Shown here: piece after piece, positions 1 through 64,000 of the stretch | Position numbering within the stretch: position 1 is the first letter of the stretch | Layout of the letters: each line of letters begins with the position of its first letter | Assembly (NCBI GenBank): GCA_902777325.1 | Contig: CACYTH010000012.1 | Coordinates: 1 to 64,000 of the forward strand | Length of the DNA stretch: 64,000 nucleotides | Source: an uncultured Coriobacteriaceae bacterium | GTDB taxonomy: Bacteria; Actinomycetota; Coriobacteriia; Coriobacteriales; Atopobiaceae | Direction: 5' to 3' | Notes under the pieces: model-generated | What the model was told of the DNA's origin: nothing | The model's database searches: none | What the model saw: the letters and a program-made list of their open reading frames with translations, nothing else | Position numbers and translations under genes: made by a program

Positions 1-649
1 CCGCCTGGATGTCATCGGCATCCACAAACCCCTTGATCAGCAGGTATTGCTCTATCAGGCGCACGCAGTCGTGGATGCCCACCTTCTCGCTGTTGAGCGT
101 CATGTCGTAGTTCACGGGATTGGTCCAGTAGTTGCCGTGCGTGTAGTAGGCGTAGTAGTCGGCACGGTACTGGTCGGTCCTGCTGATGGTCGCGTGCGCC
201 ACCTTCTCGGTCACGCCCATGTGCTCCATGGTTCGCTGTACGCAGAAGGACCGCGGCGCCTCGATGTAGACGCTCACCACGTTCTCGCGGTCGCGCAGCA
301 CGTAGTCGGCGCACTTTCCCACAATCACGCATGACTCCTGATCCGCGAGGTTGCGGATGATCTCGCATTGGTAGCCAAACAGCTCGTCATCTGAGGTGAA
401 GCGCTCGGTGCGCGCAATGTAGCTTCTTGCTCGGGGGAGTCCCCGCATGAAGCTGGAAAACCCTCCATGCTCTCTGACCTTTTCGTTGACATCCTGAAAG
501 AGCCTCTCGTCAAGCCCGCTCATCTGGCTCGCAAGCGTGAGGATGCGGTTCTCGTAGCAGTGGATGCCCAGATCTTTCGCCAGCAAAGAGGCAATCTCCT
601 TGCCTCCCGAGCCAAAGCCTCGAGCAAAGGTGACTACAAACCGTTTCAT
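1..649 (-). CDS. Cytidylate kinase-like family protein (partial, runs off window)
   Basis: The frame is open from an ATG at 649 to the window edge, giving 216 residues without a stop. The N-terminus (KRFVVTFARGFGSGGKEIA) carries a Gly/Ser-rich phosphate-binding loop like that of the cytidylate-kinase-like family (AAA-type P-loop kinases related to Cmk), and the middle has the Arg-rich segment expected of that family (REN, QRTMEHMGVTEKVA, ISRTDQYRADYY). The real substrate of these proteins is not established, so nucleotide phosphorylation is inferred. It lies 55 nt downstream of an amino-acid ABC ATPase on the same strand and is probably the last gene of that operon. The C-terminus is missing. 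True CMP kinase is less likely because these stand-alone paralogues differ from Cmk. Confidence 0.8.
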   Translation of the reverse strand, partial: MKRFVVTFARGFGSGGKEIASLLAKDLGIHCYENRILTLASQMSGLDERLFQDVNEKVREHGGFSSFMRGLPRARSYIARTERFTSDDELFGYQCEIIRNLADQESCVIVGKCADYVLRDRENVVSVYIEAPRSFCVQRTMEHMGVTEKVAHATISRTDQYRADYYAYYTHGNYWTNPVNYDMTLNSEKVGIHDCVRLIEQYLLIKGFVDADDIQA

Positions 650-704
650 GGGTATCTCAGACCTCCTTCCGTTCTCGATGCGCTGCGCGTGGCGACCTGT
701 TGGG

Positions 705-1445
705 TCACGCAGCCAGGTACCTGCTCAGGAACTCTCTTGTGCGCGGGCTCTTGGGGTTGGTGAACAGCTCGCTGGGAGGCGCGTCCTCGACCACGTAGCC
801 GCGGTCCATGAAGACGGTGCGTGTCGACACGTCACGTGCAAACGCCATCTCATGCGTCACGACCACCATCGTGAGCCCGGTGCTCGCAAGCTGCTTCATG
901 ACACCCAGGACCTCGCCGACCATCTCGGGGTCAAGGGCCGAGGTCGGCTCGTCAAAGAGCAGGACCTCCGGATTCATGCAGAGCGACCGGGCAATGGCCA
1001 CGCGCTGCTTTTGTCCGCCGGAGAGCTGCGATGGCTTCGCGTTGATGAAGGGGGCCATGCCCACCTCCTTCAGATGCTCGATTGCTCTGCCAAATGCCTC
1101 CTCCTTGGAAAGGTGCAGGACCTTCCTGGTGCAGAGCATGCAGTTTTCGAGCACTGTCAGGTTGTTGAACAGGTTGAAGGACTGGAACACCATTCCCACC
1201 TTGGCGCGATACTCGTTGACGTCACGCTGCGCGTCACCAACCTCATGTCCGTGGAAGAACACCTTGCCTGTCGTCTGGTGCTCCAGGCGGTTGATGCACC
1301 GAAGCAGGGTCGACTTGCCCGAGCCGGATGACCCCACGATGCAGATGATCTCCCCCTCATGGACCTCGAGGTCTATCTTGCGAAGCACCTCATGGTCGCC
1401 GAACGACTTGCCTAGGTCCTGTATGTTCAAGATGGCTTCGTCCAT
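705..1445 (-). CDS. Polar amino-acid ABC transporter ATP-binding protein
   Basis: This is the cytoplasmic ATPase of a polar amino-acid importer (GlnQ/HisP type). At 246 residues it has family length. Visible motifs in order: Walker [10 protein letters not shown] at residues 38-46, Q-loop MVFQSFNLF, signature LSGGQKQR, Walker [12 protein letters not shown], and switch His in VVVTHEM. It follows the permease half-gene by 11 nt and the binding-protein gene lies further upstream, so all are probably one minus-strand transcript. The exact amino acid transported cannot be read from sequence. The ATPase itself is intact, but its docking partner (the permease EAA loop) is broken, so the complex may not work as a normal importer unless another permease supplies the docking site. 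Confidence 0.93.
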
Positions 1446-1456
1446 GGTGCCTCCTC

Positions 1457-1762
1457 TTAGTCGCCTTCTAGGTATTCGACGGCCAGCGCATAGTCATCGG
1501 TATCCCTCATGTGCCGCTCGACCAGCAGGAACACCTGGTTGAAGGCGAAGCACAGGACAAAGTAGATGACGGCGATGACCAGGTAGCTCTCGAAGTACTT
1601 GTAGTAGTTGCCGCCGACGGTCTTGGCGGCCATGAACAGCTCTTGGACCGCAATGACGTTGAGCACCGAGGTCATCTTGAGATTGGTCAGGAAGGTGTTC
1701 GCCATCTCGGGCATGACGTTCTGGAACGCCTGGGGAAGCACCACGTAGAGCATCGTCTTCAT
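1457..1762 (-). CDS. Amino-acid ABC permease, C-terminal fragment (split gene)
   Basis: The 101 residues match the C-terminal half of a HisM/GlnP-type permease: [20 protein letters not shown] is the stretch that normally follows the EAA loop, then [16 protein letters not shown] and a last membrane helix ([20 protein letters not shown]). Its ATG overlaps the stop of the N-terminal half in an ATGA junction, so re-initiation is possible. In intact relatives about nine residues separate EGA from the T-M-L/R-Y-V-V-L-P stretch; here only eight nucleotides do, which fits a deletion of about 19 nt that also shifts frame. Most likely a disrupted gene; a two-chain permease is a less likely alternative. 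Confidence 0.75.
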
Positions 1763-2202
1763 AGCGCACCCTCGCGCTGCCCCGCGTCGATCGATCCGAT
1801 GCCGCCGCGTACCGTCTCGGCCATGTAGGCACCCGTGTTGAGCACCGTGACCACGATGCCTGCAACCACAGGCGTCATCTCGAAGCCCGCTTGGCGGACG
1901 CCGTAATAGATGATCATGGCCTGCACGATCATGGGCGTGTCGCGAAACGCCTCGACATACAGGGTTGCCACGAGCTTGGCGAGGCGGACGGCCACCCGCT
2001 TTACCAGCGGGTCTCCCGTGCTGCTACCAAGGTCTTGGATGATGCCCACAACATAGCCCAGCACAAAACCGAGAAGCGTGCCAATAGTGGCTATGTAGAG
2101 GGTGAGCCCCGTGCCCTCGATGAACATGCCGAGGTACTTGCGCGTCAGAAACAGCATCCATTCGATGGAGTTCTGGGGATCGCTGATTTCAAAGAGATTC
2201 AC
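1759..2202 (-). CDS. Amino-acid ABC permease, N-terminal fragment (split gene)
   Basis: These 147 residues form the N-terminal half of a polar amino-acid ABC permease. After a short amphipathic start come membrane helices (GLTLYIATIGTLLGFVLGYV, LVATLYVEAFRDTPMIVQAM, TPVVAGIVVTVLNTGAYMAE). The conserved YVEAFRDTPMIVQ segment is typical of the HisMQ family. The chain ends in [15 protein letters not shown] and then a TGA, that is, inside the EAA loop that contacts the ATPase. The rest of the permease is in another frame immediately downstream. It lies 81 nt downstream of the binding-protein gene in the same transport operon. Likely a pseudogene pair in this strain; a sequencing error is less likely because family spacing suggests more than a single-base change. 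Confidence 0.75.
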   Translation of the reverse strand: MNLFEISDPQNSIEWMLFLTRKYLGMFIEGTGLTLYIATIGTLLGFVLGYVVGIIQDLGSSTGDPLVKRVAVRLAKLVATLYVEAFRDTPMIVQAMIIYYGVRQAGFEMTPVVAGIVVTVLNTGAYMAETVRGGIGSIDAGQREGAL

Positions 2203-2283
2203 CGCGTGCCCTCCTCTGCCAGGCTCACTCGATAAGCCACGTTGGCTTTCCGGGTGAGCTGCGGTGGGTCTGTCCTGATATCG

Positions 2284-3159
2284 CTAGTTGGCTGCCGGTT
2301 GCTGGTCGATGACACGGGCCATGAGCTCGTCCATGGCATCCTTGTCATCCCAGCCGAGTGCATCCATCGCCTCTTGGAGGCTGTCACGCAGCTCGGTGTC
2401 GTCCTTGCGCGTGGCGATGCAGACGTTGACCATCTCTTCATCGCCACTGAAGGTGTCTCCTTCCGACAGCGTGATGATTGCAAGGTCGTCGTTGGTGAGC
2501 AGCGCCGACTGGGCCGTGGGCACGTCGACGATGCAGACGTCCGCCACGCCGTTGGACACGGCCATGAAGCACTCGGACGTGGTCTCATAGTTGCTGCCCG
2601 TGTCTGCACCTTCGACCTGCTCGAGCAGGGGAATCCAGCCGGTACCCAGCTGCGTGGTCACCTTGCACCCGGTGCCAGCAAGGTCGGACAGCCCCTTGAC
2701 GGAGGCGTACGCCCCGTCCTTCTTGACCACGATGCAGTTGTCGCGATAGTAGTAAGGGTCGGTGAAGGCGTAGGCCATCTCACGCTCGGCGGTACGTCCC
2801 ATACCCGCGATGATGCAGTCATAGTCACCCGAGTCCATGGAGATGCCGATGGAGGACCACTCCACCTTGTGAATCTCCAGCCCCATGCCCAGCTCGTCAG
2901 CCAGCATCTGGGCAACAGCCACGTCGTAGCCATAGGCATAATAATCGCTGCCATAGATGGGAACAGCCTTGCTGCCATCGGGCGTGGTCGGCTCGTCCTG
3001 CGTCCAGTTGAACGGTGCATAGGCGCACTCCATGCCCACACGCAGGGCGGGCGTCTCCTCGGTCGTGGTCTCTGTGTCGGTCTGGCCGCCACAGCCGCAC
3101 ATCAGGGACACCAGGGCGGGGCAAGCCAGCCCAAGCTTGAGAAACGATCTGCGATTCAT
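2284..3159 (-). CDS. Amino-acid ABC transporter substrate-binding lipoprotein
   Basis: A family-3 extracellular solute-binding protein of 291 residues. The start chosen is the ATG at 3159, preceded by AGGAGAAGGAC; an upstream ATG at 3210 would add a charged stretch before the signal. The N-terminus MNRRSFLKLGLACPALVSL has a twin-arginine-like RRSFLK motif, and a lipobox ends at the cysteine in LMCGCGG. The mature part shows family features (LRVGMECAYAPFNW, YDVAVAQMLADELG, DCIIAGMGRTAERE, KVTTQLGTG). It should sit on the outer face of the membrane, delivering an amino acid to the permease downstream. Ligand type is not readable. It is the first gene of the transporter operon. Confidence 0.92.
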   Translation of the reverse strand: MNRRSFLKLGLACPALVSLMCGCGGQTDTETTTEETPALRVGMECAYAPFNWTQDEPTTPDGSKAVPIYGSDYYAYGYDVAVAQMLADELGMGLEIHKVEWSSIGISMDSGDYDCIIAGMGRTAEREMAYAFTDPYYYRDNCIVVKKDGAYASVKGLSDLAGTGCKVTTQLGTGWIPLLEQVEGADTGSNYETTSECFMAVSNGVADVCIVDVPTAQSALLTNDDLAIITLSEGDTFSGDEEMVNVCIATRKDDTELRDSLQEAMDALGWDDKDAMDELMARVIDQQPAAN

Positions 3160-3360
3160 GTCCTTCTCCTTGTCTTCTCGCTTCAAAAGGACGAAGGACA
3201 TGTTCACCAAAGGGAGTTGCTTGGCCGTAAGCCGTTTGTTGCGGAGAGGGCTTGGTATGGTTAAGCGTTGTCTTCCAATCGCTTTCGTTAGCGCTCGAAT
3301 GTGTTGACGGTAGGTTTCGAGGAGTTTTCGCCTAACATCGCCGCAGGTAGAAGCTTTGAA

Positions 3361-3400
3361 GAGAAAAGACTGCCCCAGGCAAGCGAGTCGCCTGGGGCAG
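3361..3400 (-). terminator. Intrinsic terminator after dapL
   Basis: Perfect 11-bp arms (CTGCCCCAGGC / GCCTGGGGCAG, 3370-3380 and 3390-3400) with a 9-nt loop. Read on the minus strand the hairpin is followed by TCTTTTCTC. It ends the gltB-gltD-dapF-dapL operon 22 nt after the dapL stop and separates it from the transporter operon. Confidence 0.9.
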
Positions 3401-3422
3401 GATTGCTGGGCATTCTTGGCCG

Positions 3423-4607
3423 TCAGCCCAAAAGCGCGAGGAGCCTGCGCGCGGCTTCCTGGGTGTCCGCACGGTTGCCAAAGGTCGAGAAGCGCAGGTA
3501 GCCCTCGCCACAGGTGCCAAAGCCGGCGCCGGGGGTACCCACAATCTGAGCCTCGTTCAACAGCAGGTCAAAGAACTCCCAGCTCCCCATGCCGCCCGGA
3601 CACTGCACCCAGAGATAGGGGGCGTTGCGTCCACCGCAGTACCATGTGCCCGTCTGATCGAGGGCTCGCATGAGCACACGCGCGTTCTCTTTGTAGTACG
3701 CGAGGTTCCCCTGCACCTGCCGCTGTCCCTCGGGCGTGAAGACCGCCTCTGCGCCGCGCTGGATGACGTACGAGACCCCGTTGGTCTTGGTGGTGCGATT
3801 GCGCACCCACATGTCGTTGAGGCTCATACCTGCGCACATGAGGTCGCGGGGGATGACGGTGTAGCCCAGGCGCGTGCCCGTGAAGCCAGCCGTCTTGGAG
3901 AGCGAGCAGATCTCGATGGCGCAGGTCCTGGCACCCGGCAGCTCCATGATGCTGTGGGGGAGCGCGGGATCATCGATGAAGGCCTCGTAGGCCGCATCGA
4001 AGAGAATCACCGACCCGTGGTCGTTGGCGAAGTCCACCCACCGCTGGAGCTGGTCTCGGCTGAAGACCGCACCGGTCGGGTTGTTGGGTGAGCAGAGGTA
4101 GATGAGGTCCGCCCGCACCTCGTCTGAGGGTTCGGGCAGGAAGCCGTCCGCACGGCTCGAGGGAAGGTGCACGATGCGCCTCCCCGCAATGACGTTGGCG
4201 TCCACGTAGGCGGGGTAAGCCGGCTCGCTTACCAGAGCCGAGCTGGATGCATCGAAGAGGTCAAGGATGTCGCCCAGCTCGTCGCTTGCCCCGCTCGACA
4301 CGAACACCTCGTCTTCGGCAAGGCTCACACCACGACTGCAGTAGTGCTCGGCGATTGCCGAGCGCAGGAAGGGGGCACCGCATTCGGGAAGGTAGCCCTG
4401 GAAGCGCTCCTTGCTTGCCTGGTCGTCGACCGCACGGTGTAGCGCCTCGATGACCGCATCGCAGAGGGGCAGCGTCACGTCGCCGATGCCCATGCGCAGG
4501 AGGTGCGCTCCCAGATGCTCGGCCTGGTATGCCTCGACGCGCTCCGCGATGTGCGTGAAGAGGTAGGAGTCCTTGAGCTCGGCATAGTGCCGGTTGGGCG
4601 TGATCAC
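3423..4607 (-). CDS. dapL: LL-diaminopimelate aminotransferase
   Basis: This PLP enzyme converts tetrahydrodipicolinate plus glutamate directly to LL-diaminopimelate, the short lysine/peptidoglycan route. At 394 residues it is slightly shorter than usual (about 400-410). Evidence: substrate/PLP-fold motifs (YLPECGAPFLRSAIAEHY, LIYLCSPNNPTGAVFSRDQL, FDAAYEAFI) and the PLP lysine in EICSLSKTAGFTGTRLGYT. The start is GTG at 4607, overlapping the dapF stop by 4 nt (GTGA), so the two are translationally coupled. The coupling with dapF, which uses the LL-DAP product, strongly supports the assignment over a generic class I aminotransferase. Glutamate synthase in the same operon would supply the amino donor. 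Confidence 0.92.
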   Translation of the reverse strand: MITPNRHYAELKDSYLFTHIAERVEAYQAEHLGAHLLRMGIGDVTLPLCDAVIEALHRAVDDQASKERFQGYLPECGAPFLRSAIAEHYCSRGVSLAEDEVFVSSGASDELGDILDLFDASSSALVSEPAYPAYVDANVIAGRRIVHLPSSRADGFLPEPSDEVRADLIYLCSPNNPTGAVFSRDQLQRWVDFANDHGSVILFDAAYEAFIDDPALPHSIMELPGARTCAIEICSLSKTAGFTGTRLGYTVIPRDLMCAGMSLNDMWVRNRTTKTNGVSYVIQRGAEAVFTPEGQRQVQGNLAYYKENARVLMRALDQTGTWYCGGRNAPYLWVQCPGGMGSWEFFDLLLNEAQIVGTPGAGFGTCGEGYLRFSTFGNRADTQEAARRLLALLG

Positions 4608-5395
4608 AGCTGTACCTCTCCCTCGTAGACCGTCTCGGCGGGGCCGGTCATGGTGACCGAAAAGCCCTCGTCAACCGTTATGCATAGGTCTCCGCCGTCG
4701 AGATGCACCGTGATGGTTTCGCCAAACGGACAGAGGCCTTTGCTCACCGCAGCAGCAACGGAGGCGCAGGCGCCCGTACCACAGGCCATCGTGATGCCAC
4801 TACCCCGCTCCCACACGCGCATGCGCAGCTCGTGGTCGGAGAGGACTTGTACGAACTCGACGTTCACACCTCCCGGAAAGAGCGGGTGGTGCTCGATGAG
4901 AGAGCCCAGCTCCGTCACGGGAGCCGTCTTCGCATCGTCGACGAACAGAACTGCGTGGGGGTTGCCCACCGAGACAGGCGTGCAGGCAACATCCAATAGG
5001 ACCGTACGGACGATGAGGTCATCCTCTACCTCAGCCGCTCCCATGTCGACCGTTGCGGCAGAGACGACCCCGTCAGCCACCTGCAACTTCAGCTCCTTCA
5101 CCCCCGAGAGGGTCTCTATGAATAGCGTCGTCTTGTTCGTGAGGCCACGGTCGTAGACGTACTTTCCCACACAACGAATGCCGTTGCCGCACATCATCGC
5201 CTCGCTGCCGTCAGCATTGAAGATGCGCATCATGAAGTCTGCGACCTCGGAAGGACAGATGTAAACCATGCCATCTGACCCCGCGCCAAAGTGCCGGTCG
5301 GAGAGTCGCCGCGAGAGTTCGTTAATGTCAGGTGGCACCATTCCGTACACGTAGAGGTAGTCATTTCCGAGACCGTGCATCTTGGTGAAGTGCAT
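4604..5395 (-). CDS. dapF: Diaminopimelate epimerase
   Basis: Cytoplasmic cofactor-independent epimerase turning LL-DAP into meso-DAP for peptidoglycan and lysine. The two catalytic cysteines are in the expected motifs, MMCGNGIRCV in the first domain and MACGTGACAS in the second, and the N-terminus begins with the family signature FTKMHGLGNDYL. An ATG at 5395 is chosen because GGGAGGAGAG lies just upstream; the ATG at 5410 would sit in front of that Shine-Dalgarno. Length (263 residues) is normal. It lies 41 nt after gltD and overlaps dapL, so it is part of the same operon. Confidence 0.95.
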   Translation of the reverse strand: MHFTKMHGLGNDYLYVYGMVPPDINELSRRLSDRHFGAGSDGMVYICPSEVADFMMRIFNADGSEAMMCGNGIRCVGKYVYDRGLTNKTTLFIETLSGVKELKLQVADGVVSAATVDMGAAEVEDDLIVRTVLLDVACTPVSVGNPHAVLFVDDAKTAPVTELGSLIEHHPLFPGGVNVEFVQVLSDHELRMRVWERGSGITMACGTGACASVAAAVSKGLCPFGETITVHLDGGDLCITVDEGFSVTMTGPAETVYEGEVQL

Positions 5396-5436
5396 AGGCT
5401 CTCCTCCCATAGGGACATCGAGGGTAACGGCCTCTC

Positions 5437-6864
<1,428 letters not shown>

Positions 6865-6867
6865 GGC

Positions 6868-9800
6868 CTAGGCCTCCTTCCTCAGCGCCTCGAAGGCGAG
6901 CTCGATGGCCTCCTCGCGGCTCACGCCGCTCGCTTGCTCCTTGTCCGCACGCTCCATGACCAGGCGATACTCGTGGGGCACCACCTTCACGAAGTGCCTC
7001 CGGGCCTCGGCGAACTGGTAGAGCAGCTTGATCCCCCGCGGGCTTGCCGTGCGCTCCACGTGCTCCTCGATGAGGGTACGCACCTGCTCGAGCTCCGTTT
7101 CGGTGGGGCTCAGCAGCTCGACCATGTCCTTGTTGCAGCGGCCGTCGAGCGTGCGGAGCTCGTCATACACGTAGGCGATGCCACCGCTCATGCCCGCCGC
7201 GAAGTTTGCCCCCACCTCACCGAGGATCACGGCGATGCCGCCGGTCATGTACTCGCAGCCGTGGTTGCCCACGCCCTCCACCACCAGGGTTGCTCCCGAG
7301 TTGCGCACGCCGAAGCGCTGGCCAGCGAGGCCGTTGACGAACCCCTTGCCACCCGTGGCCCCATAGAAGGCCACGTTGCCGATGCTCACGTTCTCGTCGA
7401 ACTTGTAGGTGGCTGCCGCGTGAGGCCGCACCGACACGATGCCGCCGGAGAGGCCCTTGCCCACGTAGTCGTTGGCATCGCCCTCGATGTTGAGCGTGAT
7501 GCCTCGGGGGAGGAAGGCTCCGAAGCTCTGGCCACCCGAGCCCACGCAGTCGATGGTAATGGCCCCTTCGGGCAGGCCCTCTGGGTGCGCCTTGGTCACC
7601 GTCGAGCCGAGCATGGTGCCCACGCAGCGGTTGACGTTGTCGATGTCGGCGTGGAAGTGCACTGGCACCATGTGCTCGCGGGCGCTCGCCGTGTGCGGTA
7701 CGAAGAGCGTGGCGTCGAGCGTCTGCTCCAGATGCAGGTCGGCGGCCATCTCGGGAAGGTAGCGCACCCCGTCCGCCCCGGGGATGGCCTCGGCCAGCTG
7801 GGGCGTCGCCCGGTACAGCAGGGCGGAGAGGTCGCAGCTGTTGGCCTTGTCATGTCCTTCTATGACGCGCTGGCGCAGGCATTCGGGATGACCCACCATC
7901 TCGTCCACGGTGCGGAAGCCGAGGGCGGCCATCTGCTCGCGCAGGCTCTCGGCGACGAAGGTCATGAAGTTGACCACATGCTCGGGCTTGCCCGCAAAAC
8001 GGCATCTCAGGCGCTCGTCCTGCGTGCAGATGCCCACCGGACAGGTGTCCTGGTGGCAGTCGCGCTGCATGAGGCAGCCCAGTGCAACGAGCGGCATGGT
8101 GGCAAAGCCGAACTCCTCGGCCCCCAGCAGGGCCGCCACGGCCACATCGCGGCCGTCCATGAGCTTGCCGTCGGCCTCGAGGACCACCCGCGAGCGCAGG
8201 CCGTTGGCCAAAAGCGTCTGCTGTGCCTCGGCCAGGCCCAGCTCCAGCGGGAGGCCGGCGTGGTATATGGAGTCGCGCGGGGCCGCGCCGGTGCCGCCGT
8301 TCGAGCCCGAGACCAGGATCTTTGCGGCCCCGCCCTTGGCCACGCCGGTGGCGATGGTGCCCACACCCGCCTCGCTCACGAGCTTCACGCTGATGCGGGC
8401 CTGCGGGTTGGCGCACTTGAGGTCGAAGATCAGCTCTGCCAGGTCCTCGATGGAGTAGATGTCATGGTGCGGTGGCGGCGAGATGAGCCCCACACCGGGG
8501 GTCGAGTGCCGGATGCGGGCCACCCACGGCCACACCTTGCGCCCGGGCAGGTGCCCGCCCTCTCCCGGCTTGGCACCCTGCGCCATCTTGATCTGGATCT
8601 CGATGGCGCTCGAGAGGTAGCGGCTCGTCACGCCGAAGCGTCCCGATGCCACCTGCTTGATGGCCGAATTCATGAGGTCGCCGCTGGGCAGGGGCGTCTC
8701 GCGGGCCGGGTCCTCGCCACCCTCGCCGGTGTTGGAGCGGCCGCCCAGACGGTTCATGGCGATGGCCAGGCACTCGTGTGCCTCCTGTGAGATGGAGCCA
8801 AAGCTCATGGCGCCGGTGTTGAAACGTCGCACGATGGACGAGACGGGCTCCACCTCGTCGAGTGGCACTGGTCCCGAGGGCAGGGGCACCAGCTCGAGGA
8901 GGTCGCGCAATGAGACGGCCCTATCGGGACGGTGGACCTCCTCGCCAAAGCTGCGGAAGAGCTTGTAGTCTCCCTCTCGGCAGGCGCGTTGCAGCAGGTA
9001 GATGGCCTGCGGAGTGATGAGGTGCTCCTCACCGGCCGGACGCCACTTGGTGATGCCCGAGCTCGTCAGCTGCGTCGGGGCCGCGCTTGCGGCAAGGGCG
9101 CGCGCCTCGTGGTAGCGCTGGTCCGCTTCTTTCTGGGCACCTGCCAGGTCGAGGCCACCGATGCGACTTGCCGTACCGGCAAAGCAGCGCTCGACGAGGC
9201 TCTCGGCTAGACCGACGATCTCGAAGATCTGCGCGGAATGGTAGCCCTGCATGGTGGAGATGCCCATCTTGCTCATGATGGAGACGATGCCGGCCGTGAC
9301 GGCCCGGTCGTAGTTCCCTCGGGCCTCTTGGGCGGAGAGCTCGAGCATGCCCCGCGCGACAAGGTCGTCGATGCATTCGTGGGCCAGGTAGGGATGGATG
9401 CCACTTGCGGAGTAACCCACCAGTGTCGCATAGTCATGCGGCGAGACGGCGTCGCCGGTCTCCACGATGAGGTCGGTCTTCATGCGGATGCCAGTGCGGA
9501 TGAGGTGGTTGTGGATGCTTCCCAACGACAGGAGTGACGGGATGGGTACCTGGCCCTCACCAGCGCGGTCCGAGATGATGACGATGTTGGCGCCGTCCCG
9601 CACGGCAGCCTCGACGGAGCAGTCAAGCTCGCGAAGCGCATGCTCCAGCGCATCGGGGCCGCTGTCGGCGGGATAGGTCGCCGAGAAGCTTGCTACACGG
9701 AAGCCCACGCGCGCGATGCCCCTGATGCGCGCGAAGTCCTCCTCGGACAGGATGGGGCCCGAGAGGCGCAGGAGGCGGCAGCTGTCGCGGCTGTCTTCCA

Positions 9801-11457
9801 ACAGGTTGCCGTGATTGCCCAGGTAGAGCACATCGGAAGTCACCATGGACTCGCGCAGCGCGTCAATCGGCGGGTTGGTGACCTGCGCAAAGAGCTCGTT
9901 GAAGTAATCGAAGAAGGAGCGGGGGTGCCGCGAGAGGACCGCCGGGGGCACGTCGGAGCCCATGGAGGCCAGGGGGACCGAGCCGGTGGCGGCCATGGGA
10001 CGCACGACCTCCTCCACGTCGTCGAAGTGGTACCCGTGGCGGGCGAGTCGCTGGGTGAGGCTCACGTCGTCGGTGCTCGGTTCGTCCCGTGGTGGCAGGG
10101 GGAGACTGGCTACGTCGATCGTCTCGGTGTCGAGCCAGCTGCGGAATGGCTTGGCCCGCGCGTACCCGTCGCGCAGCTCGTCGTTCCAGATTACGCGTCC
10201 CTGACCTGGGTCGACCACGAGCATCTCGCCCGGACCCAGGCACCCCGCCTGCAGGATGATGCTCGGGTCGATGTCGATGGCGCCGACCTCGCTCGACAGG
10301 ATGAGGCGGTCGTCACGCGTCACGTAGTAGCGGGCCGGCCGCAGGCCGTTGCGGTCGAGCACCGCGCCCATGCGCACGCCGTCGGAGAAGGCGATGGCTG
10401 CCGGTCCGTCCCAGGGCTCCATGAGCATGGACTGGTAGGCGTCGTAGCAGCGCCGCGCGTCCGAGAGCTGGTCGTTGCGCTCCCAGGGCTCGGGAATCAT
10501 GAGGGTCATGGAGCGGGCGATGTCGCGGCCGTTCATGACCAGGAACTCCAACACGTTGTCGAGGATGGCCGAGTCGGAACCCTCGCGGTTGATGACGGGC
10601 AACACCTTGCGGATGTCCGAACCGAGCACGGGGGAGTAGAGGTGCGGCTCGCGCGCCCGCAGCCAGTTGACGTTGCCGCGCAGCGTGTTGATCTCGCCGT
10701 TGTGGATGAGGTAGCGGTTGGGATGCGCGCGCTCCCAGCTCGGCGTGGTGTTGGTTGAGTAGCGCGAGTGCACGAGGGCGAGCGAGCTCTCCACGGCGGA
10801 GTCGTTGAGGTCGAGGTAGAAGCGGCGCATCTGCGTGGACACCAGCATGCCCTTGTACACGATGGTGCGCGAGCTCATGGAGCAGATGTAGAAGATCTTC
10901 CCCTCGAGCTCGTGGGAGGCGTCGCCGCGCTTCTCGATGGTGCGGCGACACACGTAGAGCTTGCGCTCGAAGTCCTCTCCTGCGTCTGTGTCCTGCGGGC
11001 GGGCGACGAAGGCCTGCAGGATGGTGGGCATACAGGCGCGCGCGGTGGCTCCGAGGTCGTGGTCGTCAACGGGTACCTCGCGCCAGAAGAGCACGGGAAG
11101 CCCCTCGGTGGCGCATCCGTCCTCGAAGATGCGGCGGGCATCGGCCACCCCGCGCTCGTCCTGCGGGCAGAAGAGCATGGCCACGCCGTAGTCTCCCTCG
11201 TCGGGCAGCAGGTGCCCGCACTTCTGCGCCTCCTTGCGGAAGAAGCGGTGCGGCACCTGGAAGAGGATTCCCGCGCCGTCTCCGGTGTTGGGCTCGAGTC
11301 CCTTGCCACCTCGGTGCTCGAGGTTGACGAGCACCGAGAGCGCGTCATCGACCATGCGGTGCGAGCGCTCTCCCTTGAGATGCGCCAAGGCGCCGATGCC
11401 GCACGCGTCATGGTCGAATTCCGGTCGATACAGCCCGCTCGTCGCTCGATCTGCCAT
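6868..11457 (-). CDS. gltB: Glutamate synthase (NADPH) large subunit
   Basis: The alpha subunit (1529 residues) makes two glutamates from glutamine and 2-oxoglutarate. Domain order is canonical: N-terminal class II glutamine amidotransferase with nucleophile cysteine in DHDACGIGAL, central domain, FMN-binding synthase domain (GGRSNTGEGGEDPAR, VSEAGVGTIATGVAKGGA), a 3Fe-4S site (DCHQDTCPVGICTQD), and the C-terminal GXGXG beta-helix domain. The cysteine is 18 residues from Met, so a short propeptide would be removed. It lies 45 nt after the second aspartoacylase-like gene and 3 nt before gltD. With glnN across the divergent region this gives the full GS-GOGAT cycle. Confidence 0.98.
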   Translation of the reverse strand: MADRATSGLYRPEFDHDACGIGALAHLKGERSHRMVDDALSVLVNLEHRGGKGLEPNTGDGAGILFQVPHRFFRKEAQKCGHLLPDEGDYGVAMLFCPQDERGVADARRIFEDGCATEGLPVLFWREVPVDDHDLGATARACMPTILQAFVARPQDTDAGEDFERKLYVCRRTIEKRGDASHELEGKIFYICSMSSRTIVYKGMLVSTQMRRFYLDLNDSAVESSLALVHSRYSTNTTPSWERAHPNRYLIHNGEINTLRGNVNWLRAREPHLYSPVLGSDIRKVLPVINREGSDSAILDNVLEFLVMNGRDIARSMTLMIPEPWERNDQLSDARRCYDAYQSMLMEPWDGPAAIAFSDGVRMGAVLDRNGLRPARYYVTRDDRLILSSEVGAIDIDPSIILQAGCLGPGEMLVVDPGQGRVIWNDELRDGYARAKPFRSWLDTETIDVASLPLPPRDEPSTDDVSLTQRLARHGYHFDDVEEVVRPMAATGSVPLASMGSDVPPAVLSRHPRSFFDYFNELFAQVTNPPIDALRESMVTSDVLYLGNHGNLLEDSRDSCRLLRLSGPILSEEDFARIRGIARVGFRVASFSATYPADSGPDALEHALRELDCSVEAAVRDGANIVIISDRAGEGQVPIPSLLSLGSIHNHLIRTGIRMKTDLIVETGDAVSPHDYATLVGYSASGIHPYLAHECIDDLVARGMLELSAQEARGNYDRAVTAGIVSIMSKMGISTMQGYHSAQIFEIVGLAESLVERCFAGTASRIGGLDLAGAQKEADQRYHEARALAASAAPTQLTSSGITKWRPAGEEHLITPQAIYLLQRACREGDYKLFRSFGEEVHRPDRAVSLRDLLELVPLPSGPVPLDEVEPVSSIVRRFNTGAMSFGSISQEAHECLAIAMNRLGGRSNTGEGGEDPARETPLPSGDLMNSAIKQVASGRFGVTSRYLSSAIEIQIKMAQGAKPGEGGHLPGRKVWPWVARIRHSTPGVGLISPPPHHDIYSIEDLAELIFDLKCANPQARISVKLVSEAGVGTIATGVAKGGAAKILVSGSNGGTGAAPRDSIYHAGLPLELGLAEAQQTLLANGLRSRVVLEADGKLMDGRDVAVAALLGAEEFGFATMPLVALGCLMQRDCHQDTCPVGICTQDERLRCRFAGKPEHVVNFMTFVAESLREQMAALGFRTVDEMVGHPECLRQRVIEGHDKANSCDLSALLYRATPQLAEAIPGADGVRYLPEMAADLHLEQTLDATLFVPHTASAREHMVPVHFHADIDNVNRCVGTMLGSTVTKAHPEGLPEGAITIDCVGSGGQSFGAFLPRGITLNIEGDANDYVGKGLSGGIVSVRPHAAATYKFDENVSIGNVAFYGATGGKGFVNGLAGQRFGVRNSGATLVVEGVGNHGCEYMTGGIAVILGEVGANFAAGMSGGIAYVYDELRTLDGRCNKDMVELLSPTETELEQVRTLIEEHVERTASPRGIKLLYQFAEARRHFVKVVPHEYRLVMERADKEQASGVSREEAIELAFEALRKEA

Positions 11458-11502
11458 GGCTGTCCTCTCCTCCCTTGTCCTTGCCTGCTCTCGCCCGGTG
11501 TA

Positions 11503-12504
11503 CTACGCCAGGGGAGGGGTCACCTCGTCTGCGTCGTCCGGTACGATCTGGAATGCCAGCGTCCGCTCGTTGACCAGCGGTGTCCGAGCGTGATAGAAGA
11601 CCACTCCGTTACAGGGCGCCACCACTCGTGCCGTCACGTGGCCGCAGAGCAGGTCTCTGATCGTGGCCAGCAGCTGTCCCTTCCCCACGACATCGCCCAC
11701 GCGCACCACCGGACAGCACACACCGCCCACGGGCACGTGCACGGGTACCAGCGCGCGCTCGGCCAGCTCGAAGGAGCGGCTCCCACCGTGGAAGCGTTTG
11801 CACGTCAGGCCGCGCGCACCCATGAACCGCAGCAGCGAGCGCACCGCCTCGCTCGCGATGCCCTCGTCGGCCACCGTCGTCTTGCGCGTGTAGAAGCTGT
11901 AGGCCTCCGTTCCGCACCGGCGCCAGTTGTAGTGCAGCGTCGTCGTGTCGAACGAACCGGGCTCGTAGTGGGTCACGTACGGAAGACAGAAGTCCGATCC
12001 GTGGTTGCCCCGCTCGCCCGGCCCCTGCATCACCCGCACGTGGGGGATGAAGTCACCCTCGAGGTAGAAGCTGCTCAGGTGGACGCCGTACACGAAGCCA
12101 CGTACCTGCTCGAAGAGCCCTGCGGCGATGCGCTGTGTCGTCTCGCCACCAGGCGAGCCTGGGAACGACCGGTTGATATCGGTCTTGTCGAGTGGCCAGA
12201 ACCGGCGCCCGATGCCCATCGAGGTTGGGTTCGCGCAGGGGATGACGCGTATGAGCCGTCCGGGCACCAGCGCCTTCGAGCGCTCCATCCGCTCGAGCTG
12301 CTCCACGAGCAAGGCGCAGACGAGCGTCTGGAGGATCTCGTCACCCCGGATGCCTGCCACCACGCAGAGCGAGCGTTCGAGGGTGCTTGCGTCGCCTCCC
12401 TTGCCCAACGCCTTGCCCCTCGCGTCGATTCCAAACGTGAAGGCGCGCACATCGAGCGGGTCGCGGTAGGGAAGCTCGAGCGACAGGATGTGCTCCTCTA
12501 GCAT
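11503..12504 (-). CDS. Aspartoacylase/succinylglutamate desuccinylase-like protein, altered zinc motif
   Basis: A 333-residue member of the AspA/AstE (M14-like) family. The ATG at 12504 overlaps the preceding paralogue by 7 nt; longer upstream reading is not protein-like. The family's HGDE zinc motif reads VAGIRGDEI here (codon CGG), so the first zinc-ligand His is Arg, while the third-ligand region keeps His in GVHLSS. A C-terminal beta-domain (VGDVVGKGQLLATI) is present as in deacylases. Loss of the His argues against ordinary zinc hydrolysis; it may be a non-catalytic partner of the neighbouring protein or have another activity. Substrate unknown. Position at the head of the GOGAT operon suggests a role with N-acyl amino acids, which is inference. 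Confidence 0.8.
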   Translation of the reverse strand: MLEEHILSLELPYRDPLDVRAFTFGIDARGKALGKGGDASTLERSLCVVAGIRGDEILQTLVCALLVEQLERMERSKALVPGRLIRVIPCANPTSMGIGRRFWPLDKTDINRSFPGSPGGETTQRIAAGLFEQVRGFVYGVHLSSFYLEGDFIPHVRVMQGPGERGNHGSDFCLPYVTHYEPGSFDTTTLHYNWRRCGTEAYSFYTRKTTVADEGIASEAVRSLLRFMGARGLTCKRFHGGSRSFELAERALVPVHVPVGGVCCPVVRVGDVVGKGQLLATIRDLLCGHVTARVVAPCNGVVFYHARTPLVNERTLAFQIVPDDADEVTPPLA

Positions 12505-13448
12505 GATGCGCCTCCCAACACGCGGGCGATGAGGTTGCCGGGATAGACGAGGGGATACTCGCGCAGGGTGAAGAGCAGTCCGTCCACCGGCGAGCGCAAC
12601 TCCTGCAGCACCGTCGCCGATCCGCAGTCGAAGATGCGTCCGACAACCTGCCCCTGCCTGACCTCCCTGCCAAACGAGATGCACGGCACGAACATCCCCG
12701 CCACCTCGGCGTGCAGGTAGCCCACCATGTCGTCGGTGCCCACCAGCGGAGAGCGGACCAGTGGCAGCGGTCCCGTCCATACGCCCGCCTGCACCAGCAC
12801 CGACAGGATGCCGATGGCGAGCTGCTCGCCCACTTCGGGGGTGATCCGCATGCCGGCGCCCGCCTTCACCACCAGCGTGGGAACCCCGAGCCTGTTCATG
12901 CTGTAGGCGAAGGTCCCCTTGAGCACGACGGCGCTCTCGTGAACCCAGACATAGTCGACGTTGGCCTGTTGTGCGAGGGGCAGGAGACGTTCCGCTGACT
13001 CCTCGTTGACGCGGATCTGCGGGAGCTCCCGCAGGAAGATGCTGCTGGCGTGCAGATCGAAGGCCACCTGGGCCCCACGTACGTCCTCGACGAGGTCAGC
13101 CGCCATCGCCTCGAAGGGCGAGGCGTCGTGGCTGCCGGGGAAGATGCGGTCCATGTCGAGGTCGAACTGCGGGATGCCGCGCTCGATGGCACCCATGCCC
13201 ATGGGGTTGACGGCGGGGTACACGTCGATCACGCCCGCGAGGTTCTGGGATTGGCTCTGCAGGCGGCGGACCAGCTCATAGATGACGTATTGCCCCTCGA
13301 GCTCGTCCCCATGCATTCCCGTGATCACGCAGGCACGGGGCAGGTAGGACACCTCTGCCTCGTCGAGACCGATGGGCATGAAGCGGTGCTTGACGATGCG
13401 CAGGCGCTCGCCAGTGGGGAGCTCGCGGACCGACACATCTCTCAGCAT
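12498..13448 (-). CDS. Aspartoacylase/succinylglutamate desuccinylase-like protein
   Basis: A 316-residue paralogue of the next gene. It keeps the zinc ligands His46 and Glu49 in GMHGDE and His133 in DLHASS, and the DMDRIFPGS segment typical of the family. At the place where relatives usually have V-E-x-G with the catalytic Glu, it reads TLVVKAGAGMRIT, a Lys from one base change (AAG for GAG), so even this copy may not hydrolyse amides normally. It is the first gene of the minus-strand operon, facing glnN. Family members remove N-acetyl or N-succinyl groups from acidic amino acids; the substrate here is not known. A start at 13448 is supported by the preceding GGAGGAGGGG stretch. Confidence 0.82.
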   Translation of the reverse strand: MLRDVSVRELPTGERLRIVKHRFMPIGLDEAEVSYLPRACVITGMHGDELEGQYVIYELVRRLQSQSQNLAGVIDVYPAVNPMGMGAIERGIPQFDLDMDRIFPGSHDASPFEAMAADLVEDVRGAQVAFDLHASSIFLRELPQIRVNEESAERLLPLAQQANVDYVWVHESAVVLKGTFAYSMNRLGVPTLVVKAGAGMRITPEVGEQLAIGILSVLVQAGVWTGPLPLVRSPLVGTDDMVGYLHAEVAGMFVPCISFGREVRQGQVVGRIFDCGSATVLQELRSPVDGLLFTLREYPLVYPGNLIARVLGGASC

Positions 13449-13525
13449 GGAACACCCCTCCTCCTCATGACAACGAGAGCCTCGTCGACATGGTAGGGAG
13501 AGACGGTATCGGCTCCGTATCCCTT

Positions 13526-13556
13526 CTATGTCGGATTGATTGAGCCACTATGTCGG
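13526..13556. repeat. Paired 9-bp direct repeats, possible regulator site
   Basis: CTATGTCGG occurs at 13526-13534 and 13548-13556. The spacing places both copies on the same side of the helix, close to the start of the GOGAT operon at 13448. A role as a nitrogen-regulator binding site is inferred from position only. Confidence 0.4.
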
Positions 13557-13797
13557 CTAGGTTTTGCCAAGGTGTCGTACAGAATTCTTGCGCATGGCAG
13601 GCGTGTTAACGAAACCCTTGAAAACAAATGAGCAGGTAAACGCTTCAAAAGACAAATCTGTGTCCCATGGCTGCCGCAACTTGGACGAAACGAGAAGGCA
13701 GCAAGACGCATACATCCCGGCGCAAAAGCGCGAAACAGACGGGCGATAAGGTCTCTTCCCATGGGGCTGTCCAAATCCACTTTATCCATAGTGGACG

Positions 13798-13836
13798 CCA
13801 TGGCGGCGTCCGCGGGCAGCAAGGACGCCGCCATGG
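13798..13836 (+). other. Perfect 14-bp hairpin in the glnN leader
   Basis: CCATGGCGGCGTCC pairs exactly with GGACGCCGCCATGG around an 11-nt loop. It ends 24 nt before the GAGAGGAG Shine-Dalgarno of glnN and has no U-run, so it is not a classic terminator. It could stabilise the leader or form part of a leader RNA controlling glnN. Confidence 0.55.
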
Positions 13837-13877
13837 GCTGCATGAAACTGCGCTCAATCCTTAAGAGAGGAGACATC

Positions 13878-15968
13878 ATGGCCATTGACAAAGTGAGTGC
13901 CGAGTGGGGCGAGTTGCTCTTTGACGACCGGGACATGCAGGAGCGTCTGCCCAAGCCCACCTACAAAGAGCTCAGGCGCGTCATCGACGAGGGAGCACCC
14001 CTCGATCTGGGCATCGCCAACGAGGTCGCCCACGCAATGAAGGAGTGGGCGCTCGAGAAGGGCGCCACGCACTTCACGCATTGGTTCCAGCCGCTGTCGG
14101 GCATCACGAGCGAGAAGCACGATGGGTTCCTCACCCCCAACGGTGATGGCACCATCCTCATGGCCTTCTCCGGCAAGGAGCTGGTACGTGGCGAGCCCGA
14201 CGCCTCGAGCTTCCCCTCCGGCGGCCTGCGCGCTACCTTCGAGGCCCGCGGCTACACCGTGTGGGATCCAATGAGTCCCGCCTTCATCAAGGACGAGGTG
14301 CTCTGCATCCCCACCGCCTTTATTTCCTACACCGGTGAGGCGCTCGACAAGAAGACGCCACTTCTGCGCAGCCAAAACGCGTTGGAGAAGCAGGCCAAAC
14401 GCGTGCTCGCCCTCTTTGGCAGGGCACCTCGGCGCGTCTTCACGACCATTGGTCCGGAGCAGGAGTATTTCCTCATCAAGGAGGAGGACTACAAGGCCCG
14501 TCCTGACCTCATCCTCACGGGTCGCACCCTCTTTGGCGCGCCTCCTGCAAAGGGTCAAGAGCTCGAGGAGCACTACTTCGGTGCTATCCGCCCCACGGTG
14601 AGCGAGTATATGAAGGAGCTCGATGACGAGCTCTGGAAGCTGGGTATCCCAGCCAAGACCAAGCACAATGAGGTTGCACCCTGCCAGCACGAGCTGGCAC
14701 CGGTCTTCGAGGCAGGGTCGACGGCAGTCGACGACAACCTGCTGACCATGGAAAAGATGAAGCTGCTGGCCAGCCATCACGGCCTGGTGTGCCTACAGCA
14801 CGAGAAGCCCTTCGAGTACGTTAACGGTTCGGGAAAGCACAACAACTGGTCGATTAGCGCCGATGATACCAACTTGCTGGAGCCTGGACCCGACCCCGAG
14901 CACAACCTGCAGTTTCTTGTGTTCCTTGCCTGCTTGGTCGCTGCCGTGGACGAGCATGCCGATCTGCTGCGCATGAGCGTGGCGTCCGCAGGCAACGACC
15001 ATCGCCTGGGGGCCAATGAGGCACCGCCTGCGGTCGTGTCGGTCTTTCTGGGTGATGCGCTCTCGCCCGTTGTGGAGGCCCTCATCCACAAAGAACACGT
15101 CGATGTCGCAAGCCAGGAGATGATGGACCTGGGCATCCCGCAGCTGCCTGCCATCCTGCGCGATAATACCGACCGTAACCGCACCTCCCCCTTCGCCTTC
15201 ACAGGCAACAAGTTCGAGTTCCGCATGTGCGGATCGCAGCAGAACCTCTCTGATCCCAACGTGGTACTCAACACGGCCGTGGCCGAGCAGTGCGAGCGCT
15301 TTTGCGACTATGTGGCAGATCGCAGCAGCGAGGACTTCGTGACTGTGGCCATGCGCTTCGTGCGCCACACCTTCCGCGACCACCAGCGCATCATCTTCGA
15401 TGGCAACGGCTACTCCGACGAGTGGGCTGCTGAGGCCGAGCGTCGTGGCTTGCCGAACCTCAAGACGACTCCGGATGCCCTTGGCGCCCTCATGGATCCC
15501 GACAACATCGCACTATTTGAGAACTACGGTGTCCTCTCCGAGGCGGAGCTGCACGCCCGTTACGTCGCCAAGGCCGAGCAGTATGCCAAGCTGATCAACA
15601 TCGAGGCAAACACGATGTCGTACATGGCGCGCCACATGTATCTACCGGCGCTCATGAGCTACTCCGGCGACCTTGCGAACAGCGTTGCCATCAAGGCGGA
15701 GCTTGGTGTCGCCTCACGGGCCGAGAAGGACATCGTCGAGCGGCTCACCAACGGCATCGACACCATCTACGACCTCACCTCACAGCTTGAGCAGCTGGCG
15801 GCTCACGCCAACAGGAAGACTAACCCCTCCGAACAGGATGCCCTTTGTCGCGATGAGGTCATCCCTGCAATGGAGGCGCTGCGCGCGGAGGTCGATGCCA
15901 TGGAACGTCTCTGCGGAGAGGATTACTGGCCTGTTCCGAGCTATAACCAGATGCTCTTTTACGTTTAG
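13878..15968 (+). CDS. glnN: Glutamine synthetase, type III
   Basis: ATP-dependent ligation of ammonia to glutamate. At 696 residues it has the length of the GSIII group (about 700, versus about 450 for GSI). Recognisable GSIII motifs are [45 protein letters not shown], and [20 protein letters not shown]. The start is the ATG at 13878 behind GAGAGGAGACATC; the frame extends upstream through the leader hairpin, which is not coding. It is followed by a strong terminator and so is likely monocistronic. It faces the GOGAT operon across the shared control region, which fits joint nitrogen control. Confidence 0.97.
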
Positions 15969-15988
15969 AGGCTGAGCCATATCCCCCT

Positions 15989-16022
15989 ACGTGGCGCAGC
16001 CTTGGCTGCGCCACGTTTTTCT
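15989..16022 (+). terminator. Intrinsic terminator after glnN
   Basis: Arms ACGTGGCGCAG (15989-15999) and CTGCGCCACGT (16006-16016) pair perfectly and are followed by a T-run (CGTTTTTCT). Confidence 0.93.
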
Positions 16023-16089
16023 ATGCGTCGTCTTCTCACCACATTGGTGGCTGTTCCTGATACCCCTATCAGATGGAGGCTAGATTTCT

Positions 16090-17673
16090 ATGTGCTCAAT
16101 CATGAGTTACTGTAGCGAGGAGGTTGAGCTCGATGCCTTTATGGAGGGCTTTGAGCGTACGGTCTCGCGAGGGCCGGACAGTTCACGCGTCATCGATACG
16201 GGTCATGGCCTTATGGGCTTTCATCGGCTCTCGATCATGGGACTCACGCCCGAGGGTATGCAGCCATTCGAGCTCGATGGTAGCTTTGCTGTCTGCAACG
16301 GAGAGCTCTATGGGTTCGAGCGCATCCGCGAGGACCTACGCGAGAGAGGCTATCGGTTTGAGAGCGACAGCGATTGCGAAATCATCCTTCCGCTCTATCG
16401 CGAGTACGGTACGAGCTTCTTTGCCACGCTTGATGCCGAGTTTGCCTGCATCATCTATGACGGCGAGGCTCAAGGCTTTATAGCCGCACGAGATCCTATT
16501 GGCATCCGGCCGCTCTACTATGGCTACGACGACCACGGCGCAATCGTCTTTGCGAGCGAGCCCAAGAACCTCGTCGGTCTCGTGCGCGAAATCAGGCCAT
16601 TCCCTCCCGGACATTACTACCAGGACGGGCGCTTCGTGTGCTACTGCAACATCGCAAAGGTCGACGCCACCTGCGCCGATGACCTTGAGACCGCTTGCGA
16701 CAACATTCGCAAGAAGCTCACCCGAGCCGTGAGCAAGCGCCTCGTGTCCGACACCAAGGTGGGGTTTCTGCTTTCGGGAGGGCTGGATTCGTCGCTCGTC
16801 TGCGCCATTGCCGCACAGGAGCTTGACGTGCCTATCGAGACCTTCGCGATAGGCATGGAGGAGGATCCCATCGACCTCAAGTACGCGCGCGAGACCGCTG
16901 GGTACATTGGGAGCCACCACACCGAGATTCTGATGACTCCCTCCGACGTCATCTCCTCGCTGGAGGATGTCGTGGTGCTTCTGGGTACTTACGACATCAC
17001 TACCATTCGTGCGAGTATCGGAATGTACCTGGTGTGCAAGGCCATCCACGAGCGCACCGACATCCGCGTACTGCTCACTGGCGAAATCTCTGACGAGCTT
17101 TTTGGCTACAAGTACACCGACTTTGCGCCTTCGGCCGCCGCGTTTCAGGAGGAAGCACAGAAGCGCCTACGTGAGCTGCACATGTACGACGTGCTTCGTG
17201 CCGACCGCTGTATCTCGGTGAACTCGCTTGAGGCGCGCGTTCCCTTTGGCGATCTTGACTTTGTGCACTACGTGATGTCGCTCGACCCGCAGATGAAGCT
17301 CAACACCTACGGCAAGGGCAAATACCTGCTCCGTCATGCGTTTGAGGGCACGGGTCTTTTGCCCGATGGTATCCTCTGGCGTGAGAAGGCGGCCTTTTCT
17401 GACGCGGTCGGTCACTCGATGGTGGACTATCTTAAGGAATATGCAGAGAGCTGCTATTCGGACGAGGAGTTTGAGCAGAGGCGCCAGCGCTACGACTTTG
17501 TGCAGCCTTTTACCAAGGAGTCGCTCCTCTATCGCGAGATCTTTGAGCGGTACTACCCAGGCCAGGCGCCGATGGTGGCGGGATTTTGGATGCCCAACAC
17601 GTCATGGGAGGGCTGCGATGTGGACGACCCCTCCGCTCGCGTGCTCTCAAACTATGGCGACAGCGGGAAGTAG
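16090..17673 (+). CDS. asnB: Asparagine synthetase (glutamine-hydrolysing)
   Basis: Makes asparagine from aspartate, glutamine and ATP. The N-terminal class II amidotransferase starts MCSIMS, so Cys2 becomes the N-terminal nucleophile after Met removal; RLSIMG, NGELYG and the RDPIGIRPLYYG segment follow. The C-terminal synthetase has the PP-loop SGGLDSS. Length 527 is normal for AsnB. A GGAGG lies upstream of the ATG. It stands after the glnN terminator and consumes its product glutamine. The last about 90 residues are a lineage-variable tail. Confidence 0.96.
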   Translation: MCSIMSYCSEEVELDAFMEGFERTVSRGPDSSRVIDTGHGLMGFHRLSIMGLTPEGMQPFELDGSFAVCNGELYGFERIREDLRERGYRFESDSDCEIILPLYREYGTSFFATLDAEFACIIYDGEAQGFIAARDPIGIRPLYYGYDDHGAIVFASEPKNLVGLVREIRPFPPGHYYQDGRFVCYCNIAKVDATCADDLETACDNIRKKLTRAVSKRLVSDTKVGFLLSGGLDSSLVCAIAAQELDVPIETFAIGMEEDPIDLKYARETAGYIGSHHTEILMTPSDVISSLEDVVVLLGTYDITTIRASIGMYLVCKAIHERTDIRVLLTGEISDELFGYKYTDFAPSAAAFQEEAQKRLRELHMYDVLRADRCISVNSLEARVPFGDLDFVHYVMSLDPQMKLNTYGKGKYLLRHAFEGTGLLPDGILWREKAAFSDAVGHSMVDYLKEYAESCYSDEEFEQRRQRYDFVQPFTKESLLYREIFERYYPGQAPMVAGFWMPNTSWEGCDVDDPSARVLSNYGDSGK

Positions 17674-17889
17674 CTGATGCCTCTGCTTGGCTAGCGTGGC
17701 TTGGGCGTGTGCCACATGCATGGCGGCTTTGCAAGGGGGACGGCCGGGACAGGCCTCTCACGTCTGATACTTGATACAGAGAGCCAAAGATTAGCCCCGC
17801 TAATTAAGGCTATCGAAACGTGAGATTGTTCCTGCACAGAACTGGCGCGAGAATGGTTTCAATGGCGCACCGAGAGAGAGGACCGACCA

Positions 17890-20549
<2,660 letters not shown>

Positions 20550-20584
20550 AGGCGCGGCGTCGCATCATCGGGATGGAGGGCCTG

Positions 20585-21163
20585 ATGGCTATCGATGTTG
20601 AGCAACTGATCATGGAGGCGCTGCTCAAGCTCGTGGAGCAGGAGGGCGAGCAGCTCAAGCGGATCACGGTAAAGCGGCTGCTCGAGCGTACGGGCGTGGC
20701 TCGGCAGACCTTCTACAACCACTTTCTCGACAAGGACGACCTGATCTGTCGCACCTACGACAAGCTCATAATCACCGAGTTCGAGGGCGAGGACGAGGGG
20801 TTCGACTTCGGCACGTCGCTTTTGGTGTCGTACGAGCGCATGCGCGCGCACGGCACCTTTATGAGGCAGGCCTGCGCCATGAGCGGCCAGAACTGCCTGC
20901 GCGACCACCTCTTCGAGCACTCGCGTGCCTTCGACCTTGCCTGGCACCAGCGGCTGTGGGGAGACGAGCCCATGCCCGAGGCCCTGCGCTTTGCCACCGA
21001 GTACCACGCGGACGCCTCGACCTCGATGGCCCTCTCGTGGATACTCTCGGGCTTCCCGGTTCCCGCGGAGGAGCTGGTAGACCTGACGGTGCGCATGCGG
21101 GCGCTGGGCATGGACCACCTGTTTGCCGACGCGTCGGGCAGTGGGAATCCCTACGTGCGGTAG
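20585..21163 (+). CDS. TetR/AcrR family transcriptional regulator
   Basis: A 192-residue repressor-type protein. The N-terminal helix-turn-helix reads ITVKRLLERTGVARQTFYNH followed by FLDKDDL, the usual TetR spacing; the C-terminal ligand domain is all-helical and not assignable. The ATG at 20585 has GGAGGG upstream; an in-frame ATG at 20573 overlaps that site. It lies 35 nt after a GH1 gene on the same strand and just before a palindrome (GTCCACTTGTGGAC) and the amidohydrolase gene, so it may control either neighbour. Effector unknown. Confidence 0.87.
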   Translation: MAIDVEQLIMEALLKLVEQEGEQLKRITVKRLLERTGVARQTFYNHFLDKDDLICRTYDKLIITEFEGEDEGFDFGTSLLVSYERMRAHGTFMRQACAMSGQNCLRDHLFEHSRAFDLAWHQRLWGDEPMPEALRFATEYHADASTSMALSWILSGFPVPAEELVDLTVRMRALGMDHLFADASGSGNPYVR

Positions 21164-21179
21164 ACGTTCGCAGGCTTCT

Positions 21180-21193
21180 GTCCACTTGTGGAC
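21180..21193. promoter_or_regulatory. 14-bp palindrome, candidate TetR operator
   Basis: GTCCAC-TT-GTGGAC is an exact dyad in the gap between the TetR gene and the amidohydrolase gene. Position after a TetR gene and ahead of a new transcription unit suggests an operator; no experiment or known consensus supports this. Confidence 0.4.
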
Positions 21194-21275
21194 GCAGGCC
21201 GCATTTGATGCTTTGCCGTTGGGCCAACGCGGGCGCATACTTTTGCTGAGCACCCATCTAGAGACGGGGGAAGTC

Positions 21276-22184
21276 ATGACCAAGATCGATGTGTTTGCCC
21301 ATGTGCTGCCGGAGCGCTTCTACGCAAGGATGCGTGAGGTCGAGCCGGCGATTCCGGAGCGCTACGCCTTCTTCAACAACCCGGTGCTGACCGACATGGA
21401 CCTGCGCCGCTCGCATTGGGATGGCGAGACGCGCCAGGTGATCAGCCACGTGAACGCGCTGCCCGAGGACTACGTCGGACCGGAGGAGGCCGCCGAGCTC
21501 TGCCAGATGGCAAACGACGAGCTTCTGGAGATGCTGCGCGCAAACCGCGACATGTTCGAGGCCGCCGTGCTCATGGTGCCCATGAACAACATCGACGAGG
21601 CCGTGCGCATCGTGCGCGAGCAGGTTGCCGGCGACCCGGACGTGGTGGGCGTGCAGATCTTCACTCGTGCCCTAGGCAAGAGCATCGCCGACCCAGACTT
21701 CCGCCCGCTCTTTGCGGCGCTTGCCGAGGTTGGTGCCCCTGCGTGGCTACATCCCGTCTTTGACCTGCGCAAGCCCGACAACAACCTGGTCTTCAGCTGG
21801 GAGTACGAGCTCACCCAGGCCATGCTGCAGATGGTGCAGGCGGGGCTTCTGCAGGAGTTCCCAGATCTCAAGGTCATCTGCCATCACGCGGGCGGCATGG
21901 TGCCCTTCTTCGCGGGCCGCGTCGACCGTATCCTGCCGGCTGACCAGGCTGCCGACATGCGCAAGTTCTACGTGGACACGGCTATTCTGGGCAACCCCCG
22001 CGCGCTCGACCTCGCGGTCGACTACTACGGTGCCGACCACGTGGTCTTTGGCACCGACGCGCCGCTGGGCATCCTGCCTGCGGGTGCCACGGCCGAGATC
22101 CTCGCCGCCATCGACGACATGCACATCACCGGCGAGCAGCGCCAGGCCATCTGGGCCGACAACTATCGCCGCCTCGTCGGCTGA
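21276..22184 (+). CDS. Amidohydrolase family protein (ACMSD-like)
   Basis: A 302-residue TIM-barrel metal-dependent hydrolase/decarboxylase of the amidohydrolase_2 family (aminocarboxymuconate-semialdehyde decarboxylase and resorcylate decarboxylase relatives). Metal-site elements seen are His in FAHVLP, His in WLHPVFD, HHAGGMVPFF, and Asp in FGTDAPLG. The N-terminal H-x-H of the family reads DVFAHVLP, so its first His is Phe. The ATG at 21276 follows GGGGGAAGTC; the longer frame upstream overlaps the TetR gene and palindrome. It sits 60 nt before a tandem-ABM gene and both are probably co-transcribed. Substrate unknown, possibly an aromatic acid. Confidence 0.85.
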   Translation: MTKIDVFAHVLPERFYARMREVEPAIPERYAFFNNPVLTDMDLRRSHWDGETRQVISHVNALPEDYVGPEEAAELCQMANDELLEMLRANRDMFEAAVLMVPMNNIDEAVRIVREQVAGDPDVVGVQIFTRALGKSIADPDFRPLFAALAEVGAPAWLHPVFDLRKPDNNLVFSWEYELTQAMLQMVQAGLLQEFPDLKVICHHAGGMVPFFAGRVDRILPADQAADMRKFYVDTAILGNPRALDLAVDYYGADHVVFGTDAPLGILPAGATAEILAAIDDMHITGEQRQAIWADNYRRLVG

Positions 22185-22198
22185 CGCATCCCGCGCAT

Positions 22199-22212
22199 TG
22201 CAAACGGTTCCA
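22199..22212. promoter_or_regulatory. cre-like 14-mer, weak candidate
   Basis: TGCAAACGGTTCCA fits the degenerate LacI/CcpA cre pattern TGnAAnCGnnnnCA and lies between two co-oriented genes. It is much less symmetrical than the LacI sites near 51.4 kb and could be chance. Confidence 0.2.
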
Positions 22213-22244
22213 AGCAGCAGAGTTTACGAGAGAAGGAGAGCACC

Positions 22245-22886
22245 ATGATCACCCGTCTGTTTAGGCTCGAACGCGACATGGCATACGAGGAGGCCTTCAA
22301 CGAGGTCGGCTCGCACAACCTCACCACGTCCATCAAGGTCGAGCCGGGCACGCTGGCCATGTACAGTACCCATGTGCCCGACGACCCCAAGACCTGCTAC
22401 GTCTTTGAGGTCTACGCCGACGACGATGCCTACAACGTGCATGCGGCCTCCGAGCAGTTTGGTGCCTTTGTCCAGATGGCTGGCAAGGTGCTGACGGGCC
22501 GCGCGGTGTTCCCTGTCACGCCGCGCCTCATGCTGGAGAAGCCCGAGCCGCTCTTTGTGGACGGCCCCAACCAGATCGAGCCGCACCTTGTCTTTGTCGA
22601 CGTCAAGCCTGGCAACGACGAGGCGTTTCTCGCAGCCATCACCGCCAACATGCGCAAGGCCATCGAGGAGGAGCCGGGCGTGCTGGTGATGTACGCCACC
22701 ACGCTGGCTGACGACCCCAACCGCTGGGTGTTCTGGGAGGTCTATGCCAGTGCCGAGGCCTACGCCGCCCACCGCGACGCCCAGCACTTCAAGGACTACA
22801 TCGCCGCGACCGAGGACATCGTCGCCGGCAAGGAGTTCTTCGTGCTCACGGCCGACACGCTCGTCAACAAGGGCTCGCTCCACTAA
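22245..22886 (+). CDS. Tandem antibiotic-biosynthesis-monooxygenase (ABM) domain protein
   Basis: 213 residues made of two similar ABM/dimeric alpha-beta-barrel repeats. The first spans about 1-100 (EPGTLAMYSTHVPDDPKTCY, VFEVYADDDAYNVH) and the second about 110-205 (EPGVLVMYATTLADDPNRWV, WEVYASAEAYAAHR). Single-domain relatives dimerise to form the barrel, so this is an internal duplication acting as one chain. Members include quinol monooxygenases and heme-degrading enzymes, but many have no known activity. AGAAGGAGAGCACC precedes the ATG. It follows the amidohydrolase in the same direction, suggesting a small catabolic unit acting on an aromatic or quinone-like compound (inference). Confidence 0.85.
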   Translation: MITRLFRLERDMAYEEAFNEVGSHNLTTSIKVEPGTLAMYSTHVPDDPKTCYVFEVYADDDAYNVHAASEQFGAFVQMAGKVLTGRAVFPVTPRLMLEKPEPLFVDGPNQIEPHLVFVDVKPGNDEAFLAAITANMRKAIEEEPGVLVMYATTLADDPNRWVFWEVYASAEAYAAHRDAQHFKDYIAATEDIVAGKEFFVLTADTLVNKGSLH

Positions 22887-22991
22887 CGCATACCTGCACA
22901 AAAGCAGACGGAGCGCTGCCGTGTCTGCCATTGTGGGCATCTCCAAAACCAGCTAAGCTTTTACGGTTAGGGATGGGGATTCGCACAGTGG

Positions 22992-23792
22992 ATGAGGGAC
23001 ATGGCAGCGCTTTTCTTTGACGTCGACGGTACGCTCATCGACAGCTATCACAACAATCGGCGCCCTTCCGAGGCGCTGCGTGCGGAGCTTGCGCGCGTGC
23101 AGGGGCTTGGCCACAAGATCTTTCTGTCGAGCGGCCGGCCGCGCCTGCTGCTGACGCGGGAGCTCCTGGAGCCTGGCTTTGACGGCCTTGTGCTGCTCAA
23201 CGGCGGCTATGTGGAGATGGGCGGCGAGTCGCTCTACGAGGAGCGCATGGACCTCGAGCTGGCGCATGGGGTCATCGACTTTTTGGAGGAGCTCGGCACC
23301 GAGTACCTCATCGCCTGTGCGCGCAACATCTACACGCTGCCAACCAACCGTGCCATGCGGGAGTTCTTCTCCGGAGGCGGGCATGGTGACATCTTTACCT
23401 ACGAGTTTGACGTGGACCAGGTGCTGCCGCAGGCCATCAAGATGGAGACGCTGATACCCACCGAGGAGCGTCCGGCCGTGACGGCCCGGGTGGCCGAGGT
23501 GCTGGGGCCTAAGATCAGCTGCGATGGCCACGGGGGAGAGGGCACCTTCGAGCTCTACCCGACGGCCATCTCCAAGGCAAAGGGCATCGGCGTGGTTCTG
23601 GAGCGGTTGGGGCTCTCCGTGGAGGATGCCTACGCCTTTGGCGATGGCACCAACGACCTGGAGATGATCCGCTACTGCGGCTGCGGTGTGGCCATGGGCA
23701 ATGCCGAGGACGTGGTCAAGGACGCGGCGGACATCGTCTGCGCGCCCGTGTGGGAGGACGGCCTGGCCCAGGTCCTCCGCGAGCTCTTCTAG
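22992..23792 (+). CDS. HAD superfamily hydrolase (Cof-type)
   Basis: A 266-residue Cof-type HAD phosphatase. Motif I is FFDVDGTLID, motif II lies in IFLSSGRPRLLL, the conserved Lys in AISKAKGIGVVL and motif IV in AFGDGTNDLEMI. The large cap domain between motifs II and III is typical of the Cof class, which dephosphorylates sugar phosphates, flavin or PLP. Substrate cannot be read. Start codon is uncertain: ATG at 22992 or ATG at 23001 (MAALFFDVDG), neither with an ideal Shine-Dalgarno. The next gene starts 4 nt after the stop, so the two are co-translated. Confidence 0.92.
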   Translation: MRDMAALFFDVDGTLIDSYHNNRRPSEALRAELARVQGLGHKIFLSSGRPRLLLTRELLEPGFDGLVLLNGGYVEMGGESLYEERMDLELAHGVIDFLEELGTEYLIACARNIYTLPTNRAMREFFSGGGHGDIFTYEFDVDQVLPQAIKMETLIPTEERPAVTARVAEVLGPKISCDGHGGEGTFELYPTAISKAKGIGVVLERLGLSVEDAYAFGDGTNDLEMIRYCGCGVAMGNAEDVVKDAADIVCAPVWEDGLAQVLRELF

Positions 23793-23796
23793 CCAG

Positions 23797-24903
23797 ATGA
23801 GGGCGGACGGCAAGACAGACCGTGGTACGGGAGCGCGTCTCGCCGTCTCCGCTGTGCTTCTGGCTGCCTGTCCTGCGCTGATGGCGCTCTTCTCGCGCTG
23901 GGGCGACGTCCTCTTTCCCGCCTATCGGAACCTCTCCAAGGCGTGGCTCGACCTTCTGGCCACCCTGACGGGCATGGTGCCGTTTGCCCTCTGGGACTTT
24001 CTGGTGGTGGCGCTTGTCGTTGCGGCGGTGGTCACGCTAGTCAGGTGCCTGTGCGGCCGCGGGCGGCTGCTCGCATGGCTCTCCTGGGTGGCCCTTGTCG
24101 GTGCGTGGACGCTCTTCTCGTTTGTGGCGGGCTGGGCGCTCAACCACTACGCACCGCCTTTGGCTGGCGAGCTGGGCCTGGAGGTGCGGGAGTATTCCAC
24201 CGACGAGCTGGTTGCCGCAACCGAGCACTACCTGCGGGAGGCGGCTTCGCTGGCGCCCGAGGTGCCGCGCAATGGCGACGGCTCCCTTACCGAGCAGGAC
24301 TTCTACGAGCTCGCGCGCATTGCCGGCGCATCGTATGCGGGTCTTGCGCAGGGCCAACCCATCTTTGCCGGCTCGACGCGTCCGGTGAAGGCGCTGCTCC
24401 TGTACGGCGAGCCGCTGCTCTACAGCGGGCATACGGGCATCTTCTGGGCGCCGACGGGGGAGTCGGGCGTGCCGCTCAACGACCCGCCGGCCGACCTGCC
24501 CTTTATCATGTGCCACGAGGCGGCCCATCGGCTGGGCTTGGCCGGCGAGCAGGAGGCCAACTTTGCCGCCTACCTCGCCTGCTCGTCAAGCGACGATGTG
24601 CGCCTGCGCTATTCCGGTTCCTACAACGCCTTCGTGTACTGCTGGAACGCGCTCTATGCGGCGGATGGCGAGCGTGCCGTGCAGCTGCTGCAGGATGCGG
24701 CGGAAGGCGACGTGGGGGAGGGGGTCGCGCTCGTGTGGGCGGACCGCCTGGCAACCCACGAGGCCTATGACGCCTACGAGGGCACCTTCGAGAAGGTGGG
24801 CGCCACCGTCAACGACACGTACCTCAAGAGCTTTGGCGAGAGCTCCGGCGTGAGGTCCTATGGGCTTGTGGTCGACCTGCTCATCGCGTGGCAGCAGCAG
24901 TAG
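23797..24903 (+). CDS. DUF3810 family membrane protein with HExxH motif
   Basis: 368 residues. Three N-terminal membrane segments (about 14-32, 56-85 and 88-110), then an extracytoplasmic or cytoplasmic globular domain with MCHEAAHRLGLAGEQEAN, an HExxH zinc-protease-like motif with a downstream Glu. This matches the DUF3810 family, considered peptidase-like but without a proven substrate. The ATG at 23797 follows the HAD stop by 4 nt; the longer frame overlaps that gene. It converges on the serine acetyltransferase gene with only 6 nt between stops, so there is no room for a terminator between them. Confidence 0.85.
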   Translation: MRADGKTDRGTGARLAVSAVLLAACPALMALFSRWGDVLFPAYRNLSKAWLDLLATLTGMVPFALWDFLVVALVVAAVVTLVRCLCGRGRLLAWLSWVALVGAWTLFSFVAGWALNHYAPPLAGELGLEVREYSTDELVAATEHYLREAASLAPEVPRNGDGSLTEQDFYELARIAGASYAGLAQGQPIFAGSTRPVKALLLYGEPLLYSGHTGIFWAPTGESGVPLNDPPADLPFIMCHEAAHRLGLAGEQEANFAAYLACSSSDDVRLRYSGSYNAFVYCWNALYAADGERAVQLLQDAAEGDVGEGVALVWADRLATHEAYDAYEGTFEKVGATVNDTYLKSFGESSGVRSYGLVVDLLIAWQQQ

Positions 24904-24909
24904 CGGGCC

Positions 24910-25827
24910 CTAGATCTGGTAGCACCAGACGGGCTCGGGACTGCCAAACTGGCGGATGACGATCTCCTGGTCCTTGACGAAGACGCGGCCGTTCTCGGGC
25001 ACGGACTCCACCACAAAGGCGCTGCCGCCGATGACCGAGCCAGAGCCGATGTAGGTGTTGCCGCCCAGCACGCTGGCGTTGGAGTAGACGGTCACGTAGT
25101 CGCCCAGCGTGGGGTGACGCTTGGTGCCGGAGAGCGCCTGGCCCTTGCGGGTCGAGGTGGCGCCCAGTGTGACGCCCTGGTAGATCTTGCCGTGGGTGCC
25201 GATCTCGGTGGTCTCGCCAATGACCACACCCGTGCCGTGGTCGATGAAGAAGTACTCGCCGATGGTGGCGCCGGGGTGGATGTCGATGCCCGTCTCGCTG
25301 TGGGCCTTCTCGCTCATCAGGCGCGGGATGAGGGGCACGCCCTGTACGTAGAGCTCGTGGGCGATGCGGTGCACAAAGATGGCGCGCAGGCCGGGGTAGC
25401 AGAGGATGACCTCCTCGCGGCTGTGGGCTGCCGGGTCGCCCTCGAAGGCCGCCTCGGCGTCCTTGAGGATGAGGCGCTGGATGCGCGGCAGCGCGGCGAC
25501 AAACGCGTCGGCGACGGTGGTTGCACGCTCGCGGGCCACCTCCTCGTCGAGGTTGCAGTCATCGTAGAGCAGGGCGCGGAAGACCTGGTCGCCCAGCACG
25601 CGCTCGATGCGCAGCAGGCGCTCTTCCACGAGGTTCTCGCTACTCACGCCGGCGAGCGTCTCGTCGTCAAAGTAGCCCGGGAACATGAGGCTGCGTATCT
25701 CGTTGAGCAGCTGGTAGATGATGGCGCGACGCGGGAAGACGCGCTTGTGCTCGCGGATGAAGTCGTTCTGGGCGTCGTAGCCGCTCATGATGGAGGCGGC
25801 GCGCTCCTTGAGGCTCGTGGACTGCAT
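24910..25827 (-). CDS. cysE: Serine O-acetyltransferase
   Basis: Transfers acetyl from acetyl-CoA to serine, the first step of cysteine synthesis. The 305-residue chain has a helical N-terminal half and a left-handed beta-helix of hexapeptide repeats. The catalytic/acceptor motif is intact: GIDIHPGATIGEYFFIDHG, followed by GVVIGETTEIG, KIYQGVTLGA and YVTVYSNASVLGG. This longer form (over 300 residues) is the EpsC/SrpH-like subgroup found in many anaerobes. No cysK is adjacent in the window. The upstream region holds a run of ten G residues about 95 nt before the start. Confidence 0.92.
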   Translation of the reverse strand: MQSTSLKERAASIMSGYDAQNDFIREHKRVFPRRAIIYQLLNEIRSLMFPGYFDDETLAGVSSENLVEERLLRIERVLGDQVFRALLYDDCNLDEEVARERATTVADAFVAALPRIQRLILKDAEAAFEGDPAAHSREEVILCYPGLRAIFVHRIAHELYVQGVPLIPRLMSEKAHSETGIDIHPGATIGEYFFIDHGTGVVIGETTEIGTHGKIYQGVTLGATSTRKGQALSGTKRHPTLGDYVTVYSNASVLGGNTYIGSGSVIGGSAFVVESVPENGRVFVKDQEIVIRQFGSPEPVWCYQI

Positions 25828-26133
25828 GGCTCTCCCTGCATGCCGGACGGTTTGGAGAACTATATCCTAGCAGATTACAAGGAATTAACCGTTGCAGGTT
25901 GGTATCGGCTTGGCGAGTCTGGGGGGGGGGAGTGACTCTTCTCGGCATGCCTTCCGCCCCATCTCTAAATGAGTGACAGCAGACAGCATAAGAAATACAA
26001 CATCTGCTCCGTAAAAGCAGCCGTTCGCAAAAAGGAGCGAGAATTCCTCAAAATGTTTCGAAATTGTTACGTACACTGTCCAGCGCTACTCGGATGCCCT
26101 CAAAAGGGCCATCGCACAAGGAGGAATGACAGA
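25828..26133. promoter_or_regulatory. Divergent intergenic region between cysE and the C69 peptidase gene
   Basis: 306 nt between diverging genes, with a G10 homopolymer at 25921-25930 and an AT-richer stretch (about 25965-26075) likely to hold the peptidase promoter. No confident -10/-35 pair was assigned. The AAGGAGG at 26119 is the peptidase ribosome-binding site. Confidence 0.5.
25921..25930. repeat. G10 homopolymer tract in a divergent promoter region
   Basis: Ten consecutive G residues between cysE (minus) and the secreted peptidase gene (plus). Tracts like this can change length by slippage and alter promoter spacing; they are also prone to sequencing error. Confidence 0.9.
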
Positions 26134-28062
26134 ATGTACGGACATCACCGGTTCTCGGAAGCCGCCAAGGCGCTCATTGTCGCAGCTACGGCAACCTCTC
26201 TCGTTGCCATGCCGACCACGGCGCTCGCCTGCACGCAGGTGTACATGGGGCCTGAGCTCACCGCAACGGGCGAGACCATCTACGGGCGCTCCGAGGACGC
26301 GGCAAACCGCTACCTCAAGGAGTTTGGCGTCCAGCCGCGCACCGACGGCAAGACGTATTGGAGCGGGGAGAACGGCCCCGACCAGGATCCGGCCATCAAC
26401 TTCACGCGCACCTCTCCCGGCGCAACCTACCGCTACACCTTCGTGCGCGACCTGCCCGAGGACTGGGACGGTGCGGAGAAGCCGTACTCCGAGGCTGGCA
26501 CTAACGAGTGCGGCGTAAGCGTGGACGCAACCCTCACCACCGCCTGCAACGACGCCATCTTTGAGGCGGACCCGCTGCTGGACAACGGCATCGGCGAGTA
26601 CAGCGTGACCGACGTCATCCTCTCCGAGGCGTCCACTGCGCGCGAGGGCGTCGAGCTTCTGGGCTCCATCATCGACGAGCAGGGCTCGCAGGACTGCAAC
26701 CAGATCTGGATCGCCGACGCAAACGAGGTCTGGAACTTCCAGCAGCTCTCCGGCCACCAGTGGATCGCCGTGCGCATGGCCTCCGACACCGCCTCGCTCA
26801 ACCCCAACATGAGCAACCTCCAGTTTGCCGTCGACCTCGACGACTCTGAGACCTGCCTGCATTCCGCCGATCTCGTTGCCGTTGCCGAGAAGGCGGGCAC
26901 GCTCGTCAAGGACGACAAGGGTGCGGTCAACGTCGCCAAGAGCTATGGCCTCGAGGACGAGGGCGCCGGTCAGGACACCCGCTACGTGCAGGGCCACAAG
27001 TTCTTTGGCCAGGACCTCAAGGCGGGCACCGACTACACCCTCGACGAGGATGGCGCCGTTGACACCATCGCCGACCCGCAGCTCTTCTTCAAGCCCGTTC
27101 GCTCCGACTACAGCCTGTTCGAGATGCTGCGCTCCGTGGCCGCCCGCGGCGAGGGCACGGACGTGGATGCCAATGCAAACGACAAGCTCTATGCCATCGG
27201 CAACAACCGCACGGTGGAGTGCCACATCTTCGAGACCCGCGCCGGCCTTGATCCGGACATCGCCACCATCCAGTGGGAGGCCCTGTCGCGCGGCGAGTTC
27301 AGCGTGTATGTGCCTAGCTACTCCGCCCTGCTGACGCAGGTCGACCCCGAGCTGTATCCGAGCCACGAGGAGTTTGACTCCGCGCATGTGGGCAACGAGA
27401 ACGAGTTCGAGCGCGACGACGAGGGCAACCGCGTCTACAAGGACGAGCTGATTGCCGAGAACGAGGCTCTGGCCATGCAGGACAGCGGCAGCAAGTCGCT
27501 CGCTTATCTCTTCATGGACCTCAACACGCTCTCCTACAACCATCGCGGCGATGTGGCCGATGGCGTGCATGCCTATCTCGACGCACTGCAGAAGGAGATC
27601 ATCTCCCAGCAGGAGCAGGTCGACGCCAAGATGCAGCAGATCACTGACGGCACCCAGCGCATCGCCTTTGCCAACGAGGCCCACGCAGAGGCGTCGCGCG
27701 AGGTGTACGAGCGCAGCAACGCCCTTCTGGGTGAGGTGCGCTCCTATCTCGAGGCCGGCGACTTCTCCGCGCCTTTTGCTCCCTCTGGCCTGAACGAGGA
27801 TGGCACGCTTTCCGAGCCGCTTGCCTACGCCGAGTACATGGCTGAGTTCGACGCCGAGGCCGCTGCCGCCGACGTCGTCGAGCCGGTCGAGGAGGTCCAG
27901 GCTGAGGCTGATGCCGAGGCCGAGGCCGAGACCGAGGCCGAGGCCGAGACCGAGGCCGAGGCCGAGGCCACCCAGGACGAGGGCGGCATCCACGGCCTTG
28001 ACCTAATCGGCTTCTTGGCTGCCTTCGCCGCGCTGATCGGTTTCTCCAAGAAGAACAAGTAG
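26134..28062 (+). CDS. Secreted C69 family dipeptidase with Ala/Glu-rich tail and C-terminal membrane anchor
   Basis: A 642-residue N-terminal-nucleophile peptidase (PepD/C69). A signal peptide (KALIVAATATSLVAMPTTAL) ends in ALA just before CTQVYMGPELTATG; the Cys that starts the mature chain is the family nucleophile, so signal cleavage would also activate it. The body holds NECGVSVDAT and WIADANEVWNFQ motifs of the family. After about residue 585 comes a low-complexity A-E-T repeat, then a hydrophobic helix (LIGFLAAFAALIGF) and SKKNK, which resembles a cell-wall/membrane anchor without an LPxTG. Start at 26134 is chosen from AAGGAGG with 8-nt spacing. Followed by a terminator, so monocistronic. 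Likely cleaves dipeptides at the cell surface. Confidence 0.92.
   Translation: MYGHHRFSEAAKALIVAATATSLVAMPTTALACTQVYMGPELTATGETIYGRSEDAANRYLKEFGVQPRTDGKTYWSGENGPDQDPAINFTRTSPGATYRYTFVRDLPEDWDGAEKPYSEAGTNECGVSVDATLTTACNDAIFEADPLLDNGIGEYSVTDVILSEASTAREGVELLGSIIDEQGSQDCNQIWIADANEVWNFQQLSGHQWIAVRMASDTASLNPNMSNLQFAVDLDDSETCLHSADLVAVAEKAGTLVKDDKGAVNVAKSYGLEDEGAGQDTRYVQGHKFFGQDLKAGTDYTLDEDGAVDTIADPQLFFKPVRSDYSLFEMLRSVAARGEGTDVDANANDKLYAIGNNRTVECHIFETRAGLDPDIATIQWEALSRGEFSVYVPSYSALLTQVDPELYPSHEEFDSAHVGNENEFERDDEGNRVYKDELIAENEALAMQDSGSKSLAYLFMDLNTLSYNHRGDVADGVHAYLDALQKEIISQQEQVDAKMQQITDGTQRIAFANEAHAEASREVYERSNALLGEVRSYLEAGDFSAPFAPSGLNEDGTLSEPLAYAEYMAEFDAEAAAADVVEPVEEVQAEADAEAEAETEAEAETEAEAEATQDEGGIHGLDLIGFLAAFAALIGFSKKNK
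27897..27969 (+). repeat. Coding repeat, GAGGCCGAG units (Ala-Glu/Thr-Glu)
   Basis: Imperfect 6- and 18-nt repetition of GAGGCC with GAGACC variants encodes the A-E-A-E-T-E spacer of the peptidase. The translated stretch is a flexible, acidic wall-spanning linker. Copy number could vary between strains. Confidence 0.85.
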
Positions 28063-28094
28063 TCTCGCAGCCACAGCGAACTCTGTGTGACAAG

Positions 28095-28134
28095 CGCTGC
28101 CCCTCCCGTCCGAGAGGGGCAGCGTTCTTTTGCC
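28095..28134 (+). terminator. Intrinsic terminator after the C69 peptidase gene
   Basis: Perfect arms CGCTGCCCCTC (28095-28105) and GAGGGGCAGCG (28114-28124), 8-nt loop, followed by TTCTTTT. Confidence 0.9.
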
Positions 28135-28316
28135 GGTGTTCACGTAGGTGTCCTCACGTGGGCCGTTGCTTTTGTCCGTTTGTGGCGATTGTTTGATGGT
28201 GAGACAAGCGGTCCTTCAGGCGACTATCAATTAACGACTCGGTGAGGGAGCCATCCGATGGCAAGGGCGCCGAGCCGAAGGCGGAACAAAGGGGCAAACA
28301 AAGTTCCCGTTTCGCG

Positions 28317-28344
28317 TTGACAGCAAGAAACAGATTGGTAACAT
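28317..28344 (+). promoter_or_regulatory. Sigma-70-type promoter for the 47-aa gene
   Basis: TTGACA at 28317-28322 and TAACAT at 28339-28344 are separated by 16 bp. This is the best promoter match in the window. Transcription would start near 28351, giving a leader of about 43 nt. The rest of the 28063-28393 gap beyond the peptidase terminator shows no other clear feature. Confidence 0.7.
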
Positions 28345-28349
28345 AGGAA

Positions 28350-28374
28350 GCGAAATATTACAAAATTGTTTCGC
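28350..28374. promoter_or_regulatory. Imperfect palindrome at the start site of the 47-aa gene
   Basis: GCGAAA (28350-28355) and TTTCGC (28369-28374) are mirrored around an AT-rich centre, at the predicted transcription start. It could be an operator or a short 5'-leader hairpin. Confidence 0.35.
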
Positions 28375-28393
28375 GGTGCTTGGAGGAACGGAC

Positions 28394-28537
28394 ATGGGCG
28401 CACTGTACATCATTGGGGCACTGGCTCTGGCGGGTATCGTTGAGGAAGTCTTCGCTGCTCTGAGCGGCAACGCGAAGGTTGGCAACTACGACTATCACTT
28501 TGCCACCGGCGTTGGTGCGGTCTTCGGCACGCGATAA
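28394..28537 (+). CDS. Small hydrophobic protein of 47 residues, unknown function
   Basis: ATG at 28394 follows GGAGG with 7-nt spacing, and the frame ends in TAA at 28535-28537. The product begins MGALYIIGALALAGIVEEV, a hydrophobic N-terminal half that could lie in or on the membrane, and ends with a polar and Gly-rich part (SGNAKVGNYDYHFATG, VGAVFGTR). A consensus promoter lies upstream and a strong terminator 27 nt downstream, so it is a complete stand-alone gene. No family was recognised. Possible roles are a small membrane regulator, a toxin-like peptide or a signalling peptide; none is supported further. Existence of the gene is well supported by its signals; function is not. Confidence 0.7.
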   Translation: MGALYIIGALALAGIVEEVFAALSGNAKVGNYDYHFATGVGAVFGTR

Positions 28538-28563
28538 CGCAACTCACATAGCGAGTGACTCGG

Positions 28564-28592
28564 AGAGCGGGGCATGAGCCCCGCTCTTTTTC
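28564..28592 (+). terminator. Intrinsic terminator after the 47-aa gene
   Basis: AGAGCGGGG (28564-28572) pairs with CCCCGCTCT (28579-28587) around a 6-nt loop and is followed by TTTTTCT. Confidence 0.93.
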
Positions 28593-28990
28593 TATCGATC
28601 TGCTTCCCCGTAGTTTGGTTACCCTGTGGAGCGAATGTGAATCATACTATGCAAAGAGATGTTTAAAAATGAGATAATAAACACTAATTTGGAACTGATA
28701 TCATTCTGAGAAGTACCTGATAGAAGCGGTAGTAAAGCAATACGACGAGTTTAGGAGTAGGTATAGACCAGCTTGAGACCATAAGATCTATGCAATTTGG
28801 CAAATAACGAGTATCGGATATAGTAAAGCCAAGAAGCCACTCCTACACCGGTCGTGGAGCAGGGGCGGATAACGGACGAATGGCAAGTCACGCGTAGCTG
28901 TCTCCGTCTGCGCCTGGCCTCTTCCAATACATCGCATGTCAAGCACACCCTACGGTGCGCGCGAGCATGCAACGACGGAAGGTGGCACCC
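28593..28990. other. AT-richer intergenic stretch, no gene seen
   Basis: About 400 nt between a terminator and the ornithine-cyclodeaminase-family gene, with clearly lower GC than the neighbouring genes, especially 28640-28830. It has several TATAAT-like hexamers but no clear coding frame on either strand. It may be a promoter region or the remains of an acquired segment. Confidence 0.5.
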
Positions 28991-30004
28991 ATGGATCAGG
29001 TAAGAATTCTCAATGCCAACGAGGTTGGCGATTTGCTGACCATCCCCCTCGCGATCGATGCCGTTGAGGCCGCATACCTCGAGAAGCATCGCGGAAGCGC
29101 GTCGGTTTGGCCCCTGCTCTTCCACGAGTTTGCAGAGGGCGTCCGCGACATGGACCTCAAGAGCGGAAACCTCGACGGCGAGGGACTCTGGGGTCTTAAG
29201 GCAATCAGTTGCTATCAGGACAATCCGCAGGCAGGACTACCTGTCTATCATGGCACTTCGCTCGTGTTCGACTATGCGACCGGCACACCCAAGGCGCTGC
29301 TCAACGCCATGCCGATAACGCGGTATCGCACGGGTGCGGCTGGCGCCATCGGGGCAAGGTGGCTGGCACGCAAGGATTCTCGGGTACTGGCGGTGTGCGG
29401 CGACGGTGGACTCGCGCCGTTCCTCATCGCTGCCAACCTCATCTGCATGCCGCAGATTGAGCGTGTGCTCGTTGCCAATCCGCGTCATCCGAGCGAGCCG
29501 TCTGAACGTGTCGATGCGATCGTAGAAGACGTGGACAGGCTGCTGGGGGATGCAGATGCTCCTCGTGCGGCAAGCATCGAGGCGTCGACGCTGGAGGCTG
29601 CGGTGCGTGCGGCAGACGTGATCATGACCGCCACGCCCAGCTATGCGCCCTATTTGCGCGCAGAGTGGGTGCGTCCGGGGACACACATCTCCTGCGTTGG
29701 CGCCGACAAGTCGGGTAAGCAGGAGGTCGAATCGACCGTGCTGGCACAGGCGCACGTGGTCGTCGACGACCTGCACCAGTGCTTCACGGTGGGGGAGTGC
29801 GAGCTGCCTCACGTGCAGGGAATGCTCCCCGACGAGCTGCCCGAGATCGGCTCGGTCATTGCGGGCGATAGCCCCGCGCGCACCTCTTACGACGAGGTCA
29901 CCGTCTTCGACTCGACGGGCCTGTCGCTTCAGGACCTTGCCACCATCTCGCGACTGGTGGCCCGTGCCGAGTCCGAGGACGTCGGCACCCTCATCGAGCT
30001 GTAA
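28991..30004 (+). CDS. Ornithine cyclodeaminase/mu-crystallin family protein
   Basis: 337 residues from the ATG at 28991 (GGAAGGTGG upstream); the frame extends 12 codons further but without family similarity. Family motifs include MPITRYRTGAAGAIGARWLA, an NAD(P)-binding region (VLAVCGDGGLAPFLIAANL), VIMTATPSYAPYL and HISCVGADKSGKQEV. Members act as ornithine cyclodeaminase, alanine dehydrogenase or ketimine reductase; the substrate here is not readable. The dinucleotide loop lacks the usual G-x-G-x-x-A/G spacing (CGDGGLAP), a small oddity. An aminotransferase follows 57 nt downstream and the pair probably work on one amino-acid or keto-acid intermediate. Confidence 0.88.
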   Translation: MDQVRILNANEVGDLLTIPLAIDAVEAAYLEKHRGSASVWPLLFHEFAEGVRDMDLKSGNLDGEGLWGLKAISCYQDNPQAGLPVYHGTSLVFDYATGTPKALLNAMPITRYRTGAAGAIGARWLARKDSRVLAVCGDGGLAPFLIAANLICMPQIERVLVANPRHPSEPSERVDAIVEDVDRLLGDADAPRAASIEASTLEAAVRAADVIMTATPSYAPYLRAEWVRPGTHISCVGADKSGKQEVESTVLAQAHVVVDDLHQCFTVGECELPHVQGMLPDELPEIGSVIAGDSPARTSYDEVTVFDSTGLSLQDLATISRLVARAESEDVGTLIEL

Positions 30005-30061
30005 GTCCCATACGACCATTGCGACGACCTGACTCCAATCTGACTCCGAAAGGACCAAACT

Positions 30062-31204
30062 ATGAACATCGAGAAGTTCGAGCTCGAGTGGTGGCTCAAT
30101 CCCCTTGACGCTGTCGCGACCTACAACATGGGATCCAGCTGCTGCAAGCCCATGAACATGCAGGAGCTCTTTGAGATCTGCGGCGTCTCTCAGGAGGAGA
30201 CCTTTGACGAGATCGCCCACATGAGCCTGCACTACGGGTACTTCGAGGGCATGCCGCGCCTGCGGGAGGCCTTTGCCAGCATGTTCGAGACACCTGCCAT
30301 CACTGCAGAGAACGTCATGGTGGTGCATGGCGGCACGAGCGCCAATGCCCTCACCTGCTACGCGCTCTGCGAGAAGGGCGACAACGTCATCGTGGTCGTA
30401 CCCTCCTACCAGCAGTTCGTGTCGATTCCCGAGGCCCTCGGCTGCGAGGTGCGCCCGTACGTGTGTGGCCCCGAGACGGGTTTTGGCATCGACTTCCGCA
30501 AGCTGGGGCAGATGGTGGACGGCCACACCAAGGCCATCTTCCTCACCTCGCCGAGCAATCCGACGGGCTATGCGATGAACCGCGAGGAGCTCGAGCAGCT
30601 CGCTGCGATCGCGCGTCCGGTCGGGGCCTACGTGGTCTGCGACGAGATCTATCGCGGGCTGGGTGACGGCTACATGGCGAGCATCGTGGACGTATACGAG
30701 CGTGGCATCTCGACGGGCGGCACCAGCAAGGTGTTCTCCTGCGCCGGTCTGCGCACTGGCTGGATCGCCACTCGTGACCTCGGCCTCACGCACGTGATCA
30801 AGAACCTGCGCTCGTTCAACACTATCTGCGAGAGCCCGATCACCGAGCTGCTCACCGCCATCGTCATCGAGCACAAGGATGCCTTGTTCGCACGTAATCG
30901 CGCCATCTGCGAGCAGGGGCGTGCTGCGCTGAACGAGTGGCTGAAGGATCAGCCGCATTTCCACCTTGCCTGCGAGTCGCTGGGGTCAACGAGCTTCCTC
31001 ACCTACGACTGGGACATCCCCACCAAGGAGTTCTGCGAGGACCTCTTTGAGAAGACCGGAGCCCTCGTCTGCCACGGCATGTGCTTTGGCATGGAGCACG
31101 GCTTCCGCATCGGCTATGGCTACGGGGACGTCGAATACTTCAAGGCGGGGCTTGCGAAGCTCGCCGAATACGCTGCCAGCCTGAGCGACGACCTGCTCCG
31201 CTAG
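30062..31204 (+). CDS. PLP-dependent class I/II aminotransferase
   Basis: 380 residues with the fold-type I pattern: HGGTSANALTCYALC, TSPSNPTGYAMNREELEQ, VVCDEIYRGLG, the PLP-binding lysine in GGTSKVFSCAGLRTGW, and the C-terminal Arg region (EHGFRIGYGYG). It resembles aminotransferases of the capreomycidine synthase/aspartate-aminotransferase-like group rather than AspC itself. Substrate unknown. The gene follows the ornithine-cyclodeaminase-family gene in the same direction, suggesting a linked transamination and reductive or cyclising step. AAAGGACC precedes the ATG. It converges with the SGNH hydrolase gene across a hairpin. Confidence 0.9.
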   Translation: MNIEKFELEWWLNPLDAVATYNMGSSCCKPMNMQELFEICGVSQEETFDEIAHMSLHYGYFEGMPRLREAFASMFETPAITAENVMVVHGGTSANALTCYALCEKGDNVIVVVPSYQQFVSIPEALGCEVRPYVCGPETGFGIDFRKLGQMVDGHTKAIFLTSPSNPTGYAMNREELEQLAAIARPVGAYVVCDEIYRGLGDGYMASIVDVYERGISTGGTSKVFSCAGLRTGWIATRDLGLTHVIKNLRSFNTICESPITELLTAIVIEHKDALFARNRAICEQGRAALNEWLKDQPHFHLACESLGSTSFLTYDWDIPTKEFCEDLFEKTGALVCHGMCFGMEHGFRIGYGYGDVEYFKAGLAKLAEYAASLSDDLLR

Positions 31205-31228
31205 GTTGGGTACCACATAGCGCCTGCA

Positions 31229-31264
31229 GACGCGGGGGATGGTCGCAAGGCCGTCTCCCGCGTC
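31229..31264. terminator. Hairpin between convergent genes, probable bidirectional terminator
   Basis: GACGCGGGGGA (31229-31239) pairs with TCTCCCGCGTC (31254-31264), one G-T wobble, in the 66-nt gap between two converging stop codons. No long T-run on either side. Confidence 0.55.
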
Positions 31265-31270
31265 CTTCGG

Positions 31271-31987
31271 CTAAGCCTTCGAATCCGAGAGCCAGGCCAG
31301 CAGCTGGCGCTCCTGCTCCGGTCCCCACCAGTCACGGTATCCGGCGCGGCTGGGATGGATGGGGTCGAGCATGTAGAGGCTGCGCAGCTCGTCGCTGATG
31401 TCGTTGAAGGCCTTCGGTGCCCATAGGTCGAGGATTCCGATTTTCCACTTGTCGCGCACTTTGAGCAGGAGCTCGTACATCTGCGCGTAAGGCTCGCTGT
31501 CGTAGCGGCTGCCGGTGAAGAAGGCGATAGGGCAGTCCCAGGTCTGACGTGCGTAGCACACGATGTGCTCGATCGCTCCCGCGATGGTCGAGGTGTCAAA
31601 GGCCTTGAGGTCGGTGGCATCGCTCACCGACCCGAGGGGCAGCCCCTTGGTCGCATCGTTGGTGGAGAGCTGGCAGACAAACAGGTCAAGTGGCTGGTCG
31701 TTGGGAATCTCCGCGTGCAGGCGTGGGATGTAGCAGCTGTCGTCGAGCGTGACGAGCGTGGTGCCCGATACGGCAGACTTGACCAGCTCGCATCCCAGTC
31801 GGCGCGAGAGGTACTCGCCAACCGCGAGTCCCATCGACGCCGCACCGTAGGCAACCGACGAGCCGAGAATGGCCATGCGTCCTCTCGCGAGGGGGTTCTC
31901 CTCCAAGGGCTCGATCGTGTCAAACGAGTAGGCGGCTGCGTTTCCGGGCGCCTCTGCGATAAGCCGCTCGATCTCCTCCTGCGTCAT
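31271..31987 (-). CDS. SGNH/GDSL-type hydrolase
   Basis: 238 residues with an SGNH esterase layout. Block I reads AILGSSVAYGAASMG (catalytic Ser in GSS), block III-like text is VCQLSTNDATKGLP (Asn), and the last block has DPIHPSRAGYRDW with the catalytic Asp-x-x-His. It has no signal peptide and is probably cytoplasmic. Such proteins remove acyl or acetyl groups from carbohydrates or lipids; the substrate is unknown. The N-terminal 35 residues (MTQEEIERLIAEAPGNAAAY) are an extra helix before block I. It starts 2 nt after the PQ-loop-like gene stop region, so the two are co-transcribed. Confidence 0.85.
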   Translation of the reverse strand: MTQEEIERLIAEAPGNAAAYSFDTIEPLEENPLARGRMAILGSSVAYGAASMGLAVGEYLSRRLGCELVKSAVSGTTLVTLDDSCYIPRLHAEIPNDQPLDLFVCQLSTNDATKGLPLGSVSDATDLKAFDTSTIAGAIEHIVCYARQTWDCPIAFFTGSRYDSEPYAQMYELLLKVRDKWKIGILDLWAPKAFNDISDELRSLYMLDPIHPSRAGYRDWWGPEQERQLLAWLSDSKA

Positions 31988-31989
31988 CC

Positions 31990-32277
31990 CTATCGCCTCC
32001 CCTTACGCTGCGCCTGCGCATCGATTGCACGATTGCGCAGGTAGATGATCCAGTTGGCAACAAGCGCTAGCAGGTTGAAGATGTAGACGCCCAAGACCCA
32101 GTTGATGTTGTGTCCCACGAACTTAGCCGAGATGCCACATACGTAGCCCAGGGTGATCAGCGCGAGAAAGGCTGCCGAGGTTCCTCTTGCCGTGCGCGCC
32201 TGCCATGCCTTCCAGGCGTTGACGGGCCACGAGATGCCAAAGCAGATGAGCATCATTGCCTCGAGAACGGTTGCCAT
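31990..32277 (-). CDS. Small PQ-loop/SemiSWEET-like membrane protein
   Basis: 95 residues with three predicted membrane helices (about 4-20, 35-53 and 60-78) and the conserved pattern SWPVNAWKAWQARTARGTS, where Pro and the R-T-A-R-G-T-S loop resemble SemiSWEET/PQ-loop proteins. The ATG at 32277 has AAAGGAA upstream. SemiSWEETs are sugar carriers that dimerise, but this subgroup has no proven substrate. It lies between an MBL hydrolase gene (upstream, 32 nt) and an SGNH hydrolase gene (downstream, 2 nt), all on the minus strand, and may be one operon. Confidence 0.78.
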   Translation of the reverse strand: MATVLEAMMLICFGISWPVNAWKAWQARTARGTSAAFLALITLGYVCGISAKFVGHNINWVLGVYIFNLLALVANWIIYLRNRAIDAQAQRKGRR

Positions 32278-32300
32278 GGGATTCCTTTCTGGGACGGGCG

Positions 32301-32335
32301 GGTGGGACACTAACCCGTCCCCTGTCCCCCCCGCC
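32301..32335. repeat. REP-like half-palindrome overlapping the MBL gene end
   Basis: On the minus strand the stretch reads GGGACAGGGGACG, then a short spacer, then GTGTCCCACCC. The same pattern makes up each arm of the large inverted repeat at 61155-61284. It supplies the last codons (GRGGQGTG) and the TAG of the MBL-hydrolase gene. Confidence 0.65.
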
Positions 32336-33194
32336 CCACGTTTCCCGCAAGTGAGAAGACGAGGCCTGGATAGAGGGAGGTCACGCGACCTGGGAGCAGG
32401 CTCGCAAGCAGCTGGGTGGCGTGCGTGCCGGTACAGTGGCCAATGAGGAGTTGATCGATCCCAAAGTCGCGGACAGCCTCTGCCACCTGCGCAATCTCCA
32501 TTTCGCTGGCATGCACCAGATGGAGACCGCCGACATAGGCGCTGATGCGCCAGCTGGGGAAGGCTTCAGACACTTCGCGTGCGATTGTGGGCAGTCCCGC
32601 ATGCGAGCAGCTGCTGAAGACCGCGAGGGTCCGTGCGGTCTCGTCGAGCTCGAAGACCAGGCTCATCTCGTGGGCAAAGCCGTCGCCCTGCCACTGGTCG
32701 CCTTTGCGCAGGAGCATGCCTGCGTGAAGGCCTTGCTCGGCGAGGCTGGGGGTGCTGTGCGGCACAAGATGCACACCAGAAGCAATGGTGCTCACGCCTG
32801 CCGTCGGCACCCTTGCAAGACGGTCGTTATAGCGCCTGAGCAAACCTTCGCCGATGCCGATGTAATGGGCCTCGGCAGTGCCGCCCTTGGTAGACCAACA
32901 GTTTTCCTGGCACGCCTCGCCTAGGTAGAGCCGCGCGCGCTCGTTACGCGCAAAGAACGCGGGCATGCCGTCAGCGTGGTCGTAGTGCGCATGCGAGAGC
33001 ACGGCAAACTCCACACGGCTGAGGTCACAGCCCAGCACCTCCGCGTTTTGCGCGAATAGGTCGGACTGGCCGAAGTCCAGCAGAATATTGAGGCCGCCGT
33101 AGCGCAGGTGCATGGAGAGCCCGTGCTCGCTTCCGAGCCCCTCGGCTGGGGTGTTTTCCACCAAGACGGTGGCGATGAGTTCGCGTGAGACCAT
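32310..33194 (-). CDS. MBL-fold metallo-hydrolase
   Basis: 294 residues of the metallo-beta-lactamase fold, close to the group annotated as 7,8-dihydropterin-6-yl-methyl-4-aminobenzene-phosphate synthase-like. The zinc motif is LSHAHYDHADGM (HxHxDH), further ligands lie in SSCSHAGL and in LIGHCTGTHA. N-terminal VENTPAEGLGSEHGLSMHL is characteristic of this group. Reaction unknown. The last nine or so residues (VGRGGQGTG) derive from a REP-like repeat inserted at the gene end, so the native C-terminus may have been replaced. It heads a small minus-strand cluster with the PQ-loop-like and SGNH genes. Confidence 0.88.
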   Translation of the reverse strand: MVSRELIATVLVENTPAEGLGSEHGLSMHLRYGGLNILLDFGQSDLFAQNAEVLGCDLSRVEFAVLSHAHYDHADGMPAFFARNERARLYLGEACQENCWSTKGGTAEAHYIGIGEGLLRRYNDRLARVPTAGVSTIASGVHLVPHSTPSLAEQGLHAGMLLRKGDQWQGDGFAHEMSLVFELDETARTLAVFSSCSHAGLPTIAREVSEAFPSWRISAYVGGLHLVHASEMEIAQVAEAVRDFGIDQLLIGHCTGTHATQLLASLLPGRVTSLYPGLVFSLAGNVGRGGQGTG

Positions 33195-33290
33195 GCTTCT
33201 CCTGCCAGCTGGAATCGGAGGTGCAGACGGAGCGCTTTGGCAGTTGCCCTTCGGGCACAGTCTACTACCGTACGCTCGTCTCGCGAATGC

Positions 33291-33812
33291 CTAGAGCACG
33301 GTGACCGTCTCCTCGAGCTCCTTGCGCGGGGTGTGGGACTTGGCCAACACGGCCTGTGTGGGATAGCCCAGCACCAAGAAGCACACGGGATGGATGTGGT
33401 CGGGCAGCTCGAAGACCTCGGACGCCTTGGGAGCGTTGAAGCCACGGACCCAGAGCGTGCCCACGCCGAGGTCGGTCGCCTCCATCATCATGGAGGTGGT
33501 GACGATGGCCGCATCCACCTCGCCCCCGTCGTAGTCGGGCTCGCCGAAGTTCTCGCCCTTCCAGCTCTCATTGGAGTCGTAGCACACGAGCAGCGCCGTT
33601 GTCGCATTGTGCATCATCCTGCCGGCCACCTCGCGCGCCTTGTCCATGGCCTCGACGCTCCTGAGCACGTAGATGACCTGCGGCTGCTTGTTGGCGGCGG
33701 TGGGGGAGACGCGTCCCGCCTCCAGGATGAGATCGATCTTCTCCTGCTCCACGGGGCGTTCCTCAAAGGTTCGTACCGAGCGACGGGTGTGGCAGAGGTC
33801 GATAAAGCTCAT
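33291..33812 (-). CDS. Nitroreductase family protein
   Basis: 173-residue FMN-dependent oxidoreductase. The N-terminus FIDLCHTRRSVRTFEERPV carries the R-R-S-x-R FMN-binding signature; LEAGRVSPTAANKQPQ, DAAIVTTSMMMEATDLGVGT and VCFLVLGYP are also family motifs. The ATG at 33812 follows AAGGAGGACATC; the longer frame has no Shine-Dalgarno. Such enzymes reduce nitro groups, quinones or flavin using NAD(P)H; the true substrate is unknown. It seems to be transcribed alone, between the CutC gene and the MBL gene. Confidence 0.92.
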   Translation of the reverse strand: MSFIDLCHTRRSVRTFEERPVEQEKIDLILEAGRVSPTAANKQPQVIYVLRSVEAMDKAREVAGRMMHNATTALLVCYDSNESWKGENFGEPDYDGGEVDAAIVTTSMMMEATDLGVGTLWVRGFNAPKASEVFELPDHIHPVCFLVLGYPTQAVLAKSHTPRKELEETVTVL

Positions 33813-33854
33813 GATGTCCTCCTTCTTTAGCGGTTGGGGCGGCAAAGGCGTGCG

Positions 33855-34538
33855 CTACCACCTGACGATTCTGGTTCCATGCACTTCGTAGACGCCAAGC
33901 AGGTTTGCCACATGTTCGGCGTTTTGCCAGGTGATGCCGCCACCAGGCAGGATGATGAGTCTCCCATGCGCATAGTCTACGAGCTCGTGGAGGTGGCTGA
34001 TATTGTCGAGTATGGGAGTCCCAGCAGGTCCACCGTGCGAGAGGATGCGTTCGATGCCTAGCGACGCAAGCTCGTCGATTGCCTGCAGCTGCGTCTCTGC
34101 GCCTAGCTCGTCAAAGGCCATGTGAAAGGTGACTTCTACGGGCACTGTTCCGACGGCGCGCCCCGCGCCATTCCCCTTGGCGGCATCCGTCAACCGCCTG
34201 ATGGCCTCGAGGTCAAGAGCGGTGTGTCCGCCCCGTTCACGCAGGCATCCAAACACCACGCCCGTGACACCAAGCCACCTGGCCAGGGAGAGGTCTTCGA
34301 GCATGCTCTGGAGTTCCGCCTCGTGGTAGAAGAAGTTACCCCCGCGTGGTCTGACCATGGCCATGACATCCACGTCATGCTCGCGCACAAAGGCCACGGC
34401 GGCTTTGATGACCCCATAGGAGGGTGTGGTTCCACCAACTGCGAGGTTGTCACAGAGCTCGATGCGCCGCGCTCCAGCCTCGATAGCGGCTGGTACGTGG
34501 GTCATGTTCTCGGCGCAAAACTCCCTCAGCAGCTCCAT
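33855..34538 (-). CDS. cutC: CutC family protein (copper homeostasis)
   Basis: 227-residue TIM-barrel protein of the CutC family. Typical segments are IEAGARRIELCDNLAVGGTTPS, VMAMVRPRGGNFFY, GVVFGCLRERG, VTFHMAFDEL and ERILSHGGPA. CutC was linked to copper tolerance in E. coli, but that role is disputed and the enzymatic activity is unknown. The ATG at 34538 has AAAGGAG at 6-nt spacing; a GTG two codons earlier is part of that spacing. It lies 42 nt upstream of the nitroreductase gene on the same strand. Confidence 0.93.
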   Translation of the reverse strand: MELLREFCAENMTHVPAAIEAGARRIELCDNLAVGGTTPSYGVIKAAVAFVREHDVDVMAMVRPRGGNFFYHEAELQSMLEDLSLARWLGVTGVVFGCLRERGGHTALDLEAIRRLTDAAKGNGAGRAVGTVPVEVTFHMAFDELGAETQLQAIDELASLGIERILSHGGPAGTPILDNISHLHELVDYAHGRLIILPGGGITWQNAEHVANLLGVYEVHGTRIVRW

Positions 34539-34642
34539 GGCCACTCCTTTCCGTGACGCCGCTATCTTACGCGATGGTGCAAGCAGGGACTGAACGACGC
34601 AGCCAGAGGAGAGGGGGATACCGTGCCTGTTTTTGACACAAC

Positions 34643-34672
34643 TTGACCTCCTTTTGCCGATAGGGCTCCTAT
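34643..34672 (+). promoter_or_regulatory. Possible promoter for the second GH1 gene
   Basis: TTGACC (34643-34648) and TCCTAT (34667-34672) are separated by 18 bp; a TTGACA lies just before at 34633. This is a moderate match upstream of the GH1 start at 34749. Confidence 0.3.
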
Positions 34673-34712
34673 GTCCCGTGCAAAGCGCGCGGCAGGGACC
34701 GAAAATGAGTAG

Positions 34713-36206
<1,494 letters not shown>

Positions 36207-36385
36207 CCATTTCGGCCTCCTGTGACGCAGGTACCAGCCCGTCGGGGGAGGGGCACCGGAAAGAACCGGCCTCCTGGTGCGCATGGCGTGCCAGGAGGCC
36301 GGCTCGTTGTATCTCGTCTTTCGTGCAACGATCCTTCCGCTGATTCTTGCTTGCTTATGCCACTTGGGGCAAAGGAGGTCGCCAG
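36207..36385 (+). terminator. Hairpin region after GH1 copy 2
   Basis: A perfect 12-bp stem (CCGGCCTCCTGG at 36266-36277 with CCAGGAGGCCGG at 36291-36302) lies 60 nt after the stop and is followed by CTCGTTGT, a weak T-run. Probable terminator. Nothing else was seen up to the small gene at 36386. Confidence 0.55.
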
Positions 36386-36553
36386 GTGGATGCCAAGCGA
36401 CTCCTTCGCCATGCAGATGTCTCTGCAAAGACCCCATCGGAGATGTTGGCGCTGCTTGAGGCCGGGATAGCAAGGGGTGCTGTCACCATGGGGCAAGCGC
36501 ATGAATCGTCATACTATCTGCGCGCATGGCTTACGGGGGAGGAGCAGTCTTAG
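36386..36553 (+). CDS. Small protein of 55 residues, unknown
   Basis: A GTG at 36386 is preceded by AAAGGAGG with 7-nt spacing, a textbook ribosome-binding site. The product (starting VDAKRLLRHADVSAKTPSEM, ending AWLTGEEQS) is soluble, helical-looking and has protein-like composition. No family was recognised. It stands between a GH1 hairpin and the ABC exporter genes. The frame continues open upstream without a Shine-Dalgarno. Calling it a gene rests on the ribosome-binding site and composition only; chance is possible. Confidence 0.45.
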   Translation: MDAKRLLRHADVSAKTPSEMLALLEAGIARGAVTMGQAHESSYYLRAWLTGEEQS

Positions 36554-36704
36554 CGTAGGGAGAGCGCAAAGGCCCTGGGCAGCTCTTACAATCCGAAGTC
36601 CTAGCCAGACACATCGTCCGTCTGCTGTATACGTCATCCGATACGCCACTGGCCAGTTTCCACACGCGGCCACCGCTGCACACATTGAAAATTGCTGGTA
36701 TTGA

Positions 36705-36719
36705 CAACCTGTCAGGTTG
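36705..36719. promoter_or_regulatory. 15-bp palindrome overlapping a TTGACA, exporter control region
   Basis: CAACCTG-T-CAGGTTG is an exact dyad. It overlaps TTGACA at 36701-36706, in front of the ABC exporter pair at 36778. A suitable -10 was not found. Likely an operator for a regulator of the exporter. Confidence 0.45.
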
Positions 36720-36777
36720 CTCTTTGGGGGCATGGCGGGCCGTTCTCGGCATGCCATGAATGGGGGAAGGAGGAGGG

Positions 36778-38619
36778 ATGCACATTATCAAGACGCTTTT
36801 GAGGCAGCTCAAGCAGTACAAGGCTGCGACGATCCTGGCTCCGCTGTTCACGCTTGCGGCCGTGGGCCTGGAGGTGCTCGTTCCCTACGTGATGGCCTTG
36901 CTCATCGACCAAGGCATCGCGGTGGGGGACATGGGACAGGTCTTCAAGTGGGGCATCATCATGCTTCTGTGCGCGCTGCTTGCGCTCATGGTCGGTGCCA
37001 GCTCGGGCATCTTTGGCTCCGAGGCCTCGACGGGCCTTGCCGCCAACCTGCGTGACGCGCTCTTCGAGAAGGTTCAGACCTACTCGTTCTCGAACATCGA
37101 CAAGTTCAGTACGGCGGGCCTCGTCACGCGCATGACCACCGACGTCACCAACGTGCAGAACGCCTTCCAGATGGTGCTCACCATCGCCACGCGTGCACCC
37201 ATCACGCTGGTCGCGTCGCTGGCCATGTGCCTGATCATCTCGCCCAGTCTGTCGGTGATCTTCTTTGTGGCAATGGTCGGCCTGGGCTTCGCGCTCATCT
37301 TCATCATGCTCAAGACGATGCCCATGTTTGGCAACGTCTTCAGGCGCTATGACGACCTCAACGCCTCGGTGCAGGAGAACGTGACCGCCATCCGCGTGGT
37401 CAAGGCCTTCGTGCGCGAGGACCACGAGAGCGAGAAGTTCAAGCGCGCGGCCGACGAGCTGCACGACCTGTTTGTGGCGGCCGAGAGCCTGCTTGCGTGG
37501 AACAGCCCCGTGATGATGTGCTCCATGTACGGCTGCATCATCGCGCTCAGCTGGTTTGGCACCCACTCCATCCTCGAGGGGCATATCACCACTGGCGAGC
37601 TCACGAGCCTTCTGGGTTACGTCATGAACATCCTGGTGAGCCTCATGATGCTCACCATGGTCTTTGTCATGATCTCGATGAGCGCGGCGAGCGGACAGCG
37701 CATCGTCGAGGTGCTCGAGGAGGAGCCTGACATCGTGAGTCCCGCCAATGCTCTGACCGAGGTCGTCGATGGCTCGATCGACTTCGACCACGTGACCTTC
37801 TCCTACCGGGCGACAGGCACGGGCGAGGCGACGCTCGAGGACCTTGACTTCTCCATCCGCTCGGGCGAGACCATCGGCATTCTTGGTAGCACGGGCTCCG
37901 GCAAGTCGACGCTCGTGAGCCTGATCAGCCGTCTCTACGACGTGGACTCCGGCTCGGTGCGCGTGGGCGGCCAGGACGTGCGTGCCTACGATACCGAGGT
38001 CCTGCGCGACGCGGTCGCCGTGGTGCTGCAGCAGAACACGCTCTTCTCGGGGACGATCCTCGACAACCTGCGCTGGGGCAACGAGCACGCGACGCTCGAG
38101 GAGTGCCAGCGCGCCTGCCGCGCGGCCTGTGCCGACGAGTTTATCGAGCGGTTCCCCGACGGCTACGCGACCATGATCGACCAAGGCGGCACCAACGTCT
38201 CCGGCGGCCAGCGCCAGCGCCTGTGCATCGCCCGCGCCTTGCTCAAGCACCCGCGCGTGCTCATCCTCGACGACTCCACCAGTGCCGTGGACACGGCGAC
38301 AGACGCCTCCATCCAGCGCGCCTTCGCCGAGCAGATTCCCGACACCACCAAGCTCATCATCAGCCAGCGCGTGAGCAGCTTTGGCGCCTGCGACCGCATC
38401 CTCGTGCTCGACGCGGGACGCGTCTCGGGCTTTGCCCCCGAGGCCGAGCTTCTCGAGACCAACCAGATCTACCGCGAGGTCTTCGAGGCGCAGAACAAGG
38501 CGGGCAGCGAGGCCGACTTCGACGGCATAGACGGCCAGGTGGCCGCAAACCCGCTGTCGCAGCGCTACGACCCGGCCTTTGCCCACGAGATCGCGGCGGC
38601 CACGAAGGCAGAGAGGTAG
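36778..38619 (+). CDS. ABC exporter half-transporter, subunit with degenerate ATP site
   Basis: 613 residues: an exporter-type six-helix membrane domain (about 1-320) fused to an ATPase domain. Walker A is GSTGSGKST and the signature VSGGQRQR is normal. The Walker B region reads LILDDSTSAVD, with Asp in place of the catalytic Glu, and the switch region reads IISQRVSSF, with Gln for the usual His. Such changes mark the non-catalytic half of heterodimeric exporters (TM287/288, BmrCD, LmrCD). Its partner starts 10 nt downstream. The start at 36778 follows GGAAGGAGGAGGG. Substrate unknown; drug, lipid or peptide export is possible. Confidence 0.92.
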   Translation: MHIIKTLLRQLKQYKAATILAPLFTLAAVGLEVLVPYVMALLIDQGIAVGDMGQVFKWGIIMLLCALLALMVGASSGIFGSEASTGLAANLRDALFEKVQTYSFSNIDKFSTAGLVTRMTTDVTNVQNAFQMVLTIATRAPITLVASLAMCLIISPSLSVIFFVAMVGLGFALIFIMLKTMPMFGNVFRRYDDLNASVQENVTAIRVVKAFVREDHESEKFKRAADELHDLFVAAESLLAWNSPVMMCSMYGCIIALSWFGTHSILEGHITTGELTSLLGYVMNILVSLMMLTMVFVMISMSAASGQRIVEVLEEEPDIVSPANALTEVVDGSIDFDHVTFSYRATGTGEATLEDLDFSIRSGETIGILGSTGSGKSTLVSLISRLYDVDSGSVRVGGQDVRAYDTEVLRDAVAVVLQQNTLFSGTILDNLRWGNEHATLEECQRACRAACADEFIERFPDGYATMIDQGGTNVSGGQRQRLCIARALLKHPRVLILDDSTSAVDTATDASIQRAFAEQIPDTTKLIISQRVSSFGACDRILVLDAGRVSGFAPEAELLETNQIYREVFEAQNKAGSEADFDGIDGQVAANPLSQRYDPAFAHEIAAATKAER

Positions 38620-38629
38620 GTGACAGAAG

Positions 38630-40546
38630 ATGGCAAACGGCAACAAGGCAACGTCCCGCGGCCCGCGGAAGGCTCCCAAGGCCGACAGACAGTCGCTCGG
38701 TCCGGTGATTGAGATCTTCAAGCTCGTGTGGCGCAACTACAAGCTGCAGTTCTGTCTCGTGATCGTCTGCATCCTGGTGAGCGCGTTTGCGACCCTGCGT
38801 TCGACGCTCTTCACCCAGTCGCTCATCGACGACTACATCACCCCGATGGCGCAGTCCGGCTCCACCGACTATGGCCCGCTTGCGGGCGCGATCGGGCGCC
38901 TGCTCGTCGTGGCGGCCATCGGCGTGGCGGCCTCCTACCTCAACAACCGCACCATGGTCACCGTCTCGCAGGGCACCCTGCGCGACCTGCGCGTGGACGT
39001 GTTCGAGCACATGGAGAGCCTGCCGATCAGCTACTTTGACACGCACAGCCATGGCGACATCATGTCCATCTACACCAACGACATCGACACGCTGCGCCAG
39101 CTCATCAGCCAGACCATCCCGCAGTTCGTCAACTCGGCGGTCACCATCGCCATGACGCTCGTCTCGATGATCGTGCTCTCCGTGCCGCTGACGATGATGA
39201 CGCTCGTGATGGTGGCCCTCATGCTGATGGCCGCAGGGAGGATCGGCGGTGCGGCGGGCAAGCACTTTGCCGACCAACAGCATCGCCTGGGCGAGGTCAA
39301 CGGCTTCATCGAGGAGACCATCCAGGGCGAGAAGGTCGTCAAGGTCTTCTGCCACGAGCGGCGTTCCATCGACGACTTCCACGAGCGCAACCATGCGCTG
39401 CGCGACTCCGCCATGCAGGCAAATCGCCTCTCCAACATCCTCATGCCCGTGGTCATGAGCCTGGGCAACGTGAGCTACGTGCTCTGTGCCATCATCGGCT
39501 CGCTCATCGCGGTGGGCACGGGCACCATCAGCCTGGGCACGCTCGTGTCGTTTTTGACGCTCAACAGGAGCTTCACGCAGCCCATCACGCAGATCTCGCA
39601 GCAGCTCGCGGCCATCACGCAGGCGAGCGCAGGCGCGGGTCGCGTGCTGCAGATCCTCTCCGAGCAGTCCGAGCGCGACGAGGGCTATGTCGAGCTGGTT
39701 AACGTGCGCAAGGACGAGGACGGCCAGCTGGTGGAGGCCAATGCGCGCACCGGTCACTGGGCATGGAAGCACCCGCACAAGGCCACGGGCGAGACGACCT
39801 ACATGCCCCTGATGGGCGAGCTGGTGATGGACGGGGTGGACTTTGGCTATACCCCCGCCAAGCAGATCCTGTACGACATCCGTCTCTATGCGCTGCCGGG
39901 ACAGAAGATCGCCTTCGTCGGCGCGACGGGTGCCGGCAAGACGACCATCACCAACCTCATCAACCGCTTCTACGACATCGATGACGGCAAGATCCGCTAC
40001 GACGGCATCAACATCACCAAGATCAAGAAGGGCGAGCTGCGCCGCTCGCTGGGCATGGTGCTGCAGGACCCGCACCTGTTTACCGGCACCGTCATGGAGA
40101 ACATCCGCTACGGGCGTCTCGATGCCACCGACCAGGAGTGCATCGACGCGACCAAGCTCGTCTCCGCCGACGACTTCATCAGGCGTCTGCCCGACGGCTA
40201 CGACACGATGATTACTGGTGACGGAGGCAGTCTCTCCGCAGGTCAGCGGCAGCTTTTGACCATTGCCCGCGCCGCGGTGGCCGATCCGCCGGCGCTCATC
40301 CTCGACGAGGCCACCTCCAGCATCGACACGCGCACCGAGCAGTTGGTGCAGGCGGGCATGGACGCGCTGATGGCCGACCGCACGACCTTCGTCATCGCGC
40401 ACCGACTCTCCACCGTCCGCGACGCCGACACGATCATCGTCCTCGAGCAGGGGAGGATAATCGAGCGTGGCACGCACGACGAGCTGCTTGCCGCGCGTGG
40501 CAAGTACTACCAGCTCTACACGGGCAACCAGATCGAGAATGAGTAA
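38630..40546 (+). CDS. ABC exporter half-transporter, catalytic subunit
   Basis: 638 residues, the partner of the preceding gene. The membrane domain comes first (about 30-330), then an extra linker of about 40 residues (VELVNVRKDEDGQLVEANAR, TGHWAWKHPH) before the ATPase. Walker A GATGAGKTT, Walker B LILDEATSSID and switch FVIAHRLSTV are canonical; the signature is SLSAGQRQ, with Ala for the second Gly, as expected where it faces the degenerate site of the partner. The last 78 nt plus a few bases downstream are repeated at 40611-40693, so part of the gene end exists twice. Confidence 0.93.
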   Translation: MANGNKATSRGPRKAPKADRQSLGPVIEIFKLVWRNYKLQFCLVIVCILVSAFATLRSTLFTQSLIDDYITPMAQSGSTDYGPLAGAIGRLLVVAAIGVAASYLNNRTMVTVSQGTLRDLRVDVFEHMESLPISYFDTHSHGDIMSIYTNDIDTLRQLISQTIPQFVNSAVTIAMTLVSMIVLSVPLTMMTLVMVALMLMAAGRIGGAAGKHFADQQHRLGEVNGFIEETIQGEKVVKVFCHERRSIDDFHERNHALRDSAMQANRLSNILMPVVMSLGNVSYVLCAIIGSLIAVGTGTISLGTLVSFLTLNRSFTQPITQISQQLAAITQASAGAGRVLQILSEQSERDEGYVELVNVRKDEDGQLVEANARTGHWAWKHPHKATGETTYMPLMGELVMDGVDFGYTPAKQILYDIRLYALPGQKIAFVGATGAGKTTITNLINRFYDIDDGKIRYDGINITKIKKGELRRSLGMVLQDPHLFTGTVMENIRYGRLDATDQECIDATKLVSADDFIRRLPDGYDTMITGDGGSLSAGQRQLLTIARAAVADPPALILDEATSSIDTRTEQLVQAGMDALMADRTTFVIAHRLSTVRDADTIIVLEQGRIIERGTHDELLAARGKYYQLYTGNQIENE

Positions 40547-40551
40547 CGGCA
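40469..40551 (+). repeat. 83-bp direct repeat, copy within the exporter gene end
   Basis: The stretch beginning GGCACGCACGACGAGCTGCT and ending just after the stop codon recurs at 40611-40693. The copies differ at two positions (AAT/AAC and TAA/TAG), so 81 of 83 bases match. Confidence 0.95.
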
Positions 40552-40610
40552 AGCCGCAGCTCGGCGGGCGCGCCGCGCCCGCCCGCGCCGTCCTTGCGCG
40601 GTTCCCATAA

Positions 40611-40693
40611 GGCACGCACGACGAGCTGCTTGCCGCGCGTGGCAAGTACTACCAGCTCTACACGGGCAACCAGATCGAGAACGAGTAGCGGCA
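40611..40693 (+). repeat. 83-bp direct repeat, extra copy after the exporter gene
   Basis: A second copy of the exporter 3' end including a stop codon, 142 bp from the first. The 59-nt spacer is extremely GC-rich (GCGGGCGCGCCGCGCCCGCC). It has no ribosome-binding site and is not expected to be translated. Origin could be a tandem duplication with partial loss or a site-specific insertion that was later excised. Confidence 0.95.
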
Positions 40694-40698
40694 GAAGG

Positions 40699-40775
40699 GT
40701 GACACACTTTCTCCGTGGGAGTTTGTGTGTCACCCATCTCGTGACACACAAACTCCCACGGAGATAGTGTGTCAC
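40699..40775. repeat. 35-bp near-perfect inverted repeat between convergent genes
   Basis: Arms 40699-40733 and 40741-40775 match at 34 of 35 positions around a 7-nt spacer (CCATCTC). Each arm is itself bounded by GTGACACAC and GTGTGTCAC, so the element has four nested ends. It lies between the exporter (plus, ending 40546) and the RpiR gene (minus, ending 40782). Possible roles: bidirectional terminator, REP-doublet or MITE-like element. Confidence 0.9.
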
Positions 40776-40781
40776 TTCCTG

Positions 40782-41687
40782 CTAGTCGTCCATGTGGCCG
40801 AAGTCGGCTGGGACCATTGCGCTTACACCCTCGATGACGCCGCGGCGGTTTGTGCGGCTCCGTTCGAACTGCCGCGCATAGCAGGCGGCGTAGAGACTGT
40901 TGAGGATGAGTTGGGTGCAGGCCCCGCTATAGAAGTCGGCGATCTTGGCGTGGAAGTGCTCGAGCGGCGTGTAAGTCAGGGCGACGTCGGCAATGAGGGC
41001 AAGCGGGCTGTGCCGCGAGTTGGTGACGGCGATGACGGATACCCCGCGCTCCTTGAGCATGGGGACAAAAGCCATGGGGATGTGCTCCAGCCCGCCCGAG
41101 TATGAGGTCACGACAACGCAGTCTTCTCGGGAGAGGTGATTGGCGATGGATGCCGCCTCAGCGTTGGTCTGTGGCGTGCGGCAGAGCAGCCCGATGAGGG
41201 AGAGATTTGAGGCGAATATCTTGCCCAGCTGGTAGTTGTGCATGACGCCGAAGTGGACCAGATCGTGCGACGACAGCAGGATGTCTGCCGCCCATGCAAG
41301 CGCATCTCGGTCGAGTGACTCCTCCATCTCCGTCACGGCGAGGCGCTGGATGCGCGCCAGGCTGCCGACTACCTCGTCAGCAGTCGCATTGGGGCCGAAG
41401 GGCGTGTTGACGTCCACCTCGCGCTGACGGGCAAGTCGCTCCTCCTCGGCGCCCATGGCGGCGAGAAAGTCGCGTCGGTAATCCTTCCAACCAGCGTAGC
41501 CTGCCTGCTTGGCAAAGCGGACGAGCGTTGGCTTGGACGTGTACGCACGCGCCGCAATCTCGCGCATGGTGAGCTGCTCGATGCCGGTTCCCTCGCTCAG
41601 GAGAAAGTCGGCGACCTGCTTGATGGAGCCTGGTAGCCCAAGCGATGCCTCGCGGGCAAAGTCGAGGGCGTGCTGCGATGACGTCAT
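40782..41687 (-). CDS. MurR/RpiR family transcriptional regulator
   Basis: 301 residues: an N-terminal RpiR helix-turn-helix (QLTMREIAARAYTSKPTLVR, FAKQAGYAGWKDYRRDF) and a C-terminal SIS sugar-phosphate-binding domain (LVHFGVMHNYQLGKIFASNL, VVTSYSGGLEHIPM, VIAVTNSRHSPLA). It senses a phosphorylated sugar and controls sugar genes. It is divergent from the EIIB gene at 41896, so that gene is a likely target along with itself. AAAAGGGAGGCATC precedes the ATG. Which sugar is sensed is not clear; beta-glucosides are plausible given the GH1 genes nearby. Confidence 0.93.
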   Translation of the reverse strand: MTSSQHALDFAREASLGLPGSIKQVADFLLSEGTGIEQLTMREIAARAYTSKPTLVRFAKQAGYAGWKDYRRDFLAAMGAEEERLARQREVDVNTPFGPNATADEVVGSLARIQRLAVTEMEESLDRDALAWAADILLSSHDLVHFGVMHNYQLGKIFASNLSLIGLLCRTPQTNAEAASIANHLSREDCVVVTSYSGGLEHIPMAFVPMLKERGVSVIAVTNSRHSPLALIADVALTYTPLEHFHAKIADFYSGACTQLILNSLYAACYARQFERSRTNRRGVIEGVSAMVPADFGHMDD

Positions 41688-41895
41688 GATGCCTCCCTTT
41701 TCTCCACCTTACGGCAAATTATGCGCGATGGCTGCGACGTACCGACTGACGGATAAAACGGGTCGGAACGCATGGGGCTGAAAACGCTCGCCTTTTGGTG
41801 TCCGCTCGTAACAGATTGGAATGTGCGCCTGGCTAAAACTGGGCGATACTTGTAGCTAGGGAAAGGGAAACCCAAACAAGAGAAAGGGGCACGAC

Positions 41896-42348
41896 ATGCT
41901 TCGTATCGCAATCTGCTGTGGCGGCGGCTTCTCGTCTTCGACCATGGCGGCTCACCTCAACAAGCAGCTGGCCGAGAGCGAGTACAAGGATGACGTGTTC
42001 TTGGAGTTCATTCCGTTCTCCATGCTGTGGGGCGAGTCTGCGGCCTTCTCGTCGGGCACTGTGAAACAGCGCCAGGATGAGGTCGACGTTGCCCTGTGCT
42101 GCCCGCATCTCGAGTACCCCGCCAAGACTGCCGTGAAGGAAGGCCGCCTGCACATTCCCGTGTTCATCCTGCCCATGCGCCTCTACGGCCAGATCAACAT
42201 CGAGGGCGTCATCGAGGAGGCTGAGGACGTGCTCGAGCTCTGGAACAACGGCACGCCCAACCCGGTCGTCTTCCCCGACGAGCCGCGCTCGATGAACGCC
42301 GCACGCAACGTCAGCCATCGTCGCTGGCTGGCACAGCAGGGCAAGTAG
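41896..42348 (+). CDS. PTS EIIB-like protein (lactose/cellobiose type), unaccompanied
   Basis: 150 residues. The phosphate loop AICCGGGFSSSTMAAHL has the cysteine and small-residue pattern of lactose/cellobiose EIIB, and VALCCPHLEY with the later LPMRLYGQINIEG matches the rest of the domain. It carries an extra C-terminal tail of about 40 residues (LELWNNGTPNPVVFPDE). No EIIA or EIIC is next to it; the RpiR gene is divergent. It may work with an EIIC elsewhere or act as a phosphorylation sensor. AAGGGGCACGAC precedes the ATG, and a strong terminator follows. Confidence 0.85.
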   Translation: MLRIAICCGGGFSSSTMAAHLNKQLAESEYKDDVFLEFIPFSMLWGESAAFSSGTVKQRQDEVDVALCCPHLEYPAKTAVKEGRLHIPVFILPMRLYGQINIEGVIEEAEDVLELWNNGTPNPVVFPDEPRSMNAARNVSHRRWLAQQGK

Positions 42349-42417
42349 CTTTTCTCACATAGCCCGAGGGAAGGGTTACCGCAAGCTCTGGCGGGCAGGC
42401 GGTAAGCCGAAGGAGGG

Positions 42418-42452
42418 GCGTCGCAGGCATCTGGTGCCTGCGACGCTTTTTT
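42418..42452 (+). terminator. Intrinsic terminator after the EIIB gene
   Basis: GCGTCGCAGGCA (42418-42429) pairs with TGCCTGCGACGC (42435-42446), 5-nt loop, followed by TTTTTT. Confidence 0.95.
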
Positions 42453-42605
42453 GCATGCGCGATGGTTGCTCTGGCCGCATGACTGCCGACAAACCTGAAA
42501 GTGCTCTCAGGCATGTGGCAAAGCTGCGTCTTCAGGTTGCTCAAAGGTTGGGGTCGTAGCCTTAGAGGTGGGTCAAGGGACCCATGTCTAAGGAGGTATT
42601 CCACC

Positions 42606-43937
42606 ATGAAGAACCGCTACACCCGCAAGGTCTCGGCAGTGCTCGTGTCTGCGGCGCTCGCCACGACGCTCTCTGGGTGCATGGGCACGAAGTCCTCGAC
42701 GGTCGAGGTCGAGTTACAGAGCAACGAGTCGTCCTCTGCGCCGGTCGTGGTGACCGAGACGAGCGAGCAGGCCACGGAGACCGTCGTGACCTCGGAGGCC
42801 AATCTCACGACCACGGGCGTCATCGACACGACCGACCTCTTTACCGAGCGTGACCTCACGCAGACGGCTGACCTGAGCGACGCCACCTACCTTACGTTGA
42901 CGAGCGGCGAGGACGTCTCCATTACCGCCGAGGGCGTCTACGTCTTGTCCGGCGAGGCGTCGGATGTGACCATAACGGTCGATGTCGACTCCACCGAGAA
43001 GGTCCAGATCGTGCTCGACGGCCTCAGCATCACCAATGCCGACGCGCCGGCCATCTACGTCCTCTCCGCGGACAAGGTCTTTGTGACCACCACCGAGGGA
43101 AGCTCCGACACGCTCTCCGTCACCGGCAGCTTTGTGGCAGACGGCGACACCAACACCGACGCGGTCATCTTCTCCAAGGACGACCTCGTGCTGAACGGCC
43201 TAGGCACGCTCACCATCAGCTCCACCGACAATGGCATCTCCTGCAAGGACGACCTCAAGGTGACGGGCGGTACGTATACGATTAGCTCCACCGGCGACGG
43301 CCTGGAGGCAAACGACTCCATCAGCATCTCCGATGGCAGCTTTGCCATCAGCTCCCAGGCGGATGCCCTGCATGCGGAGAACGACGAGGACGACACGGTC
43401 GGCTCCGTCTACATCTGTGGCGGCAGCTTCGACATCGACGCAGCGAGCGACGGCATCCGCGCGACCACGTACCTGCAGGTTGACGGCGGCAGTTTTACCA
43501 TCACGGCTGGCGAGGCTCTTGAGGCTACCTACGTGCAGGTAAACGGTGGTGAGCTAAAGATTGACGCCAGCGACGACGGCATTAACGCAACTACCAAGTC
43601 GAGCTCCATCGGCACGCCCGCCGTCGAGATCACGGGTGGCACCATCTCCATCACCATGGGGGCGGGTGACACCGACGCCATCGACTCAAACGGGAACCTC
43701 TGCATCAGCGGTGGCACGGTTGACATCAACGCCCAGTTCGCGTTCGACTTCGACGGGGCTGGCGAGCTGACCGGAGGTACGGTGACCGTCAACGGCGAGC
43801 AAGTGACCTCCATCACCAACTCGATGATGGGTGGTGGTATGGGCATGGGCGGCAGCCCCGAAGGCAGCATGAGCGGCCAGATGGGTGGCCCCGAAGGTGG
43901 CATGGGCGGCCCGATGGGCGGTGGACTGCAGGGCTAA
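42606..43937 (+). CDS. Lipoprotein with beta-helix carbohydrate-binding domain (Cthe_2159-like)
   Basis: 443 residues. The N-terminus KNRYTRKVSAVLVSAALATT ends in a lipobox LSGCMG, so it is anchored outside the membrane. The body is made of repeating G-G-x-F/Y-x-I-S/D strands (VTGGTYTISSTGDGL, ICGGSFDIDAASDGI, VDGGSFTITAGEAL) typical of the beta-helix Cthe_2159 family, which binds acidic polysaccharides such as pectin in a clostridial member. The C-terminus is a Gly/Met-rich tail (GGGMGMGGSPEGSMSG). AAGGAGG lies before the ATG at 42606. Followed by a terminator; single-gene unit. Ligand in this organism is inferred to be a host or plant glycan. Confidence 0.87.
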   Translation: MKNRYTRKVSAVLVSAALATTLSGCMGTKSSTVEVELQSNESSSAPVVVTETSEQATETVVTSEANLTTTGVIDTTDLFTERDLTQTADLSDATYLTLTSGEDVSITAEGVYVLSGEASDVTITVDVDSTEKVQIVLDGLSITNADAPAIYVLSADKVFVTTTEGSSDTLSVTGSFVADGDTNTDAVIFSKDDLVLNGLGTLTISSTDNGISCKDDLKVTGGTYTISSTGDGLEANDSISISDGSFAISSQADALHAENDEDDTVGSVYICGGSFDIDAASDGIRATTYLQVDGGSFTITAGEALEATYVQVNGGELKIDASDDGINATTKSSSIGTPAVEITGGTISITMGAGDTDAIDSNGNLCISGGTVDINAQFAFDFDGAGELTGGTVTVNGEQVTSITNSMMGGGMGMGGSPEGSMSGQMGGPEGGMGGPMGGGLQG

Positions 43938-43960
43938 TCCCAAAGACAGAGGACGAGATT

Positions 43961-43994
43961 GCGCCGTGCGGCTCCACGCTGCGCGGCGCTTTTT
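43961..43994 (+). terminator. Intrinsic terminator after the beta-helix lipoprotein gene
   Basis: GCGCCGTGCGGC (43961-43972) pairs with GCTGCGCGGCGC (43978-43989), two G-T wobbles, 5-nt loop, then TTTTT. Confidence 0.9.
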
Positions 43995-44059
43995 GATAGT
44001 TGGCGGTGCGGTACAATTGAGCCATCTGCATAGGTTAGACGAAGGGCAAGGAGGGAATC

Positions 44060-45085
44060 ATGCTCATCCGCAACGCAACTCCCGCTACCAATGGTGACAC
44101 CTACATCCCCATGAGCGAGCGCGACGGCGATCAGTCCGTCGTCTACTTTACCCGCGACATCTCGCCCGAAGGCCTGCGCAAGGCCGTGGCAAAGGTGTCC
44201 GGCGCCCTTGAGGGCAAGGTCGCCGTCAAGCTGCACACGGGCGAGCAGCACGGCCCCAACATCATCCCGGCTGCCTGGGTGAAGGAGCTCATCGAGAACG
44301 ACCTGCCTGACGCGACAATCATCGAGACCAACACCTATTACGAGGGCGACCGCGACACCACCGAGAAGCACCTCGAGACGCTCAAGGTGAACGGCTGGAC
44401 CTTCTGTCCCGTGGACATCACCGACGACGAGGGCTACGTCGAGTTCCCCGTCAAGGGTGGCAAGTGGTTTGACACCATGGCCGTGGGCTCTCACCTGCCC
44501 AACTACGATTCGATGCTCACCCTCACGCACTTCAAGGGCCACATGATGGGCGGCTTCGGTGGCTCCAACAAGAACATCGGCATCGGTTGCGCCTCCGGCA
44601 AGGAGGGCAAGAAGTGGATTCACGCCCAGACCGCCGACAATGGCGAGTCTTGGGGCGCCCAGTGGAGCGTGGCCCAGGAGGAGCTGATGGAGAAGATCAG
44701 CGAGTCCACCAAGGCCACCATCGACCACTTCGGCGAGCATGTGGTCTACGTCAACGTCATGCGCAACATGAGCGTCAGCTGCGACTGCGAGGGCGTCTCC
44801 GCCCAGCCCGTCGTGACGCCCAATGTAGGCATTCTCGCCTCCACCGACATCTGCGCCATCGACACCGCATGCATCGACCTCGTGTGGGCCATGACCGATG
44901 CCGGCCTGGTGCACAACCATGACCTCGTCGAGCGCATCACGAGCCGCCATGGCCTGCGTCAGCTCGAGTACATGCACGAGCTGGGCATGGGCAACTGGCG
45001 CTACCAGCTGCTCGACATGGACAACGACGAGGCGGAGCTCGCCGTGATCGACGCCGTGCAGCACGTGGTTCCGTTCGAGGGATAA
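44060..45085 (+). CDS. DUF362 domain-containing protein
   Basis: 341 residues. The family core is seen in KVAVKLHTGEQHGPNIIPA, IETNTYYEGDRDTTEKHLE, LTLTHFKGHMMGGFGGSNKN and IGIGCASGKEGK. DUF362 proteins often carry extra 4Fe-4S ferredoxin domains; this one lacks a CxxCxxC cluster after the core, although CDCEG and other Cys are present. Its function is unknown; a role in iron-sulfur or cofactor chemistry has been proposed for the family. AAGGAGGGAATC precedes the ATG. A terminator lies 35 nt after the stop, so it is monocistronic. Confidence 0.9.
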   Translation: MLIRNATPATNGDTYIPMSERDGDQSVVYFTRDISPEGLRKAVAKVSGALEGKVAVKLHTGEQHGPNIIPAAWVKELIENDLPDATIIETNTYYEGDRDTTEKHLETLKVNGWTFCPVDITDDEGYVEFPVKGGKWFDTMAVGSHLPNYDSMLTLTHFKGHMMGGFGGSNKNIGIGCASGKEGKKWIHAQTADNGESWGAQWSVAQEELMEKISESTKATIDHFGEHVVYVNVMRNMSVSCDCEGVSAQPVVTPNVGILASTDICAIDTACIDLVWAMTDAGLVHNHDLVERITSRHGLRQLEYMHELGMGNWRYQLLDMDNDEAELAVIDAVQHVVPFEG

Positions 45086-45119
45086 CGAGCGACTGCAGAT
45101 CTAGCTTCGTGAGCCTTAT

Positions 45120-45151
45120 GGGCTGGCAGGTACCGTCTGCCAGCCCTTTTG
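45120..45151 (+). terminator. Intrinsic terminator after the DUF362 gene
   Basis: GGGCTGGCAG (45120-45129) pairs with CTGCCAGCCC (45137-45146), 7-nt loop, then TTTTG. Confidence 0.88.
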
Positions 45152-45221
45152 CTTGCCTCGGTTGACCGGCATTGGCATCCTGCAGGGCTACAATGGCTCG
45201 GGACAGGCCTTGGGAGGCATC

Positions 45222-45962
45222 GTGACTTACTCGTTCTTTACCGCAGAGCCCCTGATGGTGGATGGGCCGGGCTTTGCCCGCTTCGGTCGTGAGCATCTGG
45301 TCGCTCTGGCACTCTGCCTCGTGGCCATAAACGGGTTGGTCAGGTTCTATCTGCAGGCATCCGACGAGGGAGTTTGGTCCGAGCGTCGCCGCACGCTTGC
45401 CACCATGGCTGGCACCATGGTTGCGGTGCGCTTTTCGCACGACCTCGCGTGTCTCATGACGGGGACCTTCACTCCTCCGTGGTGGCCCTTGCACCTGTGC
45501 AACATCTGCGAGCTGCTGTGCCTCATCTACGTGATGCGCCCCTCGGAGACGCTCGGCTTGGCGGTGGCTGGCCTGGCGTTGCCCTCAGGGCTGCTTGCCT
45601 TGGCCTTTCCCGGTTGGTACTACTGTCCCATGCTCACGTGGGCTAGCATCTGTGGGTTTGTCGGGCATGCGAACCTGGTCGCGTTCGCCCTGTCGCTGAT
45701 ACTCTCCGGCGATGTGAGGCCTCGTTTGGGCAACGCGTGGGTGCCCCTCGCGCATCTCGCGTGCTATCTGGCCGTCATCTTTCCGTTCAACCGCGCCTTC
45801 GATACCAACTTTGCCTTCATCAACTGGCCCATCGCGGGCACGCCTCTCGTCGCGATGGAGGAGACCTTCGGAAACCCCGGCTACCTCGCGCCTTACCTGG
45901 TCCTCATGGCGCTCATCATCTGCGGCTTGTTCTGGCTGGTCGATCACGTCTTCGAGGACTGA
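45222..45962 (+). CDS. TIGR02206/YwaF family integral membrane protein
   Basis: 246 residues with about six to seven membrane helices. The conserved WWPLHLCNICELLCLIYV and FPGWYYCPMLTWASICGF segments are diagnostic for the YwaF/TIGR02206 family, whose role is unknown. The start is uncertain. A GTG at 45222 is chosen because GGGAGG lies 5 nt upstream. A TTG at 45153 is in frame but falls right behind the upstream terminator and has no Shine-Dalgarno. TACAAT at 45191 may be the -10 of its promoter, which also fits the later start. Confidence 0.82.
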   Translation: MTYSFFTAEPLMVDGPGFARFGREHLVALALCLVAINGLVRFYLQASDEGVWSERRRTLATMAGTMVAVRFSHDLACLMTGTFTPPWWPLHLCNICELLCLIYVMRPSETLGLAVAGLALPSGLLALAFPGWYYCPMLTWASICGFVGHANLVAFALSLILSGDVRPRLGNAWVPLAHLACYLAVIFPFNRAFDTNFAFINWPIAGTPLVAMEETFGNPGYLAPYLVLMALIICGLFWLVDHVFED

Positions 45963-46049
45963 CGCTCTCCGCAGGCCGATTACACGGCCAACCTTCAATG
46001 CCTCTGACCCGTTGCAACTACACTGTGGCTAGGGAAAACGCTCGCATGA

Positions 46050-47540
<1,491 letters not shown>

Positions 47541-47594
47541 GGAAAGGTTCGCGTCACACTGTGGCGTCGGAATAATCTGGTAGGGGGTAAGCGC

Positions 47595-49079
47595 ATGAGC
47601 GAGTTGGGCCAGGCGTTCCGCACGTGGGTCGCTGCGCGTAAGGTGCAGGGCTGCACGACGACGGTCGTGGACGACGACCACATCACCATCAAGCATGATT
47701 GCATGACGGGACAGGTCAACTTCTACACCTTCGATGACATGCCGGAGGTCGTGGAGCTGGCGGTAACCGAGGACGCGACGGGCGAGAACCGCTTCTTCCT
47801 GCACTTCGAGCTCGAGGACCTCGACCGTGCCAAGCAGCTGTTCGGCGAGATGGCTGAGGTGCTCCAGGAGCCGTGTGATGCGGACGGAACCCGCGTGCTC
47901 TTGTGTTGTACCGTGGGCATGACCACCACGATGTTTGCCGGAAAGCTGAGCCAGGTGGCCGAGACCCTCTCGCTCGACTACAGCTTCGAGGCCAAGGCGC
48001 TCGAGGACGCCAAGCGCGAGGGCGGCAGCTACGATGCCGTCATGCTTGCCCCGCAGGTGGGCTTCCGTCGTCGGGAGGTCGCCCAGGCCTTCCCCGAGGC
48101 GGTCGTCTTCGAGATCCCAGCGCGCATCTTTGCCCGCTACGACGGTGCGGGTGCCCTGCGCATGCTGATGGGGCTTCTGGGAGACGACTCGCTGGCGGCG
48201 CCTGACCCCAGCGACCTGCGGATGATGCGCAGCTCTCGCAAGGACTTGCCCAACAAGGAGGTTCTGATCATCTCGGTCATCCACCATCCGGGTGGCGCGA
48301 CCATTGCCTGGCGTCTCTTCGATAACTTCAAGCTGATTGCATCCGACGAGGTGTATAAGCCCAAGGTCGAGTTCCGTGACCTCGAGGACGTCATCGCCAC
48401 GATGCGCTTCCGCGGCATCGACCTCGCCGACATCGACGCGGTGGGCGTTGCGGTGCCGGGGGCTGTGGACTTTGGCACCGTGACCTTCTCGGGCTATGAC
48501 CTGGGCGGCGTCAACATCGAGAAGGGCCTCACCGACAAGTTTGGCCTCAGGGTGTTTGTGGACAACAACGCCAATGCTGGGGCTGTGGGCTGCTATGTGA
48601 GTCAGGACACGTATGACAGCGTGACGCTACATACCCAGCAGGTCGGAACGATGATCGGTGGGCAGGGCACCGTGTGCAACGGTCACCTGCTGCGTGGCCA
48701 TCGTGGCATGGCGGGTGAGCTGAGCGGCCTCAACTGGCAGGTGTTCCTGCATGCCGAGCAGTTTGCGGACGTCGAGTTGGACGTTGACTCGCACAAAGAG
48801 CTGCTCGCCTACTACGAGGAGCAGGCCTCGTGGAGCGGCGAGTCGATGCTGCCGATACTGGCAACGATGCTCCAGGCTGCCATCGCGGTTGCGGCACCCG
48901 ATGCCATCTACATCAGCTACGACCTCGTAGATGACATGGAGGCCCTGCGCAAGGAGCTGGCCAAGAGCCTGCCCGAGGATCTCATCCCCGACCTCATCCA
49001 TATCACCGACTATCGCGAGAAGATCTTCCTGGGCGAGATGGCGCTCGTGCTGCAGCGTCTCAGCACCAGCGCGACGTAG
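47595..49079 (+). CDS. EIIB-ROK fusion protein with degenerate sugar-kinase motifs
   Basis: 494 residues in three parts. Residues 1-97 are an unrecognised alpha/beta domain. Residues about 98-197 match a lactose/cellobiose PTS EIIB: RVLLCCTVGMTTTMFAGKL with Cys105 at the phosphorylation position, AVMLAPQVGFRRREV, and the C-terminal helix. Residues about 221-494 match the ROK (repressor/kinase) fold: GVAVPGAVDFGTV, FVDNNANAGAVG, MIGGQGTVCNG and GHRGMAGELSGL. The ROK part has lost key features: no DIGGT ATP loop, Asn325 where kinases have the catalytic Asp of N-D-A-N, and no CxCGxxGC zinc site. There is no recognisable helix-turn-helix. Probably a phosphorylation-linked sugar sensor or regulator acting on the neighbouring GH1 pathway; a kinase role is unlikely. 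Function is inferred. Confidence 0.85.
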   Translation: MSELGQAFRTWVAARKVQGCTTTVVDDDHITIKHDCMTGQVNFYTFDDMPEVVELAVTEDATGENRFFLHFELEDLDRAKQLFGEMAEVLQEPCDADGTRVLLCCTVGMTTTMFAGKLSQVAETLSLDYSFEAKALEDAKREGGSYDAVMLAPQVGFRRREVAQAFPEAVVFEIPARIFARYDGAGALRMLMGLLGDDSLAAPDPSDLRMMRSSRKDLPNKEVLIISVIHHPGGATIAWRLFDNFKLIASDEVYKPKVEFRDLEDVIATMRFRGIDLADIDAVGVAVPGAVDFGTVTFSGYDLGGVNIEKGLTDKFGLRVFVDNNANAGAVGCYVSQDTYDSVTLHTQQVGTMIGGQGTVCNGHLLRGHRGMAGELSGLNWQVFLHAEQFADVELDVDSHKELLAYYEEQASWSGESMLPILATMLQAAIAVAAPDAIYISYDLVDDMEALRKELAKSLPEDLIPDLIHITDYREKIFLGEMALVLQRLSTSAT

Positions 49080-49386
49080 CCAAGCCAGGCTACGCCCTCG
49101 CCGGTGAGGATGTCGTGCTGGTTGCGTACGAATCACGCGATGCCGATGACGTTGAACACCATGAGGACGAGGCCAGCCAAGACCATCCCCTGAAATATCG
49201 GCCCAAGCAATGTGACGCGCCTCCTCAAAGACTTCCCAGCAATGATACATCTGCCTCCGGCGACGGGCGGCTAGGACCACTTCGATGGGAAGCGCTTCCT
49301 GCTCGGTGATTCCCTAGATGCGATGCTTGCGAGTATAGGCGGTTGTCGGATTCTGCCCTCAAACGGATGACGGGCTTTCCGTCTGT
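49080..49386. other. Intergenic region after the EIIB-ROK gene
   Basis: No plus-strand gene and no clear terminator were seen. On the minus strand a short hydrophobic reading frame with a Shine-Dalgarno is present at 49133-49210 and is listed separately. The rest shows no recognisable feature up to the LacI operator. Confidence 0.5.
49133..49210 (-). CDS. Possible 25-residue hydrophobic peptide (very uncertain)
   Basis: A TTG at 49210 follows GAGGAGG by 9 nt and opens a frame reading LGPIFQGMVLAGLVLMVFNV then IGIA and TGA; an ATG at 49186 is an alternative. The peptide is one membrane helix. After the TGA the same frame continues with protein-like text (FVRNQHDILTGEGVAWLGYV) into the antisense of the fusion gene end, so this may instead be a remnant of a longer gene. 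It could also be chance. Confidence 0.22.
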   Translation of the reverse strand: MLGPIFQGMVLAGLVLMVFNVIGIA

Positions 49387-49423
49387 CGGAAACGTTTCCA
49401 ACGACGGCCAAAAGTGCTATAAA
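49387..49423 (+). promoter_or_regulatory. LacI-type operator and promoter of the GH13 gene
   Basis: The operator core TGGAAACGTTTCCA family sequence appears as CGGAAACGTTTCCAACG (49387-49403). Downstream, TGC-TATAAA (49415-49423) is an extended -10, and TTTCCA inside the operator falls at the -35 position with a 17-bp spacer. A bound LacI protein would block RNA polymerase. The transcript leader to the start at 49601 is long, about 170 nt. Confidence 0.75.
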
Positions 49424-49600
49424 GGAATCGATGGCACAGCTGTGTCTCCATAGGGCAGCACAGATCTCTCCCTGGGCCATGTCCATGAACGTGTCCGTAA
49501 CCCGTCCTTTCGACGCAGGTTTATCCATGGCCCCATATCGCGATGACGAGTAGGGCATGGGCCTCGACTCAGGCACAATGAGAGATTGAAGGCGTTCAGT

Positions 49601-51271
49601 ATGACCAAGAGACAAGACCTCGCCTGGTGGCAGAAGACCATCGCCTATGAGATCTACCCCAAGAGCTTCTATGACACGGCAGCCCAGGGGAGCGGAACCA
49701 TCGCCGGCATCACTGCCAAGCTCGACTACCTGGCCTCGCTGGGGGTCGGTGCCATCTGGATCACCCCCTGCTACAAGAGCCCCATGGTGGACAATGGCTA
49801 CGACGTGCAGGACTACCGCCAGATCGACCCTTCCTTCGGCACCATGGCAGACATGGACGAGCTGATTGCCAAGGGCAACGAGAAGGGCGTGCGCGTGGTG
49901 ATGGACCTCGTGTTCAACCACACGTCCGAGCAGTGCGCCTGGTTCCAGGAGTCGCGCAAGAGCCGTGATAACGACTATGCCGACTGGTACATCTGGCGCG
50001 ACGCCCGCCCGGACGGCAGCGCCCCCACCAACTGGCGCTCCATCTTCGGCGGCAGCGCCTGGGCGTGGTGCGAGGAGCGCCAGCAGTACTACCTGCACAC
50101 CTTTGCCCCGCAGCAGCCCGACCTCAACTGGGAGAACCCCGATGTCCGCCGCGCCCTCATCGACATAGCCAACTTCTGGGCCGACAAGGGCGTGGGCGGC
50201 TTCCGCATCGACGCAATCACCTACATCAAGAAGCCGGCTGAGTTCGTGGACGGACCCGCCGATGGCGAGGATGGCATGTATGCCGTGCATGCCGCCACGG
50301 CAAACACCCCCGGAATCCTCGACTTCCTGCACGAGTTCAAGGCAGCCGTGCGAGACGGCCGCGACATCTTCCTTGTGGGCGAGGCCAACGGCGTGGCCGC
50401 CGACGAGCTGGGCGACTGGGTCGGCGAGCGTGGCGTCTTTGACATGCTCTTCGAGTTCAGCCACACCAAGGCAGTGTCGTGCGAGGACGAGGTCTGGTGC
50501 CGGCCGATACAGTGGAAGCTCACCGACCTCAAACGCGTGCTTGCCGAGAGTCAGGCAAACACCGCAGACAACGGCTGGTACCCCATCTTCTTCGAGAATC
50601 ACGACCAGCCTCGCTCGACCGTCAACTTCTTCCGCTGCGAGGGGAGTACCGCCGACAAGGCCAAGGCCTTGGGCACCGTACTGCTTACGCTGCGCGGCAC
50701 CCCGTTTGTCATGCAGGGCCAGGAGCTTGGCTATGCCAACCGCGTGTGGAAGTCCCTCGACGAGTTCGACGACCTGCAGACGCGCTCGCAGTACGAGTTT
50801 GCGCTGACCGAAGGCCGCACCGAGGCCGAGGCGCTTGCTGGCTGCAACCGCTTCAGCCGCGACAATGCCCGCACGCCCATGCAGTGGAACGATGGCAAGA
50901 ACGCGGGCTTCTCGGAGGCAGACACCACCTGGATGCCCATACATGACAACTACGCTCAGATCAATGTGGAGGCGGAGTCTGCCGACCCCAACTCCCCGCT
51001 CTCCTGGTACCGCAGGCTGGCGGCGCTGCGAGCGGAGCGCGACGAGCTTGTTGCCGGAAGCTTCGAGGAGCTGATGGCCGAAGACGAGCAGGTCTATGCC
51101 TTCCGTCGCCAAGGGGAGGGGAGTGCGGCCGTCGTGCTGGCAAACCTCTCGGACGAGCCCGCAGCGTATGATGCGGCGCTGGTTGCTGGCATGAAGCTGC
51201 TTGTTGGCACGCACGGAGAGGCTGAGGCGGGCTCGTTGCGCCCGCTCGAAGCCGTGGTGTACGGGAGCTAA
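49601..51271 (+). CDS. Alpha-glucosidase, GH13 (oligo-1,6-glucosidase type)
   Basis: 556-residue cytoplasmic GH13 enzyme for alpha-glucosides such as isomaltose, isomaltooligosaccharides or sucrose-like sugars. Region I is MDLVFNHTS, region II GVGGFRIDAI with the nucleophile Asp, region III IFLVGEANG with the acid Glu, region IV FFENHDQPR with the transition-state Asp. The N-terminal AWWQKTIAYEIYPKSFYD is typical of the GH13_31 group. ATG at 49601 has GAAGG upstream; a TTG at 49586 is the alternative. It is preceded by a LacI operator and followed by the lacI-family gene and an ABC sugar importer, so it degrades what the importer brings in. Confidence 0.95.
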   Translation: MTKRQDLAWWQKTIAYEIYPKSFYDTAAQGSGTIAGITAKLDYLASLGVGAIWITPCYKSPMVDNGYDVQDYRQIDPSFGTMADMDELIAKGNEKGVRVVMDLVFNHTSEQCAWFQESRKSRDNDYADWYIWRDARPDGSAPTNWRSIFGGSAWAWCEERQQYYLHTFAPQQPDLNWENPDVRRALIDIANFWADKGVGGFRIDAITYIKKPAEFVDGPADGEDGMYAVHAATANTPGILDFLHEFKAAVRDGRDIFLVGEANGVAADELGDWVGERGVFDMLFEFSHTKAVSCEDEVWCRPIQWKLTDLKRVLAESQANTADNGWYPIFFENHDQPRSTVNFFRCEGSTADKAKALGTVLLTLRGTPFVMQGQELGYANRVWKSLDEFDDLQTRSQYEFALTEGRTEAEALAGCNRFSRDNARTPMQWNDGKNAGFSEADTTWMPIHDNYAQINVEAESADPNSPLSWYRRLAALRAERDELVAGSFEELMAEDEQVYAFRRQGEGSAAVVLANLSDEPAAYDAALVAGMKLLVGTHGEAEAGSLRPLEAVVYGS

Positions 51272-51306
51272 GGCAAAAGCACGCCCTAGGATAGACGCAG
51301 TCTGAT

Positions 51307-51341
51307 TGCGAGGCGCTTGGGCTGGGCCCGGGCGCCTCGCA
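51307..51341 (+). terminator. Hairpin after the GH13 gene
   Basis: TGCGAGGCGC (51307-51316) pairs with GCGCCTCGCA (51332-51341); the loop can pair internally. No T-run, so a weak terminator or mRNA-stabilising structure. Confidence 0.5.
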
Positions 51342-51437
51342 TCATGAGTAGGCCCGGTCAAGCATGCGCGATATGACAGCCGATGGTCGAGCCTGCTGCC
51401 GTTCGCTCGGGAAAAGGCCTCGCTCGCCGACGCATTT

Positions 51438-51453
51438 CTGGAAACGTTTCCAG
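51438..51453. promoter_or_regulatory. Perfect 16-bp LacI-type operator upstream of the regulator gene
   Basis: CTGGAAACGTTTCCAG is an exact palindrome with the LacI-family centre CG. It lies 104 nt before the regulator start and could loop with the tandem sites at 51495-51520. Confidence 0.85.
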
Positions 51454-51480
51454 ATTGTCAGTGCCATCGCCGGCGACAAG

Positions 51481-51523
51481 TGATATAACAGTATTGGAAA
51501 CGTTACCAGAAACGTTTCCAACG
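51481..51523 (+). promoter_or_regulatory. Extended -10 with tandem LacI-type operators
   Basis: TGA-TATAAC (51481-51489) is an extended -10. Just downstream are TGGAAACGTTACCA (51495-51508) and CAGAAACGTTTCCA (51507-51520), centres 12 bp apart and sharing two bases. Binding would cover the transcription start, which supports autoregulation of the LacI-family gene. Confidence 0.78.
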
Positions 51524-51556
51524 AGGGAAACCAAATGAGCTGCGAGGGGAGGACGC

Positions 51557-52573
51557 ATGACCATCAAGGACGTTGCCGCCTACTGCGGCGTTGCGGTGAG
51601 CACGGTGTCGCGCGTGCTCAACAACCATCCCGACGTGAGTCCCGAGACACGTTCCCGCGTGCTCGAGGCGGTGGACAAGCTGCACTACATCCCCAACAAC
51701 AGCGCACGCGATCTTGTCATGGCCCCCGCAGACACCATCGGACTGGTCGTTCGTGGCGCAGAGAACCCCTTCTATACCCCCATCATTCGCACCATCGAAG
51801 AGCGGTGCGAGGAGGCGGGCTACACCATGGTCCTGCACCAGATACCCGTGGGGGCGGACGAGATCTCCGCTGGCGCGACCCTCGTGCGCTCAAAGCGCCT
51901 GAAGGGCCTCATCTTCCTTGGCGGCCGCTTCGACTACAGCCGTGCCGAGGGGGACGCCATCGGCATCCCCTTCGTGTGCTGCACCAACACCAATCAGTTC
52001 GGAGACCTTGACAAGAGCGTCTACTCGTCTGTCTCCATCGATGACTATGCCGAGGGCTATAAGGCCACCAAGCTGCTCATAGACCATGGGCATACCAAGA
52101 TTGCGGTGCTGTTGGACAGCGTGCGCGACCATTCGATCAGCGAGCTGCGCTATGCCGGTTACCGTCAGGCGCTTGTCGATGCGGGCATACCCCTCGACGA
52201 GGACCTCGTGCTCGAAACCGTGGACTTCACCATGAGCGCCGCCTACGCGCGCACCTTGGCTGCGCTCGAGGCGCGTCCCGATATCACCGCCATTTTTGCC
52301 GTAGCGGATTCCATGGCCATTGCCGCCATGAAGGCCTTGCATAACGTGGGGTTCGGTGTGCCGGGGGCGTGCTCGGTCGTCGCCATCGACGGCATCGAGA
52401 TCTCGCAGTACACGATACCCACGCTCACCACGCTGGTACAACCGCAGGAGACATTGGGAGAGGAGGCATTCAAGACCCTGTTGGATGTCATCGAAGGCAC
52501 GGCGCCCAACCGGCATGTACGGTTGGAGACAAGCCTCAGGGAAGGAGAGACCCTGGGAAAGGCGAGGAGCTAG
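51557..52573 (+). CDS. LacI family transcriptional regulator of the alpha-glucoside locus
   Basis: 338 residues. The N-terminal domain reads TIKDVAAYCGVAVSTVSRVL followed by NNHPDVSPETRSRVLEAV, a complete LacI helix-turn-helix with hinge; the remainder is a periplasmic-binding-protein-like ligand domain (IGLVVRGAENPFYTPIIRTI, IDDYAEGYKATKLLIDHGHT, TAIFAVADSMAIAAMKAL). Matching operators lie in its own promoter and before the GH13 gene, so it most likely represses both and the importer genes until a sugar ligand is present. The ATG at 51557 is 4 nt after GGGGAGGACGC. The ABC importer genes follow. Confidence 0.95.
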   Translation: MTIKDVAAYCGVAVSTVSRVLNNHPDVSPETRSRVLEAVDKLHYIPNNSARDLVMAPADTIGLVVRGAENPFYTPIIRTIEERCEEAGYTMVLHQIPVGADEISAGATLVRSKRLKGLIFLGGRFDYSRAEGDAIGIPFVCCTNTNQFGDLDKSVYSSVSIDDYAEGYKATKLLIDHGHTKIAVLLDSVRDHSISELRYAGYRQALVDAGIPLDEDLVLETVDFTMSAAYARTLAALEARPDITAIFAVADSMAIAAMKALHNVGFGVPGACSVVAIDGIEISQYTIPTLTTLVQPQETLGEEAFKTLLDVIEGTAPNRHVRLETSLREGETLGKARS

Positions 52574-52683
52574 GCCAAGCGTCCGAAAGAGGACGCGTAC
52601 GAGGCTGCTGCAACAGCCCCGCACGCGCCAAGACAGCCACAAGTAAGTTCATGTGTTGGGCAACACAGGATAGGAGAACCCTC

Positions 52684-54001
52684 ATGGCAAACAACAATAT
52701 TACCCGTCGTTCGTTCATTGGTGCGGCCGGAATCGCGGCCTCCACTCTTGCCGCATGCGGTGGCGCAGGTGGCGCAGGCGAGGGTGGCGGTGACGCCGCT
52801 GCCGGCAAGGTGTACTGGCTCAACTTCAAGCCCGAGCTCGACGAGACCCTCCAGACCATCAAGGACATGTACAAGGAGGCCAAGGGCATCGAGCCCAAGA
52901 TCGTGACCGCTGCGTCGGGAACCTATAGCCAGACCCTCACCTCCGAGATGGACAAGACCGACGCGCCGACCATGTTCGTCATCGGCAATGCCGCCGGCGT
53001 CAAGGAGTGGGGCGACTACGCGCTGGACCTCAAGGGCACGGCCATCGAGTCGGAGCTCAACACCGATGCCTACAACCTGTATGACGAGAGCGGCAAGCTC
53101 GTCTCCATGGGCTACTGCTACGAGTGCTACGGCATCGTCGCCAACGCCGACCTCATCGCTCGCCAAGGCCGGCCACGACATCGCTGACATCAAGGACTTC
53201 GCAAGTCTCGAGGCCGTCGTCACCGACATCCACAGCCGTGCCGACGAGCTGGGCTTTGACGCCTTCGTCGCCACCGACATGGACGACTCGTCCAGCTGGC
53301 GCGTGACCGGCCATCTTGCCAACCTCGAGTACTTCTACGAGGAGCGCGATGACGGCGGCTGGGACGAGTGCCCCGCCACCATCAAGGGCACCTACGTCGA
53401 GAACTACAAGAAGCTGTACGACCTGGCCATCAACAACTCAACGGTGGAGCCCAAGACGCTGGCCACCGGCGGTCATGACCCTGCGCAGCAGTTCAAGGAT
53501 GGCAAGGCCTGCTTCTTCTTCACGGGCTCCTGGGACTACGCCGACCTCGCGGCTGCTCAGCCGAACATCCACATGCTCCCGTACTATTGCGGCGTCGACG
53601 GCGAGGAGAAGGCTGGCCTGAACTGCGGCACCGAGAACTGCTGGGCCGTGAACGCCAACGCCTCCGAGGCCGATCAGCAGGCCACCATCGACTTCATGGT
53701 CTGGCTGGTGACCGATCCTGACGCGTCCGCACTGCTCGTCGAGCAGCTGGGCATCATGCCCTTCAACAACGCCGCCGAGTCCACCAACGGCTTCCTCAAC
53801 GACGCCGCCGACTACACCTCCGACGGTTGCTACGTGATGGACTGGGCCACCAACTACCAGCCCAACGTGGACGATTACCGCGCCGCCCTCGTGAGCGCCC
53901 TCAATGCCTACAACGCCAATCCGTCCGACAAGACCTGGGCAGACGTCCAGACCGCTTTCGTCGATGGCTGGGCCACCCAGTACAAGAAGGCCAACGCCTA
54001 A
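52684..54001 (+). pseudogene. Sugar ABC transporter substrate-binding lipoprotein, frameshifted
   Basis: The N-terminal frame (52684 onward) encodes a lipoprotein signal (RRSFIGAAGIAASTLAACGG) and the first lobe to NADLIA, then runs into a premature end at 53187. The family match resumes in another frame at LAKAGHDIADIKDF and continues to the normal stop at 54001. The break lies at 53157-53163 (ATCGCTCGCC), where one extra base or two missing bases would restore ADLI-LAKAG. Together the two parts make about 438 residues, the normal length of a MalE/UgpB-type binding protein. There is no slippery heptamer, so programmed frameshifting is unlikely. A sequencing error is possible because the rest of the operon is intact. 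Confidence 0.85.
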
Positions 54002-54021
54002 GGTCGTGTCTTCGCATCCTC

Positions 54022-54052
54022 GGGCCGGGGTGGCATGAGACCATCCCAGCCC
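54022..54052 (+). other. Intercistronic hairpin after the binding-protein gene
   Basis: A 12-bp stem with one mismatch (54022-54033 / 54041-54052) and a 7-nt loop, with no T-run. Hairpins here commonly protect binding-protein mRNA so that it is more abundant than the permease message. Confidence 0.5.
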
Positions 54053-54176
54053 CAGACCGGTTCGCATACACACGTGGTTAGGCTCTCGTGCATGGTAAGC
54101 CATGGCGGGAGCTCGACCACATGCGTCCTTGCGTTCCCATGACACCGAAACATTCCCACAGAAAGGAGGAACGGGC

Positions 54177-55079
54177 ATGAGCAAGAAGATCGGCCGAGGC
54201 AACTCGCAGACGCAAGCCACCAGACGTTGGGCGTGGCTCTTCTTGGGACCGGTGGTGGCTGCCTTCACAATCGGGTTCGTCTGGCCTTTCATCCAGGGTA
54301 TCTACCTGTCGTTCTGCAAGTTCCGCATCACTTCCGACGCTACCTTCGTCGGGATCTCCAACTACCAGGCGGCGCTGGCTGACCCAAGCTTTCAGCACTC
54401 GTTCTGGTACACCGCAGCCACCGCCGTGGTGAGCCTCGTGCTCATCAACGTCTTTGCCTTTGCGGTGGCCTATGCCCTCACGCAGGGTATCCGCGGGTCC
54501 AACCTGTACCGCACGGTCTTCTTCATGCCCAACCTCATCGGTGGCATTGTGCTGGGCTACATCTGGTCGATGATCTTTGACGGCATCCTCTCGCACTATG
54601 ACACCTCGATTCTGCTGGAGACCAAGTACGGCTTCTGGGGACTGATCATCCTGATGTGCTGGCAGCAGATCGGCTACATGATGATCATCTACATCGCCGG
54701 ACTCCAGGCGGTGCCCGAAGACATGATCGAGGCGGCCGAGATCGACGGAGCCACCAAGTGGCAGACGCTCTTCAGGGTGATCATACCTAACGTCATGCCC
54801 TCGATCACCATCTGCACCTTCCTGTCGCTCACCAACGGCTTCAAGCTGTTCGATCAGAACCTGGCGCTGACGGGAGGCCTGCCCTACCTCATCCAGCCGG
54901 ACGGGTCCACCATCAACACAACCGAGATGCTGGCCCTCAACATCTATAACACCTTCTACAACTCGAGCACTGCGGCGCGCGGCACCGCCCAGGCCAAGGC
55001 CGTGATCTTCTTTGTCCTGGTTGCGGGGTTGGGCTTGGCGCAGCTCGCCTACACGCGCAAGAGGGAGGTGCAGCAGTAA
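54177..55079 (+). CDS. Sugar ABC transporter permease (MalF/UgpA type)
   Basis: 300-residue membrane protein with six predicted helices. The EAA loop reads EDMIEAAEIDGATKWQTLFR followed by VIIPNVMP, intact, so it can dock with the ATPase. N-terminal RRWAWLFLGPVVAAFTIGF begins helix 1. The ATG at 54177 has AAAGGAGG upstream. The next permease overlaps its stop by one base (TAATG), so both are made together. It forms the pore with that permease in the alpha-glucoside importer. Confidence 0.95.
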   Translation: MSKKIGRGNSQTQATRRWAWLFLGPVVAAFTIGFVWPFIQGIYLSFCKFRITSDATFVGISNYQAALADPSFQHSFWYTAATAVVSLVLINVFAFAVAYALTQGIRGSNLYRTVFFMPNLIGGIVLGYIWSMIFDGILSHYDTSILLETKYGFWGLIILMCWQQIGYMMIIYIAGLQAVPEDMIEAAEIDGATKWQTLFRVIIPNVMPSITICTFLSLTNGFKLFDQNLALTGGLPYLIQPDGSTINTTEMLALNIYNTFYNSSTAARGTAQAKAVIFFVLVAGLGLAQLAYTRKREVQQ

Positions 55080-55939
55080 TGGACAAGCAGCAGACGTTGG
55101 CGGCCGAGCGTCGCAACAAGGCAATTCTGTCAGTCGTGCTTGCGGCCATCTGCATATTGTGGGTGCTGCCCGTGGTAGCCGTGGTCATCAATTCGTTCAA
55201 GCTCAACACCTTCGTCAAGACGGACACGTTCGCTTTGCCCACCAGCGAGAGTTGGGCAGGGATGGCCAACTTCGTCAAGGGCATGACCTTCGGCAACTAT
55301 CCCTTCAAGAGCTCGGTCCTCTATAGCGTGGTCATCACGGTGCTCTCGACCGGACTCATCTTGGTGTTCTGCTCCATGGCCGCTTGGTACATCGCTCGCG
55401 TGGACTCGCTGTTCTGCAAGGCCATCTACTTTCTGTGCGTGTTCTCCATGGTGGTGCCCTTCCAAATGGTCATGTTCACGCTCTCCAAGACCGCTGATGT
55501 CCTGAAGCTCAACACGCCCTGGACCATCCCGATCGTGTACCTGGGCTTTGGTGCGGGGCTGGCCATCTTCATGTTCGTGGGCTTCGTGAAGTCGATCCCG
55601 CTCGAGATCGAGGAAGCCGCCGCCATCGACGGCTGTGGCCCCATTCGCACCTTCTTCGAGGTTGTGCTTCCCATGCTCAAGCCCACCCTCATCAGCGTGG
55701 GCATCCTCGAGATCATGTGGGTGTGGAACGACTACCTGCTGCCAGTGCTCGTGCTTGACATCAACAAGTATCGGACCATCCCCATCCACATCCAGTACCT
55801 CAAGGGCAGCTATGGCACGGTGGATCTCGGTGCCACGATGGCGCTGATCCTGCTCTCCATCATTCCGGTCATCATCTTCTACCTGGCGTGCCAGAAGCAC
55901 ATCATCAAGGGCGTCGCAGCGGGCGCGGTCAAGGGCTAG
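55079..55939 (+). CDS. Sugar ABC transporter permease (MalG/UgpE type)
   Basis: 286 residues, six predicted helices, the second pore subunit. The EAA loop is LEIEEAAAIDGCGPIRTFFE followed by VVLPMLKPTLIS. The C-terminus HIIKGVAAGAVKG is typical for this subunit. Its ATG overlaps the upstream TAA. The ATPase gene begins 17 nt after its stop. Together with the frameshifted binding protein this gives a complete carbohydrate uptake type 1 importer. Confidence 0.95.
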   Translation: MDKQQTLAAERRNKAILSVVLAAICILWVLPVVAVVINSFKLNTFVKTDTFALPTSESWAGMANFVKGMTFGNYPFKSSVLYSVVITVLSTGLILVFCSMAAWYIARVDSLFCKAIYFLCVFSMVVPFQMVMFTLSKTADVLKLNTPWTIPIVYLGFGAGLAIFMFVGFVKSIPLEIEEAAAIDGCGPIRTFFEVVLPMLKPTLISVGILEIMWVWNDYLLPVLVLDINKYRTIPIHIQYLKGSYGTVDLGATMALILLSIIPVIIFYLACQKHIIKGVAAGAVKG

Positions 55940-55956
55940 GAAGGAACGCAAGAACA

Positions 55957-57147
<1,191 letters not shown>

Positions 57148-57223
57148 GCGTTGCGAGACGGTAGAGGGGCTTGCGGTTTGGATTGCAAGCTTCTGAGCCG
57201 CCATATTGAGGGTATGTGACTGC

Positions 57224-57285
57224 GCCAACGCCCCGCACGGAGTTTGCTGCTTTTGCCAGCAGACCTGTGTGGGGTGTTGGCTTTT
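57224..57285 (+). terminator. Composite hairpin after the ABC importer operon
   Basis: A 15-bp stem with two G-T wobbles (57224-57238 / 57267-57281) encloses an inner hairpin (TGCTG...CAGCA) and is followed by TTTT. Probably the terminator of the alpha-glucoside operon. Confidence 0.7.
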
Positions 57286-57366
57286 ACGGAGCCTCGAAAG
57301 CGTCCTTCTTGGCACAAATGCTTGCTAAGATGGATATATTGCAGCCGCAACATAAGGAAGAACGCC

Positions 57367-58053
57367 ATGCCCAAGAAGCTCCTGTATGCCATGCGCCATT
57401 GCGAGACCCTCTTCAACGTTCAGCACAAGTCACAAGGCTGGTGCGACTCTCCCGTCACGCCTCGCGGCATCGAGCAGTGCCGGATTGCGGGCGAGGACCT
57501 GGCACGCAGGGGCGTGGAGTTCGACCACTTCTACACGAGCACCTCAGAGCGCTGCTGTGACACCATGGAGATGGTTTGCCAGGCGGCGTTTGGCGAGGTC
57601 AAGCCCTACGTGCGCAAGAAGGGCTTGCGCGAGTGCGGCTTTGGGATCTTCGAGGCTAAGGACGACTTCTGCGAGCCCGACTTTGTCGGTGGCGGCGCGG
57701 TTCGCTCGGCCATCATGAGTGCCGGCGGCGGCGAGACGGACCAGGAGGTCAACGAGCGCATCGGCGGGTGCCTGTCCGAGATCATGGCAGACCCAGACAC
57801 GACGAACGTGCTCGTCGTCAGCTCGGGAGGGTCGCTGCGCCACTTCTTCATGGAGGTTGAGCCCGAGAACAGGGCGGCCCCGATCCGCAACTCCAACTGT
57901 ATGGTCTATGTCTTCGAGTGGGAGGACGGCCAGTTCCGCTGCGTCGAGATCTACCAGCAGGATTTCTCCGATCTCGACCTGGGCGGGCTGGATGGCTCGG
58001 GCGTGCCCAACCGCTTCCAAGTCGATCTTGCCGCGCTGGTTGAGGCGGATTGA
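57367..58053 (+). CDS. Histidine phosphatase family protein (phosphoglycerate-mutase-like)
   Basis: 228 residues. The family's catalytic RHG reads AMRHCETLFN, with the phospho-accepting His kept and Gly replaced by Cys; a second His-containing motif is near SSGGSLRHFF and the acid Glu near KKGLRECGFG. QGWCDSPVTPRGIEQCR is the usual third motif. It is a phosphatase or a mutase acting on a phosphorylated small molecule. ATG at 57367 follows AAGGAAGAACGCC. The gene is preceded by a terminator and followed by the MATE gene 72 nt downstream. Confidence 0.9.
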   Translation: MPKKLLYAMRHCETLFNVQHKSQGWCDSPVTPRGIEQCRIAGEDLARRGVEFDHFYTSTSERCCDTMEMVCQAAFGEVKPYVRKKGLRECGFGIFEAKDDFCEPDFVGGGAVRSAIMSAGGGETDQEVNERIGGCLSEIMADPDTTNVLVVSSGGSLRHFFMEVEPENRAAPIRNSNCMVYVFEWEDGQFRCVEIYQQDFSDLDLGGLDGSGVPNRFQVDLAALVEAD

Positions 58054-58125
58054 AGCTGACAGACATTTGGTGATGGACCATAGACGTGGGACGGGGCAAG
58101 AGACACTGCGATTGGAAGACATTGC

Positions 58126-59460
58126 GTGACGAGCAAACTCTTTTCCAACAAAGACCTGGTGCGCATGATCGTACCGCTCTTCTTCGAGCAGTTCCTGCTC
58201 ATGCTGGTAGGCCTGGCGGACACCTTCTTCATCAGTCAGGCTGGCGAGGCGGCCGTGGCGGGCGTCTCGCTCACCAACCAGTTCAACACCGTGTTCATCT
58301 TCCTGTTCACGGCGTTGGCTGCAGGAGGCGCCGTGGTGGTCTCCCAATATGTGGGAACAGGTGACGCAGACCGCGCCAGCGAGGCGGCAAGCCAGCTGCT
58401 TATGTTCTCCATCGTCTTTTCTGTGGCCATGAGCGTCGTGGTGCTGTTGCTGCGCCGACAGCTGTTGGGTCTGATGTTCGGGCGCGTCGAGCCCGCGGTG
58501 ATGGATGCCTGTGTCATCTACCTGGGCATCTCGGCGCTGTCCTACCCAGCACTGGCGGTGTACAACGCCGGTGCTGCCACCTTCCGCAGCATCGGCAAGA
58601 CCAGCGTGACTATGGTTGTCTCCATCATCTCCAATGCCGTCAACGTGGTGGGCAACTACATCGGCATCTTCGTGCTGCATGCGGGCGTGGCCGGCGTAGC
58701 GTGGCCCTCGCTTTTGGCGCGCATGGTGTCAGCCGTGCTGATCACGTGGCTGGTCTTCCGCGAGGAGCGCATCACCTACCGGCTGCCGCAGATCATGCGC
58801 TGGAATGGGCCGCTTCTGGCCAAGATCGCGGGCATCGCCGTGCCCAACGGCGCCGAGAACGCCGTCTTCCAGCTGGTCAAGGTGGCGCTCTCGTCCATTG
58901 TGGCGCTCTTCGGCACCTACCAGATTGCCGCCAACGGTGTGGCACAGAGCATCTGGAGCCTGGCTGCGCTGTCGGGCGCGGCCATCGGCCCGGTCTACAT
59001 CACGGTCATCGGCCAGTGCATGGGCGCCGGTGACGTCGAGGCTGCGGACCACTACTTTGGCAAGCTGACCCGGTGGTCATTGGTCTTCTCGGTGGCATGG
59101 AACGCCCTCGTGTTCGCAGCCACCCCACTCATCCTGCGCTTCTATGCGCTAGAAAGCGAGACGGTGGCACTGGTGATCCGTCTGGTCGCCCTGCACAACG
59201 TGTTCAATGCGCTGGTGTTCCCGTTTGCCTCGAACGTGGGCAATGGCCTGCGTGCGGCGGGTGACGTGGCATATACCATGTGGGTGTCCATCGCCTCCAC
59301 CCTTGCCGTGCGCCTGGTGCTGTCATACGTTCTGGGTGTGGGGCTGGGCATGGGCGTGATGGGCATCGCATGGGCGATGGTGGCAGACTGGTCTGCCCGT
59401 GCCGCGCTTATCGTGTGGCGGCAGCGCCGTGGGGTTTGGAAGACCAAACGCGTGGTATGA
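58126..59460 (+). CDS. MATE family efflux transporter
   Basis: 444-residue, 12-helix membrane protein of the multidrug and toxin extrusion family. Characteristic text: MIVPLFFEQFLLMLVGLADT at the start of the first bundle and IAVPNGAENAVFQLVKVALS at the start of the second, showing the two-fold repeat. It would export organic cations or drugs using Na+ or H+. The start is GTG at 58126 with GGAAG upstream; no better ATG exists in frame. It lies alone between the phosphatase and GH1 copy 4. Confidence 0.94.
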   Translation: MTSKLFSNKDLVRMIVPLFFEQFLLMLVGLADTFFISQAGEAAVAGVSLTNQFNTVFIFLFTALAAGGAVVVSQYVGTGDADRASEAASQLLMFSIVFSVAMSVVVLLLRRQLLGLMFGRVEPAVMDACVIYLGISALSYPALAVYNAGAATFRSIGKTSVTMVVSIISNAVNVVGNYIGIFVLHAGVAGVAWPSLLARMVSAVLITWLVFREERITYRLPQIMRWNGPLLAKIAGIAVPNGAENAVFQLVKVALSSIVALFGTYQIAANGVAQSIWSLAALSGAAIGPVYITVIGQCMGAGDVEAADHYFGKLTRWSLVFSVAWNALVFAATPLILRFYALESETVALVIRLVALHNVFNALVFPFASNVGNGLRAAGDVAYTMWVSIASTLAVRLVLSYVLGVGLGMGVMGIAWAMVADWSARAALIVWRQRRGVWKTKRVV

Positions 59461-59493
59461 GCGCCGCTTGTGACAGACGCTCCTTGGCAATGA

Positions 59494-61071
<1,578 letters not shown>

Positions 61072-61099
61072 TCGCTAGACGCCGATACGCGCACGACGA

Positions 61100-61136
61100 G
61101 GCGCGGAGCGAGACGAACCTCGCTCCGCGCCTTTTC
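61100..61136 (+). terminator. Intrinsic terminator after GH1 copy 4
   Basis: GGCGCGGAGCGAG (61100-61112) pairs with CTCGCTCCGCGCC (61119-61131) around a 6-nt loop, then TTTT. Confidence 0.93.
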
Positions 61137-61154
61137 CAGTGTGACGGGGTCGGC

Positions 61155-61284
61155 GGCCGTTGGGACAGGGGCTGCGACGGGGTGGGACAGGGGACGTGCC
61201 TGGTGTCCCACCCATGCAAGTACATGGGTGGGACACCAGGCACGTCCCCTGTCCCACCCCGTCGCAGCCCCTGTCCCAACGGCC
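61155..61284. repeat. Perfect 62-bp inverted repeat between convergent genes
   Basis: Arms 61155-61216 and 61223-61284 are exact reverse complements, with a 6-nt centre (CAAGTA). Each arm contains two TGGGACAGGGG units, and the inner part (GGGACAGGGGACG, GTGTCCCACCC) recurs as a half-element at 32301-32335. It lies between GH1 copy 4 and the histidine kinase gene ends. Candidate REP-doublet or MITE-like element; it may also insulate or terminate transcription on both sides. Confidence 0.95.
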
Positions 61285-61311
61285 AGAAGGCAGCCAAAGC
61301 GGCTGCTTGCG

Positions 61312-62679
61312 TTAGCTCTTGGCAGGGAAGCGCACGGTAAAGCGGGTGCCCACGTCCTCGTGGGAGACGACCTCGATCGAGCCCTCGTGGGCGTCCACGA
61401 TCCACTTGGCGATGGAGAGGCCCAGGCCAGAGCCGTCGGTCTTCTCCCTGCGGGCGTCGTCGGCGCGATAGAAGCGCTCGAAGATGTGGCGCACGTCGGC
61501 CTCGGACATGCCGATGCCCTCGTCCTGCACGCTGTAGAGGACGCTCTGCCCGTCGCGGCGGGCATCGAGGGTGATGGTGCTTCCCTCGGGCGAGTACTTC
61601 TCGGCGTTCTGCACGATGATGCGCAGCGACTGCTTGAGCATGGCGAGGTCGCCCTCGGTCACGAGCGTCTGGTCCTGCTCGGCCTGCTCGCCCACGCGGC
61701 ACTCGTAGCGATGGTGTTCGTCGATCATGCAGGACTCGTCCCACACCTCGCGCACCACCTGGGCAATGTTGACGTCGGTGCGCTCGAGGGCGTTGCGGCC
61801 AGAGTCGCCGCGCGCAAGAAAGAGCAGTTGCTCGACCAGCTCCTGCATGTGGTCGCTTTCGGCCTTGAGCGCCTCGATGGACTCCTCGAGCACGTCCTCG
61901 TCGGTCTTTCCCCAGCGGTCGAGCATGTTGACGTAGCCCTGGATCACCGCGATTGGCGTGCGCAGCTCGTGGCTGGCGTCGCTGACAAAGCGCATCTGCT
62001 GCAGCTTTGCCTCCTGCATCTGGCGCAAAAGCCCGTTCAAGGCCACCTCGATGCTGCGGAGGTCCTTGTCGCCGGTGGAGACGGTGGGGGAGTCGACGGT
62101 TGCGCGCTCGATGGCCTCCTCGAGCGTCGCCATCTTGTCGGAGCTTGCCTTGGTGCTCATCGGGTCGGTCGAGGCGGTCACGTGGCCGATGGCCTCGGCA
62201 GCCACGGCAAGGTCGTTCAGGGGCTGCAGCGTGCGGCGCACGCGCCTGGTGTCGCTAAAGAAGTCAAACAGGTCGAGCACCTGGCAAAAGAGCAGGAAGG
62301 CCGCAGGCGGAAAGAGGAGTCGCAGGTAGGGTTCCATCGCGGTTACGTATTCGATTCCGTTGCTGCCGTGGATCGTGAACTTCCACGTTGCGATGTCGGT
62401 CCCGGTGCCGGTGAACACGCAGTGGGAGGGCGAGACGATGGGCGTCCCGAGCACGCTCTCGGTGATGCCGTCGGCCGCCGCTACGGGCAGCGCAGCCGTG
62501 CAGTGCCACACGAAGGCGCAGATCAGAAGCGAGAGCACCATCACGTCCCCAAACAGCACCCGAAGGAGCTTGCGCCAGGTGAAGCTCCAGCTGATGGTGC
62601 GTGCGATGGAGGCGGTGGGTTTGAGCGAGACCGCCCGGACGAGACGCTCGCTGCTCTCGCTAGTCCTCGCGGATGACAT
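61312..62679 (-). CDS. Two-component sensor histidine kinase
   Basis: 455 residues. Two membrane helices (about 39-60 and 118-140) enclose a short extracellular sensor of about 55 residues. A HAMP-like linker follows, then the phospho-acceptor His237 in FVSDASHELRTP, an N-box IIVQNAEKYSPEG, G1 DEGIGM, F-box IFERFYRADD and G2 GSGLGLSI. It phosphorylates the response regulator encoded just upstream, whose stop it overlaps by 20 nt, so they are made together. Signal unknown; it resembles envelope-stress or antimicrobial-sensing kinases of the OmpR class. Confidence 0.95.
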   Translation of the reverse strand: MSSARTSESSERLVRAVSLKPTASIARTISWSFTWRKLLRVLFGDVMVLSLLICAFVWHCTAALPVAAADGITESVLGTPIVSPSHCVFTGTGTDIATWKFTIHGSNGIEYVTAMEPYLRLLFPPAAFLLFCQVLDLFDFFSDTRRVRRTLQPLNDLAVAAEAIGHVTASTDPMSTKASSDKMATLEEAIERATVDSPTVSTGDKDLRSIEVALNGLLRQMQEAKLQQMRFVSDASHELRTPIAVIQGYVNMLDRWGKTDEDVLEESIEALKAESDHMQELVEQLLFLARGDSGRNALERTDVNIAQVVREVWDESCMIDEHHRYECRVGEQAEQDQTLVTEGDLAMLKQSLRIIVQNAEKYSPEGSTITLDARRDGQSVLYSVQDEGIGMSEADVRHIFERFYRADDARREKTDGSGLGLSIAKWIVDAHEGSIEVVSHEDVGTRFTVRFPAKS

Positions 62680-63361
62680 ATCCCACCCCTCGTACCGTCG
62701 TGATCAGCTTGATGCCGTAGCAGTCGTCGATCTTGGAGCGCAGGTGGCGGATGTACACGTCGATGATGTTCGTCTCGCCCACAAAGTCGTAGCCGCAGGC
62801 CAGCTGCGCCAGCCGGTCGCGGCTCATGACGATGTTGCGGTTCTCCATCAGGGCCTTGAGCACCTCGAACTCGCGGTTGGTGAGCTCGATCACGTCGTCG
62901 CCCACGCGCACCTCGTAGCGCTCCACGTCGAGGGAGACCCCCTTGATGGTCAGCACGTGGTGGTCGGGCTCGGGAGCGGCCTTGGGGCTGTGCTCGCTCG
63001 CCTCGCGGCGCTTGAGCGCCACGCGGATGCGTGCGAGCAACTCCTCGATGGCAAAGGGCTTGGTGATGTAGTCGTCGGCCCCTGCGTCGAGGCCGGCGAC
63101 CTTGTCCATCACGGCGTCGCGCGCGGTGAGCATGATGACGGGCACGTCGCTCTCGCGGCGGATGCGGCGGAGCACCTCCATGCCGTTGAGCTCGGGGAGC
63201 AGCACGTCGAGCAGGATGAGGTCGTAGTTACCCGAGAGCGCGGCCTCCTCGCCGGCGCGGCCGTCGGCGACCTTGTCCACCTCGTAGCCCTCGTGCGTGA
63301 GCTCCAGTTCTACGAAGCGGGCGATCTTGGCCTCGTCCTCGACGATCAGTATCCGTGCCAT
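62660..63361 (-). CDS. OmpR-type response regulator
   Basis: 233 residues. The receiver has the acidic pocket (VEDE), phospho-acceptor Asp52 in LILLDVLLP, and Thr/Lys switch residues (IMLTARDAV, ITKPFAIEEL). The C-terminal winged helix shows ELTNREFEVLKALMENRNIV and the end motif LITTVRGVGYVIRED. It lies upstream of and overlapping the kinase gene, and 25 nt after the DUF4342 gene. Targets unknown; the DUF4342 gene at the head of the operon may be one. Confidence 0.96.
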   Translation of the reverse strand: MARILIVEDEAKIARFVELELTHEGYEVDKVADGRAGEEAALSGNYDLILLDVLLPELNGMEVLRRIRRESDVPVIMLTARDAVMDKVAGLDAGADDYITKPFAIEELLARIRVALKRREASEHSPKAAPEPDHHVLTIKGVSLDVERYEVRVGDDVIELTNREFEVLKALMENRNIVMSRDRLAQLACGYDFVGETNIIDVYIRHLRSKIDDCYGIKLITTVRGVGYVIRED

Positions 63362-63386
63362 CGGGTACTACCTCCTGCTTGTGGGG

Positions 63387-63932
63387 CTACTCGTCCTTGT
63401 TGGTGAAGTCGCTCTTGATGCTCTCGGCGGCGTCGGCGGCCTTATCCATGGCGTCGTTGACGTCGATGGTCACCGAGCTGATGCCCTCGATGTGATAGCG
63501 CAGGCCAAAGAAGAGGCCCACGATGAGCAGCCACAGGGAGGCGCCCCAGACGAACAGGCCGATGATTAGGAGCAGCAGCGGTAGGGCGATCACGCGGTCG
63601 CCGTCGTGCTCGGCCACGAAGGTCATCTCGAGGCTGGCGCGCAGGATGCGCTTGGCCTCGCGGCAGAAGCCGCTCCACGCCTCGCCGATCTTGGTCTTCT
63701 TGCTGGTGCGCTGGTACTCCTCCTGCGCCTCCTGCATCTCGAAGGAGGTGGTCTGCGCGGTGCTGCTTCCGGTCTCGTAGGTTGCGGTGGTGGTGTCCGC
63801 CTTGCCCTTGCTCTCGAGCCAGATGATGGCGTCGAGCACGTCGTAGTCGCAGGCCTCAAGGGCATCGCGTGCATCCTGATATGAAACGCCGGTCTTCTCG
63901 CGGACCAGTTCGACCTTCTCGAGCTTATCCAT
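63387..63932 (-). CDS. DUF4342 domain-containing protein with UBA-like N-terminus
   Basis: 181 residues. The N-terminus KVELVREKTGVSYQDARDAL followed by EACDYDVLDAIIWLESKG is a UBA/TS-N-like three-helix fold as in EF-Ts and NAC; it is followed by a polar linker, then the DUF4342 part with a membrane segment (ALPLLLLIIGLFVWGASLWL, LIVGLFFG). C-terminus is helical and charged. Function unknown. AAGGAGTGCGAAATC precedes the ATG at 63932. Its position as first gene before a two-component system suggests an envelope-associated role or accessory to the kinase. Confidence 0.87.
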   Translation of the reverse strand: MDKLEKVELVREKTGVSYQDARDALEACDYDVLDAIIWLESKGKADTTTATYETGSSTAQTTSFEMQEAQEEYQRTSKKTKIGEAWSGFCREAKRILRASLEMTFVAEHDGDRVIALPLLLLIIGLFVWGASLWLLIVGLFFGLRYHIEGISSVTIDVNDAMDKAADAAESIKSDFTNKDE

Positions 63933-64000
63933 GATTTCGCACTCCTTCTGGTGGTGGAAGGCAGCCTCTCGCCTTCCGTTGTCCAGTATGATGCCCGGCG

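Follow-up and report, generated by a model that had tools for sequence, protein, structure and literature searches.

It is established that PRD regulators can sense through EIIB domains with a phosphorylatable cysteine (PMC8560693, PMC11537053), and the virulence regulators AtxA, Mga and RivR require their EIIB part to form multimers (PMC8560693). The ROK repressor Mlc is controlled through direct contact with IICB-Glc (PMC11393339). The protein described here, P0001, is encoded in a 64,000-nucleotide stretch of DNA (the window) from a rumen bacterium and joins a lactose/cellobiose-type EIIB domain to a ROK-fold domain in one chain of 494 residues. It can be likened to the PRD regulators MtlR, CelR and Mga, in which a conserved-cysteine EIIB serves as sensor and not as transporter, but it has a ROK fold and lacks both the PRD and a DNA-binding domain. 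With Mlc and NagC (1z6r, 3bp8) it shares the ROK fold (Z 19), the Mlc structure 3bp8 being among the fold matches of the P0001 model, and Mlc is regulated by an EIIB domain that binds it directly. P0001 differs from these repressors, however, in lacking a helix-turn-helix and in carrying an EIIB within its own chain, one of the lactose and not the glucose type. The best fold matches are ROK sugar kinases (6jdc, 2aa4, 3vov; Z 20-22), but unlike them P0001 has neither the DxGGT nor the zinc motif and carries Asn at the position of the catalytic Asp. The features of the locus are as follows.

46065..47540, plus strand: GH1 gene, 6-phospho-beta-glucosidase-like, below the NCBIfam cut-off, 54 nt upstream of P0001 (Pfam, NCBIfam, neighbour comparison)
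47580..47588, plus strand: probable ribosome-binding site GTAGGGGGT, ahead of the ATG at 47595 (inferred by reading the sequence)
47595..49079, plus strand: EIIB-ROK protein P0001, 494 aa (ORF translation, Pfam, AlphaFold model, fold comparison)
47595..47885, plus strand: N-domain, residues 1-97, predicted alpha-beta5-alpha, no Pfam match (AlphaFold model, Pfam)
47886..48185, plus strand: lactose/cellobiose-type EIIB domain, residues 98-197 (Pfam, NCBIfam, fold match)
47907..47909, plus strand: Cys105 codon; the residue aligns with the phosphorylated EIIB Cys and is invariant in 54/54 representatives (family alignment)
48051..48056, plus strand: Pro153-Gln154 codons, EIIB PQ motif, invariant (family alignment)
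48255..49076, plus strand: ROK-fold domain, residues 221-494, lacking the DxGGT and zinc motifs (Pfam, fold match, motif scans)
48567..48569, plus strand: Asn325 codon, at the ROK catalytic Asp position (family alignment)
49601..51271, plus strand: GH13 gene, trehalose-6-phosphate-hydrolase-like, below cut-off, 521 nt downstream of P0001 (Pfam, NCBIfam, neighbour comparison)

An earlier note on this DNA had the reading frame, its coordinates and its motifs right, re-reading of the frame again giving 494 residues. The plausible ribosome-binding site contains TAGGGGG; promoter and terminator scans returned nothing above chance. Only PF02302 and PF00480 were matched above the curated Pfam cut-offs, with neither a PRD, a DNA-binding domain nor any output domain found in P0001, and the NCBIfam matches were to the same relatives, all below their cut-offs. 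The AlphaFold model, built with 46 family sequences, had a mean pLDDT of 86 and a pTM of 0.80.

Pfam placed PTS_IIB (PF02302) at residues 100-167 (E 3.5e-7, 31.2 bits, cut-off 23.6), and the match to the NCBIfam subfamily TIGR00853 scored 41.2 bits, under its cut-off of 110. In the model, residues ~98-195 superposed on the cellobiose/chitobiose EIIB structures 1iib, 1h9c and 2wy2 (Z 16.0-16.6, rmsd 1.7-2.0 over ~103-106 residues). The active-site Cys and the Pro-Gln motif are common to these proteins and P0001, but in the latter the domain is fused within a longer chain and the Ser-Thr of the loop is replaced by Thr-Thr. To count conservation, 81 full-length members of the family were aligned and 54 representatives below 80% identity were retained. 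Cys105, Thr110 and Pro153-Gln154 were invariant in 54/54, at a mean column identity of 45%. The EIIB part had a dN/dS of ~0.1 among five P0001 orthologues, against roughly 0.15-0.3 for the rest of the chain; dN was also lowest in the EIIB part, which therefore shows the slowest change at the protein level. Because Cys105 is invariant and dN/dS in the EIIB part is low, the EIIB-ROK architecture is not a product of chance. Cys105 is a putative acceptor of phosphate from EIIA. The proposal that residues 98-197 are an EIIB with Cys105 and a PQ motif is borne out, as both the fold and the conserved cysteine on which it had been made to depend were recovered.

The ROK family (PF00480) was matched at residues 233-376 (E 1.5e-12, 48.1 bits, cut-off 22.9), and comparison of the model with solved structures aligned residues 221-490 with ROK kinases and repressors at Z up to 22. 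The DxGGT ATP motif was missing from its alignment position in all representatives, the one regular-expression match among 170 frames (L158) lying elsewhere in the domain, and the zinc motif CxCGxxGC occurred in 0/170 frames. Loss of these two motifs, first remarked on in P0001, is thus family-wide. The replacement of the catalytic Asp by Asn is correct for P0001 (Asn325) but does not extend to the whole family: 45 of the 54 representatives have Asn at this position, 7 have Asp and 2 have Ser, so that, judged from the alignment, the catalytic Asp has not been lost in every member. Part of the sugar cleft is kept (Asn324 in 49/54, Asn327 in 46/54, Glu375 in 45/54), although the replacement of Glu375 in 9/54 means that the ROK pocket is not uniformly conserved.

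Residues 1-97 match no Pfam family, and the full-chain fold matches, which list only ROK and EIIB structures, are uninformative on this domain. The predicted alpha-beta5-alpha arrangement and the lack of any Pfam helix-turn-helix agree with the earlier reading that P0001 has no such motif. DUF3284 (PF11687), the chbD of PMC12791066, was dropped as an identity for the N-domain since Pfam gives no match, and His70 was dropped as a phosphate acceptor since it is Arg in 6/54 representatives.

The search for the EIIB plus ROK architecture that the earlier note had suggested recovered a real, widespread and multi-copy family of about 100 members. Among 60 relatives it was found in 18/18 members of the genus and in two further genera. 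A search of 398 genomes from the class recovered it in 29, which belong to four genera of one family; counting g2 from the 60-relative search the total is five genera. In the genomes searched, the family is thus confined to five genera of a single taxonomic family, probably Atopobiaceae. The relatives retrieved by name are metagenome-assembled genomes from the rumen, with the labels uncultured Coriobacteriaceae or Atopobiaceae. Some rumen Atopobiaceae carry 3-7 full-length copies per genome, and the source genome carries five. No description of an EIIB-ROK fusion was found in the open-access papers searched, and the family is apparently previously undescribed.

Several variants of this architecture were observed. 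In one subgroup of ~740 aa, from genera g1, g2 and g46, the chain has a metallophosphoesterase at its N-terminus (PF00149, E 5e-6), encoded in frame with the rest. L061 and L062 encode a related phosphoesterase separately, in a gene that lies 4-6 nt downstream of EIIB-ROK, and in L127, L128 and L130 such a gene follows GH170 with EIIB-ROK absent. In one genome, G349, the arrangement is split: a 207-aa protein comprises the N-domain region and EIIB without ROK, and two genes downstream on the same strand lies a 329-aa ROK protein which, among the EIIB-less ROK frames in hand, is the nearest to the ROK part of the family (77.5 bits against 13.7-44.9). This protein carries an N-terminal extension and is not a kinase; its first ~60 residues read like a winged helix, Pfam reporting only ROK there. 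A relative in G364 lies at the end of a contig, is split over two reading frames and has neighbours other than those in G349. Outside the five genera, G029 has a lone N-domain frame (L160, 4327-4518) beside a GH1 fragment, which is apparently a remnant of the family.

With moderate confidence we interpret P0001 as a soluble adaptor, which would sense through Cys105 whether the PTS is phosphorylated and act through protein partners; the family as a whole probably reads how busy sugar uptake is. When uptake of PTS sugars is low, phosphorylated lac-type EIIA would phosphorylate Cys105, and when sugar flows the phosphate would drain to the transporter's own EIIB and leave Cys105 free. Phosphorylation of the cysteine may alter the packing of EIIB against ROK, comparable to the docking of unphosphorylated EIIB-Glc on Mlc. 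Because P0001 has neither a DNA-binding domain nor an intact kinase site, its output would be protein-protein contact, and that of the fused subgroup could be control of the attached metallophosphoesterase. The sensor put forward in the earlier note is retained here as far as it rested on the EIIB/pseudo-ROK architecture, and is favoured by the small EIIBs that operons hold of their own; its link to a GH1 pathway was not supported.

The distribution of PTS partners bears on this interpretation. Lac-type EIIA was found in 23/23 near-complete genomes with the family against 64/78 without it (Fisher p 0.02, relatedness not corrected), which gives weak support because lac-type EIIA is common in the taxonomic family anyway; it was not found in five incomplete genomes with EIIB-ROK. 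In G207 and G258 (genus g46) the sole lac-type EIIA found belongs to a PTS operon that has an EIIB and an EIIC of its own, and the several EIIB-ROK copies therefore share one EIIA. Separate ordinary small EIIBs are present in PTS operons with the family in L061, L067 and L110, and such operons have one wherever their assembly is intact. The small EIIBs of several PTS operons with a member inside or alongside argue against the family being simply the EIIB of a transporter. Such an EIIB beside EIIA and EIIB-ROK is more in line with a sensor than with a transport subunit, that is, a protein whose EIIB part serves lac-type EIICs devoid of their own EIIB and whose ROK part selects or anchors. We regard this second explanation as unlikely, even though the EIIB active-site residues are intact, the source genome has 18 PTS_EIIC matches above cut-off against few EIIBs, and two of its EIICs (C12:70625 and C6:178941), which adjoin GH1 genes, have no EIIB or EIIA nearby. 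Besides the EIIBs within the EIIA-EIIC operons, stand-alone EIIBs are present in the source genome (C23:18437 and C3:107721), three to seven copies would be many for such a subunit, and neither a ROK fold nor the N-domain is known as a part of EIIB.

That P0001 is a structural or scaffolding protein, its EIIB and ROK parts retained for dimerisation only, is a still less probable explanation. It would be in line with the multimer requirement in AtxA, Mga and RivR, and ROK proteins are dimers; it leaves unexplained, however, why Cys105, Thr110 and Pro-Gln are invariant in every copy. Least probable, and in our judgement very doubtful, is a PEP-powered soluble sugar kinase in which phosphate would pass from EI through HPr and EIIA to Cys105 and on to a sugar in the ROK cleft, replacing ATP, since although the ATP motif is gone, the sugar cleft is partly kept and the subgroup behind an MFS symporter and a HUMPS gene (9 genomes) has no intervening kinase, the catalytic Asp is Asn in most representatives, the pocket Glu varies and we know of no precedent for an EIIB donating phosphate to a soluble acceptor fold. 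Were this reading true, the PTS would phosphorylate sugars brought in by other transporters.

If the adaptor interpretation of P0001 is correct, a single chain in which an EIIB sensor is coupled to a ROK fold would be a new way to read the PTS and the covalent counterpart of the Mlc-EIIB contact. The family would merge EIIB sensing of the PRD type with contact of the Mlc type, in the absence of PRD and DNA-binding domains, and one subgroup would drive a phosphoesterase. The signal from EIIB to ROK would also become testable within a single protein.

The earlier note had suggested that P0001 may pass its signal to the pathway of the adjacent GH1. This suggestion was not supported: GH1 lies directly upstream in 3/6 P0001 orthologues with a visible upstream gene (the window, G002 and G003), and the neighbours vary greatly across paralogues and genera. 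We surveyed the neighbours of 98 members, of which 15 have no same-strand neighbour within 300 nt. Many members in genus g46 lie beside unrelated genes. The fused subgroup has lac-type EIIA with GH170 upstream, and operons with lac-type EIIA and GH170 contain EIIB-ROK or the phosphoesterase fusion in L041, L066, L067, L069, L072, L077, L080 and L090; in L060 the family operon includes EIIA, GH1 and HPr. Other neighbours are a HAD phosphatase, GH1 or GH13, and GH13 genes also adjoin members in G005, G012 and genus g19. Some subgroups are therefore genuinely tied to phosphorylated-sugar metabolism; for the P0001 gene, with GH1 upstream in only half of the orthologues, the tie is weak.

Two further subgroups have neighbours of other kinds. 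In L043 (12652-14589) and nine relatives, an MFS sugar symporter and a gene of the HUMPS family of phosphosugar enzymes precede EIIB-ROK. Another subgroup follows STAS and HATPase_c_2, SpoIIE-HATPase or SDF transporter genes (L083, L092, L093, L059); the STAS, SpoIIE and HATPase genes are partner-switching signalling genes.

Some additional observations concern other genes. At 41896-42348 the window encodes a stand-alone EIIB-like protein of 150 aa (PF02302, E 2.6e-8) with a CCGGGFSSS loop and no adjoining EIIC, which is kept in G002 (L115). In the C22 PTS operon the EIIC part lies between two near-identical small EIIB genes (L041, 3121-3302 and 6572-6744); G000, G002 and G003 lack the middle of these genes, G011 has N there, and further contigs end at this point, probably through assembly collapse. 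The phosphoesterase-fused copy was dropped as the only EIIB of this operon since relatives hold an intact small EIIB there. In the window, a frame change, due to sequencing error or decay, splits the gene of an ABC sugar-binding protein into two overlapping frames (52684-53187 and 52988-54001), and an intact single-frame relative of 434 aa is found in L045 (946-2250). Finally, the window holds four GH1 genes, at 19083-20549, 34749-36206, 46065-47540 and 59596-61071.
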